Below are positions 1-64,000 of a DNA stretch of 64,000 nt, piece after piece; the stretch's first letter is position 1; each line of letters starts with the position of its first letter. The notes under the pieces are model-generated. The model was not told where the DNA came from, made no database searches, and saw nothing but the letters and a program-made list of their open reading frames with translations. The position numbers were made by a program, and so were the translations under genes. Origin of the DNA: an uncultured Pseudomonadota bacterium (GTDB lineage Bacteria; Pseudomonadota; Alphaproteobacteria; UBA9219); contig CAIPYM010000075.1 in the NCBI GenBank assembly GCA_903869345.1, positions 1 through 64,000 of the forward strand. The letters are read 5' to 3'.

Positions 1-1
1 C

Positions 2-2455
2 CCGCGCAACGACGGGAGTGTTGTGGATTTCCGCTACTACTTCGCTCAGCGCGAGGCGGTGGAGACCGTCGTTTATCTGTATGATGTGGTGGGGGCGAAA
101 GATAAGTTTGACCTCTTGCGCTTTGATGCCTCGGGTGCCGTGACCTCGGGCATGTTCGCGGAGGACTGGCTACGCCTTGTGATTAAAATGGCGACGGGAG
201 CGGGAAAGACCAAGGTTCTCAGCCTTCTTCTCGCGTGGTGCTATTTCCACAAGACGTACGAGCCCGATTCGAATCTCGCGCGGAATTTCTTGGTGATTGC
301 GCCCAACATCATTGTCCTCGACCGCATTCGTCACGATTTCGACGGCCTACGAATCTTTCATGCCGATCCTGTGTTACCGGACAACGGCTATGCGGGGCAG
401 AACTGGCGGGATGATTTCCAACTCACCCTTCACATCCAAGACGACGTGCGCGTCACGCATCCCACCGGCAACGTCTTTTTGACCAACATTCACCGCGTGT
501 ACTCGGGCGAGGCGACGACACCTTCGCTGAACGATGACGATCTGACGGATTATTTCCTGGGACCCAAGCCCGTCACGAACACCTCGGACAGCAAAGTGGA
601 TTTAGGCGTCATTGTCCGCGAGGTGGATGAGCTGGTGGTCCTGAACGACGAAGCGCATCACATTCACGACGAGCGCATGGCGTGGTTCAAATCCATTCAA
701 GACATTCACAACAAGATGAAGCACAAGGACCGTGCTCTTGCGCTACAAATTGATGTCACCGCCACGCCGCGCCACACCAACGGTGGGATTTTCGCACAGA
801 CCATCAGCGATTATCCTTTGGTAGAGGCCATTTCTCAGAACGTCGTGAAACACCCTGTGCTCCCCGACCCTGCCAGCCGCGCCAAACTGCACGAGAATCC
901 TTCGGCCCTCTTCACCGAGAAATACGAAGACTACCTGCGCCTTGGGGTGGAGGAGTGGCGCAAAGCCTACGCTGAACACATCAAAATGGGCAAAAAGGCC
1001 ATCCTTTTTGTGATGACCGACGACACCACCAACTGTGACGAAGTGGCCGCATGGCTTTCCAAAGAGTATGCGGATTTTCAGGACGCCGTCTTAACCATTC
1101 ACACCAACAAATCCGGCGAAATTGCGGAAAACAAAAAGGGGAAAGACAAGGACGAACTCGACCGACTGCGCGAGCAGGCCAACACGATTGACGGCTTGGA
1201 AAGCCCCTACAAGGCCATTGTCTCGGTTTTGATGCTGAAAGAGGGCTGGGACGTTCGCAACGTCACGACCATTGTTGGTCTTCGCGCTTACAAAGCCCTC
1301 AGCAACATTTTGCCCGAGCAAACCTTGGGGCGCGGATTGCGCCGCATGTACTACGGCACGGACATTGAGGAAAAAGTCAGCGTCATCGGCAGCCCCGCTT
1401 TTATGGAATTTGTGGAAAGCATCCAAAATGAAGGGGTTGAAATAGAGCAGGCGGCCATGGGGACGGGTTCCCAAGCCAAGGCTCCGGTTGTCATCGAAGT
1501 GGACAACGAGAATCCCAAAAAAGATTTGGAGGCTCTCGACATTCATATGCCGCGTTTGACGCCCAGGATTTACAAAGAATGGAAAGACCTCGACGATCTT
1601 GATGTTGCATCGTTCGCCCATAAAAAACTCGCCTACCGTCAGTTTTCAGAGGAAGAACAGCGTGAAATCATCTTCCGCGACATCACGACCGACGAGATCA
1701 GCCACACCACCACGCTCCCGACAGCAGGCGAAGCCGATGGTCGGAGTATCGTGGGCTTCTTCACGCAGGGCCTCATGCGTGAACTGAGGTTGGTGGGGGG
1801 GTACGATGTGCTTTACACCAAGGTGAAGGACTTTATTCACCATCACCTGTTCACCGCGCCTGTTGACCTTGATAGTCTCAATACGTTCAGAAATCTTTCG
1901 GAACCAGAGGCTACCCGCACGATCCACATCACGTTCAAGGAGCATATCAACAAGCTGACCATCAAGGATCGGGGGACGTCCGAGATTAAGGACTACATCA
2001 AGTTGAGAAACACGAGACCGTTTGTTGCAAACGAGCAGGCCTTTGTGCCTTCCAAGAAAAGCGTGTTCAACAAGACCATTGGCGACAGCCACCTGGAACT
2101 TGAGTTTGCGGCTTTCTTGGATGGATGCGAGGATATTATCTCCTTCGCTAAGAACTATATGGCCGTTGGGTTCAAAATTGACTACGTGAACAAGGACGGT
2201 GACATCTCAAATTACTTCCCTGATTTTCTTGTCAAAGTGAAGGATCAGCACGTTTGCATTGTTGAAACCAAGGGACTCGAGGACCTTGATGTTCCTCTGA
2301 AAATGGAGCGTCTCAAGCAATGGTGTGACGACATGAATCGACACAACACGGGTATCGCGTACGACTTTGTGTTTGTGGATCAGGACGGCTTTACGCGGCA
2401 TAGACCTGGGTCGTTCGCTGAGTTGCAGAGGATGTTTCAAGAGTATCAGGGCTGA
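2..2455 (+). CDS. Type III restriction-like Res subunit: DEAD/DEAH helicase with C-terminal PD-(D/E)xK nuclease; 5' end truncated by window edge
   Basis: Frame is open to the window edge (PRNDGSVVDFRYYFAQREAVET). Walker A MATGAGKT, motif II-like NDEAHH, late motif EQTLGRGLRR, and a PDFLVKVKDQHVCIVETKG nuclease-like C-terminus. Confidence 0.85.
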   Translation, partial: PRNDGSVVDFRYYFAQREAVETVVYLYDVVGAKDKFDLLRFDASGAVTSGMFAEDWLRLVIKMATGAGKTKVLSLLLAWCYFHKTYEPDSNLARNFLVIAPNIIVLDRIRHDFDGLRIFHADPVLPDNGYAGQNWRDDFQLTLHIQDDVRVTHPTGNVFLTNIHRVYSGEATTPSLNDDDLTDYFLGPKPVTNTSDSKVDLGVIVREVDELVVLNDEAHHIHDERMAWFKSIQDIHNKMKHKDRALALQIDVTATPRHTNGGIFAQTISDYPLVEAISQNVVKHPVLPDPASRAKLHENPSALFTEKYEDYLRLGVEEWRKAYAEHIKMGKKAILFVMTDDTTNCDEVAAWLSKEYADFQDAVLTIHTNKSGEIAENKKGKDKDELDRLREQANTIDGLESPYKAIVSVLMLKEGWDVRNVTTIVGLRAYKALSNILPEQTLGRGLRRMYYGTDIEEKVSVIGSPAFMEFVESIQNEGVEIEQAAMGTGSQAKAPVVIEVDNENPKKDLEALDIHMPRLTPRIYKEWKDLDDLDVASFAHKKLAYRQFSEEEQREIIFRDITTDEISHTTTLPTAGEADGRSIVGFFTQGLMRELRLVGGYDVLYTKVKDFIHHHLFTAPVDLDSLNTFRNLSEPEATRTIHITFKEHINKLTIKDRGTSEIKDYIKLRNTRPFVANEQAFVPSKKSVFNKTIGDSHLELEFAAFLDGCEDIISFAKNYMAVGFKIDYVNKDGDISNYFPDFLVKVKDQHVCIVETKGLEDLDVPLKMERLKQWCDDMNRHNTGIAYDFVFVDQDGFTRHRPGSFAELQRMFQEYQG

Positions 2456-2471
2456 GTGCTCGTTTTCAGGG

Positions 2472-2503
2472 TTGACTCACCGGTTGTTTAGCTTATACTA
2501 AAC
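2472..2503 (+). promoter_or_regulatory. Sigma70-like promoter of the serine recombinase with an overlapping palindrome
   Basis: TTGACT (2472-2477), 16-nt spacer, TATACT (2494-2499). Perfect inverted repeat GTTTAG-CTTATA-CTAAAC (2486-2503) covers the -10. ATG at 2507. Confidence 0.6.
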
Positions 2504-2506
2504 ACC

Positions 2507-4081
2507 ATGAAGCGAGCCCCCTCCCCCCAAGCCATCACCACTGCCAAAGCGGTTTTGTATGCCCGCGTTTCCTCGAAAGAGCAGGAAAAAGAAGGGTATT
2601 CAATACCGGCGCAGGTGAAACTGATTCGGGAATATGCCGCCCGAAATGACATGCTGATTGTGCGCGAGTTTGAGGACGTGGAGACGGCCAAGCAGACAGG
2701 CCGCACCAGCTTCAAAGAAATGCTGGATTACCTGAAAGCTAATCCCGACGTGAGAAATCTGTTGGTTGAAAAGACCGATCGGCTTTATCGGAACTTGCGC
2801 GACTACATCAGCCTCGACGAAGTGGGCGTTGCCGTCCATTTGGTGAAGGAAGGCGAGGTTATTTCCGATAGCTCCAAATCATCCGCTAAATTCATGCACG
2901 GCATCCGTGTGTTGATGGCCAAAAACTATGTGGACAACCTTTCGGAGGAGGCCAAGAAGGGCATGGCGGAAAAAGCGGCGCAGGGTATTTGGCCGACGTG
3001 CGCTCCCTTCGGTTATAAAAACGTCGTCAGGGACGATGGGCGGCGAATCATTGTGACCGATTCTGAAGTTGCCCCCATCATCCGGCAGATTTTTGAATGG
3101 TATGCGTCAGGGCGGTATAGCCTTAGAGAAATCAGCCAACTGGTTGCCGATAGCGGCATGCGTACCAGATACAAAAAGGAAAGATTGCATATTTCGGCAA
3201 TCCACAAGTTGCTGCAACACCGCATTTATACCGGCGAATTTGAATGGAAAGGCCAGATTCATCAGGGCTTGCACGAACCCATTGTCAGCAAGGAACTTTG
3301 GCGAAAAGTGCAGGATTTGCTTGACGCGGGGCGGCGCAAAACGTCTTCCAGCAAACACAAGGACATGGTGGCGTTTTCCGGGCTGATCAAATGCGCCCAT
3401 TGCGGCTGTTCCCTGGTAGGAGACGTGAAAAAGGAGAAGTACGTCTATTATCGGTGCAGCGGCTTTAAGGGGAAATGCGGTGAGCCTTACGTCCGGCAAG
3501 AGCATTTTGATGGTCAGTTCTCCGCCTTGCTGGACAGCCTCAAATTCGATGATGAAGTTTTGGCGTGGGTGAAACAGGCTTTGAAGGACAGCTTCGGGGA
3601 CCAACAAAAACTGCATGACGAAAGCCTTGGCCGCCTTCGGGCGGAAATGGACCAGATCCACAAGCGGCTGGAAGGGCTTTATCTCGACAAGTTGGATGGC
3701 CGAATCACGCTGGATGTTTATGACCGGCTATCCAGCGAATGGCAGGAACAACGGAAAAAATTGACGGCGCAGGTGCAATCCCACCAGCAAGCCAGCGACA
3801 CCTACCACATGGACGGCGTGTTGCTTCTCGAACTCGCCCAAAATGCCCGTAGGCTCTACGAATCACAGCCTCCGCACGAAAAACGGCGGCTCTTGGATAT
3901 TTTAGTATCGAACTGCACATGGGGCGGTGAAGAGTTTAAGCCAACCCTCAAGCAACCCTTTGACCTAATTGCGAAAACCAACGCCAAAGCAAAAACGGCT
4001 TTGATATCGAGGACCTCAAAAACGACCGCGACTGAAATATGGCTCCCCGAGACGGACTCGAACCGCCGACCCGGTGATTAA
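2507..4081 (+). CDS. Large serine recombinase (resolvase, recombinase and zinc-ribbon domains)
   Basis: VLYARVSSKEQEKEGYSIPAQ N-terminus; recombinase domain; zinc ribbon CAHCGCSLVGDVKKEKYVYYRCSGFKGKC; coiled-coil C-terminus. The last residues (TDSNRRPGD) are encoded by the antisense of tRNA-Asn. Confidence 0.92.
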   Translation: MKRAPSPQAITTAKAVLYARVSSKEQEKEGYSIPAQVKLIREYAARNDMLIVREFEDVETAKQTGRTSFKEMLDYLKANPDVRNLLVEKTDRLYRNLRDYISLDEVGVAVHLVKEGEVISDSSKSSAKFMHGIRVLMAKNYVDNLSEEAKKGMAEKAAQGIWPTCAPFGYKNVVRDDGRRIIVTDSEVAPIIRQIFEWYASGRYSLREISQLVADSGMRTRYKKERLHISAIHKLLQHRIYTGEFEWKGQIHQGLHEPIVSKELWRKVQDLLDAGRRKTSSSKHKDMVAFSGLIKCAHCGCSLVGDVKKEKYVYYRCSGFKGKCGEPYVRQEHFDGQFSALLDSLKFDDEVLAWVKQALKDSFGDQQKLHDESLGRLRAEMDQIHKRLEGLYLDKLDGRITLDVYDRLSSEWQEQRKKLTAQVQSHQQASDTYHMDGVLLLELAQNARRLYESQPPHEKRRLLDILVSNCTWGGEEFKPTLKQPFDLIAKTNAKAKTALISRTSKTTATEIWLPETDSNRRPGD

Positions 4082-4115
4082 CAGTCACCTGCTCTACCAG
4101 CTGAGCTACCGGGGA
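4040..4115 (-). tRNA. tRNA-Asn (anticodon GTT), CCA encoded
   Basis: Reverse complement TCCCCGGTAGCTCAGCTGGTAGAGCAGGTGACTGTTAATCACCGGGTCGGCGGTTCGAGTCCGTCTCGGGGAGCCA folds as a cloverleaf; anticodon loop CTGTTAA. Confidence 0.95.
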
Positions 4116-4465
4116 ATCGGGCGCACTTTAGCGAGGGTTCTCGGGAGCCGCAACGGGATTCCTAGGGGAATTCGTAAAAAACCTTTTTTCTGCTCTGGAC
4201 GTGCACGAAACTTTGGGGTAAAAGCCCTCTCGGTTAAAGGTCGTGGGAGGCCTCCCCCCTTCTTGGTATCCCCAGGGGGATCAGAGGCCGCACCACGTCG
4301 CCACCGCTTAAGGCTTTCGGGTCGTCAGGGGGTGGGCCCAACGGGGGAAACTCTTCGGAGAGTCCTTCCATAAGGTGAACAAACATCGTCCGCGCCTTCA
4401 TGCGGAAGGTGAGGCGCGTGTGCGCCGCGAGGTTTCAGGGGACAGAACGCACGAGGGAGACGATC

Positions 4466-4894
4466 ATGGCCAAAGAAATTGTCGGGCTTATCAAGCTGCA
4501 GATTGGTGCAGGAGCCGCAAACCCCTCGCCGCCGGTGGGTCCGGCGCTCGGGCAACGCGGGCTGAACATCATGGACTTCTGCAAGCAGTTCAACGCCCGC
4601 ACGCAAAATTTCGAAAAAGGCATGCCGATCCCCGTCGTCATCACGGCATTTTCGGACCGCAGCTTCACGTTCATCATCAAGAAGCCCCCGAACAGCTATT
4701 ACATCAAGAAGGCGGCCAAGCTGGAAGGCGGCTCCAAGACGCCGGGACTCACCAGCGCGGGGAGCATCACGATGGCTCAAGCGCGTGAGATTGCGAAAGA
4801 TAAAATGGTCGACATGAACGCCAACGACCTTGAAGCGGCTTGCCGCATGATCGTCGGTTCGGCGCGTTCCATGGGCATTCAGGTGAAGGAGTAA
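4466..4894 (+). CDS. rplK: 50S ribosomal protein L11
   Basis: [44 protein letters not shown]. Confidence 0.98.
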
Positions 4895-4899
4895 GACGG

Positions 4900-5610
4900 A
4901 TGGCTTCGCACGGTAAAAAATTTCGCGCCGCTTTGACGCACGTGGACCGGAAAAAAATCTACCCGCTTACGGAAGCTCTTCGCCTGGTGATCGCCAACGC
5001 GAAAAGCGCGAGCCGGAAGTTCGATGAGACGGTGGAAGTCGCCCTGAATCTGGGCGTGGACACCAAGCTGTCGGACCAAATGGTGCGCGGCGTTGTGCAG
5101 CTCCCCCATGGCACCGGCAAGACCGTGCGTGTGGCCGTTTTCGCCAAGGCCGAAAAAGCCGATGCAGCGCAAAAGGCCGGGGCGGACATCGTGGGCGCAG
5201 AAGAGCTGGCCGAAAAGATCCTCGCGGGCTTCACGGACTTTGACCGCGTGATCGCAACCCCCGACATGATGGTGATCGTCGGTAAGCTCGGAAAAGTCCT
5301 CGGGCCGCGCGGCCTGATGCCAAACCCCAAGCTTGGTACCGTCACGCCCAACGTCGTGGAGGCCGTGAAAGCTGCCAAGGCGGGCTCCATTGAGTTCCGC
5401 GCTGAAAAAGCCGGAATCGTGCAGGCGGGCGTCGGGAAGATCAGCTTCTCGGAACAGGCACTGACCGACAACATTCATGCGTTCATCGGTGCCATCCTGC
5501 GGGCCCGCCCCGCCGGTGTGAAGGGGACGTACCTCAACCGCGTGACGCTGTCGTCCACCATGGGACCCGGTGTGCGCGTGGACACGTCGTCCGTCAGCGC
5601 GGCAGGGTAA
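4900..5610 (+). CDS. rplA: 50S ribosomal protein L1
   Basis: L1 signatures including [22 protein letters not shown]; directly downstream of rplK. Confidence 0.98.
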
Positions 5611-5820
5611 ACGGGCTCTTTCAAGGGATCGTGACGGAAGGCATACATAAGCCCCGAAGGGGTTTTCGTGTCCTCGCGGCTTGAAAACGGAAACAAAACA
5701 CGGAGGTCTTACCCTCCGTCCAACAAGTCGATGTTAAGGTATTTCTTCGGAACTGCGTCCTCTTGAGGTGTACCCCCGAGAGGGGGGGATTGATTCACCC
5801 TAACCCCGACGGATGTTGAA

Positions 5821-7458
5821 CTAGACGACTTTGTCGACCCCGTTGGTTGTTGTTGAGGTCGTGGGAGCTAGGCCCCCGTTTTTCTGCTCGGACACTTGGA
5901 CTTTCCGTGATTCCGTCGCGTCTTGATCACCATCCGAATCCTTCGCCGCTTGTTGGAGACCTGCGGTCGGAGCACGCACGGGAAGGGAAGACGAACTGAT
6001 GGGAGGAACGCTCATGAATAACTCCTGGTCGAGAGAGAAGGACGCATTCAGAGCCGCCGATTCGCTGGAGCGACTCGACACGTTTCGGGAAGAAGAAGCC
6101 TCCCCTCTGTTTGTTGAAGGATGGCCGCTTTGTTGGTGTTCGAACAGCGCGGCGAGTTCCAGGTGGGCGCTGCCGAGGAACTGGTCCACGGCCTGAAGGT
6201 TCGAAAGGCGATACCCCCCTTGGATCAGAATCTTGGCGTCGCGGGCAAAGCTGGGCGGATCGCAGCTGATCGCAACGACGCGCGGAACGGTGCTTTGCGC
6301 CAGGGCACGGGCCTGGACCAATGCGCCACCACGGGGCGGGTCGAACAGAACGGCTGTGAAGGACGCGAGTTCGGTCGGCGTGAAGGGCTCCCGCATAAGG
6401 TTTCGCGTCAGGACGTGCAGGGAGGCGGCAGGGCCCAAGGTTCTTGTCCCGCGGCCAAGGGCTTCGGTTGCGTCCCCGGCCACGTCCGCGCAGGTCACGG
6501 CGTGGAAAAGCCCGCGCAGAGAAAGCCCAAACGCGCCAAGGCCGCTGAAAAGGTCCAGAAAGGCTCCCCTCCCCCCCCCGAGAGGGGCGAGGGCGTTGTG
6601 CGCGAACGCGACCAGAGCGGACTCACCTTCTGCACTGGCTTGCAAGAACGCTCCGGGCGGAAAGGGCACGCGAAGGCCGCCGTAGTTCAAGAAAAGGGGC
6701 CTGCGGTGCGCGAGAGGCTCCACCGGACTTCGGTCCCAACGACGCCACGAAAGTTGTGCGAGGTCGTTGGCCTCGGCCATGGCGCCGAGGGTTTCTCGCT
6801 GCTCCAAGCTGAGGTCAGCGCCCTCGTTGGTACGGCTTCTTTCGTCGGCCCCGCCGCCAACCACGACAACGTCCAAGCCCTCGGGCAATCGCGTCATCTG
6901 CACATCGCAGGAGCCCTTGGGTGCAAGGAAGCGAGCTAGAAACGGACGCAAGAGTCCGGCATACCGAAGCAAATCGGGATGCGCGACCGGGCAGGCGTCC
7001 ACGTCCACCACTTCGGTGCTGTGCCAGGCGTTGAATCCCAGGACAACCCCCTCCCGCACGCGCCTCACGGCAAGGCGAACACGGCGACGCGACCCCCAGG
7101 GGACCCTAACGGGGGACTCCCACGGCCAGGGTCCGACGAGACCTTCACGCGTCAGGGCGTGCTCGGCCCCGGCGATTTTCCAGGCCGTTACAGCCTCGGG
7201 ATGCAGGTGCTGCAAACGGCACCCACCGCAACGCGGAAACAGGGGACAGGGCGGGTCCACGCGGTCCGGGCTCGGCTCAAGAATCGCACAAAGACGCGGG
7301 GGGTTGGTTCCGAGGTCCACGCGCACGCGCTCGCCCGGAAGGGCACCGGGCACGGCAACACGTTCGCCCTCGGCATCGACCGCCAAACCATCGCCCAGGT
7401 GTCCAAGGGCGTTGATCGTGAGCTCACCCACAGAACCCTGGGCCGTGGGTACCGTCAC
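5821..7458 (-). CDS. 23S rRNA (uracil-5-)-methyltransferase, RumA/RlmD-like, with about 110-aa Ser/Thr-rich C-terminal extension
   Basis: TRAM-like N-terminus, CPLFPRCGGCRLQH cysteine motif, DLFSGLGAFGLSL SAM motif, AISCDPPSFARD; tail follows LELAALFEH. Confidence 0.85.
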   Translation of the reverse strand: MTVPTAQGSVGELTINALGHLGDGLAVDAEGERVAVPGALPGERVRVDLGTNPPRLCAILEPSPDRVDPPCPLFPRCGGCRLQHLHPEAVTAWKIAGAEHALTREGLVGPWPWESPVRVPWGSRRRVRLAVRRVREGVVLGFNAWHSTEVVDVDACPVAHPDLLRYAGLLRPFLARFLAPKGSCDVQMTRLPEGLDVVVVGGGADERSRTNEGADLSLEQRETLGAMAEANDLAQLSWRRWDRSPVEPLAHRRPLFLNYGGLRVPFPPGAFLQASAEGESALVAFAHNALAPLGGGRGAFLDLFSGLGAFGLSLRGLFHAVTCADVAGDATEALGRGTRTLGPAASLHVLTRNLMREPFTPTELASFTAVLFDPPRGGALVQARALAQSTVPRVVAISCDPPSFARDAKILIQGGYRLSNLQAVDQFLGSAHLELAALFEHQQSGHPSTNRGEASSSRNVSSRSSESAALNASFSLDQELFMSVPPISSSSLPVRAPTAGLQQAAKDSDGDQDATESRKVQVSEQKNGGLAPTTSTTTNGVDKVV

Positions 7459-9794
7459 GGCGTTGAGGTTCCTGTAAGCCCGCCCAGTGTTCCTCCCGTT
7501 TTAAGCCCGCCGATGTTCTTGAGGTAAAGCGTGAGAATCACGGACGTGCCGGTTTGGAGATCCAGGCGATTCGTGTAGTCCTTGGACACCTGGATACCCC
7601 CCTCAAGGCATTCGTCTTTGTACGACACACCGATGGAGGAGGATCGCGGCCCAGGGTTCAAGGAAAGAGCTTGCTGGTGATACGCCGAAAACGTCCAGAA
7701 CGTGCGAAAGGCCGAGGACACCCCCACGGTCACGGCCTTCACCCCTTGAGTCGTGCCGGTTGTGCCTGCCAAGGTCACGGCGGTGGGGGGAGCCTCAAGG
7801 TACGTGAGGGAAGGCCGAAACACCGGGACGCCCGCCGAAGCGTGCAGCGTTTGACGTTCAAGGCTGCCTGTCGAGGAGCTCAGCCGAAAGCTGTAGTCCG
7901 CAATCAACCAGTCGGCGGGGCTGAGCTCCACGCGCCCCACGTAATCGGACCACGGGGTCCGGATTCCTGCTGCGGCGAGAAGGGGATCTTCCGACCCGAG
8001 GCGGTACACCTGGCCCACGATGGATTCGAGCCGTGCCCCGTTGTCGCCCACAAGGGCGTTACGGGCTCCGTAGGCGACGCGCGTGCCGCCTTCCACCCGG
8101 TCGTATCCTGTGAATCGGTTGCTGGAAAAGAGGTTGGTTTCATCGAACTCAACGTCCAGGCTGTCCTCGTTGGGAATCGTGGGGTGCGTGTTCACCGTCG
8201 GCGCGATGTCCACGACTCCGATGGGTTCAAAGATCTGCTGATATCCGTCGCCTCGCCGAGCCAGAGGGTACCGCGCCAAAAGACTGCCCTGGGTGAAGGG
8301 CCGACTCGCAAGGGCCGTGCCTGTGGGCGTGGACGTCGTGCCATCCGCCGAGGAGGTGAACGTGTTGGTGGCCCAATAATTATCGACCCGCGCGAGGCCC
8401 GTAAGAGTCGTCACAAGGCCCGTGGCGTTGATCCATTCGCGCTGCCAATCGGTGTTCAACGACAATCGCCGCACATCGGCCCCTTGACGGGTGATGTCCG
8501 TGACGCGATCACGCGTGATAGCCAAAAGCCCCCCCCCGATCGACCAACGACCCCCGAGGGTTTGCCCAGGCTCTCCGAGGGCTTGAAACTGCATATCCGG
8601 CGTGACCCAGGGGGACACTTGATGAAGGCCAGGGCGAAGATCTTGGAACGCGTAAAGGTTGGCGGCGGCGTAGTTGCGGCCCTCAAACCCCTCCAACGTT
8701 CCACGGCTGATGAGCGTGTTGGTGTCGGGTATGGAGATTCGGTACCGGGGCAGGTAGCTCTTGTCCGAAACCCACGCGGTGTCGGACGTGAACCGCCACA
8801 CGGGCGTGAGGTCAAAGAGCGTTTTGCCGAACAGATGCCCACGCCACCTTTGGCCCTTGTCGACGCCATACTCGCTCACAAAGTCGGCGTTGACGAAGCT
8901 TCCGTGCCAAGCCATTTGGCCATTGGTCAAACGATAACGCCACAACGCATCAAGTTGAACCTTATCGTTTTGGCTAAATGTCGGCGTCGTGATGAGGTCG
9001 CTGTTGGGGGCAAGATCCCAGTAGTACGGCGTCCGCACGAAGGGTCCCGTGTACGTGTTGGTGCCAATGCTGGGAATCAGCAAGCCTTGGCGACGTCTTA
9101 CGGTCGGATCGGGGTGGGCAAAATAGGGCAGGTAGAGGACGGGGAAATCCCAAAAGTTGACGGTCGCATCCCGGTACATCACGTTTTTCTTTTCGCTATC
9201 ATGGGTAACGCGCACACCCTTGATGCTCCAAAGGGGCGGAGCCTCGGGGTTGTCCTTGCAGAGGTTACAGGCTGAATAAACACCCCGATCCGCTACAATC
9301 CAACGCTTGGCGTAGCGACGCGCGTCCTGAGCCGCAAAGCGCGAAGTGTCGGGGAACAGAACCCCCGCTTTGTCCACAAACCCTTGGGAAAGATCGCTGG
9401 TTAATTCGGCCGAATCCCCGAACAACACCTCGCCCGCGGGCTCCATCGCCACGACGTGCCCTTCGGCATGCAGCCGGTCATGGATTTTGTCGTAAGCGGC
9501 GCGATCCGCCCGCACCAAACGTGCGCCTTGCGTAATCTCCACATGCCCGATGGCCGTGAGGATGGAGGTCCGCTGGTTGGAGAAAAGGACATCGGCGCGA
9601 ATCAGGACGGGCTCGTGCCGTGGCGGAGGCGTTTGCGGGGAGGGGAGCGGTGTGCTGGTGGGTGGGGATGCGGGGTCGCGCAAAGCGGCGGCGGCCTTGG
9701 CCTCGGAGGTGACAAGACCAACGCCAAGACCGACGACGGCCAAGGCCGCGACAATCCTGGATCCAAGGCGCAAGACGGGAGAAAGCGAACGCAT
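7455..9794 (-). CDS. lptD: LPS-assembly protein LptD
   Basis: OstA-like N-terminus, LPYFAHPDPTVRRRQGLLIPSIG and long beta-barrel region. Start placed at MRSLSPVLRLG; ORF is open to 9890. Confidence 0.9.
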   Translation of the reverse strand: MRSLSPVLRLGSRIVAALAVVGLGVGLVTSEAKAAAALRDPASPPTSTPLPSPQTPPPRHEPVLIRADVLFSNQRTSILTAIGHVEITQGARLVRADRAAYDKIHDRLHAEGHVVAMEPAGEVLFGDSAELTSDLSQGFVDKAGVLFPDTSRFAAQDARRYAKRWIVADRGVYSACNLCKDNPEAPPLWSIKGVRVTHDSEKKNVMYRDATVNFWDFPVLYLPYFAHPDPTVRRRQGLLIPSIGTNTYTGPFVRTPYYWDLAPNSDLITTPTFSQNDKVQLDALWRYRLTNGQMAWHGSFVNADFVSEYGVDKGQRWRGHLFGKTLFDLTPVWRFTSDTAWVSDKSYLPRYRISIPDTNTLISRGTLEGFEGRNYAAANLYAFQDLRPGLHQVSPWVTPDMQFQALGEPGQTLGGRWSIGGGLLAITRDRVTDITRQGADVRRLSLNTDWQREWINATGLVTTLTGLARVDNYWATNTFTSSADGTTSTPTGTALASRPFTQGSLLARYPLARRGDGYQQIFEPIGVVDIAPTVNTHPTIPNEDSLDVEFDETNLFSSNRFTGYDRVEGGTRVAYGARNALVGDNGARLESIVGQVYRLGSEDPLLAAAGIRTPWSDYVGRVELSPADWLIADYSFRLSSSTGSLERQTLHASAGVPVFRPSLTYLEAPPTAVTLAGTTGTTQGVKAVTVGVSSAFRTFWTFSAYHQQALSLNPGPRSSSIGVSYKDECLEGGIQVSKDYTNRLDLQTGTSVILTLYLKNIGGLKTGGTLGGLTGTSTP

Positions 9795-9921
9795 GCGCCA
9801 AGAAGTGCCAGACCCGCCCCGCCGGGGCAAGTCAGCTGAGCGACCCCTCATCGCTTCCTCCCTGTTGCACAATAAAAAATCATAACCCACGGCTTATGGC
9901 GAGAGGTTTTTGACCAAACGA

Positions 9922-12900
9922 CTAGGGCACCCCGCTGGGCACTTCCATCAGCCAGGGACCGCACGTCCAGAGCAAGAACGATCGGACTCGGCGTGTTGGG
10001 TACAGGTCGCGCAAAAGCGCGGCGTACAGGTCCATTTGGCGACGGTAGAGGCGGGGCACGTCCGCCTCGGCCCTCGGGGGCACACGGTTGGTTTTGTAGT
10101 CCACAACCCAGACCTCGTCCGCGTTCGGCAGAACAAGACGATCCACCTGGCCCGCGACGTGGTCCTCCCCGACGCGCCCGATGATCGGCGCTTCCGCCAA
10201 CGAATCCGGGCCAAAGAGAGGCGCGAACGCCGGGTTGCGGAGAATCGCAAGCACCTCCCGCGCTGTCGCCTCACGCTCCTCGGGCGCGAGGCCATACCGC
10301 GCGTCCGCGAGGCTGCGCTGCGCCGCGTCTTCCCAACGTGCCTCCGGGATCTCGGGCAACATCTGAAGCAGCCGATGCACCGCAAGCCCCCGCGCCAAAC
10401 GGCGATCCCGAGGCGAGAGGAACGGTGGCTCGGGATCGGGCAACCCCGTCGTATCCCCTTCGGACTCCGAAGGCCGCACCAGCCGGGGACGTTCGGGCTC
10501 GGGCGGGGGCGGGGTCCGCGCCCAGGGGGGAAGGGGGGGCGGAGCAGAAACCTCCCTCCCCTCTCCTTCGGGACGCGTCACCCCGGCGAAAGCCGGGGTC
10601 CCGAGGAAGTCATCAACGCTCTGCCCAGCTTCTCGGGGTCCCGGCCTTCGCCGGGACGACGTTTCCTCTTCCACCATTGCCTTCGGGGGGCGAGGGAATA
10701 AGACCACATCCGCAAGGATTGCTACGGGTGTCACGCCCTCCTCCCCCGAAGACGGAGGGCACGGGTCGCTGAGGGGCGTCAGCGCCTCCCGCACACGGGC
10801 GTACCACGAAAGCGGCGGAAGGACCTCCGAGGTTTTTTTCCTTTTCGCCCATCCCGCCACCAGCAGACGGTCGGTCGCCCTGGTCATGGCCACGTAGAGC
10901 AAACGCCTGTCTTCTTCGACCTGGCGTTCCCGCGCGGTGTTCCGTAAATCGGCCACGAGCCCACCAGCTGCGTCGTTGGGCGCGTAAAAAGGAATCTCGT
11001 CGCCGCGCACAGGGTCCCGGTGCCACAGCCAACGGGGGAGTTTTTGGGGATTCGGCTCTTGCGAGGCGTCGGGCAGAATCACAAACGGCGCTTCAAGCCC
11101 CTTCGACGCATGCACGGTCGTGATGCGCACCTGCCCAAGGCCGGGGTCCATCTCGCGTTTGATCTCGTTCGCGCCGGAGGTAAGCGCCTGAACGAAGGCC
11201 TGAAGCGAGGTCGTGATGCGCTGCCCAAACGTCTGGGCGAACGCCAAAGTCTCGTCCACGGGATCCTGCATCTCGGGCCCAAGCCGCGTGGCCAGAGCGC
11301 GGCGACCACTGCCCTCGGGATCGGCCGGGCAGGGCTGCATCAGAATCCGCGTCAAGATTCCGAAAGGCGAATCCTGGTCCGCCCGCCCGAGGCACGCGGC
11401 GAGGTAAGCACGCATGGCCTCCATCGCCGACGCCTCCCCCTCCCGCACGGCCGCCGCGCTGAGGCTCTGCCACAGCGAGCCCGTGCGCCCCACCGCGAGG
11501 TGCATCAGCTGATCCTCGCTCGCACCGATCAGGGGACCCCGCAACACCGTGGCCAACGTCAGATCGTCATCGGGCAACAGCATGAATCGCAGCAGCGCCA
11601 AAAGATCCTTCACGGCCAACTGTTCCGTCAGGATCATGCGGTCCACGCCCACCACGGGAACGCCTCGCGTTTTCAGGGCGCTCACCAGCAGGTCCGCCAT
11701 AGGTGCCCGTTTGCGCACCAAAATCATCACGTCCTCGGGCCGTAGATTCCGCAAGGCGCCCGTCACCCGGTCCGTGATCCGAATCCCCCCGCGGAGCCAC
11801 CCGGCCAACGAATCCGCAAGCCGCGCCGCCAAAATCGCCGCCGGTTTTTCCTCGGCCTCGTACCCCGAGAGCGGCAGGGGGGACAGGTCATCCTCCGACA
11901 TTCCTGCCTGATCCGTGCCTTCGTCGTCCTCCCCCGAATCCTCGGCGGATTCCACCAAGGGCCAGACTTCCACGTGGCCCAGAGCCTCACGGCGAAACGC
12001 CTCGTGGTGGACGGGGGCGTGCGACACGCCGCGCCGCGCCTCGTCTGTCGCAAAAACGGCATCCACGGCGCGAAGAATAGCGGGGGCCGAGCGGTACGAC
12101 ACATTCAACGGCACTTCGGCGTAGCGGTCCGCGCCTAACGCCTCCAAGTGCGTACGGAAAAAGCTTCGCACGTTTTCGAACACGTCCGGGTCCGCGCCTT
12201 GAAAACTGAAAATGGATTGCTTCTCGTCGCCCACCACAAACAGCGTCCGGCGCGAGGACCTGGGCCCGCGTGAGCCCTCGCCCGCAAAAAACTCCTCGGT
12301 CAGGGCTTGGATGATCCGCCAATGCTCAGGGTTTGTGTCTTGCGCCTCGTCCACCAACAGATGATCGAGGCCCCCGTCCAGCTTGAACAGCACCCACGGC
12401 GCACGATCGGGCCGTGCCAAAAGCGCCCCCGCGCGCGCAATCAGGTCGTCGAAATCCAACCCCGCTCGCGCGGCCTTGCGCTCGGCGTATGCAACCCGCA
12501 ACGCCTCGCCCAAGGTCAACAACGCCTCGGTGGTCTCGGCGGTCTGAAGGTCCATGCGGCGAACCTGCCAAGCCGCGAGGCGTTCACGTTCGCCCTCCAA
12601 CACGTCTTGCAAATCGGGATGCGCGGTCCGCAACGCTGCAGCCCCCACCCGTGCACGCGGCGCACCCTCCTTCGTCAAAAACACCCCCGTGTAGGCTTCG
12701 ACATCCGCCCGCCCCCACGCGTCTGTCCCTTGCGCAATCCGATCCGCCGCCGTGGTGTAGGTCATGCGGAGATCATCGCTCGTGGTCGCCCGTGCCCATT
12801 CCCGCAGAGCGTCCTGCACCCGCGCCCAGGGAGCCGCGCCTTCCGCCAGCAACTCGCGGACAAGGCCCTCCTCGGTTGTCGTCGGAGTCAGGCCCCGCAA

Positions 12901-13605
12901 GAGCCCCCGGATTCGCGCCTGCACCCGAGGGAAAAAATCGTTGTCCGGGAAATCCGCAAGGCGCGAGCGGTCTTTCACGACAACCCGCAACAGGTCGCTA
13001 AGTTTTTCTTCGTTCAGGCGCGTGGCGAGCAGGCCGAGCGCCCTCCCCTCGCGGCTGTCCGGGTCTTTGGCGGCGCTGTGCAACGTCGCACGGAGGGTCT
13101 CCTGCCAGAGCGCATCGGCCTCCGCGCCCTCCAGGACCGTGAAGTGCGGGGGCAGGTTGGCTTCGACCGGAAAGCGGCGGAGAATCTCTTGGGCAAAGGC
13201 GTGAATCGTGTGGAGCCGCACGCCGCCCGGCCCCTCCAGCACCCGCGCGAGCAACCGCCGCGCCAGGGTGATTTGCGCGTGCGTCGGGGGCTTGTTTTGC
13301 AACCGCCCCAGGTCGTCGCTGAGCGATTCATCGTCGCACGCGGCCCAGAATCCGAGACGCTCCGTCAACCGCACGCTCATTTCCGCCGCAGCAGCTTTCG
13401 TGAACGTCAGGCCCAAAATGCGCGGCGGGGGAACATCCGCCAGCAACAACCGCAACAGGCGGTCGGTCAGCACCTTCGTCTTGCCCGATCCCGCCGAGGC
13501 CGCGACCCAGACGGATCGCGCGGGATCCGAGGCCTCGTGCTGCTTGGACGGCCCTGGGTCAACCCACGGAACCTCCTCGTTCAAAAGAACCGACCGATTG
13601 CTCAT
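9922..13605 (-). CDS. addA: Double-strand break repair helicase AddA (UvrD/Rep helicase and nuclease)
   Basis: VAASAGSGKTKVLTDRLLRLL, LLVDEAQDTNPEHWRII, HASKGLEAPFVILPD, C-terminal VDRLVLPNADEVWVVDYKTNR. Start placed at MSNRSVLL. Confidence 0.93.
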   Translation of the reverse strand: MSNRSVLLNEEVPWVDPGPSKQHEASDPARSVWVAASAGSGKTKVLTDRLLRLLLADVPPPRILGLTFTKAAAAEMSVRLTERLGFWAACDDESLSDDLGRLQNKPPTHAQITLARRLLARVLEGPGGVRLHTIHAFAQEILRRFPVEANLPPHFTVLEGAEADALWQETLRATLHSAAKDPDSREGRALGLLATRLNEEKLSDLLRVVVKDRSRLADFPDNDFFPRVQARIRGLLRGLTPTTTEEGLVRELLAEGAAPWARVQDALREWARATTSDDLRMTYTTAADRIAQGTDAWGRADVEAYTGVFLTKEGAPRARVGAAALRTAHPDLQDVLEGERERLAAWQVRRMDLQTAETTEALLTLGEALRVAYAERKAARAGLDFDDLIARAGALLARPDRAPWVLFKLDGGLDHLLVDEAQDTNPEHWRIIQALTEEFFAGEGSRGPRSSRRTLFVVGDEKQSIFSFQGADPDVFENVRSFFRTHLEALGADRYAEVPLNVSYRSAPAILRAVDAVFATDEARRGVSHAPVHHEAFRREALGHVEVWPLVESAEDSGEDDEGTDQAGMSEDDLSPLPLSGYEAEEKPAAILAARLADSLAGWLRGGIRITDRVTGALRNLRPEDVMILVRKRAPMADLLVSALKTRGVPVVGVDRMILTEQLAVKDLLALLRFMLLPDDDLTLATVLRGPLIGASEDQLMHLAVGRTGSLWQSLSAAAVREGEASAMEAMRAYLAACLGRADQDSPFGILTRILMQPCPADPEGSGRRALATRLGPEMQDPVDETLAFAQTFGQRITTSLQAFVQALTSGANEIKREMDPGLGQVRITTVHASKGLEAPFVILPDASQEPNPQKLPRWLWHRDPVRGDEIPFYAPNDAAGGLVADLRNTARERQVEEDRRLLYVAMTRATDRLLVAGWAKRKKTSEVLPPLSWYARVREALTPLSDPCPPSSGEEGVTPVAILADVVLFPRPPKAMVEEETSSRRRPGPREAGQSVDDFLGTPAFAGVTRPEGEGREVSAPPPLPPWARTPPPPEPERPRLVRPSESEGDTTGLPDPEPPFLSPRDRRLARGLAVHRLLQMLPEIPEARWEDAAQRSLADARYGLAPEEREATAREVLAILRNPAFAPLFGPDSLAEAPIIGRVGEDHVAGQVDRLVLPNADEVWVVDYKTNRVPPRAEADVPRLYRRQMDLYAALLRDLYPTRRVRSFLLWTCGPWLMEVPSGVP
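10576..10661. repeat. Composite palindromic repeat, family 1 subtype A, in frame inside addA
   Basis: CGTCACCCCGGCGAAAGCCGGGGTCC...GGTCCCGGCCTTCGCCGGGACGACG; interior matches the copy at 36168-36250. Confidence 0.85.
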
Positions 13606-13680
13606 GCGGAGGACTGTAGCAGAGGCGCCCGCAAGGAGACGAGTGGACGGGACTTTTTGAGGTTCTTGTCCCAACCCCCG

Positions 13681-13782
13681 TCGCGAGCGGAGCGAAGCGA
13701 TCCAGCTCACAGCCTTTCAGTCTAACGGAAAGAGTCGGAGATGGATTGCCGCGCCCCCTTCGGGGGCTCGCAAGGGCGAGTC
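13681..13782. repeat. Dispersed palindromic repeat, family 2
   Basis: gcgagcggagcgaagcgatccagctcac...aacggaaagagtcggagatggattgccgcgcccccttcgggggctcgcaagg. Confidence 0.75.
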
Positions 13783-13807
13783 TTTTTGAGGCCCCGCCCT
13801 CTCCCCG

Positions 13808-14464
13808 TCACCGCGAACAGGGTGCGAGGATCCCTTCGATCGCAGCAAAAACCTCGTCAACAGGGGCGAGGCCGTCCACGCGCTTCAAAAGACCCTTGGA
13901 TTCGTAATAGGGCCGAAGGGGGGCCGTCTGGACGTTGAACGCCTCCAGCCGCGCTTTGAGGGTCTCGGGCTTATCGTCGCTGCGACGCGTGAACGTCGCT
14001 CCCCCGCAGATGTCGCAAACGCCCACGACCTGAGTCGGCTTCAGCGTATCGTGGTACCCCGTCCCGCACGCCGCGCAGCTGAATCGCCCCGCGATGCGTG
14101 CAATCAGCGTGGGTTCGTCCACCGTCAGCTCAATCACAGCGTCGAGCGTCCGCCCACGCTCGGCGAGCATGTTGTCCAGCGCCTCGGCCTGGGGGATCGT
14201 GCGCGGAAAACCGTCGAGCACCGCGCCCTTCGCGGCCTCGGGCGCATCCAGCCGCGTGGCGAGCAAGCGAATGACGAGATCGTCCGGGACCAACGCCCCG
14301 GCGTCCATGAACGCTTGGGCTTCCAGGCCAAGCGGCTCCTTGTTTTTGATTGCCGCGCGGAGGATATCCCCCGGCGTCACCGGCACGAGGCCATAGCGCT
14401 CCCGCAGCAGACGGGCCTGCGTGCCCTTCCCGGCCCCCGGAGGGCCCAGCAGAATGATGTTCAT
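13808..14464 (-). CDS. adk: Adenylate kinase (zinc-lid form)
   Basis: MNIILLGPPGAGKGTQARLL; lid CAACGTGYH...CDICGG. Confidence 0.97.
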   Translation of the reverse strand: MNIILLGPPGAGKGTQARLLRERYGLVPVTPGDILRAAIKNKEPLGLEAQAFMDAGALVPDDLVIRLLATRLDAPEAAKGAVLDGFPRTIPQAEALDNMLAERGRTLDAVIELTVDEPTLIARIAGRFSCAACGTGYHDTLKPTQVVGVCDICGGATFTRRSDDKPETLKARLEAFNVQTAPLRPYYESKGLLKRVDGLAPVDEVFAAIEGILAPCSR

Positions 14465-15792
14465 CGACGCGACTTCCGAATAAGCCCTTCGTACTGGTGC
14501 GCGATTATGTGCGTCTGCACGCGCGAGATCGTGTCAATCGTGACGCTCACCACAATCAAAAGCGACGTGCCCCCGAGGTAAAACGGCACGGCAACATGGG
14601 CGATCAGGATCTCGGGCAAGAGACAGAGCGCCACCAAGTACAACGCGCCGATGAACGTGAGCCGCGTGAGGACATAGTCAAAATAGTCCGCCGTGTTCTT
14701 CCCAGGCCGAATGCCGGGAACGAATCCACCGTACTTTTTCAGGTTGTCGGCGGTCTCAACGGGGTTAAAGACGATAGCCGTGTAAAAGAACGCGAAAAAC
14801 GCGATGAACGCCGCGTAGAGCACCAAGAACAACGGTTTGCCGTGCCCCAGGGCCGCCACAAGGTCCGCAATCCACCCGCCCTTTTGCTGCACGTCCGTGA
14901 AGCTGGTGAGTGTCAGCGGAAACAGCAACAGCGAGCTGGCGAAAATCGGCGGAATCACGCCCGACGTGTTGAGTTTCAACGGCAGGTGCGAGGCCTCGCC
15001 GCCGTAGAGTTTCTGCCCCACCTGGCGCTTGGGGTAGTTGATCAGGATGCGGCGTTGCGCGCGCTCAAAAAACACCGCCACCGCCAGCGTGCCCACGGCC
15101 AAAACCAGGATCACGAGGATCAGCCACGTGGACAACGCCCCTGTTCGACCCAGCTCCAGCGTGTGCGCGACCGCCTGTGGCAGATTCGCAACAATGCCTG
15201 CGTAGATGATCATCGACACGCCGTTGCCGATTCCCCGCGCCGTGATTTGCTCCCCGAGCCACATGAGGAACATCGTCCCACCCGTCAGAGTCACAACCGT
15301 GCTGATGCGAAAAACAAGTCCGCCGTCCATCACGGCCCCGCCCGTCGCACCGCGCATGCTTTCGAGGCCAACGGCCAAGGCGTAGGCCTGCACGATGGCA
15401 AAGAGCACCGTGAGGTAACGCGAGTACTGGTTCAGGCGCACGCGCCCCGACTCGCCCTCCTTCTTCAGGGCCTCCATGCTGGGGACCACCGCCGAGAGCA
15501 ACTGCACGATGATCGAGGCCGTGATGTACGGCATGACGCTGAGGGCGAAAATGGTCATGCGCTGCAACGCGCCGCCCGAGAACATGTCAAACATGCCCAA
15601 GATCCCACCGCTGTGACGCTTGAAAATCTCGGCGAGCGTCCCAGGGTCAATTCCGGGGACGGGAATGTAGGTCCCCAAGCGGTAGACGATCAGGGCGAGC
15701 AGCGTGAACCAGAGACGGCTTTTCAGCTCACTCGCCTTGTTGAACGTTGCCCAGCTGAGGCTTGCGGCCAGGGTTTCAGCGGGAGAAGCCAT
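14461..15792 (-). CDS. secY: Preprotein translocase subunit SecY
   Basis: ELKSRLWFTLLALIVYRLGTYIPVPGI, GVSMIIYAGIVANLP, KYGGFVPGIRPGKNTADYFDYVLTRLTF. Confidence 0.97.
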   Translation of the reverse strand: MASPAETLAASLSWATFNKASELKSRLWFTLLALIVYRLGTYIPVPGIDPGTLAEIFKRHSGGILGMFDMFSGGALQRMTIFALSVMPYITASIIVQLLSAVVPSMEALKKEGESGRVRLNQYSRYLTVLFAIVQAYALAVGLESMRGATGGAVMDGGLVFRISTVVTLTGGTMFLMWLGEQITARGIGNGVSMIIYAGIVANLPQAVAHTLELGRTGALSTWLILVILVLAVGTLAVAVFFERAQRRILINYPKRQVGQKLYGGEASHLPLKLNTSGVIPPIFASSLLLFPLTLTSFTDVQQKGGWIADLVAALGHGKPLFLVLYAAFIAFFAFFYTAIVFNPVETADNLKKYGGFVPGIRPGKNTADYFDYVLTRLTFIGALYLVALCLLPEILIAHVAVPFYLGGTSLLIVVSVTIDTISRVQTHIIAHQYEGLIRKSRR

Positions 15793-15992
15793 AGAAATTC
15801 CTATCCAAAAAACGTGCGACGTCGCGTTGACAACACCATGAGGAGGCGGACTATACGAACCCTCCCGGACCAAAACAAGCACCGCGCCCTGATAGGGTCC
15901 CTGTCCTCTCCCTCGCCTGCGAGCGTTTTCGCCCTTCCTGGCACCTCCCTCGATTCCTTCGTGGGGGCACAGGCTTCTTAACCGGATGGTCT

Positions 15993-16823
15993 CTACATCT
16001 GATCGCCTTCGAAAACGCGCCGAATCGCTTGGTGCATCGCGGGGGTGCAGGCGGCCAGAACCGAGGTTTTTCCGGACTTCAGGTAATCCAACGGCAAGCC
16101 CGCCATGTCGGTCACAACTCCGCCCGCGCCAAGCACAACGGCGGCGGGCCCGGCAATGTCCCAGGGCGCGAGGTCAGCATCCACAACCGCCGTCAGGGTC
16201 CGTCCCCGCGCGAGAGCGCCGTAGGGGTAAGCGTCACCCGCATGACGTGATTTTACCCTCGCCGCAAGTCGGTTGAACCGAGGAATCTCGTCAGGGCTCA
16301 GATGTTCGACTGTCGTGCTGCGCCACGCGAGCGCGTCCAGCGTGGTGGCGGGAAGGCACCGTGCAGGAATCTCAATCGGTTGGCCGTGTGCATCGCGGTA
16401 GCGGTAGCGCGTCGGAATCGAGGGTCCGCCAATCCATCGCTCGTGCGCGATCGGCTGGTTGATGATTCCAAGAACAAGCTGCCCGTCCTCTACAACGCCC
16501 AAGAGATTTGTAAAAAACGGCAGCCCGTCCATAAACGCCTTGGTGCCGTCAATCGGATCAATCACCCACACGCGACCCGAGGGCCCTTCGTGCCCCTCGC
16601 GTTCCTCCCCGAGGATTCCGTCGTCCGGGAAAAGACGGGCCAAGACCTGCCGCGCCGCATCTTCGGTCTGCCGATCGGCCTCGGTCACGAACGTCTTGTC
16701 CGCTTTCAATTGCGCCCCGAGCGTAGCGCTGTCTTGGTGATAAAACGTCCGTGCAACCTCGCCCATCGCATCGGCCACGGCCTCGGCTCCAGCGATCAAC
16801 GCAGTCCGGTCGTTGGTGCTCAT
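15993..16823 (-). CDS. Inositol monophosphatase family protein (possible histidinol-phosphatase)
   Basis: FVTEADRQTEDAARQ, GEEREG, WVIDPIDGTKAF, APWDIAGPAAVVLGAGG. Confidence 0.88.
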   Translation of the reverse strand: MSTNDRTALIAGAEAVADAMGEVARTFYHQDSATLGAQLKADKTFVTEADRQTEDAARQVLARLFPDDGILGEEREGHEGPSGRVWVIDPIDGTKAFMDGLPFFTNLLGVVEDGQLVLGIINQPIAHERWIGGPSIPTRYRYRDAHGQPIEIPARCLPATTLDALAWRSTTVEHLSPDEIPRFNRLAARVKSRHAGDAYPYGALARGRTLTAVVDADLAPWDIAGPAAVVLGAGGVVTDMAGLPLDYLKSGKTSVLAACTPAMHQAIRRVFEGDQM

Positions 16824-17587
16824 CGGCGCACCACGTGCCGAGCGCCCCAAGCCATAAAACGACTGACGGCGTTCTGCGGAAGAGTCATCGCCAAAGCGAG
16901 GGGTGCGTAAAGGGGCCAAGGAAAAGCGATTCGCGCCTCGTCGTTGGCGAGCCCTTGCTTCATGCGGGCCGCTGCACGTTCGGCGGACATTAGAAACGGC
17001 ATGGGAAACGGATTGCGATCCGTCATAGGGGTTTTCACGTAGCCCGGACACATGACGTTCACCTGCACGCCGTGAGGCGCGAGCTCGGCCCGAAGACCTT
17101 CACCGTAAAGGCGCACGGCGGCTTTGCTGGCGCAGTACCCCGCTCCGCCCGGAAGACCGCAGAACCCCGCGAGCGAGCTCACGAGCGCGATCTGCCCCGC
17201 GCCGCGCTCCTTCATCAGCTCAACAGCCGGATGAATCGTGTTCAAAACGCCGATCAGATTCACGGCCAAAATATCGCGGACGTCCGAATCACTTTCTCCG
17301 CCGCCCTTGCCACCCGAGATTCCCGCGTTGGCGATCAACACATCCAAAGGCTGGAGGCGGGCACAGCTGGCCACCCATTCCGCCATGCCCGTGACATCCC
17401 GCACATCGCCACGCTTGGTTGTCACGGTCGCCCCTCGCCGCTCGGACTCTTCTGCCACGTGAGCCAGACGCCTTTCATCGCGTCCGTGCAACGCCAAACG
17501 GACCCCCGGCGCAGCGTAGGCAAGGGCCAGCGCAGCTCCAAGGCCGCTGGAAGCGCCCGTCAGGGCGATGAATCGAGGATCTTTCAT
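16820..17587 (-). CDS. SDR family NAD(P)-dependent oxidoreductase
   Basis: ALTGASSGLGAALA, IANAGISGG, S...YCASKAAV. Confidence 0.92.
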   Translation of the reverse strand: MKDPRFIALTGASSGLGAALALAYAAPGVRLALHGRDERRLAHVAEESERRGATVTTKRGDVRDVTGMAEWVASCARLQPLDVLIANAGISGGKGGGESDSDVRDILAVNLIGVLNTIHPAVELMKERGAGQIALVSSLAGFCGLPGGAGYCASKAAVRLYGEGLRAELAPHGVQVNVMCPGYVKTPMTDRNPFPMPFLMSAERAAARMKQGLANDEARIAFPWPLYAPLALAMTLPQNAVSRFMAWGARHVVRR

Positions 17588-17717
17588 GGTGAGGCAACTG
17601 TGCCACGCCTTCCCTTTTCAGAAAAGAGACTCTGCAATCTATCTTCAGCCGGTCTTGCGCGACCGCGCGAGATCGTGAATGATGCGCTTCGCGTTAGGAC
17701 GTGAGGAGGAGACGGCG

Positions 17718-18125
17718 ATGCGATCAATTCTTGTGGCGTTGTGCGGCCTGATGGTCGCGGCCTGTCAGGGTCCTGTGGCCGAGTTTTGGCGCCCCATCAG
17801 CGAGCCAAACCTGCAAATGTCGCTTGAACGCGCCCAGGTGAAGCTGGACTTCGATCTTGGCCAGTGCAATTGCGGCATTTTCCCGAAGAATGTCATGCAG
17901 CCCGATCTCGTGGCGTTTCAGCCCGACAAGCAGCGTTTGACCGAAACGGCGGTCCTGTTTGGTGATGGGCCTCATCCCTTCAGCGATGGATGCGTGCAGC
18001 GGCCGAGCTTGGTTGTCTCCGAGTGCATGCGCTCACGCGGGTGGGAAGTGACCCGTTGCACAGGCCGCGTGCCTGTTTCAGGCGGCGGGGCGATGTGCTC
18101 GGCGGCCTCCATCGGGGATCCCTAA
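17718..18125 (+). CDS. Putative lipoprotein of unknown function
   Basis: MRSILVALCGLMVAACQG signal peptide with lipobox; Cys-rich remainder. Confidence 0.55.
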   Translation: MRSILVALCGLMVAACQGPVAEFWRPISEPNLQMSLERAQVKLDFDLGQCNCGIFPKNVMQPDLVAFQPDKQRLTETAVLFGDGPHPFSDGCVQRPSLVVSECMRSRGWEVTRCTGRVPVSGGGAMCSAASIGDP

Positions 18126-18267
18126 GCGTTTATCGAGAGACGATCCTCAGGGGCCGTGGCAATCCGTCTCCCCGCGTTGTGGGGCGTGTGGACAAGACGG
18201 GGGGTGGATGGCAAGGCGGCCCATGGTATCGGTGAGCTGGTGACAAACACCTGATGAAGGAGCTTTC

Positions 18268-19602
18268 ATGATTCCGCGTTACGCCCGCCCGGAAATGGCG
18301 CGTCTTTGGGAGCCCGAGAACAAGTTTCGCATTTGGTTCGAGGTGGAGGTCTTGGCCTGTGAAGCGCAGGCGGAGATTGGCGTGATTCCTCAGGAAGCTG
18401 CCAAAGCCATTCGTGAGAAGGGCGCGTGGAACCTCGCGCGGATTGAGGCGATCGAGGCCGAAACGCGGCATGACGTCTTGGCGTTTTTGACGAACCTGGC
18501 CGAAAACATCGGCCCGGACGCACGTTTTCTGCACCAGGGCATGACCTCCAGCGACGTGCTCGACACAACGTTCGCCGTTCAACTGAAACAAGCCGCGACG
18601 CTGCTGATCGAGGATGTGGAGGCCGTTTTGGTGGCCTTGCAGCTGCAGGTTGACACGTACCTCACCACCCTGACCATCGGGCGCAGTCACGGCATTCATG
18701 CCGAGCCGACGAGTTTCGGGCTGAAGCTGGCAACGCATTACGCGGCGTTTCAGCGCGCTTTGCAGCGCCTGAAAGCAGCGCGGGACGAGGTCTCGACGTG
18801 TGCGATTTCGGGAGCCGTCGGGAGCTTTGCAACGGTGGACCCGCGCGTGGAGGCGTTCGTTGCCGAAAAACTGGGCCTAAGGGTGGAGCCCATTTCCACG
18901 CAAATCATCCCGCGCGACCGGCACGCGATGTTTTTCGCAACGTTGGGCGTTGTCGCAAGCTCCATTGAGAATTTTGCGTTGGAGGTTCGCCACCTGCAGC
19001 GGAGCGAGGTGCGCGAGGCGGAAGAGCCCTTTGCACGGGGACAAAAGGGCTCCAGCGCGATGCCTCACAAGCGCAACCCGGTGCTCGCCGAGAACCTGAC
19101 GGGCCTTGCGCGGATCGTGCGGGCGGCGGTTGTCCCGGCGCTTGAGAACGTGGCGCTTTGGCATGAACGCGACATTTCGCATTCCTCCGTCGAGCGCGTC
19201 ATGGCGCCCGATGCGACGATCGCGTTGGATTTCGCGCTGACGCGGCTCGTGGGGCTTGTGCGGGACTTGGTCGTGTACCCCGATCGCATCCGGGCCAACC
19301 TCGATTCGCTGGGTGGGTTGCATTTCTCCCAGCGCGTCTTGCTGGCGCTGACGCAAGCCGGAATGAGCCGAGAGGAAGCTTACCGCGTGGTGCAAAGCCA
19401 CGCGATGGCTGTTTGGCAGGATTTGCAAAAGGGACACACCGCAAGCCTTCCGGCGAGGCTGAAAGCGGACAAGGTCGTGACAGGCCTTTTGCCGCCTGAG
19501 ACTCTGGAGGCCTGTTTTGATGTGACGTTCTACACCCGCCACGCCCGTACCATTTGGTCGCGCGTCCTGGCCGAAAGAAACCCTCGCTCACCTCAAACCT
19601 GA
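18268..19602 (+). CDS. purB: Adenylosuccinate lyase
   Basis: MIPRYARPEMARLWEPENKFRIWFEVE, GSSAMPHKRNPVLAENL. Confidence 0.97.
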   Translation: MIPRYARPEMARLWEPENKFRIWFEVEVLACEAQAEIGVIPQEAAKAIREKGAWNLARIEAIEAETRHDVLAFLTNLAENIGPDARFLHQGMTSSDVLDTTFAVQLKQAATLLIEDVEAVLVALQLQVDTYLTTLTIGRSHGIHAEPTSFGLKLATHYAAFQRALQRLKAARDEVSTCAISGAVGSFATVDPRVEAFVAEKLGLRVEPISTQIIPRDRHAMFFATLGVVASSIENFALEVRHLQRSEVREAEEPFARGQKGSSAMPHKRNPVLAENLTGLARIVRAAVVPALENVALWHERDISHSSVERVMAPDATIALDFALTRLVGLVRDLVVYPDRIRANLDSLGGLHFSQRVLLALTQAGMSREEAYRVVQSHAMAVWQDLQKGHTASLPARLKADKVVTGLLPPETLEACFDVTFYTRHARTIWSRVLAERNPRSPQT

Positions 19603-19703
19603 TCGGCTTGTTTGGTCAGGATGAACGGGGAAATGACCTCTCCAAGAAAGATTTCGACGTTTGGGGGCGGTGCGATTTTTGGAATTTTTTTGGAATTTTT
19701 CTC

Positions 19704-19732
19704 TTGACTCGGCGGGGGTAAAGGCGTATTGA
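19704..19732 (+). promoter_or_regulatory. Putative sigma70 promoter close upstream of an intrinsic terminator
   Basis: TTGACT, 17-nt spacer, TATTGA. Confidence 0.35.
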
Positions 19733-19752
19733 CAAACCCATGGCGACCTGTA

Positions 19753-19783
19753 CCCGCGTTTCGGCCGAATCGCGGGTTTTTTT
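19753..19783 (+). terminator. Intrinsic terminator
   Basis: CCCGCG-TTTCGGCCGAAT-CGCGGG followed by TTTTTTT. Confidence 0.8.
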
Positions 19784-20058
19784 GTACCCAAACGGTGGGA
19801 AAAGCCCGGTTTCCCGCCCTTTGTCGTCTGTTTTTGACCAGACCCAACAAGGGATTGGGCCCCTGCTGAGAACCGAGGGATGAGGGTGCCAGCCCCCCCC
19901 TCGCAACATCCCGGAAAGAGCAGGTGATGGCGGGTGTCGCCCCCTTCAAAAAAACGACCCGCAAGGATTTATTGTTCTTGAATCGGATCAGAAACGCGTG
20001 CTAGCGTTCCGGCTGAGCCGAAGAGACGGCCCGCCTAATCCGAGAGGGAAGAGAAACG

Positions 20059-21235
20059 ATGCCTGAACTGAGTCATAGCGTGTTGGGCTTTTTAGGTGGC
20101 GGAGCTCTCCTGGCGTCAGGAATGTCAGCCGCCATCGCGAATCCGGGGGTGATAACCTGCCAAGCTGATGAAACGACGCACCAACCCACCGCGACAGTAT
20201 GGCCGAGCCAGCTCCCAGGAGGAGAGGTCACCGTAGCGTCCAATCCAGATGGAAGCGCGTTTGCAACGTGGCAGAGTGGGGCCATCGAACAATGGTCCGT
20301 AGGTCGTATCATAACAAAAGCAAGGAGTCAGGCAGCCAAGGCGAGTACAACATGTGCCAGAAGGACACAAAATGAGGGAAGGGCATTGCGTGATACAGTG
20401 GCCAAGGCTACAGCCGAAGGTCGAACAAGCCCCCCTCCTGACGGAACACCTCGCGCAAACCGAGCAGCATTTGAAAGCTTATCAGAGGCTGCAAACTCCC
20501 TGGGCAACAGGTCCCACGGAAGAACTTATCACCTGGTCTCAGGGAACCAACAACAATTCCCCTATGAAGGTTACTGTTTTTGCCGGCGCAGGAATCAGCG
20601 CACCTAGGCCAATTGTCGCTCAAGACTTGATGTGTTTTGTGAAACCCGATGGCGCCGTCGTTGCCCAAAAGACACTTGATGGAGCAAAAGGGGCAAACCT
20701 TGTTGCCGCCATTGTAAGACCGAATGGGACGACCACCATCGAAGTCAGGTATAGCCGTTTTCCCCAAAAAACATCTGTCGTCGGATTACCGCAGGATGCT
20801 CGCGCGTTAGCCTCTTTAGCCCTGAGTGCCTGTGCGAAACAGTTCAAAGATTCTGCAGCATTGTACGATCGGGCAAAATTGCAAACCTTCGCGGTCAATC
20901 CCCCCGGACTTGTTCAGGATCGTGATATAAGCGCAGCTTTCCTTGCAGGTGATACTTTTGACGATGGCAGAAGATTCGAAATCGCTGCGAAGTTTGTGAC
21001 CGATGAGCAAAGGCGTCATGACCCAATGGGGGTCACGATTGAGACCTATTCAGCAGGCCTCGGACAGTCTATTGGAGGTATACTCCATCTGGATTCGCGT
21101 TACCCAGGCGATCCGGGAACGTGCCCTGTCCCTGCCGCAGAACCCGCGCCTGCACCCGCCACAGCTGCTCCTCCCGCCCCTGCTGCCTCACATCGTCGGC
21201 CAAAAGCTCTCCCACAAGGCCTACGCGCTGCGTAA
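20059..21235 (+). pseudogene. Putative secreted protein split over two overlapping +1-related ORFs
   Basis: ORF 20059-20607 has a signal peptide (LGGGALLASGMSAAIA); ORF 20354-21235 carries the rest with an Ala/Pro-rich C-terminus. Confidence 0.4.
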
Positions 21236-21366
21236 AACTCGCGTAGCACCTTTCCTTCCTCCCGGTTCCCCTTCCCCCTCTTCCTGCGGTAGAAGGGGGG
21301 CATGGATTCCGAGGAGGATCAAAGGCCTCGGGAACTCGGTGACGTGAGCGGAAGGAACCTCAGGGC

Positions 21367-22471
21367 ATGCGCGCGGAAGTGATAGCGGCGGTCGCCGCGA
21401 TTGAAAAATCCCTCGGGCTGTTGCGGAGGCATCTTTGACCACGACCGCGCCCTGGCTCGTTTGGAGGAGCTGAACCAAGCCGCCGAAAACCCGACCCTCT
21501 GGGATCACCCCACGGCGGCGCAGGATATTTTGCGGGAGAAGACTCACCTGGAGGCAGCGTTTAGCAGCTACCGGAATCTCGAAACCACGCTGAACGACAA
21601 CCGTGAGCTTTTGGGGTTGGCCGAGGCCGAGGGTGATACCGCCCTTGTGACCGAGGCTGAAAACACGCTCTTTGCGCTCCGCGAAGTTGCGGCGCGGCGC
21701 GAGCTGGAAAGTTTGCTGTCGGGCGAGGCCGACAAGAACGATTGTTACGTGGAAGTCAACGCCGGAGCGGGTGGCACCGAGGCCCAAGACTGGGCCGAAA
21801 TGCTGTTGCGGATGTACCTCCGTTGGGCCGAAAAGCGCGGATGCAAGACCACCCTGCTCGACGAGTCGCGGGGCGAAGAGGCGGGAATCAAGTCCGCGAC
21901 GTTGGAGATTAAAGGTGAAAGTGCTTACGGCTGGCTCAAAACCGAGGCGGGCGTGCATCGGCTTGTGCGAATCAGCCCGTTCGACGCCAACGCACGCCGC
22001 CACACCAGCTTTGCCAGCGTAGCCGTCACGCCCGTTGTGGATCAATCCATCCCGATTGAGATCAACGAAAAGGACCTGAAGGTGGACGTCTACCGCGCTT
22101 CGGGCGCAGGCGGGCAGCACGTCAACAAGACCGAAAGCGCCGTGCGGTTCACACACCTTCCCACGGGCCTTGTCGTCGCGTGCCAGCAGGAACGGTCCCA
22201 GCACAAGAACCGTGCGAAGGCGATGGACATGCTGAAAGCCAAACTGTACGAGCGCGAGCTGAAGAAGCGCGAAGACGCGGCTGCGATTTCCGAGGCCGCC
22301 AAGAGCGATATCGCCTGGGGGCATCAGATCCGATCCTACGTCCTGCAGCCCTACCAGTTGGCCAAGGACGTGCGCACGGGTGTGGAGACCAGCCAGGTCG
22401 CCTCGGTCCTCGACGGGGACATTGATCTGTTCCTTCAGGCCTCCCTCGCCGCCCGAATCGCAGGCGGGTAA
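21367..22471 (+). CDS. prfB: Peptide chain release factor 2, expressed via programmed +1 frameshift at CTT-TGA-C
   Basis: [26 protein letters not shown] then, in +1 frame, [23 protein letters not shown]; downstream [15 protein letters not shown]. Confidence 0.96.
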
Positions 22472-22747
22472 ACGAGGGCGTTGCACGACGGAGGCGCCCC
22501 CTCCCCTCACCCGTCATTGCAAACGACGTGCAGCGAAGCGGTCACAGTCGAACCTCGATTCGTGCAGCAAAAAAGGCGTTAAAAAGCGGGAAGGGTCAAC
22601 GGGGGGGGTGATCACACAGCTCGTGGGTAGTTGTTCCCATGGCCACCACGAGCCACGCCGGGAGAAAATTCATGTTATTATGTGCATGGAATAGAGTGTA
22701 CAAGAGGATGAAAAGTTGGCCATGGTACGGTATCAGGGTAGTTTTTC

Positions 22748-24019
22748 ATGTCCAAACCAGCAAAAAGAACCAACACACTTAACGGACCTATTTTGATCCA
22801 CAATAAAAGGGAAACGCCAACAGACCCTCGTGTTTCTCTGTGGAATATCACACCACAACAATCAACAACCCATATTTTAGTTGGACCATGTAGCAGAAAG
22901 CTTCTCAAGCCTTTAGCTTTTAACCTTGCAAAAGGATTCAGTCGTATTTTAGGATCAGATCACGTTGTTGTCATCTTGACAGACATGGACCGTGATTTTT
23001 TATTTCCCGATACCGTGTATCATGAGTGGATTGTTGATGATCTTTTGGAGGTGGTGAAAAGGAGATTCCAGAAGACCTTTAATATTCAAAGTCTAAAAAA
23101 ACACCTTTATGATAGAATGGCCGCAAAACCGGGGAGCGAATCATTTGGAAGCGCTCACTTTCCTCTGACTGATAGTTCAGAGTTTGTCTTAATCTATCTG
23201 GAAACAGCCCATCATCAGCCCCTTTGGGTGCAACGCAATTATGCTGTGAATTTTTGTCCTCAGTATAACCGCATACGAAGAACGGGTGATGACACTCCAT
23301 CCATTTGGAATCAAGGGCGACTTGCACTTCTTTTACACGAAGCAAGCCATCATATCTGTGGATATGGGTCATTAAGGGAATTAAATTCTGACATCATGGC
23401 GCTAAAATCCCTACAACACCTTGGAATTGACTATCCAATTCCCGCTATGCGAGCTGTAACCATCTTAGCAAGAGATAAAAGCAGCTTGGTTGAATCCACC
23501 TATATTATGACATCATTTCTTGATCATGATACACACCCCGATTACAATCAGACGTATTGGCCAACAAGTCAAGATATTTTGGAATCTGTGGCTTTTATCA
23601 AGTTGAGGCTTCAGAAAGCCGGGTTGTTGGTTTATAACCCATCAGGAAATTCAATCAAGGATCCCTTCTCCGGAGGTCTTTCGCTTTATGAAATGTTTTC
23701 ACCTGATCCGTTGCCGTTTGGTCAACAAGGGTTGGCAGGTCTCCAAGGCCCAGAAGACCCTTATCTTATTGCACTTGTGCGGAAGCTTGCTGAACTTCAC
23801 CTACAAGGTGCTTTTTGGGAATCTCATTGGGCAAACATCCTTGTAAGCAACCTCGTGCGGGGCATGGTTATCGGACAACGATTTGATCCATCTGACCAAC
23901 ACTTTGAAGTTGCCTTCAGAGGGGGTGAATCTGACGATTTTCGCGTCCAATACCCCCCGCCGCCCCACATCGCAAGCCCATCCGTACCCCGGACAAACAC
24001 AGTTATGCTGGCCCCTTAA
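22748..24019 (+). CDS. Hypothetical protein with HEXXH zincin-like motif; AT-rich
   Basis: Long ORF; LALLLHEASHHICGYGSLRELNSDIMALKSL contains HEASH. Confidence 0.65.
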   Translation: MSKPAKRTNTLNGPILIHNKRETPTDPRVSLWNITPQQSTTHILVGPCSRKLLKPLAFNLAKGFSRILGSDHVVVILTDMDRDFLFPDTVYHEWIVDDLLEVVKRRFQKTFNIQSLKKHLYDRMAAKPGSESFGSAHFPLTDSSEFVLIYLETAHHQPLWVQRNYAVNFCPQYNRIRRTGDDTPSIWNQGRLALLLHEASHHICGYGSLRELNSDIMALKSLQHLGIDYPIPAMRAVTILARDKSSLVESTYIMTSFLDHDTHPDYNQTYWPTSQDILESVAFIKLRLQKAGLLVYNPSGNSIKDPFSGGLSLYEMFSPDPLPFGQQGLAGLQGPEDPYLIALVRKLAELHLQGAFWESHWANILVSNLVRGMVIGQRFDPSDQHFEVAFRGGESDDFRVQYPPPPHIASPSVPRTNTVMLAP

Positions 24020-24022
24020 ACT

Positions 24023-24790
24023 TTACCCCCTTACCTCCACCCCTTCAGCCCGTAGGCGGGTTTTGACGTCGGGGATGGTGAAGAGGCGTTTGTGAAAAAC
24101 GCTGGCGGCCAGCGCTCCGTCCACGTGCGCGTCGCGGAACACTTCGACAAAATGTTCCACCGTGCCCGCGCCGCCCGAAGCGATCAACGGCACGTTCACG
24201 AGCGCTCGCACGGCACGGAGCTGATGAACATCGTATCCTTGGCGCATGCCGTCTTGGTTCATGCAGTTCAGAACAATCTCGCCCGCGCCGCGCCGGACAA
24301 CCTCCTCCGCCCAATCGAGCGTACGCCGTCGCGTGGACCGGGTTTTGTCGGCGGCTCCGGTGTATTGGTAAACAAACCAATCGGCGTCTTCGTAGCGGCT
24401 ATCAATGCCGACGACGATGCACTGGCACCCGAACTCGGCCGACAAGCGGTTGATCAAATCCGGGTTTTCCAACGCGGGCGAATTGATCGAAATTTTATCC
24501 GCCCCGTGCGCCAAAACATCCCGCACATCGTCCACGGTCCGCAGACCCCCGGCCACGCAAAAGGGGATGTCCAGTTTCTCGGCCACGCGTGTGACCCAAT
24601 CACGGGTGACACGCCGCTGATCGCTGCTGGCGGTGATGTCATAAAACACAAGCTCGTCCGCGCCTTCGTCCCGGTAGCGTTGGGCCAGGTCCAGAATGTC
24701 GCCAACAACCTCGTGGTCGCGGAACTGAACGCCCTTGACGACCTGCCCGTCGCGCACGTCCAGGCACGGGATGATCCGTTTAGCGGGCAT
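24023..24790 (-). CDS. hisF: Imidazole glycerol phosphate synthase subunit HisF
   Basis: [63 protein letters not shown]. Confidence 0.97.
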
Positions 24791-24803
24791 CCAAGGCCTC
24801 CTG
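24784..24803. repeat. Left 20-bp direct repeat flanking the mobile mystery A/B module
   Basis: CGGGCATCCAAGGCCTCCTG, identical to 26061-26080. Confidence 0.97.
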
Positions 24804-24920
24804 GATAGGGTAAGCACGGGGAATCCAGGGCATGAAGAGATTCTTTCGCGGTGACGGATCGAACGTGTCAGGTTTTCTCTACAATGCCTTCGGGATCAGG
24901 GGAAGGTCCCCCTTTTTCTC

Positions 24921-25505
24921 TCATGACCTGGCAAACACAATCAGAGGATCAAGATCGTGGGTGTCGGCGGCGTGAAGCGCGTCCATGTAGCGACGCCGGA
25001 TGGTTCCGGCGGTTTGCAGATTGTCGCGTCCCCACGTGAGGCGTTTCTCGCCGAGGGTGACGATCAGAAGATCGGCGGCGAGGCGGGACCAACGCCCATT
25101 ACCGTTCGGAAAGGGATGCGTCGAAACAAGCCGATGATGGAAGCGAACGGCCAGTTCGTCGGGAGGATACGTCTTGGCGTCGATCCAAACGTGCGCATCA
25201 TCGAGCAACAAGCGCATCTCGATGGGGATCCGCCAGGGCTCAACGCCCAGGTTGCGCGGCGTCGTGCGATAGGCTCCCGCCCATTTCCACACGTTGCCGA
25301 ACATGCGCTTGTGGAGACGACGCAAGAACGCTTCATCCAGAACAGGCCGTTGACGCTGAAACGCCCACAGGTCGGCCTCCAGGATGTTGGTTTGCTCCAG
25401 CTCGTTCACTTCATGACGGAGGGCCACGTGGGTGGGGATCAGCCCCTCCCGCTCGTCCGGCGTGAGCGGAGTCGCATCCTCATCTTCGGCATCCAGGACG
25501 TTCAT
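24921..25505 (-). CDS. Mobile mystery protein B, Fic family
   Basis: Fic motif HPFPNGNGRWSR; VWKWAGAYRTTPRNLGVEPWRIP. Confidence 0.9.
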   Translation of the reverse strand: MNVLDAEDEDATPLTPDEREGLIPTHVALRHEVNELEQTNILEADLWAFQRQRPVLDEAFLRRLHKRMFGNVWKWAGAYRTTPRNLGVEPWRIPIEMRLLLDDAHVWIDAKTYPPDELAVRFHHRLVSTHPFPNGNGRWSRLAADLLIVTLGEKRLTWGRDNLQTAGTIRRRYMDALHAADTHDLDPLIVFARS

Positions 25506-25954
25506 TCCTCATCCCAGAGCCGTGCGGGTTTGCGCAGCAACGATTCAACCAGGTGGGTGCGCATCTGTCGGCGAGCCGCAGGATCGCGCACCGCTTGATC
25601 TTCCAGTTTCATCGTTTGTTCCACGGGAGTCAGTTGGCGTTCGGCGATGCGCTCGGCCTGTTGTTGAACGGTCTCGCTCAGAGGGCGCTCGGGAACAAGC
25701 GCGTACACGACGCGGCACCCGAGGGCTTCAGCGGCACGTTCGAGGGACCGCAGCGTCAAACTGCCGGAAATCTCGGCCTTTTCCATTTCGCGCACACGCG
25801 GCTGAGCCACCCCAAGCCGCCGCGCCAATTGAGCCCCCGTCATGCCGAGAGCATTGCGCACGGCCCGCACCCAGCCCTTCGGCGGTCGTGGGGTCGCGAC
25901 GAGCGGCCGCAAGGCTTTGAATCGTTGGTCCAAGTGGCGAAGGGCGTCTTTCAT
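25502..25954 (-). CDS. Mobile mystery protein A, HTH (XRE-like) DNA-binding
   Basis: GWVRAVRNALGMTGAQLARRLGVAQPRVREMEKAEISGSLTLRSLERAAEALGCRVVYALVP; ATGA overlap with the Fic gene. Confidence 0.9.
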   Translation of the reverse strand: MKDALRHLDQRFKALRPLVATPRPPKGWVRAVRNALGMTGAQLARRLGVAQPRVREMEKAEISGSLTLRSLERAAEALGCRVVYALVPERPLSETVQQQAERIAERQLTPVEQTMKLEDQAVRDPAARRQMRTHLVESLLRKPARLWDEE

Positions 25955-25964
25955 GGGATAAGAT

Positions 25965-26011
25965 ATACCATATAATTGATGAACAAATCAATAACATAAA
26001 TCTTATGGTAT
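25965..26011. promoter_or_regulatory. Nested inverted repeats, putative operator of the A/B module
   Basis: ATACCATA (25965-25972) with TATGGTAT (26004-26011); inner ATTGAT (25975-25980) with ATCAAT (25987-25992). Confidence 0.6.
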
Positions 26012-26053
26012 GCGTTTGGGGCTTCCTGAAGGGGTGCGAATCAGTGCCTTCAA

Positions 26054-26812
26054 TCAGTTTCGGGCATCCAAGGCCTCCTGCGCGGTTTTCAGGTCAACAA
26101 GGCCTTCGTAAAGGGCTTTGCCGACAATGGCCCCCGCGAGGCCGTTTCTTTGCAGGTCCAAAAGGTCATCAAGGCTGCGAACTCCCCCCGAGGCCAGCAC
26201 CTGAAGATTCGGGGAGCGGGTTGTGAGGTGCCGGTAAAGCTCAAGGTTGGGCCCTGCCAACATACCGTCCCGCGCAACATCCGTGCAGAGAATCGTGGAG
26301 AGCATGTCCGTTGGGTAGAAGGCGAGAATCGCCTCCAGCGACAGGGAGCTGCGGGCCTGCCAGCCGTGCGTGACCACCTGAATCGCGTTGGCCTCGGACA
26401 CCCCCTCGTCCGGAACGCACACATCAAGAGCCAGCACGATGCGTCCGGGCCCGAGGCGCGTCATCCATTCGCGGACAAGCTCAGGCTGCGTGACGGCCAA
26501 GCTGCCGATGACGATGCGCTCAACGCCTGCCGCAACAAGGGCGTCGATGGTGGCCCACGAACGGATGCCGCCCCCCGTCTGAATCTTGACGGGCACGGCA
26601 CGGGTCATGGCCGCGATCAGGTCCGTTTGCCGCGTTCCACCGGCCTCGGCCCCATCAAGATCCACCACGTGAATCCACCGAGCCCCTGCCTCGGCAAAGG
26701 CCTTGGCTTGCGCCACAGGATCCTCGGCATAGAGGGTGGAGGCGCGAAAATCGCCGCGCGCCAAGCGCACGCAGCGTCCGTTTTGCAGGTCAATGGCGGG
26801 GAAAAGGTCCAC
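26054..26812 (-). CDS. hisA: Phosphoribosylformimino-5-aminoimidazole carboxamide ribotide isomerase
   Basis: MDLFPAIDLQNGRCVRL, IQTGGGIRSWATIDALVAAGVERIVIGS, LASGGVRSLDDL. Confidence 0.96.
   Translation of the reverse strand: MDLFPAIDLQNGRCVRLARGDFRASTLYAEDPVAQAKAFAEAGARWIHVVDLDGAEAGGTRQTDLIAAMTRAVPVKIQTGGGIRSWATIDALVAAGVERIVIGSLAVTQPELVREWMTRLGPGRIVLALDVCVPDEGVSEANAIQVVTHGWQARSSLSLEAILAFYPTDMLSTILCTDVARDGMLAGPNLELYRHLTTRSPNLQVLASGGVRSLDDLLDLQRNGLAGAIVGKALYEGLVDLKTAQEALDARN
26061..26080. repeat. Right 20-bp direct repeat, within the 3' end of hisA
   Basis: CGGGCATCCAAGGCCTCCTG, identical to 24784-24803. Confidence 0.97.
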
Positions 26813-26975
26813 GGTCAGTCCCTCGGATCAAGTGCCCGGAAAAGCCCCTCTCTCTACAACGGTTGAGCCCCGTGGGGAAAGGGCCGAGCGTGCCCCGCGC
26901 TCTGGTCCTCAAGGGACTTAGGCTTTAGTCTCGACCCGATTCCACGAGGTGTCCGGCAAGAGGGGAGAGGCGGTC

Positions 26976-28097
26976 ATGACGTCGTTTAGGCTAACCCGAT
27001 CCGACAAGTCTGTCCTGGGCCGTTGGTGGTGGACCGTGGACCATTGGATTTTGGCGGCGCTGGCGTTGCTGATCGGCTACGGCGTCATTCTGATTCAGGC
27101 GGCCACGCCCGCCATCGCGACGCACTATGGCCTCGATCCGTTTTATTTCACCCAGCGGCATGTGGCGGGTCTGATTCCGGCCGTGGCGCTGATGTTAGGC
27201 GTTTCGTTGCTGACCCCCCGGCAGGCGCTTTGGGGGGCGGCGGGGCTTCTGGCCGTGACGTTGCCTTTGCTCGCCGCGACGCTTGTTCTGGGGGCCGAAG
27301 TCAAAGGGGCGACCCGGTGGCTCGACCTGTTCGGGGTGTCGTTGCAGCCCTCCGAGTTTGTTAAACCTGCACTGATCGTGGTGGCGGCGTGGCTTTTTGC
27401 TCGCCAGCAAGAACGCCCGCAGGGGTATGCCTGGGCGCTGAACGCCGTGCTTTACGGCGCGGTGGTTGTGGGCTTGTTGGGACAGCCGGACCTCGGCATG
27501 ACGGTGCTGGTCTCGTGCGTGTGGTTTGGGCAGTTTTTCCTGGCGGGTATGTCGGTGCGGGCCGCCGGAGGGGTGGCGTTTGCGGGCGCTGCGGGGCTTG
27601 TCGGGGCTTACTATGTGTTCCCGCACGTGACCGCTCGCGTGGACCGATTTCTAGGGCATGGTGATACCTACCAAACGGATCGAGCGCTTGAAGCCTTTGC
27701 GCATGGTGGCGTGTGGGGCGTGGGGCCGGGAGAGGGCACCGTGAAGCTGACGTTGCCGGACGCGCACGCCGATTTTGTGATGGCTGTCGCGGGAGAGGAG
27801 CTGGGGCTGATTGGTTGTTTGCTGATCGTGGGACTTTTCGCGTTCATCGCCGTGCGGGGTCTCGGACGGCTGCGCCAGGAAAACAATCTTTTTATCCTGT
27901 TGGCTTCGGCGGGGTTGCTGATCAGCTTTGGCCTCCAAGCCCTGATCAACATGAGCTCCACGCTGCACATCATTCCCGCCAAGGGAATGACGTTGCCTTT
28001 CGTGTCCTACGGGAGGTCATCCCTCTGGGCAACGGGCCTCGGCATGGGCCTTCTGCTGGCCTTCACGCGCAAGCGCTACGGGTTGTCGGGATTGTAG
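26976..28097 (+). CDS. ftsW: FtsW/RodA/SpoVE family protein, likely FtsW
   Basis: LGRWWWTVDHWIL, LQPSEFVKPALIV, LPDAHADFVMAVAGEELGLIG, KGMTLPFVSYGRSSL. Confidence 0.88.
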   Translation: MTSFRLTRSDKSVLGRWWWTVDHWILAALALLIGYGVILIQAATPAIATHYGLDPFYFTQRHVAGLIPAVALMLGVSLLTPRQALWGAAGLLAVTLPLLAATLVLGAEVKGATRWLDLFGVSLQPSEFVKPALIVVAAWLFARQQERPQGYAWALNAVLYGAVVVGLLGQPDLGMTVLVSCVWFGQFFLAGMSVRAAGGVAFAGAAGLVGAYYVFPHVTARVDRFLGHGDTYQTDRALEAFAHGGVWGVGPGEGTVKLTLPDAHADFVMAVAGEELGLIGCLLIVGLFAFIAVRGLGRLRQENNLFILLASAGLLISFGLQALINMSSTLHIIPAKGMTLPFVSYGRSSLWATGLGMGLLLAFTRKRYGLSGL

Positions 28098-28249
28098 GGG
28101 GCTTTGATCTCTCGTCTTGCCGTATCTCTCACCCTTCGTGCTCTCCTCCATGATCATTTGGGAGGGTGTCAGCTCGCTTGACGTGGGACACGCCTAACAG
28201 GTGTCCCATTCTCCGAAAACTTCATAAGGTTCACACGGCCGCAAGAAAT

Positions 28250-29341
28250 CTACCGCCCCCCAGCAAGAGGACGGCTCAGACTCAGCCACTTGGCGACGTT
28301 GCGGTTGTGAACGTCCAAGGTCTCGGCGAAGGCGTGCCCCCCCATGCCGTCGCTGACAAAATACAGGTAGGTGCTCTTCTCGGGGTGCGCCGCCGCTTCC
28401 AGGGCCGCCCGCCCTGGGTTGCAGATGGGTCCGGGCGGCAAGCCCGTCACGCGGTACGTGTTGTACGGTGAGGGGTGGTCCAGGTCGTCGTGCGTCAAGG
28501 AGCGTCCCAGCTGGTCCTTGCCCCGCGTCAGCGCGTAGATCACCGTCGGGTCCGATTGAAGCGGCATCCCAAGCCTGAGGCGGTTCACAAACACCCCAGC
28601 CACGCGAGCGCGCTCCTCGGCTTTTTGGCCCGTTTCTTTTTCAACGAGGGACGCCAAGATCACAAGATCGGCCGGAGTCTTCAGGGGAAGTTCACGATTC
28701 CGCCCTTCCCAAATCTTCGCTAAAACGGCCCCCTGCTCCTTGCGCATACGTTCAATCAGCGAGGATCGGCTATCGCCGTAGCTAAAACGGTACGTCTCGG
28801 GCAACAACGCACCTTCGGGAGGAACCGGCCTTACCTCTCCCGTCATGGCCGGGGTTCCTTCCAGAAGCTGCGCGATCTCCCACGACGTCAGCCCTTCAGC
28901 CACGGTCACTTTTCGGGGCACGGTTCGCCCTTCCCGTAAAATCAGCACGATGTCCACGGTGCTGGCTCCCGGTCCCAGGGTGTACTCCCCCGCCTGAAGG
29001 ACATCCCCCGCCAACACACGCGCCGCACCGCGAAACGCCCAAGGAGTCCAGATCATGTCCGCACGGCTAAGCGCGGTCCCTACGTCCTGAACCGAAGCGC
29101 CTTTGGGAATGATGACCGTGCGGGCTCCCTGCCAGGGGGGTGCCACCATCAACACGCCAAGCCCTAACGCCAGAATGAGAACTTCCACACATCCCACAAG
29201 GACAAGCATCTGCCTCCCCCTTCGGCGTTGCGGAGGTTCGGGCGTCTCGTTGAAAGGCGGGAGGGGGACGCTCCTCGTATCCTCGGGCACAAACACCGGG
29301 GCGGGGGGTGTCTCTTCGGGAAGCTGCGAATCATCAGGCAT
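28250..29341 (-). CDS. mltG: Endolytic transglycosylase MltG (YceG-like)
   Basis: LASLVEKETGQKAEERARVAGVFVNRLRLGMPLQSDPTVIYAL; YNTYRVTGLPPGPICNPGRAALEAAAHPEKSTYLYFV. Confidence 0.95.
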   Translation of the reverse strand: MPDDSQLPEETPPAPVFVPEDTRSVPLPPFNETPEPPQRRRGRQMLVLVGCVEVLILALGLGVLMVAPPWQGARTVIIPKGASVQDVGTALSRADMIWTPWAFRGAARVLAGDVLQAGEYTLGPGASTVDIVLILREGRTVPRKVTVAEGLTSWEIAQLLEGTPAMTGEVRPVPPEGALLPETYRFSYGDSRSSLIERMRKEQGAVLAKIWEGRNRELPLKTPADLVILASLVEKETGQKAEERARVAGVFVNRLRLGMPLQSDPTVIYALTRGKDQLGRSLTHDDLDHPSPYNTYRVTGLPPGPICNPGRAALEAAAHPEKSTYLYFVSDGMGGHAFAETLDVHNRNVAKWLSLSRPLAGGR

Positions 29342-29417
29342 GGCAACACCCCTCAGAGAGCCAAGAAAGGAAACTCAGGATACGCAAACCAGCGCGTTTT
29401 GACAAAAACAGAACGTG

Positions 29418-30725
29418 CTAAAGGTTGATCGCGGTCTGTTGTCCTGTCCCCTCGCGGGGGGCTTTCTTAAAGGCGTGAACATCGTGCGTAACAAACGCAG
29501 GCAGCGTGCGCCCCGCTAAAAGATCGTGAATCGTGAAGATTTGAAGACGCTGAACATCTCCAAACGCGGTTGCGAAAAACCCCATGGACGCAGCTTCCGC
29601 AATCATCGGTTGCGTGGGTTCGGCCAGCGTGATGAACACACCCAGGCACGCGCCCTCACGTTCCATCACATGCGCGAGGTCACGAATCATGGCCACGGAG
29701 ACGGACTTTCCGCCCTTCACGGAAACCACCGCCTTTTCCGTCGTGCGTTGGTCGTTGGGATGGAAGTAGAGGATGCCGTCGATTCCTCGATCCGCTCCCT
29801 TTTTGTGACCGCCGTAGGGAATCGCGTTAACGAGCGAAACCGCCCACCACTGGAATTGGTATTTGTCAGTCTCGGCAAGCGCGCGCGCACCTTCCACGTC
29901 TTTGGGCGTTCCATGCACCTCGTAGGCAACACCCGGAAACGCGTCGCCCAAGCGTTTTTCGATCAGCGAAATGGCGAGGTGCGTGATGTCGATTCCGATC
30001 CACGCTCGCCCGAGTTTCTGCGCTGCGTGCGTTGCGGTTCCACACCCGCAAAACGGGTCAAGCACCACGTCGCCCGGATTGCTGCTGGTTTCAAGGATGC
30101 GCTCGAGAAGCGCCAACGGCTTTTGCGTCGGGTAGCCAAGGCTTTCGCCGTTGGCCCCGTGGAGGTGCTCGATATCGTCCCAATCGTCCGTGATCGGCTG
30201 GCCCTGCATCTCGTCCAGGTAGCGCTTCAGACGCGGGATAGCCCCCGGATGGGATTGATGGATCAGCCCCTGATCATAGGCGCGTTGCATGCGGTCTTTT
30301 GTCCAGCGCCAAACGCGCGTGACGCCGAGAAATTCATACGTAAGGTTAGGTCTGTTTTTGTTGGGGTTCGTCAAATCGCTCAGGCTATAACGTCGCCCGC
30401 CCTCGTCCGTAAATCGGTAAAACTTTTCGATGTAGTCGGGGTCGTACTCCCCGTAGACCTTCCGAAACACAACGGTATCGCCCTTGGAGTAGCGAAACAG
30501 GATGTCGCGGCAATTGGGAAAATTCACGGTGGTGTGGCTCTTGGGTTGAGAACGTTTCCACGATATCTCGTTCCGGTAATTCTCTTTCCCGAACACGCTA
30601 TCCAGAAGAATCTTGAGGTAGTGGCTCGCTGTGGGGTCGCAGTGAAGGTAGAGGCTCCCGGTAGGTTTCAGCACCCGGTGCAATTCCAAAAGCCGCACGG
30701 CCATCATGGTCAGGTAGGCCATCAT
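29418..30725 (-). pseudogene. 5'-truncated DNA methyltransferase with C-terminal Mrr-like nuclease domain
   Basis: AYLTMMAVRLLELHRVLKPTGSLYLHCDPTASHYLK and DPFCGCGTATHAAQKLGRAWIGIDI are present, but the upstream DPPF/Y catalytic region is absent. C-terminus GADRGIDGILYF...KAVVSVKGG. Confidence 0.7.
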
Positions 30726-30862
30726 GTCGTGTCTTTCTCAAGTTGATTCAGAAGCCCTGGAGCATCTGGATCATGCACCCCCGCGAGGGAGAGCCAAAAA
30801 TAGGTCTCCTCGTAACTGCGGGCTACTCCCTTGCCCTTACTGTAGGCGATTCCAAGAAAGCC
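30722..30862 (-). pseudogene. C-terminal fragment of a Sel1-repeat protein
   Basis: Frame reads FLGIAYSKGKGVARSYEETYFWLSLAGVHDPDAPGLLNQLEKDTT*; stop overlaps the methyltransferase fragment start. Confidence 0.55.
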
Positions 30863-30983
30863 CGCGCAGGTGTTTGATTGATTCTGGCGTAATCCGACGG
30901 GCCAGCAAAAAAATCAACCCAGGCCAAACGAGGGCTGTCAGAAAGGAGAACACTCCTTTGATCAGTTCCGAAAGCCAATCCAC
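30837..30983 (-). CDS. Putative 48-aa membrane peptide (GTG start)
   Basis: VDWLSELIKGVFSFLTALVWPGLIFLLARRITPESIKHLRGLSWNRLQ*; one strong hydrophobic helix. Confidence 0.3.
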   Translation of the reverse strand: MDWLSELIKGVFSFLTALVWPGLIFLLARRITPESIKHLRGLSWNRLQ

Positions 30984-31022
30984 GTTATGTCCTCCTCCTC
31001 CTTCTTCTGCGCCCGCCGTTCC

Positions 31023-31889
31023 TCACCCTTCCGTGATCAGCGTGCCGAAACCTTGGCGGGTGAGGAGCTCGCCCAAGAGGGCCCAATCTTGGTGGGCGTC
31101 CACGATCGCGACGCCGCCGACGCCCGCCGCGAGGGCTGCAAGGGCGCTTTCAACTTTGGGGACCATGCCGCCCTTGATGACTCCTTCGGCCACCAGGTGA
31201 TGCGCCGAGGTGGGGGTAAGGCGCGAAAGGGGTGCTCCGTCGGCGCCGTACACGCCCGCGACGTTGGTCGCCAAAATGAGCCGCCGCGCCTTCAGCGCCA
31301 CGGCTAGCGCCATGGCGGAATCGTCCGCGTTGATGTTGCACAAAAGCCCGTCGGCTCCCCGCCCGAGGGAGCTCATGATCACGATCGCGCCGGTCGTCAA
31401 AAACGCCTGCAATTTGTTCGCGTCAACGCCGCTCGGCGTTCCCGTGCGGTCTTCAGGGGTGAACGCAGCCAGGCGCGGGTCCAGGGGCTTGGCGTGCAGG
31501 AAAACAGTGCCTTCTTCGGCGGGAACCCGGACGCGGCATCCCGCCGCTGTGCAGGATTCCGCGACCTGGCGCGTCAGCGTGGCCATCACCTCGGCCACGG
31601 CTTCCATGGCCACGGCACTCGTCAGCCGCCGTCCGTCCGCACCTTTGGTGAACGTCACTTGGCGGGCGTGAAGGGCTTGGTCCAGCTGGGGCCCGCCGCC
31701 GTGCACGACGACAAGACGCACGCGCCGACTTTGCAGAAATTCCAGCTGCCGCGCGAGGGAGGGCAGAAAGCCCTCGTCGGCGGCCATCGAGTTCCCGCCG
31801 ATTTTCACGACGACCGTCTGGTCCTCGTAGGCCAGAAACTCGTCCATCATCTCGGCGATGCTGCGAAGAGAGGGTGTGGAGGGGATCAT
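31023..31889 (-). CDS. argB: Acetylglutamate kinase
   Basis: VVKIGGNSMA, LVVVHGGGPQLDQAL, NINADDSAMALAVALKARRLILATNVAGV. Confidence 0.93.
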   Translation of the reverse strand: MIPSTPSLRSIAEMMDEFLAYEDQTVVVKIGGNSMAADEGFLPSLARQLEFLQSRRVRLVVVHGGGPQLDQALHARQVTFTKGADGRRLTSAVAMEAVAEVMATLTRQVAESCTAAGCRVRVPAEEGTVFLHAKPLDPRLAAFTPEDRTGTPSGVDANKLQAFLTTGAIVIMSSLGRGADGLLCNINADDSAMALAVALKARRLILATNVAGVYGADGAPLSRLTPTSAHHLVAEGVIKGGMVPKVESALAALAAGVGGVAIVDAHQDWALLGELLTRQGFGTLITEG

Positions 31890-31968
31890 GGGCGGTCACC
31901 ACGAAGTACGGCGCAGTTCCCTCTCCCCTTGTGGGAGAGGGTCAGGGTGAGGGGTAAGGGAAAGGGCG

Positions 31969-32631
31969 TCATTGAGTTTCTCGGCTACGATCGTTTTTGT
32001 CGCACCGTGTATCTGACTCGAGGACTACACTTAAGGGACCTTTTTCAAGGGCTTTTATCAGAGCATCCTGCAATTGAGTCTGTTTCCGAAGGGCTTCCTC
32101 TGAAACGGGGAATGATTCGACAGCCATTTTAAGGGGCTTCTCTCCTGATAAAATCTGGGCCAAACCAAGTTCGATCTGAAACCTACGTCGATCGTTCCAT
32201 ACATGTGCATTAGGGTTATATGATTTTTCTTGTACCTGTGTTTTTGTAAAATCATATCTAAGACAACAAGACATATTATAGATTAATTCGAAAAACAGGT
32301 CATCCATTTTTTGTGAACGATTTGCAGCAATTGCTTCACTCTCATTGTTCTCAATGGGTTTGCTGAGGTGAGCGAGATAAGATTCCCACGCATCAATCAC
32401 AAGCTTCTCACGCCGATTTTTCTTATTGAACTCAATATCAATCATATTAAGGGCCTGAACGTGTTCAAGCGATGTGCGGGCCCCTCGCGTCGCCATAAGC
32501 GTACGAAAAACCATCAATTTTCTGCCATTTTTTTCCTGGAGACGTTCAAGGTATTTTTGCACTTGGACAGCAAGCACAGGTCCCAAAAATGCTCCCAAGA
32601 TGAGAAGAGTGTCCGATACGGTTAGATTCAT
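31969..32631 (-). CDS. Hypothetical protein with N-terminal TM helix (DUF6680-like by recollection); AT-rich
   Basis: MNLTVSDTLLILGAFLGPVLAVQVQKYLERLQEKNGRKLMVFRTLMATRGARTSLEHVQALNMIDIEF. Confidence 0.6.
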   Translation of the reverse strand: MNLTVSDTLLILGAFLGPVLAVQVQKYLERLQEKNGRKLMVFRTLMATRGARTSLEHVQALNMIDIEFNKKNRREKLVIDAWESYLAHLSKPIENNESEAIAANRSQKMDDLFFELIYNMSCCLRYDFTKTQVQEKSYNPNAHVWNDRRRFQIELGLAQILSGEKPLKMAVESFPVSEEALRKQTQLQDALIKALEKGPLSVVLESDTRCDKNDRSRETQ

Positions 32632-32752
32632 GTCACACCCCATCCAGACTCATTTCCTTGTTCTTTGTACCCCTCACCCTAACCCTCTCTCCCAAGGGGA
32701 GAGGGAATCCTGCCGCGCCTTCGGCACGTTCCGTTCTTGGCTTTCTACTCTC

Positions 32753-32857
32753 GTCATCGCGAGCGGAGCGAAGCGATCCATCTCACAACCTTTCGGGTTA
32801 GCGGAGAAAGGGCAGGTGATGGATTGCTTCGGCCCTTTGAGGGCCTCGCAACGGGTG
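32753..32857. repeat. Dispersed palindromic repeat, family 2
   Basis: gtcatcgcgagcggagcgaagcgatccatctcacaacctttcgggttagcggagaaagggcaggtgatggattgcttcggccctttgagggcctcgcaacgg. Confidence 0.75.
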
Positions 32858-32909
32858 TGTGTCCGTTCCCCCTCCCCTCCCCTTCCAAGCCTCACATAAG
32901 GTAGCTCCC

Positions 32910-34208
32910 CTACTCCCCTGACCCCCTTCGGGTTTTGGTGGCCTCGTTGGTGCCCTGGCTCATGCTGTCGAAGAAGTCATTGTTGGTCTTCGTGTACTTC
33001 AGCTTATCGAGCAGGAACTCCATCGCGTCGGTCACGCCCATCGGCATGAGGATTCGGCGCAAGACCCACATCTTGGACATGGTGCCCTTGTCCACCAGCA
33101 GCTCTTCCTTGCGGGTGCCCGAGCGCGTGATGTCAATCGCGGGGAATGTGCGGCGATCCGAAAGCTTGCGGTCGAGGATGATCTCTGAGTTCCCCGTGCC
33201 CTTGAACTCTTCGAAAATCACTTCGTCCATGCGGCTTCCGGTGTCGATCAGGGCTGTTGCAATGATGGTCAGCGAGCCGCCCTCTTCGATGTTCCGCGCT
33301 GCGCCGAAGAATCGCTTGGGCCGTTGCAGAGCGTTGGCGTCCACGCCGCCCGTCAAGACCTTGCCCGACGAGGGAACGACGGTGTTGTAAGCACGGGCGA
33401 GACGCGTGACGCTGTCCAGCAAAATCACGACATCCCGCTTGTGCTCAATCAGGCGCTTGGCCTTTTCGATCACCATCTCCGCGACTTGCACGTGGCGCGT
33501 CGCGGGTTCGTCGAACGTGGAGCTGATGACCTCGCCCTTCACGGAACGCGCCATGTCGGTGACTTCTTCGGGACGCTCGTCGATCAGAAGGACGATGAGG
33601 TAAACCTCCGGGTGGTTCTGGGCTACCGCGTGCGCGATGTTCTGGAGCATCACCGTCTTGCCGGTGCGTGGCGGCGCGACAATCAGGGCGCGTTGCCCCT
33701 TGCCGAGCGGCGCGATCAGATCAATCACGCGGCTGGTGGTTTCTTTCTTGGTCGTCTCCGACAATTCCAGCTTGAGGCGTTCATCGGGGTAGAGCGGCGT
33801 CAGGTTGTCAAATCCGATGCGGTGCTTGGTGTTCTCCGGGTCCTCAAAGTTGATTGTGTTGACCTTGAGAAGCGCGAAGTACCGCTCGCCTTCCTTGGGT
33901 GCGCGCGTTTCGCCTTCCACCGTGTCACCGGTTTTCAGCGCGAATTTCCGCACCTGGCTCGGCGAGACGTAGATGTCATCCGGTCCTGCGAGGTAATTGG
34001 ATTCAGGTGAGCGCAGGAACCCGAACCCATCGGGCAACACTTCCAAAACGCCGTCACCGTAGATGGGAGCTCCGCTCGCGGCTTGCGCCTTGAGGATCGC
34101 AAACATCATGTCTTGTTTGCGCATCGCGCCGGGGTTCTCAACCTGGAGGGCTTCGGCCATGGCCAACAAGTCAGCAGGGGTCTTGGTTTTCAGTTCGCGT
34201 AAGTTCAT
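32910..34208 (-). CDS. rho: Transcription termination factor Rho
   Basis: [67 protein letters not shown]. Confidence 0.98.
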
Positions 34209-34591
34209 CCGAATCTCGTTGATAGGGTGAGGGAGAAGGAAAAAGGGCCGTTTCAAACTTGCGAAACGCGCGTGCGGCGGAAAAGCAAGCAGGCCGTGAA
34301 GGGATCGTAACCCCCGGTGTCAAAGGCCCCGGAAAACAACCGGGTTTTTGCACACGCTTATCTCGTTTGACCGGGAATAGGTGCTATCTACAGGCTTTTT
34401 ACGGCGTGAGTCAAAGGTTTTTTACGTTTTCACCTCGGGCACAAGCCTTTTCTGCCGAGTGCCGCACCGAACAATGGGAGATAACATCCTGATTCTGAAA
34501 GGTTTTATGAGAATATTGGCTCGTTTCCTCCCTGTTTGCGTTCAGGTGTTGTTTTCTGCTAAGACTGAGCTCTGTTCATCTTTAAAGAACG

Positions 34592-36103
34592 ATGCGAGGT
34601 TTTAACCCTAACGTGACAACATTTGCTGATTTGGGCCTGAGCCCAACGGTCCTCAAGGCCATTGAGGATGTCGGATACACCACCCCGACCCCCATTCAAG
34701 AACAAGCTATCCCGTATGTTCTGATGATGCGCGATGTGCTGGGGTGCGCCCAGACGGGCACCGGTAAAACGGCGGGATTCACCTTGCCGATGATTGATAT
34801 TCTGCACCACGGTCGCGCTCGCGCTCGGATGCCGCGTTCGTTGATCTTGGAGCCGACGCGCGAGCTGGCGAGCCAAGTGGCGGCGAACTTCATGGCATAC
34901 GGTCGCCACCACCCGCACCTGAACATGGCGCTTTTGATCGGCGGGGAGACCATGACCGAGCAGCTGCGCCACCTGGACCGGGGCGTGGATGTGCTGATCG
35001 CCACGCCAGGACGCCTGATGGATCTGTATGACCGTGGCAAGATTTTGCTGGGCGACATCAAGATTTTCGTGATTGATGAAGCCGACCGGATGCTCGACAT
35101 GGGCTTTATCCCGGACGTTGAGAAAATCGCTGAATGCCTGCCCGCGAACCGGCAAACGCTGTTTTTCTCGGCCACGATGCCGCCCGAGATTAAACGCCTC
35201 GCCAAGCGGTTTTTGAACAATCCCAAGGAAATCACGGTGTCGCCACCCGCCAGCACCTCGGCGGATGTGGAGCAGACCCTGCTGGTGCTGCCCTCGGGCA
35301 ACCCTTTCCACAAGCGCGAGGCGCTGCGGCGCTACCTCCGCGCCGAGGACGTGCAAAACGCCTTCATTTTCTGCAACCGCAAGCGGGACGTGGCGTTGGT
35401 CTATCGCTCGTTGCAACGCCACGGGTTCAACGTGGGCGCGTTGCACGGTGATATGGAACAGAGCGAGCGCACGGCGACGCTGGAACGATTCCGCGCGGGC
35501 GCGATTCCCTTCCTGGTCTGCAGCGACGTGGCGGCGCGGGGGTTGGACATTGCCGACGTGAGCCATGTTTTTAATTTTGACGTGCCGTTTAACACCGAGG
35601 ATTACGTTCACCGCATCGGGCGGACAGCCCGCGCGGGCAAGAAGGGCGCGGCGCTGATGTTGGTGACGCCCGACGATGAACGCCAAGTGGCCTCGATTGA
35701 GGGGCTCATCAAGAAAAAACTGATTCGCGTGACCGTCAGCGATTTACCGCCCGCTCGCGACGACGAATCACGAGGTCGGAATGGGCGCTCCTCCGCATCG
35801 TCCTCGCGGTCCAGGCGATCCGGACCTGGGCGCTCCGAATCCTCCGAACGTGCGGGAGGACGATCCGCGCCGCCTGCTGGCAGGTCCAGGCCTGCGCATC
35901 CCCTTCTTCCTGCCCATGCCGCACGTCCCGCGCACGGGGAAAGCACGAACAGTGAGAGCTCGCGCACGCCACGCGGTCCCGCGGCTCATCACCGTTCCAA
36001 CGATGAGCGGTCAAGGCCTGTTTCAAGACCTGTGGCCACCGAGGGTCCCACAACGTTCGGCCACGATCTTCCCGCGTTCCTGCGACGGCCCCCGTCGCGC
36101 TGA
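34592..36103 (+). CDS. DEAD-box RNA helicase (RhlE-like)
   Basis: PTPIQEQAIP, AQTGTGKTAGF, PTRELA, VIDEADRMLDMGF, FSATMP, HRIGRTARAG; basic low-complexity tail. Confidence 0.95.
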   Translation: MRGFNPNVTTFADLGLSPTVLKAIEDVGYTTPTPIQEQAIPYVLMMRDVLGCAQTGTGKTAGFTLPMIDILHHGRARARMPRSLILEPTRELASQVAANFMAYGRHHPHLNMALLIGGETMTEQLRHLDRGVDVLIATPGRLMDLYDRGKILLGDIKIFVIDEADRMLDMGFIPDVEKIAECLPANRQTLFFSATMPPEIKRLAKRFLNNPKEITVSPPASTSADVEQTLLVLPSGNPFHKREALRRYLRAEDVQNAFIFCNRKRDVALVYRSLQRHGFNVGALHGDMEQSERTATLERFRAGAIPFLVCSDVAARGLDIADVSHVFNFDVPFNTEDYVHRIGRTARAGKKGAALMLVTPDDERQVASIEGLIKKKLIRVTVSDLPPARDDESRGRNGRSSASSSRSRRSGPGRSESSERAGGRSAPPAGRSRPAHPLLPAHAARPAHGESTNSESSRTPRGPAAHHRSNDERSRPVSRPVATEGPTTFGHDLPAFLRRPPSR

Positions 36104-36167
36104 ACGCAAGGGGATTATCCTACGACACGGCACAAAAGACCTTGTTTCTCAGCCATGTCTCTTCGCC

Positions 36168-36250
36168 CGTCGTCTCGGCGAAGGCCGGGACATCAAGATG
36201 GGCAGAGCGTGAACAACTTCCTCGGGATTCCGGCTTTCGCCGGAATGACG
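36168..36250. repeat. Composite palindromic repeat, family 1 subtype A
   Basis: cgtcgtctcggcgaaggccgggacatcaagatgggcagagcgtgaacaacttcctcgggattccggctttcgccggaatgacg. Confidence 0.85.
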
Positions 36251-36273
36251 GTTTTTTTGACTCCCCCCCCACC

Positions 36274-36320
36274 CGTCATCCCGGCGAAAGCCGGGATCCA
36301 GAGCCGTTGTCCGTGACGGC
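36274..36320. repeat. Half copy of family 1 subtype B, overlapping the eipB-like 3' end
   Basis: cgtcatcccggcgaaagccgggatccagagccgttgtccgtgac; same interior as the reverse complement of 45733-45813. Confidence 0.8.
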
Positions 36321-37181
36321 TGGAACGGCCGGGCAATGGGGTCCCTTCAGGCGTTCCAGCTTCTTGAGGGTGCCTTTGATGGAAAACTCTCCGTAGTCAA
36401 TCTTGAGGGTCCTGACGACGCCTTGCGCGTTCAGCACCATCTCCATTTCATAAGCGGGTTCACCGGTTTCGGACGACGGCTCAAAAAACGCGAATTGCAC
36501 GGGCCACGTTGCCCCGGTCAGAAGCGGGCTTTTTCGCAGTGCTTTAGGGAGCAGCCCTTGCGCCTTGTCCGGGGCGAGGGGCGCCCCAATAAAGGCGCTT
36601 ACGAGCGAAACCCCTTCCGTGTCTTCGCCATCAAACACCGAGCGCGTCACAAGGCGCTCGCCCTCTTGGGCCTTATGGAGGACAAGCAGGGTATGCGCTG
36701 CGGGAAACAGAGTGCCCGGCTCCAGCGGCATGTCCTTCGCTTCAGGTTGTACGTAATGCGCAAGACCTTTCCCGCCGGGTGTCGCAAACGTTGCGCTGCC
36801 TCGGTAGGTTTCGGGGCCCTCGCCCGTCGCCGTCTGCCGCCCGCTGAACCGATAGAGCGACCCGTCCTTGGATTCCCAACTGGCCGACGTGCTGGTCGTC
36901 GTGTGTTCGTCATCTTCCCCTTCGTTGATGGTCAGATTCAAGGTCTGATTGAGAGCCCATCCGTCGCACGTATCGTCCCATTCAAAGCGGAGGGTTCCCG
37001 CCACGTCCTCAATGCCGCTGCCCGGTTTGGCGCGCGCGAGGGTCAGATCGTACACGGCGCGATGCGGCGTCACCGTGATCGCGTTTGCCGCGATTTCCTC
37101 CGCGAGGCCACACGCCACGTCCCCTCCCAGGCCGAGGAAAAGGAAGCCCCCCACCAACCCAAGCTGTTTTAAAAACGCCAT
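36276..37181 (-). CDS. DUF1849/EipB-like cell envelope integrity protein
   Basis: HRAVYDLTLARAKPGSGIEDVAGTLRFEWDDTCDGWALNQTLNL...; last residues and stop lie in a family 1 repeat. Confidence 0.8.
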   Translation of the reverse strand: MAFLKQLGLVGGFLFLGLGGDVACGLAEEIAANAITVTPHRAVYDLTLARAKPGSGIEDVAGTLRFEWDDTCDGWALNQTLNLTINEGEDDEHTTTSTSASWESKDGSLYRFSGRQTATGEGPETYRGSATFATPGGKGLAHYVQPEAKDMPLEPGTLFPAAHTLLVLHKAQEGERLVTRSVFDGEDTEGVSLVSAFIGAPLAPDKAQGLLPKALRKSPLLTGATWPVQFAFFEPSSETGEPAYEMEMVLNAQGVVRTLKIDYGEFSIKGTLKKLERLKGPHCPAVPAVTDNGSGSRLSPG

Positions 37182-37306
37182 GGAATGCCCCGCGATTCGC
37201 TTGTCGTGTCGAGCCCTTCCCGTACCTTATAGTCAATCCAGGACGGATTCACACATCCTGAGGCGTTTGTTTTGAGGGGCCATGGTGAAGCGAACGCAGC
37301 AAGATT

Positions 37307-37382
37307 CCTTCCCCCTGAGGGGGAGCGGGAACACCGCCGTGCCTTCCTCAACTCTTGTGCCCAAAAATCCATACCCCTTTTG
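37307..37382. repeat. Dispersed repeat, family 3
   Basis: ccccctgagggggagcgggaacaccgccgtgccttcctcaactcttgtgcccaaaaatccatacccctttt. Confidence 0.6.
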
Positions 37383-37395
37383 TTGGAGGCCAGCT

Positions 37396-39003
37396 CTAGG
37401 TGCCTTTTGCGACCCCATCCAGGAACGCCTCTGCCTCGCAAGGTTCTTTGCGAAGTGGAAACGAGGCCTTCGCGCGGGCGAGACGTTTGCCAAGCTCGAC
37501 GCCTCCCTGGTCGAAGGAATTGATCCGCCAGATCGCACCTTGGACGAACACTTTGTGCTCGTAGAGAGCGAGGAGAATCCCAAGGGTCTCGGCGTCGAGG
37601 CGCTCCAGCGTCAACGTCACGCTCGGGCGGTTGCCGGGGTTGGCTTTGGCCGGGTCGGGGTCGTTGTCCCCGAACGCGAGGGCCTCGGCCTGCGCCTCTA
37701 GGTTTTGATTCAACGCGCGGTGGCGGTCCGGTGGGTTCAGCGGGTCATCGTCAAGGCCAATGAAATCCACCGTCGCGGAAGCAGTTCCCTGGTGAAGCCA
37801 TTGGTGGAATCCGTGCTGCCCCACGGTGCCGCATTCTCCAAAAACCGCCGGGGCCGTCGCGTACGTCACGGGGTGGCCCTCGCGCGTGACAGACTTGCCG
37901 TTGCTTTCCATCTCCAGCTGTTGAACGTACCTCGGAAGGTCGCGCAACCGCTCGGTGTAGGGAGCGATAACGTGGCAGGACGTGCCCTGGAAGTTGCGGT
38001 ACCAGATCCCAACAAGGCCGAGCAGGATCGGAAGGTTTTTCTCCATCGGGGCGTTAGCAAAATGCGCGTCCATCTGGGCCGCCCCACGCAAGAGCGTGGC
38101 GAACGTGTTCCACCCCAGCGCGAATCCGATGCTGAGGCCAACGGCGGACCAGAGGCTGAACCGCCCGCCCACACTGTCGGCAAGGGGGAAGACGGACTCG
38201 GGCGTGAGGCCCCACGCGCTCAGCTTTTCGGGCGCGGCGGAGGAGACCACGAGGACATGCCGGGCCAGCGCCTCAGGCCCCAGCGCGTTCCTAAGCCACG
38301 CGCGGGCTGCTTCGGCATTGCAGAGGGTCTCCAGCGTTGTGAACGTCTTGGAGACCACGACGACGAGCGTTGTCGCGGGGTTGCAGACGGCCAGGGCGCG
38401 GGTGATCTCGGCGGCATCGATGTTGGCCACGAAGTGAACCCGTGGGGAAGACGGCGCTCCGGCGTTCCGAGCATGGGCGGGGTGCAGCGCCTTCACGACA
38501 AGCCGGGGCCCGAGGTCCGACCCACCAATGCCGATGTGCAGAATGTCGGTGATGGGTTGACCCGTCGCCCCGCGCCACGCCCCTGTGTGCACGGCGTCGA
38601 TCACCGTCTTCATGCGGGCGTGAAGGGCTTTAACCTCCGGCCCAATGCCCCCGCTGAGGCCCTCGGGGTCGGGACCAAAGGGAGCGCGAAGCGCCGTGTG
38701 CAAGACAGCCCGTTTTTCCGTGACGTTCAGGATGTCCCCGCGAAAAAGCCCTTGGCGTTGGGCGGGGAGATTCTCTGCTGTTGCCAGGGATTCAAGCAGG
38801 GCTTGCAGCTGTGCAGTCAGGTGCGTTTTGGAAAAATCGACCGCGAGGCCCCCCACGCGCACCATCCACCGCGCGGTGCGGTCCGGCTCGGCGGCATGAA
38901 GGGCTGCAAGGGTCGGAAGGTTGATCAGCGCCGCGTAAGCCTCCAAGGTCTTCCAAGGGGCCGTCGCGTTCAGGGGAGAAGGGGAAGGAGGTGGGAACAT
39001 CAC
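37396..39003 (-). CDS. pgi: Glucose-6-phosphate isomerase
   Basis: ILHIGIGGSDLGPRLVVKAL, VVSKTFTTLETL, GCGTVGQHGFHQWLHQG-type region (GTVGQHGFHQWLHQGT). Confidence 0.96.
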   Translation of the reverse strand: MMFPPPSPSPLNATAPWKTLEAYAALINLPTLAALHAAEPDRTARWMVRVGGLAVDFSKTHLTAQLQALLESLATAENLPAQRQGLFRGDILNVTEKRAVLHTALRAPFGPDPEGLSGGIGPEVKALHARMKTVIDAVHTGAWRGATGQPITDILHIGIGGSDLGPRLVVKALHPAHARNAGAPSSPRVHFVANIDAAEITRALAVCNPATTLVVVVSKTFTTLETLCNAEAARAWLRNALGPEALARHVLVVSSAAPEKLSAWGLTPESVFPLADSVGGRFSLWSAVGLSIGFALGWNTFATLLRGAAQMDAHFANAPMEKNLPILLGLVGIWYRNFQGTSCHVIAPYTERLRDLPRYVQQLEMESNGKSVTREGHPVTYATAPAVFGECGTVGQHGFHQWLHQGTASATVDFIGLDDDPLNPPDRHRALNQNLEAQAEALAFGDNDPDPAKANPGNRPSVTLTLERLDAETLGILLALYEHKVFVQGAIWRINSFDQGGVELGKRLARAKASFPLRKEPCEAEAFLDGVAKGT

Positions 39004-40175
39004 AGCAACGCAAGATCATCCCGGTGGATCAGTTCTTCCGCCCCCGTGTACCCCAGGAGGGATTCAAATTCGTCGCTGCGGCGGCCTACGATTCGCTTGG
39101 CGTCGTCGCTGCCGTAGGCGATAAGCCCCCGCGCAATCTCGTTGCCTTGGGCCGTGACGACCCGCACGGCATCGCCCCGACTGAATTCACCCACGACCGA
39201 GGTCACACCGACGGGGAGGAGGCTCTTGCCGTTGTCCAGGGCCTGCACCGCGCCCGCGTCGATCCGCAAACTCCCCCGTGGGTTCAGACTTCCGGCGATC
39301 CAGATTTTCCGCGCGGCGACGGGGGAAACACTCGGGAGGAACCACGTGCAGGGTTTACCTTGGGCGAGGTGAGCCAAGGGATGCGGGATATCCCCGCGCG
39401 TGATGGCCATGGTGCATCCCGCCTTGAGAGCGATTCGTGCGGCTTCCAATTTCGTGACCATGCCGCCCGATGAAAACACCGAAGCTGATTCGCCCGCCAT
39501 GGCCATAATCTCGGGCGTCATGGCAAAAACCTCGGGAACGAGTGTGGCCTTGGGGTCAATCCGAGGGTTGGCGGTAAAAAGGCCGTCAATGTCCGACAGC
39601 AGCACCAGGCAATCCGCTTCCACCATCGCGGCGACGCGGGCGGCCAGACGGTCGTTGTCCCCGAAACGTCGCATGGGAGTTGTGACCGTGTCATTTTCGT
39701 TGATGACGGGAATGACGTTGAAACCCAAAAGGTTGCGCAGTGTGGCGCGAACGTTGAGGTAGGATTTCCACTCTTCGGTATCGAAGGGCGTGAGCAGCAC
39801 CTGGGCCCCGCCGAGGCTGTGCCGGGCGAGTTCCTCTTGGTAGGCGTGCGCAAGGCGCACCTGGCCGCAGGCGGCGGACGCTTGACGTTCTTCCAGGCGG
39901 AGGGGGCCTTGCGGAAGGCCGAGAACGCGCCGCCCCAGCGCGATCGCGCCGGACGAGACGATCAAAATCTGTTGCCCGTTGGCGCGGCACGCGACCACGT
40001 CCTCCAGCACCGTGCGGAGCCAGGTTTGGCGAATCTCGTTGCGCTCGCCGTCAATCAGGAGGGCCGAGCCGATCTTGATGACCACGCGTTTGGCCGTCGT
40101 GAACGGGTTCACGGGCCGAGGGGCCATCGCCGAATCGTGAGGCAAGGGGGACGAGGGGTGAGACATGCGCGGCAC
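39000..40175 (-). CDS. proB: Glutamate 5-kinase with PUA domain
   Basis: RVVIKIGSALLIDGERNEIR, IVSSGAIALGRRVLG, INENDTVTT, FGDNDRLAARVA; C-terminal PUA-like segment. Confidence 0.95.
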   Translation of the reverse strand: MPRMSHPSSPLPHDSAMAPRPVNPFTTAKRVVIKIGSALLIDGERNEIRQTWLRTVLEDVVACRANGQQILIVSSGAIALGRRVLGLPQGPLRLEERQASAACGQVRLAHAYQEELARHSLGGAQVLLTPFDTEEWKSYLNVRATLRNLLGFNVIPVINENDTVTTPMRRFGDNDRLAARVAAMVEADCLVLLSDIDGLFTANPRIDPKATLVPEVFAMTPEIMAMAGESASVFSSGGMVTKLEAARIALKAGCTMAITRGDIPHPLAHLAQGKPCTWFLPSVSPVAARKIWIAGSLNPRGSLRIDAGAVQALDNGKSLLPVGVTSVVGEFSRGDAVRVVTAQGNEIARGLIAYGSDDAKRIVGRRSDEFESLLGYTGAEELIHRDDLALL

Positions 40176-40250
40176 CCTACCTCAGGGCGCGGCGTTGCGC
40201 CACAACCGGGACAGCCTGGGAGGGCGCCTGAATCCACGAGGAGAGAAGGA

Positions 40251-40703
40251 TCAAAACCACTTGAATCCGTGAGCAATAAGTCCCGCGAGAATCAAAAACC
40301 CGCCGACAAACAAGCTCAGCAACAAACGCATATCGCGCATCAGCGAATCAAATCGTCTGTCCACGGAATCAAACTGCTTGTCCACGGAACCAAACCGTCT
40401 ATCCATCTCATCCCGGAGAACGTCGAACTGTTTATCCACGGAATCAAATCGTTTGTCCACAGAATCAAATCGCCTGTTCACGTCGTCCCGGAAAACACCG
40501 AGGGCGCGTTCGGTCGCTTCGGTCGTGGCTTCCAGGCGGGCAACGCGCGTCTCCACGCCCCCTTCCCACTTGGCGGGGCCTGTCAGGGGCGGTTCGTGAG
40601 AAGAGATCCCGGTGGTCGGACCTGGGGGCATGACAGGACCCTGCACGACTCCTCGCTTTCGGGGGGCCGTGGGGTGGTAGGCGCGGGCGGACGGTGTGCT
40701 CAT
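40251..40703 (-). CDS. Coiled-coil protein with RFDSVDK repeats and C-terminal TM helix
   Basis: RRFDSVDKRFDSVDKQFDVLRDEMDRRFGSVDKQFDSVDRRFDSLMRDMRLLLSLFVGGFLILAGLIA. Confidence 0.6.
   Translation of the reverse strand: MSTPSARAYHPTAPRKRGVVQGPVMPPGPTTGISSHEPPLTGPAKWEGGVETRVARLEATTEATERALGVFRDDVNRRFDSVDKRFDSVDKQFDVLRDEMDRRFGSVDKQFDSVDRRFDSLMRDMRLLLSLFVGGFLILAGLIAHGFKWF
40341..40485. repeat. Degenerate 21-bp tandem repeats (coding)
   Basis: Repeated TCCACGGAATCAAATCGTTTG-like units encoding 7-aa repeats. Confidence 0.7.
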
Positions 40704-41028
40704 GTAACCTCACTGGACGCCCTTATTCTCTCATGCACCCCCCTCGTGGTGCAAGATTTTTGCGACCAGCAAGGAGAGACCCGGCGCAGGTTCCGAGCGA
40801 GGGGCATGAGGCCTTGGTTTTTGACTGTCCAAACAGGGGGAAAAGACGGCCTTTTCACACAATCCTTAATCAAACCTTGATGCTGGACAAAAACGGGGCT
40901 TCTTTGAGGCAACAAGGAGGCAAACGAAGGAAATTATCCTTATCTATCAAGCCATTAATCTTTTTGCCTCTTTCTTGAGCAATCACGTCCGAAGCCTTGT
41001 TTTTCGCCCTCTTAAGGGGGGGATCGGC

Positions 41029-41066
41029 TTTTTCCCCACAGACTTATCCACAGATTCCGGGGATAA
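41029..41066. promoter_or_regulatory. Cluster of DnaA-box-like sequences
   Basis: Perfect TTATCCACA at 41044-41052; degenerate tttttccccaca (41029-41040) and ccggggataa (41057-41066). Confidence 0.5.
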
Positions 41067-41159
41067 GACCGAGGGAGCCCTTAACAGCCTGTGAAGGTGA
41101 GGAAAAACGTCCCGAACCGGGGAAGGGAGGGAGTGAATCAGGCTTTGAACGACACGTCC

Positions 41160-42005
41160 TTACTTTCCCCGAGGGGAGCGTTGGACAAGAAGCCCGCCGA
41201 CGATGGCCCGATGGCACCGGGCCGCAATGTCCTTGCGGTGGGGACAGGCAGACGCCGTAAAGGGGGGATGGAAAACGACCTCAACGCCGAGTCCTTCCCC
41301 TCGGAAGACCTTCCAGAGGTGCGGCAAAAACGTCATGTCGCCGTACCACGCATAGCGGTGCCGCCACGCCCGCCCGACGGGAAGTCCCGCCACGTGCGTG
41401 CAGGTGAGCGTGATCGGTTGAACCGTCAGGGGGTGTTCGTCGGTTGTTGAATCGCTAACAGCGGCCAGAAGGCTGCTTTTCAGAGGGAGGACGCTCCGTC
41501 CGTCCGTGGAGGTGCCTTCCGCGAACAAAACGAGGTTTTGCCCTCGGCCCAGTGCACGGCGAACCGCCTCGTACCCCACGCGGGCTTTCACCGTGCGGCG
41601 CTCAATAAAAACCGAATTTTGCAAACGGGCCAACAGGCCGAACAAGGGCCAGGACGCGATCTCACTTTTGGCCACGAACGCGGTTTCCAAAACCGTCGCC
41701 AAAACGGGCACGTCCAGGTACGAAAGATGGTTGGCGACAAACAAGGTTGGGCGCGAGGGAGATGGCTCCCCGCGCGTCCGGACGTCAATGCCTATCAGAC
41801 GTGTGAACGCGCGATGAAACAGACGCACGACGAGGAAAGGCCGATTCCGCCCAACAACACGCCAGACGATGTGAAGGGGCACAAGGACCACGAGCAACCC
41901 TACAAACGCCAAAACGCGCATGACGCCACGTGCCGTGGCCAAGGCTTCAGCCAGACGAAACGGTTGCGTGGAGGGTGCAGCGGGGGAAGGACGCTGCGCG
42001 GTCAT
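41160..42005 (-). CDS. Lysophospholipid acyltransferase (PlsC-like)
   Basis: LFVANHLSYLDVPVLATV, FVAKSEIASWPLFGLLARLQNSVFIERR, LVLFAEGTSTDGRSVLPLKSSL. Confidence 0.92.
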   Translation of the reverse strand: MTAQRPSPAAPSTQPFRLAEALATARGVMRVLAFVGLLVVLVPLHIVWRVVGRNRPFLVVRLFHRAFTRLIGIDVRTRGEPSPSRPTLFVANHLSYLDVPVLATVLETAFVAKSEIASWPLFGLLARLQNSVFIERRTVKARVGYEAVRRALGRGQNLVLFAEGTSTDGRSVLPLKSSLLAAVSDSTTDEHPLTVQPITLTCTHVAGLPVGRAWRHRYAWYGDMTFLPHLWKVFRGEGLGVEVVFHPPFTASACPHRKDIAARCHRAIVGGLLVQRSPRGK

Positions 42006-42322
42006 ACGGCCATGCGCGAAATTTCTTGGTAGGCCGTGATCATCTTGTCCCGAAGACCAATCAGGGTTTGCAGCATCAACTCGGCTTTGTTGGTCGCCAT
42101 CACAACTTCTTCAAGACTCGCCTTTCCGAGGGCTCCTGCCGCTGCGACGGACTCCCCTTGTTTCACCGCTCCCACCGTGTCCGTTAAAAACCCCTTGAGG
42201 GTTTCCATGAATCCGCCCGTGCCGCCGATCTCGGACGCAGCCGCGGCCCCGTCCTCGGACGCAAGCCCACTGACGGAAGCTTGGCGGTAGGCGGCCAGGG
42301 CACTTGAAACATCCGAAATCAT
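42002..42322 (-). CDS. fliE: Flagellar hook-basal body complex protein FliE
   Basis: VVMATNKAELMLQTLIGLRDKMITAYQEISRMAV; adjacent to flgC and flgB. Confidence 0.92.
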   Translation of the reverse strand: MISDVSSALAAYRQASVSGLASEDGAAAASEIGGTGGFMETLKGFLTDTVGAVKQGESVAAAGALGKASLEEVVMATNKAELMLQTLIGLRDKMITAYQEISRMAV

Positions 42323-42351
42323 CGTGGGGTCTCCCCTTGATCGTTCGTTGC

Positions 42352-42786
42352 TTAATTGCTGTGCAGCATGTCGAGTGTCTTCACCAGCATGGTCCGCGAG
42401 GCATCAATGACCTCCAGGTCCGCCATGTAGCTGCGGTTCGCCTCGCGCATGTCCATGGCTTCCAGGATGGGATGTACGTTAGGGGTGAGCACGTACCCCT
42501 CTTTGTCGGCGGCCGGGTGCCCTGGCTCAAACTTTTTGATGAAGGAGCTCGTGTCCGTCACAATCTTGGACACGACAACCTTGTTAGCCCCGAGCGCCGC
42601 ATCGAAGACATTCTTGAACGCGACGAGCTTGCGTTGGTAGGGCCTTTCGGTGGGCTTGGTGGGTGTTGTTGAGGCGTTGGAAATGTTTTCGGCAATCGTC
42701 TTCATGCGCAAGGTCTGAGCCTGCGAGCCCGCGAAGCCCACGCCCATGACGCCCAGAAGGTTCGGCGATAACGATGATGAAGCCAT
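42352..42786 (-). CDS. flgC: Flagellar basal-body rod protein FlgC
   Basis: GFAGSQAQTLRMKTIAENISNASTT; VHPILEAMDMREANRSYMADLEVIDASRTMLVKTLDML. Confidence 0.95.
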   Translation of the reverse strand: MASSSLSPNLLGVMGVGFAGSQAQTLRMKTIAENISNASTTPTKPTERPYQRKLVAFKNVFDAALGANKVVVSKIVTDTSSFIKKFEPGHPAADKEGYVLTPNVHPILEAMDMREANRSYMADLEVIDASRTMLVKTLDMLHSN

Positions 42787-42811
42787 GTCGTTCTACCCCG
42801 CGTTCGTCGGC

Positions 42812-43204
42812 CTATTTCGAGCCGAGGACCGTGCGCCAAAAGCCCCCGAATTTTTTCATCATGCCGAGGATTTCCTGGTATTCGAGGGAGGTTTTGGAGA
42901 CCTCCATCAACTGGTGCTCAACATCCACGGACGTGCCCGAGAGCACGGTCTCTGAACCCGCCGCTTTGCGGACCGCAACACCGCCTGCCATGGACGCGGG
43001 TACGATGTGCCGGGGGTTGGTGACGCGCATCCCCGCGCTTGTTTCCTGCAACGCTTGTGCGAAGGAAAACGGCACAACGTCCCGCGCCTTGTACCCCGGC
43101 GTGTTGGCATTGCTGACGTTCTCGGCCAGCACGCGCTGCCGCTGGGCCAGGTAGCCCATTTTGGCTTTGAGCAGGCTGGTCAGCCCTGAATCGACAAAAC
43201 TCAT
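42812..43204 (-). CDS. flgB: Flagellar basal-body rod protein FlgB
   Basis: LLKAKMGYLAQRQRVLAENVSNANTPGYKARDVVPFSF. Confidence 0.95.
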   Translation of the reverse strand: MSFVDSGLTSLLKAKMGYLAQRQRVLAENVSNANTPGYKARDVVPFSFAQALQETSAGMRVTNPRHIVPASMAGGVAVRKAAGSETVLSGTSVDVEHQLMEVSKTSLEYQEILGMMKKFGGFWRTVLGSK

Positions 43205-43380
43205 GGACCCCTCGATGATTCGCCCCTCCGTTCTAGCACACTCGGGAGGGGGTTCACAAAAGGGGGGCGTTCCGTCAGAGCTTTTCAACGCTCTCAGAAG
43301 ATGGGAGGATCCCTTCCGTTGCGCCGTCGGGCAAAACAACTCGGACAACCCACCCCCATTAACCACAATCGAAACGATCC

Positions 43381-43395
43381 TTAAGTGTCCGTTAA
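43381..43395. promoter_or_regulatory. CtrA-type box TTAA-N7-TTAA upstream of flgB
   Basis: TTAA-GTGTCCG-TTAA exact. Confidence 0.6.
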
Positions 43396-43556
43396 TCGAT
43401 TTTAAAAGGCCAAGGAGTGTGTTTTAAGGATGCATGCGCTAAAAAAACACCTAGCTGCAACTGTGTCAGATAGCGCGCAGTGATCGTTAGGATGCGTTTA
43501 AAGAGCCTTTTAAGATGTGAGTCTAGCCCATAAACGGATGGTGGCCTTTTTGAGGG

Positions 43557-43635
43557 GGTGACTCCCTCTTGAGGGAGAGGGAATCCCGCCGTGCCCCCCG
43601 CAATTCTTGTGCCCGAAAAGGGATGGTCATTTTAT
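43557..43635. repeat. Dispersed repeat, family 3
   Basis: ccctcttgagggagagggaatcccgccgtgccccccgcaattcttgtgcccgaaaagggatgg; similar to 37307-37382. Confidence 0.6.
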
Positions 43636-44636
43636 TGAGGTCCACCCATACGTTCACAGCGGATTTGACAGCTTGTGGGCCTCCCTCCCCTCCCCATGTT
43701 GTGAGAGGGAGCCTGAACAGGTGAGAGGAGTAAGCCTCTGTGATGAGCCCTGAAAATCTCCCAAAGCTTTTCGAGCTGTTCGGCGGCGGAGCATGAGGGC
43801 GCATCAGCCTGTTGAATCTCGGGATGAGTAATCCTGTGAATCTTGAGATGATTAATCCTCCGTTGCTGGTCGTCAGCTGGGTCTATACTTAGCCCGTAGC
43901 GGCCCACAGTAGCTAGGAGGAACCTAGACATCTCTTCACGTTTCAGCAAATCCGGCAAAAAAGGCGATTCACAAAGGGCCTGCACAGCGTCGGCCCAAGC
44001 CGTAATAAGCTCTGATTGATTATGCAGGAGTTGTAATATCATTTCGTTATTGTAACAACACATCTTAGAAAAAGCGTTTGCGCAGAGATCCGCCGCCAAA
44101 CGTACATTCCCCGCACGTGATTTCTGTAATAAATTGAAAAGCCTTGCATCCTCCAAACCGTAGACCATCTTGAACAGTTCGGCAACATCACACGCCCCCC
44201 CTGATTCTGAATTACGCGAAATTCTTGCATCCTCTTTCCCTACGACAAAAAACGTGGTGGGAATTGACACACAGATGGAGGATGGCTCGCCTGTTCGTAT
44301 TATCTCCCAAAGTTGTTCAGGGGTGGCCTTTATCGTATCCTCTTTTGAAAAGGCTGGGGGACACCTCCAAACATCAAAGGCGTTATCCCTCAGACAATTT
44401 GCCTCTTGCGCGTTCGCACTGTTTGGGAAAAGCCCAAAAAAAGATGCGATCTGGGCTTGAGAAAGAGCAAATTTAGCCGGAAATAACCTCAGAACATGAA
44501 CAGCTTTGCCTATTACTAACTCCCGCTCTTCTGATCCTTGTAGAGCGCTGTTGGCCTCCCCAAACCACCATCCAAGTTGAAAGGCCGCAGGACTAACGGT
44601 TTGCTGTGTTATCCGGCCTGACCCTAAATCGCTCAT
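43632..44636 (-). CDS. Hypothetical protein of unknown family
   Basis: Long ORF (about 335 aa) of lower GC than surroundings; no motif recognised. Confidence 0.5.
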   Translation of the reverse strand: MSDLGSGRITQQTVSPAAFQLGWWFGEANSALQGSEERELVIGKAVHVLRLFPAKFALSQAQIASFFGLFPNSANAQEANCLRDNAFDVWRCPPAFSKEDTIKATPEQLWEIIRTGEPSSICVSIPTTFFVVGKEDARISRNSESGGACDVAELFKMVYGLEDARLFNLLQKSRAGNVRLAADLCANAFSKMCCYNNEMILQLLHNQSELITAWADAVQALCESPFLPDLLKREEMSRFLLATVGRYGLSIDPADDQQRRINHLKIHRITHPEIQQADAPSCSAAEQLEKLWEIFRAHHRGLLLSPVQAPSHNMGRGGRPTSCQIRCERMGGPQ

Positions 44637-44821
44637 GTGTCTTTCTCCAGCACGTCTCAAAAGCTTTCAAGACAAGCCCTGTTTCGAATCCCTATTGATT
44701 CAAAAGGATTCCACACTATTCTACACCTTGCTCGGCCATGGAAAAATACTTTCGGAAGCGGCCAGGCGTCAGAAACCCGAAAACGGCAGAATCCCAACGT
44801 GCGGCAGGACTCCCGATTCCC

Positions 44822-45679
44822 TCACGGGAGAGAGGTGTTGAGGGGAACGGGACAGCCATGAGCCACGATCCGGGCCAGGGTTTCAAACTCAGCGATGCTC
44901 AGGGTCTCGGCGCGGCGGGAGGGGTCGAGGCCCGCAGCCCGTGCAAGGCTTTCGCCACCCAGCGGTTTGAGACTCGCGCGGAGCATCTTTCGCCGTTGCC
45001 CAAACGCAGCGGCGGTCACACGCTCCAGAACGGGCAAGGCGACGTCCGTGGGCCTTGCGGGACGCGGCACCAAGCGCACAACCGCCGAGTCCACCTTGGG
45101 CGGCGGAGTAAACGCCCCCGCCGGAACACGCAAGACGCGCCGGGTCGCGCACACCGCTTGCGCCAGAACGCTCAGCCGACCGTAGCCCTCGTCGCCGGGC
45201 TCTGCGGTGAGCCGCTCCGCCACTTCAGCCTGCAGCATGATCGTGAGGCTTTCCCACGCGGGCATTTGCCGCAGCCATCCGATCAGAAGCGGCGTCCCGA
45301 CGTTGTAAGGCAGGTTAGCGACCACCGCGCGAGGACCAGGGGCCGTCAACGCCAACGCATCCTGCCGCAGCGCGTCGCCCTCCAGCAGAGTCAATCGCCC
45401 CTCGGCGGCCTCCACCAGGGGCCCCAAGGCTTCCACGCACCGACGGTCCTTTTCCACCGCGACGACTCGTGCGATCGCGTCCCGCTCGAGCAGCGCACGC
45501 GTGAGCCCTCCGGGGCCTGGCCCCACCTCCAGAACCACGCAACCTTCCAAGGGTCCGGCCGCCGCCGCAATCGCACGTGTCAGCGAAGGGTCGAGCAGAA
45601 AATGCTGCCCCAACCCCTTGCGGGCCGCCAAGCCGTACCGGGCGATCACCTCGCGCAGGGGGGGAAGGGAAAGATTCAT
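44822..45679 (-). CDS. rsmA: 16S rRNA (adenine(1518)-N(6)/adenine(1519)-N(6))-dimethyltransferase
   Basis: GLGQHFLLDPSLTRAI, VLEVGPGPGGLTRALL, VANLPYNVGTPLLI, GAFTPPPKVDSAVVRL. Confidence 0.97.
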   Translation of the reverse strand: MNLSLPPLREVIARYGLAARKGLGQHFLLDPSLTRAIAAAAGPLEGCVVLEVGPGPGGLTRALLERDAIARVVAVEKDRRCVEALGPLVEAAEGRLTLLEGDALRQDALALTAPGPRAVVANLPYNVGTPLLIGWLRQMPAWESLTIMLQAEVAERLTAEPGDEGYGRLSVLAQAVCATRRVLRVPAGAFTPPPKVDSAVVRLVPRPARPTDVALPVLERVTAAAFGQRRKMLRASLKPLGGESLARAAGLDPSRRAETLSIAEFETLARIVAHGCPVPLNTSLP

Positions 45680-45732
45680 GGGGGGGCTCTATACTGTGGA
45701 ACGGCACAGATGGTTCTTGGCGTCGCGTCCCT

Positions 45733-45813
45733 CGTCATCCCGACTTTCGTCGGGATCCACTTTCCTCTTGTCACGGAAAACGGCTCTGGGTTCCGGCTTT
45801 CGCCGGAATGACG
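45733..45813. repeat. Composite palindromic repeat, family 1 subtype B
   Basis: cgtcatcccgactttcgtcgggatcc...ggttccggctttcgccggaatgacg. Confidence 0.8.
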
Positions 45814-45873
45814 CGAGGGGAAGGAGGGCTTGCGAAAAAGTTATTTTGTGCCGTTTCGCAGTTAGCCCCTTCG

Positions 45874-46362
45874 TCAGGCGGCGTTCACGGCCGAAACTGG
45901 CGGCGGCAACATCAGGGCACGGTACAGAGCCGCCGCATCCGGAGCCCGCCGAAGCGTCTCTCCGACTGTTTCATCCCGCAGGACGCGTAAAACGCCCGCG
46001 AGGGCGTGCAAATGGTCCGCCCCGGCGTCGCTTGGCGCCAAAAGGAGAAACACGAGGTCCACGGGCCGTCCGTCCGGCGATTCAAAGGCCAAGGGCTTCG
46101 CTAGCTTGGCGACAAGGCCTTGGACCTTGGCAAGGCCGGGCACGCGCCCGTGCGGTAGAGCAATCCCTCGCCCAATGCCCGTCGTGCTGAGCCGTTCCCG
46201 TGCCCACAGGACATCAAAAACGGCATCGGGATCAAGCCCCAACGTTTGGGCAGCCTGGTCCGCCAAGGTCTGCAAAAGCTCTCGCTTGCCGGGAGCCTCC
46301 ACAGCAACCCTGACGCGCCCCGGATCCAGGAGGTCGCGCAAGACCACGGGAGCGCGGCTCAT
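45874..46362 (-). CDS. ptsN: PTS IIA-like nitrogen-regulatory protein PtsN
   Basis: GIGRGIALPHGRVPGLAKV; LVFLLLAPSDAGADHLHALAGVLRVLRD. Confidence 0.93.
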   Translation of the reverse strand: MSRAPVVLRDLLDPGRVRVAVEAPGKRELLQTLADQAAQTLGLDPDAVFDVLWARERLSTTGIGRGIALPHGRVPGLAKVQGLVAKLAKPLAFESPDGRPVDLVFLLLAPSDAGADHLHALAGVLRVLRDETVGETLRRAPDAAALYRALMLPPPVSAVNAA

Positions 46363-46364
46363 CG

Positions 46365-46961
46365 CTAGACCCCCTTCGCAGCGGCGTGCAACGCCAACGG
46401 CGGGTCGATCCAACCGATATGCCCATCGGGACGGCGATAGATCATGTTGAAACCTCCATGAGCTCGGTTTCGGAACATCAACGCGGGCAAATCGCCAAGA
46501 TCAAGCCGCATCACGGCCTCGCTGACCGACAACGATTCAATCGGCGTCGTCATTTCGGCGACGACAACGGGGTTATCCCCCACCTCAGCTTCTTGCTCAC
46601 CTTCCTCGTACCCTTGAAGCACGAACGCCTTGGCCAGCACATCGCTTGACGACTCGAGCGGTTGCTGATGGCGGTCCTGGATCTTGGTCTTGTAGCGGCG
46701 CAACTGGCGCGCCATGCGTTCGGCGGCAATGTCAAACGCCGGGTAAGGCTCGTTCGCGCTGCCGTTGCTCTGCAGGGTGATTCCCCGCCCCGCATGAACG
46801 ACGACATCCGCGCGGAACAGATGGGCCTCCCGCGAGAACGTGATATGGGCCTCCAGGCTTCCGCTGAAGTACTTGCCCACCAGTTCTTCCAGGTGGTCTT
46901 CCACATGCTTGCGAAGGGCGTCGCCCACGCTGATGTGCTTTCCGGTCACCGAAAACTTCAT
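46365..46961 (-). CDS. hpf: Ribosome hibernation promoting factor, long form
   Basis: MKFSVTGKHISVGDALRKHVEDHLEEL; C-terminal domain LSVSEAVMRLDLGDLPALMFRNRAHGGFNMIYRRPDGHIGWIDPP. Confidence 0.95.
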   Translation of the reverse strand: MKFSVTGKHISVGDALRKHVEDHLEELVGKYFSGSLEAHITFSREAHLFRADVVVHAGRGITLQSNGSANEPYPAFDIAAERMARQLRRYKTKIQDRHQQPLESSSDVLAKAFVLQGYEEGEQEAEVGDNPVVVAEMTTPIESLSVSEAVMRLDLGDLPALMFRNRAHGGFNMIYRRPDGHIGWIDPPLALHAAAKGV

Positions 46962-47272
46962 CGTCATCCCTGCCATGAACGTTGGAGGCCATCGAACCCG
47001 CCTTGTGCGGGATTCGATCCGAAAGTTCCAGGGCATCCCTTGCGAACGCCCCAAGGTGGTTCCTCTGAACCGGCTCGGTGGTCCCCCGATCCCCCCCTCT
47101 TGAGGAAAGAACCGAGTCCTTTTTCGCCACGAGCATGTTCTGAGAAGGAGAGGCTAGGCCCCCCGCCCGAGCCCTGTCAAGATGGCGAATGATTCTCGCT
47201 TCAAGTCCGAAAAGAAGATGTAAAAAGGCTTGCCCTGGATCACTAAAAACGATTTTTCTCTTTTGCTTTACA

Positions 47273-47305
47273 TCGCTGAATCTTAGCGACGCTGAATCTG
47301 AGCGA
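47273..47305. promoter_or_regulatory. Tandem imperfect inverted repeats upstream of flgL
   Basis: TCGCTgaatcttAGCGA then cgctgaatctgagcga. Confidence 0.45.
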
Positions 47306-47471
47306 CTATATCCCCCACCAACTCCTCTCCCTGCGTTTTGCCTGTTAGTGTTGAAAAGCCCTGCTTCCCCACGGCTTTGCCTGTCCAAGGGCTTTGGCCC
47401 CAGACTTGCATGTCCCAAGCAGGGGGCTCTATCGCCCTCGCTTTGACATGTCCCCTGTCGCCGGGAGTTCC

Positions 47472-48458
47472 ATGATGTCGCTCGCCATTTCCTCCCTCAG
47501 CAGCCTGCTCAGTTCCATCTCGAATCTCACGACGCAGAAAGGAAACCTCGGTCTGCTCACGGAGCAGCTGCAAACCGGGCGCAAATCAAACAATCTGTCG
47601 GATTACAGCGTAAACGATGCCCGGCAGATGTTGGATCTTTCCTCCAACATTACAAGGCGCCAAGGGTTTCAGACCGTGGCCACGGTGGTGGACTCGCGCC
47701 TTCAAATCTACGACCAAGTCCTCACGGGGATGGAAAGCATTGCGACGCAAGGCATCAGCTCCGCCATGCTCTCGGCCAACCGTGGCACCGACGCCAACAA
47801 CACCCTGGCCGCCAGCCAGATTCAAGGGTACCTCACGCAAATCGAGAGTGACCTCAATCAGAAGCTTGGGGACCGATTCCTCTTTGCGGGCTCACGGTAC
47901 GCCACCTCGCCCGTGAAGAGCCTAACGACACTCCCCGTGCCGCCGACTGAAGTCGCCCCTTACGTCATGACGGACCCCCTCATCCCTCAGTACGATAGCG
48001 AGTACACAGCCCCTGGGGACACCTCCGCCGCGTCGTACGTCAAAGACAGCGTCGCGGTGGACACCACACAAACCATGACGTACGGGATTTCCAGCAACCA
48101 GACGGGATTTCAGCAGCTTATTATGGGGTTTCGATTGGCCTACGCTGCAACGCAGGACCCCGGCCCCCCCTACGCCAACTACGCCAACGACATGGCAACG
48201 GCGAAGGACCTTCTCAGCAAGGGCCTCGCGGCTATTCAAGCCTACCACACGACCGTTTCGTCCCAAAGCGCGTCCCTGCAGGACACCAAAACGCTGCACG
48301 CCAACATCATCAACATTCTGACAAGCCAGGTTCAAGATATTCGGAGCGTTGACGCCACCGAGACAAGCGCTAAGATCACGGCGCTCAAGACTCAACTCGA
48401 AGCCTCGTATTCGGCGACGGGCATCATTCTTAGCCTGAACCTTTCCAAGTACCTCTAG
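47472..48458 (+). CDS. flgL: Flagellar hook-associated protein FlgL (flagellin-like)
   Basis: TTQKGNLGLLTEQLQTGRKSNNLSDYS..., DRFLFAGSRYATSPV, flagellin-like C-terminus IILSLNLSKYL. Confidence 0.85.
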   Translation: MMSLAISSLSSLLSSISNLTTQKGNLGLLTEQLQTGRKSNNLSDYSVNDARQMLDLSSNITRRQGFQTVATVVDSRLQIYDQVLTGMESIATQGISSAMLSANRGTDANNTLAASQIQGYLTQIESDLNQKLGDRFLFAGSRYATSPVKSLTTLPVPPTEVAPYVMTDPLIPQYDSEYTAPGDTSAASYVKDSVAVDTTQTMTYGISSNQTGFQQLIMGFRLAYAATQDPGPPYANYANDMATAKDLLSKGLAAIQAYHTTVSSQSASLQDTKTLHANIINILTSQVQDIRSVDATETSAKITALKTQLEASYSATGIILSLNLSKYL

Positions 48459-48473
48459 CCTGCGTGGTGCTCG

Positions 48474-50036
48474 ATGGCCTCCTCTCTTCCTCCCTCCTCA
48501 CCTGATTTCAGCCCTGTGGGGCTCGACTACGCCGCAGCCTTGCGCGGACGTCCACCACGCGCGACAGGTGCTCCGTTCACGTATGTGGCCTGTTCTGTGG
48601 TGGATGTGGATTTCCTCACAGCCTTGGCCGCCAGCAACCCAGAAGGGCAGTTTTGGGGCTTGGTGGAGGATCCCGATCTGGCCGCCCGCGCCATCGCGTA
48701 CGCTGGCTCACGCGGGACCCCCAACGTGACGTTTCTTGAATCGTCGCCCACCTCGTGGTCAGAGTTCGAGACGCGTCTGGGCACCCAAGCCGACTACCTC
48801 GTGTGCTCCGAGCGAACAACCGCCCTCACCCCCGAGGAACGTGATACGCTTTTCGATCTCGCCGCCACGATCCTGAAACCAACGGGACTGTTCAGTTACC
48901 GCTACGCCGTCGCGCCCAATGGACCCGCGTTGGCACGATTCATCGTCAGTGAGCTGGCGCCGAACATGACGCCCGAGCAAAGCGGCGCGTTTTTGGAAGA
49001 AATTGAGACCCTCGGTGCCGCTTTTTTCCCCCGAGAGCCCGAGCTTTACGCCGCGCTGGCCGAAGCTATCGCCACGCAGAATCCCGAGATTTTCTTCAAC
49101 GTTTGCCTACGCGGTGGCGAGCCGACCGTGCCCGAAGACACCAACGTTCGCCTCGGTTTGACCCAGCGCAACTTCGCCCCTCTCGGAAGCGCCGAGATAC
49201 GGGCCAATTACCTGGAACTGTCGACGCCATCCGAAGCTCACGAATCCCTTCTCGCTTGCCGCGAACATCCGCTTTACGAATCGCTGAAAAGCCTTGCCAG
49301 CGCTCGTTTGGCCCGATCCGATGTCTGGTGCCACCTGCCTGCAACGGCCTCGTCCAACAACGCTGAGCTGTTTGGCTCGTTCGTGTTCGGGGCCTCCCTC
49401 CCCCCTGACAGCCTGCCGGAAGTCTTGGAAAGCGACGGTGGTTTTCGCCTCACACGAACCGACCCGCTGATTGCCAACCTGCTCGCGCTGATGTCCTCAC
49501 TCCCCGCCGGCATCGGCGACTTTCTCGCGCATCCCCTGGGCCAAAAGACCAACCCCCAGGATGTCGCCGCCGCCGTGCAGATGCTCGTCGCGTGTGGTGC
49601 CCTGTGCCCCATGCGAGCCCGCTGCACACCCCCTTCCATGGACCTCTTACGCAGCGCCGTCTGGTCCGTTGCCTACAACAAGGGATGGGACGAAATCGAT
49701 ATTACACGGCCCGCCGTCGCGTTCGCCTCCCCCGTTGTGGGCCGCCCCGTGACCCTTCCCGCCCGGCACGCGCTTGTCCTGCAAGCCCTCCTGCGCAAGG
49801 GGTACGACAACCTTGTGGAGTCGCTTTTCCACGAGCTTCAACGCATCACACACTTGCCCGCCCTACGGGCCTCGTTGTCCGAGGTGCCGGAGTTTACGCC
49901 GGAACTCACCCTCAGCATCGCGCAAGAAGTCCTGCGAAGTGAATTCGTCCGTTGGTGCGCTTTCGGCCTTGTGGCCGCCACCGCTGAATCCAGGGAGGAA
50001 GATGACGCCCCCTCCCTGCGTGTCGCGGATGCCTGA
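48474..50036 (+). CDS. Methyltransferase-regulatory-domain protein, apparently without a SAM-binding motif
   Basis: Architecture like protein-lysine methyltransferases with a regulatory domain, but FTYVACSVVDVDFLTALAASNPEGQFWGL replaces a canonical FTYxELGCGxG. Confidence 0.6.
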   Translation: MASSLPPSSPDFSPVGLDYAAALRGRPPRATGAPFTYVACSVVDVDFLTALAASNPEGQFWGLVEDPDLAARAIAYAGSRGTPNVTFLESSPTSWSEFETRLGTQADYLVCSERTTALTPEERDTLFDLAATILKPTGLFSYRYAVAPNGPALARFIVSELAPNMTPEQSGAFLEEIETLGAAFFPREPELYAALAEAIATQNPEIFFNVCLRGGEPTVPEDTNVRLGLTQRNFAPLGSAEIRANYLELSTPSEAHESLLACREHPLYESLKSLASARLARSDVWCHLPATASSNNAELFGSFVFGASLPPDSLPEVLESDGGFRLTRTDPLIANLLALMSSLPAGIGDFLAHPLGQKTNPQDVAAAVQMLVACGALCPMRARCTPPSMDLLRSAVWSVAYNKGWDEIDITRPAVAFASPVVGRPVTLPARHALVLQALLRKGYDNLVESLFHELQRITHLPALRASLSEVPEFTPELTLSIAQEVLRSEFVRWCAFGLVAATAESREEDDAPSLRVADA

Positions 50037-50817
50037 GGCGACAACCACCGACGGCTTGCTCAATCACCGGTTGGTCCTTGAACAACCCGCCCACGGCTTT
50101 CGGGTCGCGGTGGACACGCTTGTGCTGGCGGCTGCCGTCCCTGCCAAACCTTCGGATCGCGTCGTTGACCTCGGATGCGGCGTTGGCGGAGCCCTCTTAG
50201 CCCTCGCCTGCCGTGTTCCGAGGGTGCGTGGAGTCGGAATCGACAATCAACTGCCCCTGGTCGCGCTTGCCCGCGCTAACGTGCGGCGAAATGCCTTGCC
50301 CGCACGTCTGTCCGTTTGGTCCGCTGACGTCACGCGGCTCGGCGCGCGCGGCGCGGGCCTGTTTGATCACGCGCTGATGAACCCGCCCTACCACGCGGCG
50401 GAACATCACCCCGCCTCTCCAAACACCGTCAAGCGCCATGCGAACACCGCGCCGAGCGACGACCTGGCCGCGTGGATTCGGGCCGCCGCTCGACTTTTGA
50501 AAAGCGACGGCCTTCTCACCCTGATTCACCGCGCCGACCGGGGAGAGGAGATTTGCGCACTCTTGGCGGAAATGAACTTTGGGCCGCCCACCCTCACACC
50601 CATCATCACAAAAGCCGGTACCCCACCGCGCCGACTCCTGGTCCGCGCTTCACAGCACGCTGCGAGCCTTCTCTGGTCGCGCCCCACAACGCCCTCACTG
50701 GTTCTGAACGACGCCATCGGACGCCCCACGGCCGCCGCTCACGCGCTGCTCCGTGAAGGAAAAAGCCTCGATGAGGTGCTGACCATGGCCTCGGAACCAA
50801 GATTTTCCTCGCCGTAA
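50029..50817 (+). CDS. tRNA1(Val) (adenine(37)-N6)-methyltransferase-like (TrmN6 family)
   Basis: [40 protein letters not shown]. Confidence 0.87.
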
Positions 50818-50872
50818 GACTCCCCCAGCCGAGTCCAAGGTGTGGAGGGGCAGAGGACGGAGGATTTTCCCC

Positions 50873-51643
50873 CTACTCTTTGCCCCGTCGGGGGCCTGTC
50901 ACCAAGGCCGAGAGGACTCCGTGCCAGGTGCGAATCTCCTGGTCCGTCGGAACCGCACGGCCGATGAAGGCGCGAAGGTTTTTCGTCATCGTCGGGCGCA
51001 TGGACGGCGCGACGAAAAACCCGGCAGCGTCCAATTCCGATTCCAAACGGCGGAAAAAGTTTTCCACCTCGCCGTGCGCGGCGGGAACGCTCGCGCCGGT
51101 TTGAATCTGAACGGCAGGCGTCGTGTCACCGGCCATGCGCCATTCGTAGGCCACCATCAAAACGGCCTGCGCGAGGTTAAGCGACATGAACGCCGGATTC
51201 AGGGGCGCGGTGATGACAGCGTTCGCCCGCACAAGGTCCTCGTTCACAAGCCCCGTGCGCTCCGGCCCGAAGAGCACCCCGACGCGCTCAGCGTGCAAGG
51301 TACGTGTCCGCATGTCCGCCGCCGCGCTCCGGGGCGTGTGCAGAACGTGCGCAAGGTCGTGAGGCCGGGCCGTCGTCGCGTAAACGTATTGCAGGTCCGC
51401 CACCGCCTCGGCCACGGAATCGAAAACGCGCGCGCCCTTCAGAACATCATCCGCGCCCGAAGCCGCCGCCGCCATGCGCGTTTGATGCACAGAGCCCAAC
51501 GGCCAGGGATCGCGCGGGGCAACAAGCCGCAGATCGTCCAACGCGCAGTTCGCCATCGCGCGAGCCGTCGTTCCAATGTTCTCGACCAATTGCGGGCGGA
51601 CCAGCACAATGACGGGGGCCTTGGGCACAGGGGCCTGAGCCAT
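50873..51643 (-). CDS. TrmH-family RNA methyltransferase (TrmJ-like)
   Basis: [67 protein letters not shown]. Confidence 0.92.
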
Positions 51644-51739
51644 GCGGAATCTCCAAAAAAAACAGCCAAAGGGGTGGTGGACAAAAACGCCGAACGCGGT
51701 AGACTGCGCCCTTCCTTCATCCTGCATTCGGGGGCCGTT

Positions 51740-52228
51740 ATGGCAGGCAGCGTCAACAAAGTCATCCTGATTGGCAATCTTGGGCGCGACCCCGAGATCA
51801 AAACCTTCCAAAGCGGCGGACGAGTCGCCAACCTGACCGTGGCGACCTCGGAAAGCTGGAAGGACAAAGCGACCGGGGAGCGCAAGGAGCGCACCGAATG
51901 GCACCGCGTCGTGATCTTCAACGAGAACATCATCCAAGTCGCCGAGCGTTACCTCAAGAAGGGCGCGAAGGTTTACCTTGAGGGCCAGCTGGAAACCCGG
52001 AAATGGCAGGATTCCTCGGGCCAGGACAAGTACTCGACCGAGGTTGTCCTGCGCGCCTTCCGAGGTGAACTGACGATGTTGGACAGCGCAAACCGCAGCG
52101 GCGCGGGGGCGGCAGCGGCGGGCGGCAGCGAGGGCGAGAGCCCCTCTTCCGCGCCCTTCGCGTCCGGTACGTCATCGGCACCCGCAGGCGGCGGCGCGGG
52201 TGAGCTCGACGACGATATTCCGTTCTGA
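51740..52228 (+). CDS. ssb: Single-stranded DNA-binding protein
   Basis: [21 protein letters not shown]; acidic tail DDDIPF. Confidence 0.98.
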
Positions 52229-52976
52229 TCCGTTGGCTGTCCCGCCCTCCCCTGCGTCGGTCAGCCCTTCTCCGGATGTGCCGGTCGTTGTTTGCCGAGG
52301 CGTCGCCAAGGCGTTCGGCGAGGGCGAAAGCGCCGTGCAAGCGCTGAGGGGCGTTGACCTGGACGTGCGCCGGGGCGAACTGTTGATGCTCGTGGGACCC
52401 TCGGGGTGCGGAAAGACCACGCTGATTTCGATCATCGCCGGAATCCTCACCCCCGATGCGGGGACGTGCCACGTGCTCGGTGTGGATCAAAGGTGCCTGC
52501 CCTCCGATGCCGCCGTTGATTTTCGCGCCAAAAACATCGGGTTTATTTTTCAGGCGTACAACCTGATCCCCTCCCTTTCGATTCAAGACAACGTGGCGAT
52601 CCCTCTGCTGATTAACGGCGTTCCGCGCCCCGAAGCGCGGGAACGGGCGAGCGCCATTTTGCGCGACATGGGCCTGGACGACCGCATCCACGCCTCGCCG
52701 GAAACGCTGTCGGGCGGGCAGCAGCAGCGCGTCGCAATTGCGCGGGCGCTCGTCCATAAACCAGGTCTTGTCGTGTGCGACGAGCCCACCAGCGCCCTTG
52801 ATCACGTCACGGGCGAGCGCGTCATTCGCCTGATGCGCGAGGCCGTCCACGAGCGCGGCGCGACGCTTTTGGTCGTCACCCACGATGCCCGCATCTTCCC
52901 CTTTGCCGACCGCATCGCGACCATGGACGACGGGCATATCCTGGATGTCCACGACGGCACCGGCGAGGCGATTTAG
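52200..52976 (+). CDS. ABC transporter ATP-binding protein (LolD/MacB-like), no adjacent permease
   Basis: [37 protein letters not shown]. Confidence 0.92.
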
Positions 52977-53007
52977 GAAAGACGCCTGGGCATGCGCCTT
53001 TCTTCCT

Positions 53008-53120
53008 CGTCACCCCGGCGAAGGCCGAGACGACGGAAGGGGAGCTCAAATCTCTGCTTTCACTCCACTTTCAACAGAGGAGCGCAGTGATCCAGCTCAC
53101 AACCTCTTGGGCTACCTGAA
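53008..53120. repeat. Truncated family 1 copy followed by truncated family 2 copy
   Basis: cgtcaccccggcgaaggccgagacgacg; then gaggagcgcagtgatccagctcacaacctcttgggctacc. Confidence 0.6.
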
Positions 53121-53128
53121 ATCCGGCC

Positions 53129-53911
53129 TCAGGCCTTTGCGTCGCTATCCGGCTCGGGCGGACCGAGGAGGTCCCACACCAGGCGGAAGATGGACCGCAT
53201 GGACGCGGCCAGCACCCGGTTGCGCACCACGAGGCCCCCCACGGGCTTGCGGAAGGACATCAGGATCAGCCGATCGTGGACGACGTCAACCTCCATGCCG
53301 AGGGGATATTTCTGCCCATCAAACATCTTGGTGATGCGCAAGTCGCGCGTGCTGCTGGCCCATGTTTCAGTGGGTGTCCCGCGCTGCGCGATCATCTCCA
53401 CACGAATGCGGTTCTGTACACGTCGGTCAATGAACTGTTTGCGAAAGCGCGGGTTGAGGCGCTCAATCTCGCGGTTTGACGTGATGCAATGGAGAACGCG
53501 CTCGGGCAAAGGAAGGTCCTGAAGCGTCAGGATGATTTCATCAAAAAGGGTGCGAAGACCGGGAACACCTTCATGAAACGTCACGCGAGTCTGATCGTCC
53601 TCGTTCCCCAAACGTGCGAGCAACGGCAAAACCGCCTTGAAATCTTCCATCTCCCGCTGAAACGCGAACAGGATTTTCTCGGGCGCCGTGGCCGTGAACT
53701 TGCGGCGCTGCCCTTCACGAAAACTGCTGAGGATGTTTTTGGCGGTGAGGCGGCGGAGGATCAGGTCCACCGTGCTGCGCTTGATTTTCGTGCTCGTCAC
53801 AATTTCATGCACAAAAAGCCCCGCCGGAGCCTTCAGGCACGCGAGATACACCTTCGCATCAGGCCGTTTCAGACCCATTTTCCCCAGGGCATCGAAAGCG
53901 TCTTGGTACAT
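53129..53911 (-). CDS. TrmB-like HTH transcriptional regulator
   Basis: MYQDAFDALGKMGLKRPDAKVYLACLKAPAGLFVHEIVTSTKIKRSTVDLILRRLTAKNIL; effector-binding-like C-terminus. Confidence 0.7.
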   Translation of the reverse strand: MYQDAFDALGKMGLKRPDAKVYLACLKAPAGLFVHEIVTSTKIKRSTVDLILRRLTAKNILSSFREGQRRKFTATAPEKILFAFQREMEDFKAVLPLLARLGNEDDQTRVTFHEGVPGLRTLFDEIILTLQDLPLPERVLHCITSNREIERLNPRFRKQFIDRRVQNRIRVEMIAQRGTPTETWASSTRDLRITKMFDGQKYPLGMEVDVVHDRLILMSFRKPVGGLVVRNRVLAASMRSIFRLVWDLLGPPEPDSDAKA

Positions 53912-54113
53912 AAGCGCGAGTGTATCACGAAAAAACAACGCAAGAAATGTTATTTTCGGGAAAACATCTCGCGGATGGCACGAAGACTCGTCGTCGTATT
54001 CACTAACGAAACGGACGGCTCTTTGATACGAGCAACAGGAGAACATTATGGTATCAAAAAGACAACTAGCCTTGGGTTTTAGCGGTGTTCTGGCTGTCAT
54101 CCCTCTTTCCGCT

Positions 54114-54193
54114 GTCGTCCCGGCGAAGCCCGAGGGGTTCTGTGGAACCGTGCTCCTCAGCCTCTTGAGGTCCCGGCTTTCGCCGGAACGACG
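54114..54193. repeat. Family 1 palindromic repeat, divergent interior
   Basis: gtcgtcccggcgaagcccgagg...gaggtcccggctttcgccggaacgacg. Confidence 0.7.
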
Positions 54194-54242
54194 GCTGAGG
54201 GGACGGGACAAAAACCGAACCTTCTGTAACGCCCCGCCCTCT

Positions 54243-54352
54243 CCGTCGTCATCGCGAACGACGTGAAGCGATCCAGCTCACAAACCTCTGAGGTGAACGG
54301 AAAGAGCCGGAGATGGATCGTCCCGGCCCTGTCAGGGCCTCGCGATGAACGA
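54243..54352. repeat. Dispersed palindromic repeat, family 2
   Basis: cgtcatcgcgaacgacgtgaagcgatccagctcacaaacctctgaggtgaacggaaagagccggagatggatcgtcccggccctgtcagggcctcgcgatgaacgac. Confidence 0.75.
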
Positions 54353-54463
54353 CAGAGGTGACGACAGGGGAGAGCGGGACGGATGATTTTTTGCTAGAAA
54401 ACCCTCACGCGGCAACCCAGGTCCGCGCGGCATGGGCCTGAGCCTTTTCCCGGCCCTTCCTTC

Positions 54464-55942
54464 ATGAGGCTTTCGTTGTCCCCTCCCCCTCCCCACGACG
54501 AAACCTCCGCGCTGCAACGTTGGAAACGCTACGCCCGAGTCTCGGGCGCGGCGGCGGGCGTCGGGGCGCGATTCGCCTATGACCACGTGCGTGGAGCCTC
54601 CGGACCCGAGGAAGGCCGAGCGCTCACCGCCGATTACGCACGGCACGTACTGGGGGGGCTTAAAGGCCCCCTGATGAAGGTCGCGCAATTTCTGGCCGCC
54701 GTACCGGATGTTTTGCCCGAATCCTACGCACGCGAATTTTCTCAGCTGCAAGCTAACGCGCCTTCGATGGGTTGGCCGTTCGTGCGTCGGCGCATGGCGG
54801 CGGAACTCGGCCCCGACTGGGAAACGCACTTTGCCACGTTCACGCGAACCGCCGCCGCTGCCGCCTCGTTGGGGCAAGTCCACCGGGCCCAAGCGCTTGA
54901 TGGGCGGGACCTCGCGTGCAAACTCCAGTACCCGGCCATGGACTCGGTGGTGGAGGCCGATCTGCGGCAACTGAAAGTCCTCCTCACCTTGTTCGAGCAC
55001 TACGACGGGGCCATTGTGACAAACGAGGTCCTGGCCGAGGTCACGCAGCATTTGCGGGAGGAACTGGATTACGACCGCGAGGCGAAGAACCTCAACCTTT
55101 ACAAGCTGATGCTGGACAAGGAGCCGACCCTCCACGTGCCGGAGGTGATCCCGTCCCTGTCCACGAACCGTCTGCTGACGATGACGTGGCTGGAAGGCCA
55201 AGGGCTCGACGAGGCCCTGAAAACGGCCACCTCCACGACGCGAGCGAGATTAGCCGAAGCGCTGTTCCGTGCGTGGTACGCGCCCTTCTACCGGTACGGC
55301 GTTTTGCACGGTGACCCCCACCCCGGCAATTACACGGCCCGCGTGGACGGTACGCTGAATCTTTTGGACCTTGGGTGTGTGCGCCTCTTCCCCCCCTCGG
55401 TCGTCGGCGGCGTTGTCGGTCTTTACGAGGCGCTGCGGAATCACGATGAGGAACGAGCCGTTGAAGCTTACAAAGGCTTCGGATTCCCCAATCCCACGAA
55501 AGACCTGGTTGCCACGCTGAACATCTGGGCGACGTTCATTTACGCGCCCTTGCTGGAGGACCGCGCACGCTCCATTGATGAAACCAACACGGGGCTTTAC
55601 GGACGCGAGGCCGCGAACAAAGTGCATCGCGCCTTGCGGGAAAAGGGCGGGATCGTCCTGCCCCGCGCGTTTGTGTTCATGGACCGTGCCGCCGTAGGGC
55701 TTGGGTCCATGTTCCTGCGCCTCGGGGCGGTGCTCAACTGGCACCGCCTGTTCCTGGACCTGATTACCGATTTCGACGAATCCACCCTGGCCAGCCGCCA
55801 AGCCGACGCCCTCACGGTCGTAGGGCTCTGCCCTTCGCCGGGCCGTGACGATCCTACAGCCACATCCTTTCCCGCTGCTCCGCCCCCTCACTGCGACGGG
55901 AGGGCCGTCAAGCGCCTTCCCCGGAATCGGGGATCCGGGTAG
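54464..55942 (+). CDS. ABC1/AarF/UbiB family kinase-like protein
   Basis: GGLKGPLMKVAQFLA, LGQVHRAQALDGRDLACKLQYP, EELDYDREAKNL, GVLHGDPHPGNY. Confidence 0.93.
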   Translation: MRLSLSPPPPHDETSALQRWKRYARVSGAAAGVGARFAYDHVRGASGPEEGRALTADYARHVLGGLKGPLMKVAQFLAAVPDVLPESYAREFSQLQANAPSMGWPFVRRRMAAELGPDWETHFATFTRTAAAAASLGQVHRAQALDGRDLACKLQYPAMDSVVEADLRQLKVLLTLFEHYDGAIVTNEVLAEVTQHLREELDYDREAKNLNLYKLMLDKEPTLHVPEVIPSLSTNRLLTMTWLEGQGLDEALKTATSTTRARLAEALFRAWYAPFYRYGVLHGDPHPGNYTARVDGTLNLLDLGCVRLFPPSVVGGVVGLYEALRNHDEERAVEAYKGFGFPNPTKDLVATLNIWATFIYAPLLEDRARSIDETNTGLYGREAANKVHRALREKGGIVLPRAFVFMDRAAVGLGSMFLRLGAVLNWHRLFLDLITDFDESTLASRQADALTVVGLCPSPGRDDPTATSFPAAPPPHCDGRAVKRLPRNRGSG

Positions 55943-55989
55943 AGTGGATTCTGCGTTGCGCACGTTCCCTCGTTTTGCGCGGTTGGTCC

Positions 55990-58053
55990 ATGCCCAAACT
56001 CACCATTGATGGTCAGGCCGTTGATGTTCCGGAAGGAACGTCCATTCTTCAGGCATGCGAGCAGCTTGGAGTCGAGATCCCCCGCTTTTGCTACCACGAC
56101 AAATTGTCGGTCGCGGGCAGCTGCCGCATGTGCCTTGTGGAGGTGGACAAGGTCCCTAAACCTGTTGCCAGCTGCGCTCAGCCGTGCGCCGAGGGGATGG
56201 TGGTCCGCACGGACAGTCCCCTCGTGCGCCACGCACGGCACGGTGTGATGGAGCTGTTGCTGATCAACCATCCGCTCGACTGCCCCATTTGCGACCAGGG
56301 CGGCGAGTGCGACCTGCAGGATCAAGCCGTGGCCTACGGCTCGGGCCAGGGGCGCTACCTTGAATCCAAACGCGCCGTGCCGGACAAAGCCTTTGGCCCG
56401 CTGATCAAAACCGCCATGACGCGGTGCATTCACTGCACACGGTGCATCCGGTTTCTGGAGGAAATCGCCGGTTCGCCCGAGCTCGGGGCGTTCGCTCGGG
56501 GCGAGCACATGGAAATTGACACGTACAACGGCCAACCGATTCGGTCCGAACTGTCAGGCAACCTGGTGGACGTGTGCCCCGTGGGGGCGCTCACGAGCAA
56601 GCCTTCCGCGTTTACGGCGAGATCGTGGGAATACCGCAAGACCGACAGCGTGGACGTTCTGGATGCCGTGGGGTGCGCGATTCGCGTGGACAGCCGGGGC
56701 AACGAGGTGCTGCGCGTCCTGCCGCGCCTGCACGAGGACGTCAACGAAATCTGGATCAACGATCGGACACGCTATGCCTGCGACGGCCTTCGTTACGGGC
56801 GGTTGGACACGCCCTACGCGCGGCAGGGGGATCGGCTTGTGCCCGTGTCATGGACCGAGGCGTTGGACCTGATCGCGCAGCGCCTGCCATCCGTCGCGCC
56901 CGAACAGGTGGGCGTTTTGGCCGGAGACTTGGTGGACACCGAAACCCTGTTTGCCGTCCGCACGTTGATGCGCACCTTGGGCGTTCCGAATCTCGATTGT
57001 CGACAAGACGGCGCGACGTACGATGTTGCCGACCGCGCCCACTACATCATGAACACGACCATCGCGGGAATCGAACACGCCGACGCGGTTTTGTTGATCG
57101 GCACGAATCCACGCCACGAAGCCACGCTCGTCAACGCCCGGTTGAACAAGCGTGCGCGGCGGGGCGGCGCGTTTCCGGTAGGCATCATCGGGCCCGCTGT
57201 GGACCTCGGCTACCCCACGATACCCCTGGGAACGGGGCCTGAGACTCTGTTGGCGCTGGCCGAAGGACGGCATCCGTTCGCCGATATCTTGCGCAGTGCC
57301 GAAACGCCGATGCTGATTCTCGGCTCGGGGCCGCTCGCGCGACCCGATGGCGCGGCGATTCACGCCCTTGCCCGCGCGGTTGCCGAATCCTGTGACATGA
57401 TTCGTCCCGGATGGAACGGGTTTAACGTACTGCAACGCGCGGCCTCCCGCGTCGGGGGCCTGGACCTTGGGTTTGTGCCCGAGCCCGGCGGACTTGGGAC
57501 GCGCGGCCTTGTGGAGGCCGCAACCCAGGGCACACTGGCGGCGCTTTACCTTGTGGGCGCGGACGAAGTGAGCTTTGTGCCTTCACGCCGCACCCTGATC
57601 ATCTACCAAGGCCACCACGGGGATAAAGGGGCCTCTCTTGCGGATGTCATTCTCCCCGGAGCGGCGTACACCGAAAAGAGTGGAACCTACGTGAACACCG
57701 AGGGCCGCGTTCAAAAGGCGGAGCGTGCCGTGTTCCCGCCAGGCGAGGCACGGGAGGACTGGGCCATTGTCCGAGCGCTTTCCGACGCCTTGGGTCGGCC
57801 CCTGCCGTTCGACACGCTCGACGCGTTGAGGGCCATGATGTGGCGTGAGGGGCCGTGGGATCAGGGCCTTGGGCTCTGCTCGCCCGTCCCTTGGACCCAG
57901 GCGTCTGGATATGACGCTCGCTGCGTGGAAGGCACGCGTGTTCACGAGCCCTTCACGCTGCCCCTGCCCTCGTTTTACCAAACCGACCCCATCAGCCGCG
58001 CGTCACCCACCCTGGCCCGCTGCGTCGCCGAATGGGAAGGGGCGCGAGGATAG
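55990..58053 (+). CDS. nuoG: NADH-quinone oxidoreductase subunit G
   Basis: MPKLTIDGQAVDVPEGTSILQACEQLGVEIPRFCYHDKLSVAGSCRMCLVE; CPICDQGGECDLQDQA; CIHCTRCIRF. Confidence 0.97.
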   Translation: MPKLTIDGQAVDVPEGTSILQACEQLGVEIPRFCYHDKLSVAGSCRMCLVEVDKVPKPVASCAQPCAEGMVVRTDSPLVRHARHGVMELLLINHPLDCPICDQGGECDLQDQAVAYGSGQGRYLESKRAVPDKAFGPLIKTAMTRCIHCTRCIRFLEEIAGSPELGAFARGEHMEIDTYNGQPIRSELSGNLVDVCPVGALTSKPSAFTARSWEYRKTDSVDVLDAVGCAIRVDSRGNEVLRVLPRLHEDVNEIWINDRTRYACDGLRYGRLDTPYARQGDRLVPVSWTEALDLIAQRLPSVAPEQVGVLAGDLVDTETLFAVRTLMRTLGVPNLDCRQDGATYDVADRAHYIMNTTIAGIEHADAVLLIGTNPRHEATLVNARLNKRARRGGAFPVGIIGPAVDLGYPTIPLGTGPETLLALAEGRHPFADILRSAETPMLILGSGPLARPDGAAIHALARAVAESCDMIRPGWNGFNVLQRAASRVGGLDLGFVPEPGGLGTRGLVEAATQGTLAALYLVGADEVSFVPSRRTLIIYQGHHGDKGASLADVILPGAAYTEKSGTYVNTEGRVQKAERAVFPPGEAREDWAIVRALSDALGRPLPFDTLDALRAMMWREGPWDQGLGLCSPVPWTQASGYDARCVEGTRVHEPFTLPLPSFYQTDPISRASPTLARCVAEWEGARG

Positions 58054-58478
58054 AATTGCCGCTGAGCCTGGTTTGTTGATCCCGTCCCCTGAAAGGCCAT
58101 CCTTCTTAGGAAGGGTATGCGGAGGGCGGCGGCTGTTTCGGCAGAATCCTCGAAACGTCTCTGCTCATGCTTGCAGTTGATGCCGCGTTGCGTCCAACCG
58201 AGCTCCCGGTTCCGGTAGCGGGCGTTCGTTGAAAGTAAACCAAAACAAAGGCAGCACGGACGAGAGACAGAAACAATTTCATCTTGTTTAAATCTTCTTT
58301 TGCCTGTTTCAGTCCTCGATAGGTGTCAACAAGAATCTCGTTAAAAAACGTCTTTCTGGAGCACATCTACCTCTCCTCTAAACATTAATTGACCTCGAAA
58401 ATCACCCCCTAGTCGTTGTGTTTGGTCAAGTCCGTCGGAAATCTGAACATCAGAAAACAAAGGGTTTTGTGTTAAACC

Positions 58479-58772
58479 CTATTTTATTGTCGACGTGATC
58501 ATGAGAACATTCGTTGAACTCTCATTTCTTAATGCAAGTGTGAACAAAAATCTCTTTGTTTCAGTGCCCCTGTCATAGACCTGGATGTTTATTCGTGGAG
58601 GCCGATAATTGTTACAGTCGGGACGATAAGGTCCCCTGAGGTAAGTCCCGCATCCGTCCGTTTCGCGTTCCCACCCTTCTCCAAGGGCGTGCAGAATCAC
58701 ATCTTCAATGATGGCCCGAACAGCCTGACGTTCTTGCCGTCGTTGCTCATGTTGTAGGCAGAGATTCTCCAT
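58479..58772 (-). CDS. Hypothetical protein, 97 aa, AT-rich
   Basis: ORF only (MENLCLQHEQRRQERQAVRAIIEDVILHALGEGWERE...). Confidence 0.35.
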   Translation of the reverse strand: MENLCLQHEQRRQERQAVRAIIEDVILHALGEGWERETDGCGTYLRGPYRPDCNNYRPPRINIQVYDRGTETKRFLFTLALRNESSTNVLMITSTIK

Positions 58773-58929
58773 TTTTTATCTCCTCATACCAACCAATGAG
58801 GATCGTCTTTTTTGAACATTTCCACACCTTGGAGATTATCAAAAATCAACGAAAAAGCAGAAAAGTTTTGCGTGATCATTTCGTGCTAACGTCAATTCTT
58901 AACACTGGTGCAGTGTCTCCAACATAGGT

Positions 58930-59310
58930 TTACAATTTAACGGACGGCGTGAGGGGTGTGAGACCGGCGGCCATGCGGTCTCGGTTGACCTTGAGGATGA
59001 TGTCCTCTGCCGATTTTGTCCCGACGAAGGGCTGGGGGTTTGCGTTGGTGTGGTGGATATCGTCGAGGACGGCTTTTTCGAGATCAGCAACGCTTTTGAA
59101 AGAGCCGTGATGGAGACAGTCGGCCGTGATTTTGCCGAACCAACGCTCGACCAGGTTCAGCCATGACGATGAGGTCGGAATGACCGTCGGCCGCGATATG
59201 GCCAGCGCCTTCGCAAGGCCGTTGTTGGACTCCCCCACGATCGCCCGCAGAACGAGGCCCTACAATCGACCATTCCCCGTCGCGTAAGTCGCTCGCGTAC
59301 CCCATGCCGT
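58930..59310 (-). pseudogene. Hybrid transposase relic: IS5-like N-terminus and internally deleted IS630-like transposase
   Basis: MGYASDLRDGEWSIVGP (IS5-like), then in another frame ESNNGLAKALAISRPTVI (IS630 HTH) joined to PTSSSWLNLVERWFGKITADCLHHGSFKSVADLEKAVLDDIHH (IS630 C-terminus). Confidence 0.75.
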
Positions 59311-59372
59311 CCTCCCTGATTCGTAGGAAAACAGTACGTTCCCTCATCACCCCTTAATACTTTGTCAACAGG

Positions 59373-59450
59373 CTCTGAGGGCCTTTCGGGTTAACGGAAA
59401 GAGCCGGAGAGGAATAGTCGCGCCCGCTACGCGGGCTCGACAAGGACGGC
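59373..59450. repeat. Truncated family 2 repeat next to the IS relic
   Basis: gagggcctttcgggttaacggaaagagccggagaggaatagtcgcgcccgctacgcgggctcgacaagg. Confidence 0.65.
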
Positions 59451-59464
59451 TGAGAGACGGGACC

Positions 59465-60541
59465 TCAGGCGCTTGGTGCGGCATCCTCGGCAGGGACCTG
59501 GGCGCGACGGCCAAGAAAATTCCAGCGACCCAGGGCGGCTCCGACAAGAGCAACGGCCAAGCCCCCGGCAACGTAGGGGGGCCAGACGCACGCCCCATTC
59601 ATCGTGCTGCCCAACGCCAACGCGATAAGGCCACCTTGCAAGATGGCCACTTCACACAGGGCCTTGCGGGGATTCCCAAGCGCCCGCGCGACGCGCTCGC
59701 ACGAAGGGGCTCCCGGAAAGGGTTTGCGCTGGAACATCCATCGCAGGGGCGTGATGACACCTTCCGCAGCCGGGTAAAGAATAAGGATTAAGGCTGCGGG
59801 GAGACACCCCGTCGCGCCGAGTTTGAGCAGCAGGTACCCCGCGAGAAACCCAAGGGGAATCGTCCCGGCGTGTCCTAGAATGAGCTTGGCCGGGGGCCAA
59901 GTGAACACAAAGGCCGCTGCCGCTGCGCCGATCAGCAGCGCTGCAAGCCGCAGGTCCACCGGGTCCGCTCCCAAGGGCAGGCTCATGACAAGCGCCACGC
60001 CTCCAACCAGGCCCAAGGTCAGGATGCTGGAAAGACCGCTGAGGCTGTCCGTGCGGGCGTATCCTCCCATGAGCCCAACCCACGCGAGGATCACCGCGCC
60101 CCGGTCCACCGCAAAAGGCAGGTTCGGAACAAGCGATGGGAACACGAGGAAGGACTCGGGCAACGCCAGCGTCCCCAGATAGGCCGCCAACCCACGCACG
60201 ACCAGCCGCGCAACCAAGGGAATGTTGGGGTGCAGGTCCTCAAACCAGGCAATCACGACCAACAACACGAGTCCCAGCAAAAGCCAATCCTGCGGACGCG
60301 CTTGCATGGTGGTGCCCAAGCAGAACGCTAGGCCTGGGACGATGAACAGCATCAGGGCTAGCCCGGCTCCGCGCGGAAGGGGCTTGGTCAACAGGTTATC
60401 CACCGACGGCTTTTCAAGAGCGCCGATCTCGGTCAGCCTTCGCCGCATGAACGCGAGCAAAAGCGAACATCCGGCCCAGGTACCAAGGGTGATGATCGGC
60501 AACAAGGTCCACAAAGGCGTGGTTGTGAGGAAACTTGTCAT
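59465..60541 (-). CDS. Glycosyltransferase family 4 (MraY/WecA-like)
   Basis: Multi-TM; AFLRRRLTEIGALEKPSVDNLLTKPLPRGAGLAL-like N-terminus; GHAGTIPLGFLAGYLLLKLG. Confidence 0.85.
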   Translation of the reverse strand: MTSFLTTTPLWTLLPIITLGTWAGCSLLLAFMRRRLTEIGALEKPSVDNLLTKPLPRGAGLALMLFIVPGLAFCLGTTMQARPQDWLLLGLVLLVVIAWFEDLHPNIPLVARLVVRGLAAYLGTLALPESFLVFPSLVPNLPFAVDRGAVILAWVGLMGGYARTDSLSGLSSILTLGLVGGVALVMSLPLGADPVDLRLAALLIGAAAAAFVFTWPPAKLILGHAGTIPLGFLAGYLLLKLGATGCLPAALILILYPAAEGVITPLRWMFQRKPFPGAPSCERVARALGNPRKALCEVAILQGGLIALALGSTMNGACVWPPYVAGGLAVALVGAALGRWNFLGRRAQVPAEDAAPSA

Positions 60542-60720
60542 GGGCGCGACTCCCTAGCTTTATGGATTCGTCGTCCCTGTGTACCAAACCCAACGCCCTC
60601 TGTCCTCCCCCAGGCGAATCTTCCAAAAAGACTCTTGACGCCCTACGTCTTTTAAAGAGAGGTTCCACTATACCCCGAACCCCAGCAAGTTTCACGACGC
60701 CCAACACAAGGAAAGAATCC

Positions 60721-62079
60721 ATGACCGTGACGATCAACTTTTGGCGCTCGGAGGAACTTTCCCCGGACCAACGCGCCGCGCTCTTTAAGCGGGCCGAGAG
60801 CAACCTGGAGGCCGCGACCGAAGCCGTGCGCCCGATCATCGAGGACGTGCGAACGCGGGGCGATTCGGCGCTTTATGACCTCGCCAAACGGCTGGACAAG
60901 GCCGACATCCAAGGGGGGCTGAAGGCCCACGAGGAGGATTTTGCCAGGGCTTACAAGGCGCTCTCCCCCCGCGTGACGGACGCGATCCGCGCGTGCGCCG
61001 CCAACGTCAAAACGCATCACCTCCAGCAAATGCAGCGCGTTGAACGGTTTTGGATGGACGAGGTTCAGTCCGGCGTTTACGCGGGCGAAAAGGTGACGCC
61101 GATTGACAGCGTGGGTCTCTATGTTCCGCGCGGCAAGGGCTCGTTTCCCTCGGTCATGTACATGCTGGCCACGCCCGCCGTTGTCGCCAAAGTCCCGACG
61201 ATTGCCGTCACGACCCCGCCCACGCCCGAGGGCGGCTTTGACCCCGCAACCCTGGTCGCCGCCGACATCTGCGGCGTGCGCGACGTTTACAAAGCGGGCG
61301 GGGCCCAAGCGATTGCTGCCTTGGCCTACGGCACGGAAACGGTCCCCCGTGTTTTGCGCGTGGTCGGGCCCGGAAACTCGTACGTTGCCGCCGCCAAGCG
61401 GCTTCTCAGCGCGGTGATCGACCCCGGCATGCCCGCAGGACCCTCGGACGCGCTGATTCTGGCCGACCAGTCCGCACATCCCGCCAACACCGCGTGGGAT
61501 CTGCTGAACGAGGCCGAGCACGGCCCGGATTCGGCCTCGATCCTGGTCACGCCCGATGAAACGTTGGCCCGCGCCGTGGCCGCGCTCATCCCGACCTTGA
61601 TTGCACAGTTGCCCGAGCCTCGCGCGACGTTCTGCCGGACGGTGTTTTCGACGTTCGGCGGGATTATCCTAACGCGCGACCTGACCGAGGCGGTTGACAT
61701 CACCAACGCCTACGCCGCCGAGCACATGCTGCTGAAGGTGCGGGAGCCCGAAAAGGTTTTGCCCCTGCTTCGCAACGCCGGGGAGATCCTGATCGGCGAG
61801 ACAACCCCCATCGTGCTCGGCAACTTTGGCATCGGCGTGAACGCGGTGCTCCCCACGGGCGGCCACGCGCGGACGAACAGCTGCACCTCGGTGTGGAGTT
61901 TCTTGAAACGCACAAGCCTCGCCTACGCCTCACCCGAGGGGTACGCCCGCTTGAAAGAACCCGTTGTGACGTTGGCCGATTACGAAGGCTTTCCGGGACA
62001 CGCGGGTGTCTTGCGCCACCGCGCGGAGGAGGTTTTTCAGGACAGCCCCTTGCCGGGGTGTTTGAAGATCGACCCGTAA
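60721..62079 (+). CDS. hisD: Histidinol dehydrogenase
   Basis: DSVGLYVPRGKGSFPSVMYMLATPA; AGPSDALILADQSAHP; EHGPDSASILVTPD. Confidence 0.97.
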   Translation: MTVTINFWRSEELSPDQRAALFKRAESNLEAATEAVRPIIEDVRTRGDSALYDLAKRLDKADIQGGLKAHEEDFARAYKALSPRVTDAIRACAANVKTHHLQQMQRVERFWMDEVQSGVYAGEKVTPIDSVGLYVPRGKGSFPSVMYMLATPAVVAKVPTIAVTTPPTPEGGFDPATLVAADICGVRDVYKAGGAQAIAALAYGTETVPRVLRVVGPGNSYVAAAKRLLSAVIDPGMPAGPSDALILADQSAHPANTAWDLLNEAEHGPDSASILVTPDETLARAVAALIPTLIAQLPEPRATFCRTVFSTFGGIILTRDLTEAVDITNAYAAEHMLLKVREPEKVLPLLRNAGEILIGETTPIVLGNFGIGVNAVLPTGGHARTNSCTSVWSFLKRTSLAYASPEGYARLKEPVVTLADYEGFPGHAGVLRHRAEEVFQDSPLPGCLKIDP

Positions 62080-62419
62080 CAGAGGACAGATCAGAGCCGA
62101 GAGCACGGCGGTGTCCCCGCCCCTCGTGCGTCAGTGCGCAAGAGGCGAAGGGCTGGTCGCGACCATTTCCTCCACAGCCTCCAGCGCAGCACGAAGGGCC
62201 GGACTTCCACGAAGCGCAAGGGCCTCGGAAGGGGGGGAGGCGACGGCGGGCCTCGGAAGGGGGGGACATGCGGGGTTGGCACACGCTTCTTGAATCGGAG
62301 GGGGCGTTTTCGGTTTCATCACGGCGATTTCTCGGGGCGGTCACCGCCGGGAGCCTTTCGGTCAAATCCTTCAAAATCCCCTCAACAGAGGCTACGGGCA
62401 GTCTACACTTTTTTGGGGG

Positions 62420-62707
62420 CTAATCCTCCTTCGAAAAATATTTGCAAGGGGGAAACGACGGGGGCACGGGATCGAACCCCGCCCCGCCTCCCGGACGGCA
62501 GCGCAGAAAACGCCGCAGCGCCAACCGGCTTCCGCGCCAAGGACCATACAGGCGTAGAGCTTCGTCGGCATAAACGGAACACGAGGGGATGAAACGGCAA
62601 CGTTGGCCGATGAAAAAGGACAGGGAATAACGGTAAAGGACGATCAAGCCCCGCAAGACTCCCGTCACGCCTGCGGTCAAGAGGGTCCCCAACGTCACGG
62701 ACGCCAA
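62420..62707 (-). CDS. yidD: Membrane protein insertion efficiency factor YidD
   Basis: CRFIPSCSVYADEALRLYGPWRGSRLALRRFLRCRPGGGAGFDPVP. Confidence 0.95.
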   Translation of the reverse strand: MASVTLGTLLTAGVTGVLRGLIVLYRYSLSFFIGQRCRFIPSCSVYADEALRLYGPWRGSRLALRRFLRCRPGGGAGFDPVPPSFPPCKYFSKED

Positions 62708-63162
62708 AAATCTTGCTTAAAGAACTCTTCCACCTCTTCGACAAGGTCCGAGGGGAAAACGCCCAAAACGGAAGAAACGACAACCACGCCGACAAGCCCC
62801 AGGGCCAGTCCGACCTCGTGCAGACCGCGCCACCCCTTGCGCCGTCCAAGCATCGCCTGCACCAACCCACGCAAGTGGCCGACCACATGGCCCACAATCC
62901 CGACGATAAAAAGCACCCCCAGGGCGGCATGCAAATCGCCCCAGGCCCCGCGTGCGAGGCCCCAAAAGGTCCAACCGGTTTCGCGCGCAATCTGTCCGCT
63001 CGGGGCGATAAACAAAACGCCGCCCGAGATCACCATCCCCAACGCTCCCCCCAGAGTCACCAGGGTCGCAAGGGCATTCCACCGCAAGCCCGAAGGCCCC
63101 GGAGGGCGCGGACGTGAAGGGGGGGAAGGATTCGCCAACGGCAAGGAGGATTCGCGGTTCAT
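62695..63162 (-). CDS. DUF4405-like membrane protein
   Basis: Multi-TM with conserved His: WGDLHAALGVLFIVGIVGHVVGHLRGL. Confidence 0.7.
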   Translation of the reverse strand: MNRESSLPLANPSPPSRPRPPGPSGLRWNALATLVTLGGALGMVISGGVLFIAPSGQIARETGWTFWGLARGAWGDLHAALGVLFIVGIVGHVVGHLRGLVQAMLGRRKGWRGLHEVGLALGLVGVVVVSSVLGVFPSDLVEEVEEFFKQDFWRP

Positions 63163-63174
63163 GATGTGCGGAGT

Positions 63175-63768
63175 TTACCCCTCGTCCGCCCGCCCCGCAA
63201 ACGTCACGCGGGTGTCGCCGTACCGACGCTCGTCCAGCACGGTCCATCCGAGGGGTAAGGTCACGTCCTCCGTTTTGGCGGTTTCCACGACGGCAAGTGC
63301 ATGCGGGGCGATCCACCCGTGCGCGGCGAGGGACTCCAGGGCGGGGGCCACAAGATTCTTACGGTACGGGGGGTCGAGGAAAATCAGGGTGCAGGGTGTC
63401 CAAGGGGCGTTCCGGCCCGATGTGGCCACAGGCGGGCGCGTGGCATCGATTTGCAACGCGGTGGCACGGTCCGCGAGGCCTAGCGCCAAGAGATTGCGCC
63501 CAGCGATGTTCAGGGGCGTTTTGGCTTTGTCGAAAAGAATCGCACTTGCCGCGCCGCGTGAAAGCGCCTCGCACGCGAGCGCCCCCGTGCCACAAAAAGC
63601 GTCCAGCACCCGAGCGTCTGTCAGCGGGTCACCGATGTCCTCGGGCCACGCATGATGCACAAGAATATTAAACAGCCCTTCGCGCACGCGGTCCGCCGTC
63701 GCGCGTGTTCCTGGCCCCGGAGGGCCCTCGAGCCGCCGTCCGACCAGCGTTCCCCCGGTGATGCGCAT
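63175..63768 (-). CDS. rsmD: 16S rRNA (guanine(966)-N(2))-methyltransferase RsmD
   Basis: MRITGGTLVGRRLEGPPGPGTRATADRVREGLFNIL; LDAFCGTGALACEALSRGA; FLDPPYRKN. Confidence 0.95.
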   Translation of the reverse strand: MRITGGTLVGRRLEGPPGPGTRATADRVREGLFNILVHHAWPEDIGDPLTDARVLDAFCGTGALACEALSRGAASAILFDKAKTPLNIAGRNLLALGLADRATALQIDATRPPVATSGRNAPWTPCTLIFLDPPYRKNLVAPALESLAAHGWIAPHALAVVETAKTEDVTLPLGWTVLDERRYGDTRVTFAGRADEG

Positions 63769-63916
63769 GGATAATCCTTTGAAGGCCCTCACGAAAAAGA
63801 ATGTACCTCGAGAGAATGAGCAGGATCTTGTAAGATGTCCAGGTTGTGATTCAGGCTTTCCTGTCTTCCAGACCATCCGCTACACTCGCACAAGGCTTTT
63901 CAGCAACCCCTTCAGC

Positions 63917-64000
63917 ATGACGTCCTCTTATATGCCCCCTCCCCTTCTGATCATCGCCGTGGATGGGCCGTCGGCCAGCGGCAAGGGCACGCTGGCGCGG
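63917..64000 (+). CDS. cmk: Cytidylate kinase, 3'-truncated by window edge
   Basis: Frame reads MTSSYMPPPLLIIAVDGPSASGKGTLAR (P-loop). Confidence 0.85.
   Translation, partial: MTSSYMPPPLLIIAVDGPSASGKGTLAR

Follow-up and report, generated by a model that had tools for sequence, protein, structure and literature searches.

Whether a palindromic sequence lodged in a conserved gene is an insertion, and whether it is translated with its host protein, is the question raised by addA in a small alphaproteobacterial genome (1.74 Mb, draft in 76 contigs). In the window, i.e. the whole 64-kb stretch of DNA that was analysed, addA contains an 86-bp, mobile-looking short palindromic element. It is highly likely that this element is a CGTC-tagged REP dimer that recently inserted into a disordered AddA linker and is read through as ∼29 unstructured residues. 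The insertion reading is based on the ∼84 dimer sites of the genome, the near-consensus sequence of the AddA copy, its absence from orthologues and the predicted disorder of the encoded segment.

Structure and distribution of the CGTC dimer

Judged by its sequence, the AddA repeat consists of two CGTC-tagged REP units joined head to head; such units form a superfamily that Di Nocera et al. 2013 (PMC3733652) described. Both units start with the CGTC tag, which shows conservation of at least 90% in its columns across 28 aligned copies (alignment A1), and both form an 8-bp stem with a 4-base loop (Table 1). The covariance model built from these 28 copies identifies ∼84 distinct dimer sites in the 1.74-Mb genome (E < 0.01), which are arranged head to head with the tags outside and with a spacer that is alignable in A1. 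The main ∼86-bp type accounts for 54 of the sites, each scoring at least 79 bits. A 21-nt CGTC unit pattern yields 239 matches genome-wide versus 2 for a reversed-pattern control. Among 38 relatives, no dimer scores above 70 bits with the covariance model, and weaker matches of a similar general build are found in 27. An Rfam scan of the window returned tRNA only.

Table 1. Coordinates of addA, CGTC units and related in-frame inserts (window positions unless a contig, stretch or residue is named)
Feature	Position	Strand	Basis or remark
addA, 1262 codons from GTG	9922..13710	-	TIGR02784; Pfam UvrD-helicase, UvrD_C, PDDEXK_1
CGTC-REP head-to-head dimer in addA, 86 bp	10576..10661	-	top covariance-model match, 109 bits; 3 mismatches to consensus
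First REP unit: tag CGTC, stem GTCCCGGC/GCCGGGAC, loop GAAG	10632..10661	-	sequence; alignment A1
Dimer spacer AAGCTGGGCAGAGCGTTGATGACTTC	10606..10631	-	alignment A1; conserved in part between copies
Second REP unit, opposite orientation: tag CGTC, stem ACCCCGGC/GCCGGGGT, loop GAAA	10576..10605	+	sequence; inverted repeat detected
Intergenic dimer copy of the AddA-type repeat, 83 bp	36168..36250	+	covariance model; sequence comparison
Single CGTC unit with CCA-type tail, adjoining the intergenic dimer	36274..36303	+	sequence; unit pattern
Further CGTC units, diverged dimer	45740..45813	-	unit pattern
Diverged single CGTC unit	53008..53028	+	sequence
Diverged CGTC dimer	54113..54193	-	40.5 bits, model R1
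addB	C34:14272-17295
CGTC dimer past addB	C34:14116-14202
In-frame copy in BioC-like methyltransferase	L004		domain/family support
In-frame copy in RNase G-like protein, among other repeats	L005 1024-2358, contig C76	-	domain/family support
PrmC: one CGTC unit in the linker that precedes the methyltransferase domain; CGTC dimer forming the C-terminus	L117/L213, contig C14, around 17440		domain/family support
In-frame copy near the RlmN N-terminus	L090		domain/family support
In-frame copy at the C-terminus of MsbA-like ABC protein	L104		domain/family support
In-frame copy in 681-aa membrane-protein-like ORF	L204		no Pfam hit
AddA linker inserts, window copy and G012	own residue ∼1022
G005 AddA insert (G005 has a further, short unit in its linker)	own residue ∼291
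G009 and G020 AddA inserts	own residue ∼758 (L052, G009; L053, G020)

The units vary in detail. A-T pairs occupy the first two stem positions in ATTCCGGC units (e.g. 36230–36250), and the two AddA units lack them, starting with GT and AC. The single unit that adjoins the intergenic dimer has a CCA tail; the tails of the main dimers are CTC or CCC. Many intergenic copies have a T-run just 3′ of the hairpin, and GTTCTTTTTT often follows the dimer on its 3′ side, resembling an intrinsic terminator. The intergenic copy in the window shares 83% identity with the AddA copy (E 1.3e-18) and ranks among the more diverged members of the repeat. The AddA copy itself has 3 deviations from the consensus over its 86 bases, which makes it one of the two closest of the 54 copies (median, 12), and thus looks young. 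Target-site duplication, a criterion of classical MITEs, gave no signal beyond permutation in the 54 copies (k = 2–9). The genome contains two PF01797 (Y1_Tnp) genes, which are not closely flanked by CGTC units, and a genome search limited to PF01797 found no cognate transposase for the CGTC dimers and no RAYT association. The notion of an element without stop codons in any frame was dropped, as 1 of the 54 copies is open in all six (3.9 open frames per copy versus 3.2 in shuffles).

The AddA copy could conceivably act at the RNA level, through a hairpin in addA mRNA that slows ribosomes between the domains or alters mRNA stability. The mRNA segment folds on the sense strand into a hairpin of −65.4 kcal/mol (z −6.4), but this energy follows from the palindrome itself and is not an independent sign of function. 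The terminator-like T-runs just 3′ of many intergenic hairpins would also suit an RNA role, but the AddA copy lacks a T-run, and AddA orthologues manage without the hairpin. RNAalifold detected no compensatory pair changes in alignment A1, and covariation therefore provides no evidence for such a role, which we consider improbable.

Reading frame and linker of AddA

The addA ORF scores 1056 bits against the TIGR02784 equivalog (addA_alphas; cut-off 861) and encodes both helicase and nuclease domains, which places the protein in the alphaproteobacterial type of AddA. AddB is intact (855 bits; cut-off 486.5). A CGTC dimer is located ∼70 bp past the 3′ end of addB, so that each of the two genes, addA and addB, has a dimer copy associated with it. 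The probable true start of addA is an ATG (MSNRSVLL) near codon 36. The start of the longest ORF (13660–13710, minus strand) appears to overlap another dispersed repeat, and the peptide SWIASLRSR at the 5′ end of addA recurs in several other ORFs of the genome stretches examined.

The 86-bp element encodes AddA residues 1017–1045, TSSRRRPGPREAGQSVDDFLGTPAFAGVT, with no stop codon in the frame used. Past the insert, the frame runs into an intact C-terminal PD-(D/E)XK nuclease domain (VDYKTN), and the codon-position GC bias persists (0.75/0.50/0.79). In an alignment with 29 relatives, the insert segment is a gap in 28, and the one exception has a different, unrelated repeat at this place. Between the TRA motif and the nuclease domain lie 169 aa, an outlier among 71 AddA proteins, for which the median is 121 aa and the linker length varies throughout. 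The nearest AddA is ∼50% identical, too distant to show the exact empty site, the insertion ends or the insert length modulo 3. The sequence-only reading had described an in-frame copy in a Pro-rich linker ahead of the nuclease domain of an unbroken AddA ORF, related to the intergenic copy in the window, and it had proposed the comparison with orthologues. Its coordinates for the AddA copy are exact, its peptide is correct to within one residue at each end, and the insertion, the frame, the relationship to the intergenic copy and the orthologue gap were all borne out.

Two alternatives concern the locus itself. A Pro/Arg-rich linker that expanded naturally in this lineage and happens to look like the repeat would be in keeping with the variable linker length of AddA proteins, but this reading is refuted by the nucleotide match, which covers all 86 bp of the element, the two CGTC tags included, and retains next to no probability. 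It is also very improbable that the copy is an artefact, be it a mis-assembled repeat or a decaying addA whose frame is open by chance. Repeat copies do occur at several contig ends of the 76-contig draft, but continuous addA sequence flanks the AddA copy on one 73-kb contig, the downstream GC bias and the conserved nuclease motifs are kept, and frame-preserving AddA inserts recur in other genomes.

In an AlphaFold2 model of the last 400 AddA residues (67-sequence alignment, mean pLDDT of 83), the insert (fragment residues 155–183) belongs to a stretch with pLDDT values below 50 and without secondary structure. This stretch lies between confidently predicted helicase and nuclease domains, the latter mostly with pLDDT values above 90. 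The ∼29 extra residues are probably a floppy, disordered linker according to this model.

The favoured insertion reading implies the following course. The CGTC-tagged REP dimer would be a non-autonomous repeat with ∼84 dimer copies, one of which, presumably copied from elsewhere in the genome, recently entered AddA, in the disordered linker that joins its helicase and nuclease parts. As the element is stop-free in the frame used and the frame continues, the cell should translate ∼29 extra unstructured residues. AddA would still be made and still work, and the insert would be near-neutral.

In-frame repeats in other genes and in AddA of related genomes

Most dimer sites lie outside conserved genes, as judged by domain searches of the stretches around the repeats. 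The genome-wide search for further in-frame copies, likewise proposed by the sequence-only reading, located several, including those in a BioC-like methyltransferase, an RNase G-like protein and PrmC (Table 1). The two halves of the RNase G-like ORF are separated by more than 100 residues that are made up, in one frame, of several different dispersed repeats: VIASEAKRSISQ-type, a single CGTC unit, a CGTC dimer and PLPLRERERVRVRG-type. Copies are also crossed by many long stop-to-stop ORFs; domain searches returned nothing for these, and they were set aside as spurious.

An insert-length analysis of AddA identified six in-frame palindromic inserts at three loops in 5 of the 19 genomes of the family (f1). 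The G009 insert and the G005 insert at residue ∼291 translate like CGTC dimers, the linker inserts of G012 and G005 are a different, CCCTCCCC-type repeat, and the G020 insert differs again in sequence. The repeats of G012, G020 and G005 (∼291), or their arms, recur elsewhere in the respective genomes. Two of the loops are each taken by different repeats in different genera. The loop near residue 758 holds two unrelated palindromic repeats in the two genera represented by G009 and G020.

LptD and NuoG were searched as controls in 22 family genomes. LptD is free of inserts in the roughly 19 genomes compared, and among roughly 21 genomes, G011 alone has in-frame inserts in NuoG. The G011 NuoG protein (L234) contains at least two CGTC-like inserts, VIPGREPAPSGG...GMPACAGMT and SVTPAQAGVPFG...GMPAFAGMT. 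With the ascertained genome itself left out, the excess in AddA (4/18) over the controls (1/40) is suggestive (p about 0.03, hand calculation), subject to the caveats that AddA is longer than the controls, that it was chosen after an insert had been seen and that the control genes number two.

These counts bear on whether AddA attracts inserts. In line with the mutator proposal of Di Nocera et al., AddA or RecB could be enriched for REP inserts, or could retain them, through changed activity, which we regard as unlikely. A somewhat more doubtful proposal is that AddA, the RecB counterpart of Alphaproteobacteria, is a preferred, recurrent insertion site, struck independently in several genera by unrelated repeats at shared loops, where the enzyme or its DNA substrates aid the spread of the repeats or where the inserts tune AddAB activity. 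Targeting is favoured by the recurrence of AddA inserts at three loops, by the unrelated repeat types at the same loops and by the difference from LptD and NuoG. It is also favoured by precedent, as many in-ORF REP dimers sit in repair genes, including recBCD and uvr, and two Xanthomonas species carry a REP at the same recB site (PMC3733652). The control comparison is weakened, however, by the caveats above and by the presence of at least two inserts in NuoG of one genome. Moreover, the other in-gene copies of the host genome are not in repair genes, and the window insert is located in a predicted disordered linker, as neutral tolerance predicts. The AddA inserts are most likely tolerated selfish insertions. 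The set of AddA inserts at matching loops makes the question of chance versus preference for repair genes testable.

Comparison with known palindromic elements

Palindromic repeats within genes are already known, for example in Rickettsia, and the AddA copy is a good further case rather than a new kind. New here are the repeated in-frame AddA inserts in one family, at three loops and of different repeat types, which take the known range of protein-coding palindromes beyond Rickettsia and the species of the 2013 survey, to AddA of a small-genome alphaproteobacterial family. A literature search found no paper on AddA inserts, and AddA is not named in the available portion of PMC3733652.

In that paper, CGTC REPs are described as mainly alphaproteobacterial, mostly head-to-head dimers and without a dedicated transposase, and in-frame CGTC or GTAG REP dimers within ORFs encode 20–30 aa. 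CGTC-1 units are characterized by an unpaired CGTC (or TGTC/CCTC) tag at one end and by A-T pairs at the first two stem positions. The host's dimer shares with the CGTC-1 head-to-head dimers described there the CGTC tag, 8-bp stem, 4-base loop and conserved spacer, as well as an alphaproteobacterial host, the lack of a dedicated transposase (for the host, within the PF01797 search) and the occurrence of some copies in frame in genes. In contrast, its main form has its own spacer, GCTGGGCAGAGCG, without a high-scoring match in the 38 relatives, and its tails are CTC or CCC, whereas the CGTC-1 tails are mostly CCA.

Like the Rickettsia palindromic elements, the AddA copy is a palindrome translated in frame within a conserved protein, and the elements of both systems occur in unrelated proteins. 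The host and the sequences differ, and RPE-1 is longer and belongs to another family. The sequence-only reading had drawn this parallel, which stands, and had found that the sequence looks unrelated, which does not, given that R. conorii RPE-6 is a CGTC-1 REP and RPE-4 a CGTC-4 REP according to PMC3733652; the relation is taken from the published classification in PMC3733652 and PMC10969869. The enterobacterial RU/ERIC repeats and Coxiella QMITE1 (PMC10969869, PMC2759123) are likewise short, non-autonomous repeats that form in-frame fusions, but they have other sequences, are longer and are of the MITE type. The Xanthomonas recB inserts (PMC3733652) resemble the present case in that palindromic REPs sit in a RecB-type helicase-nuclease, with roughly matching sites in several species; there the protein is RecB, here it is alphaproteobacterial AddA, and the bacterial class differs.
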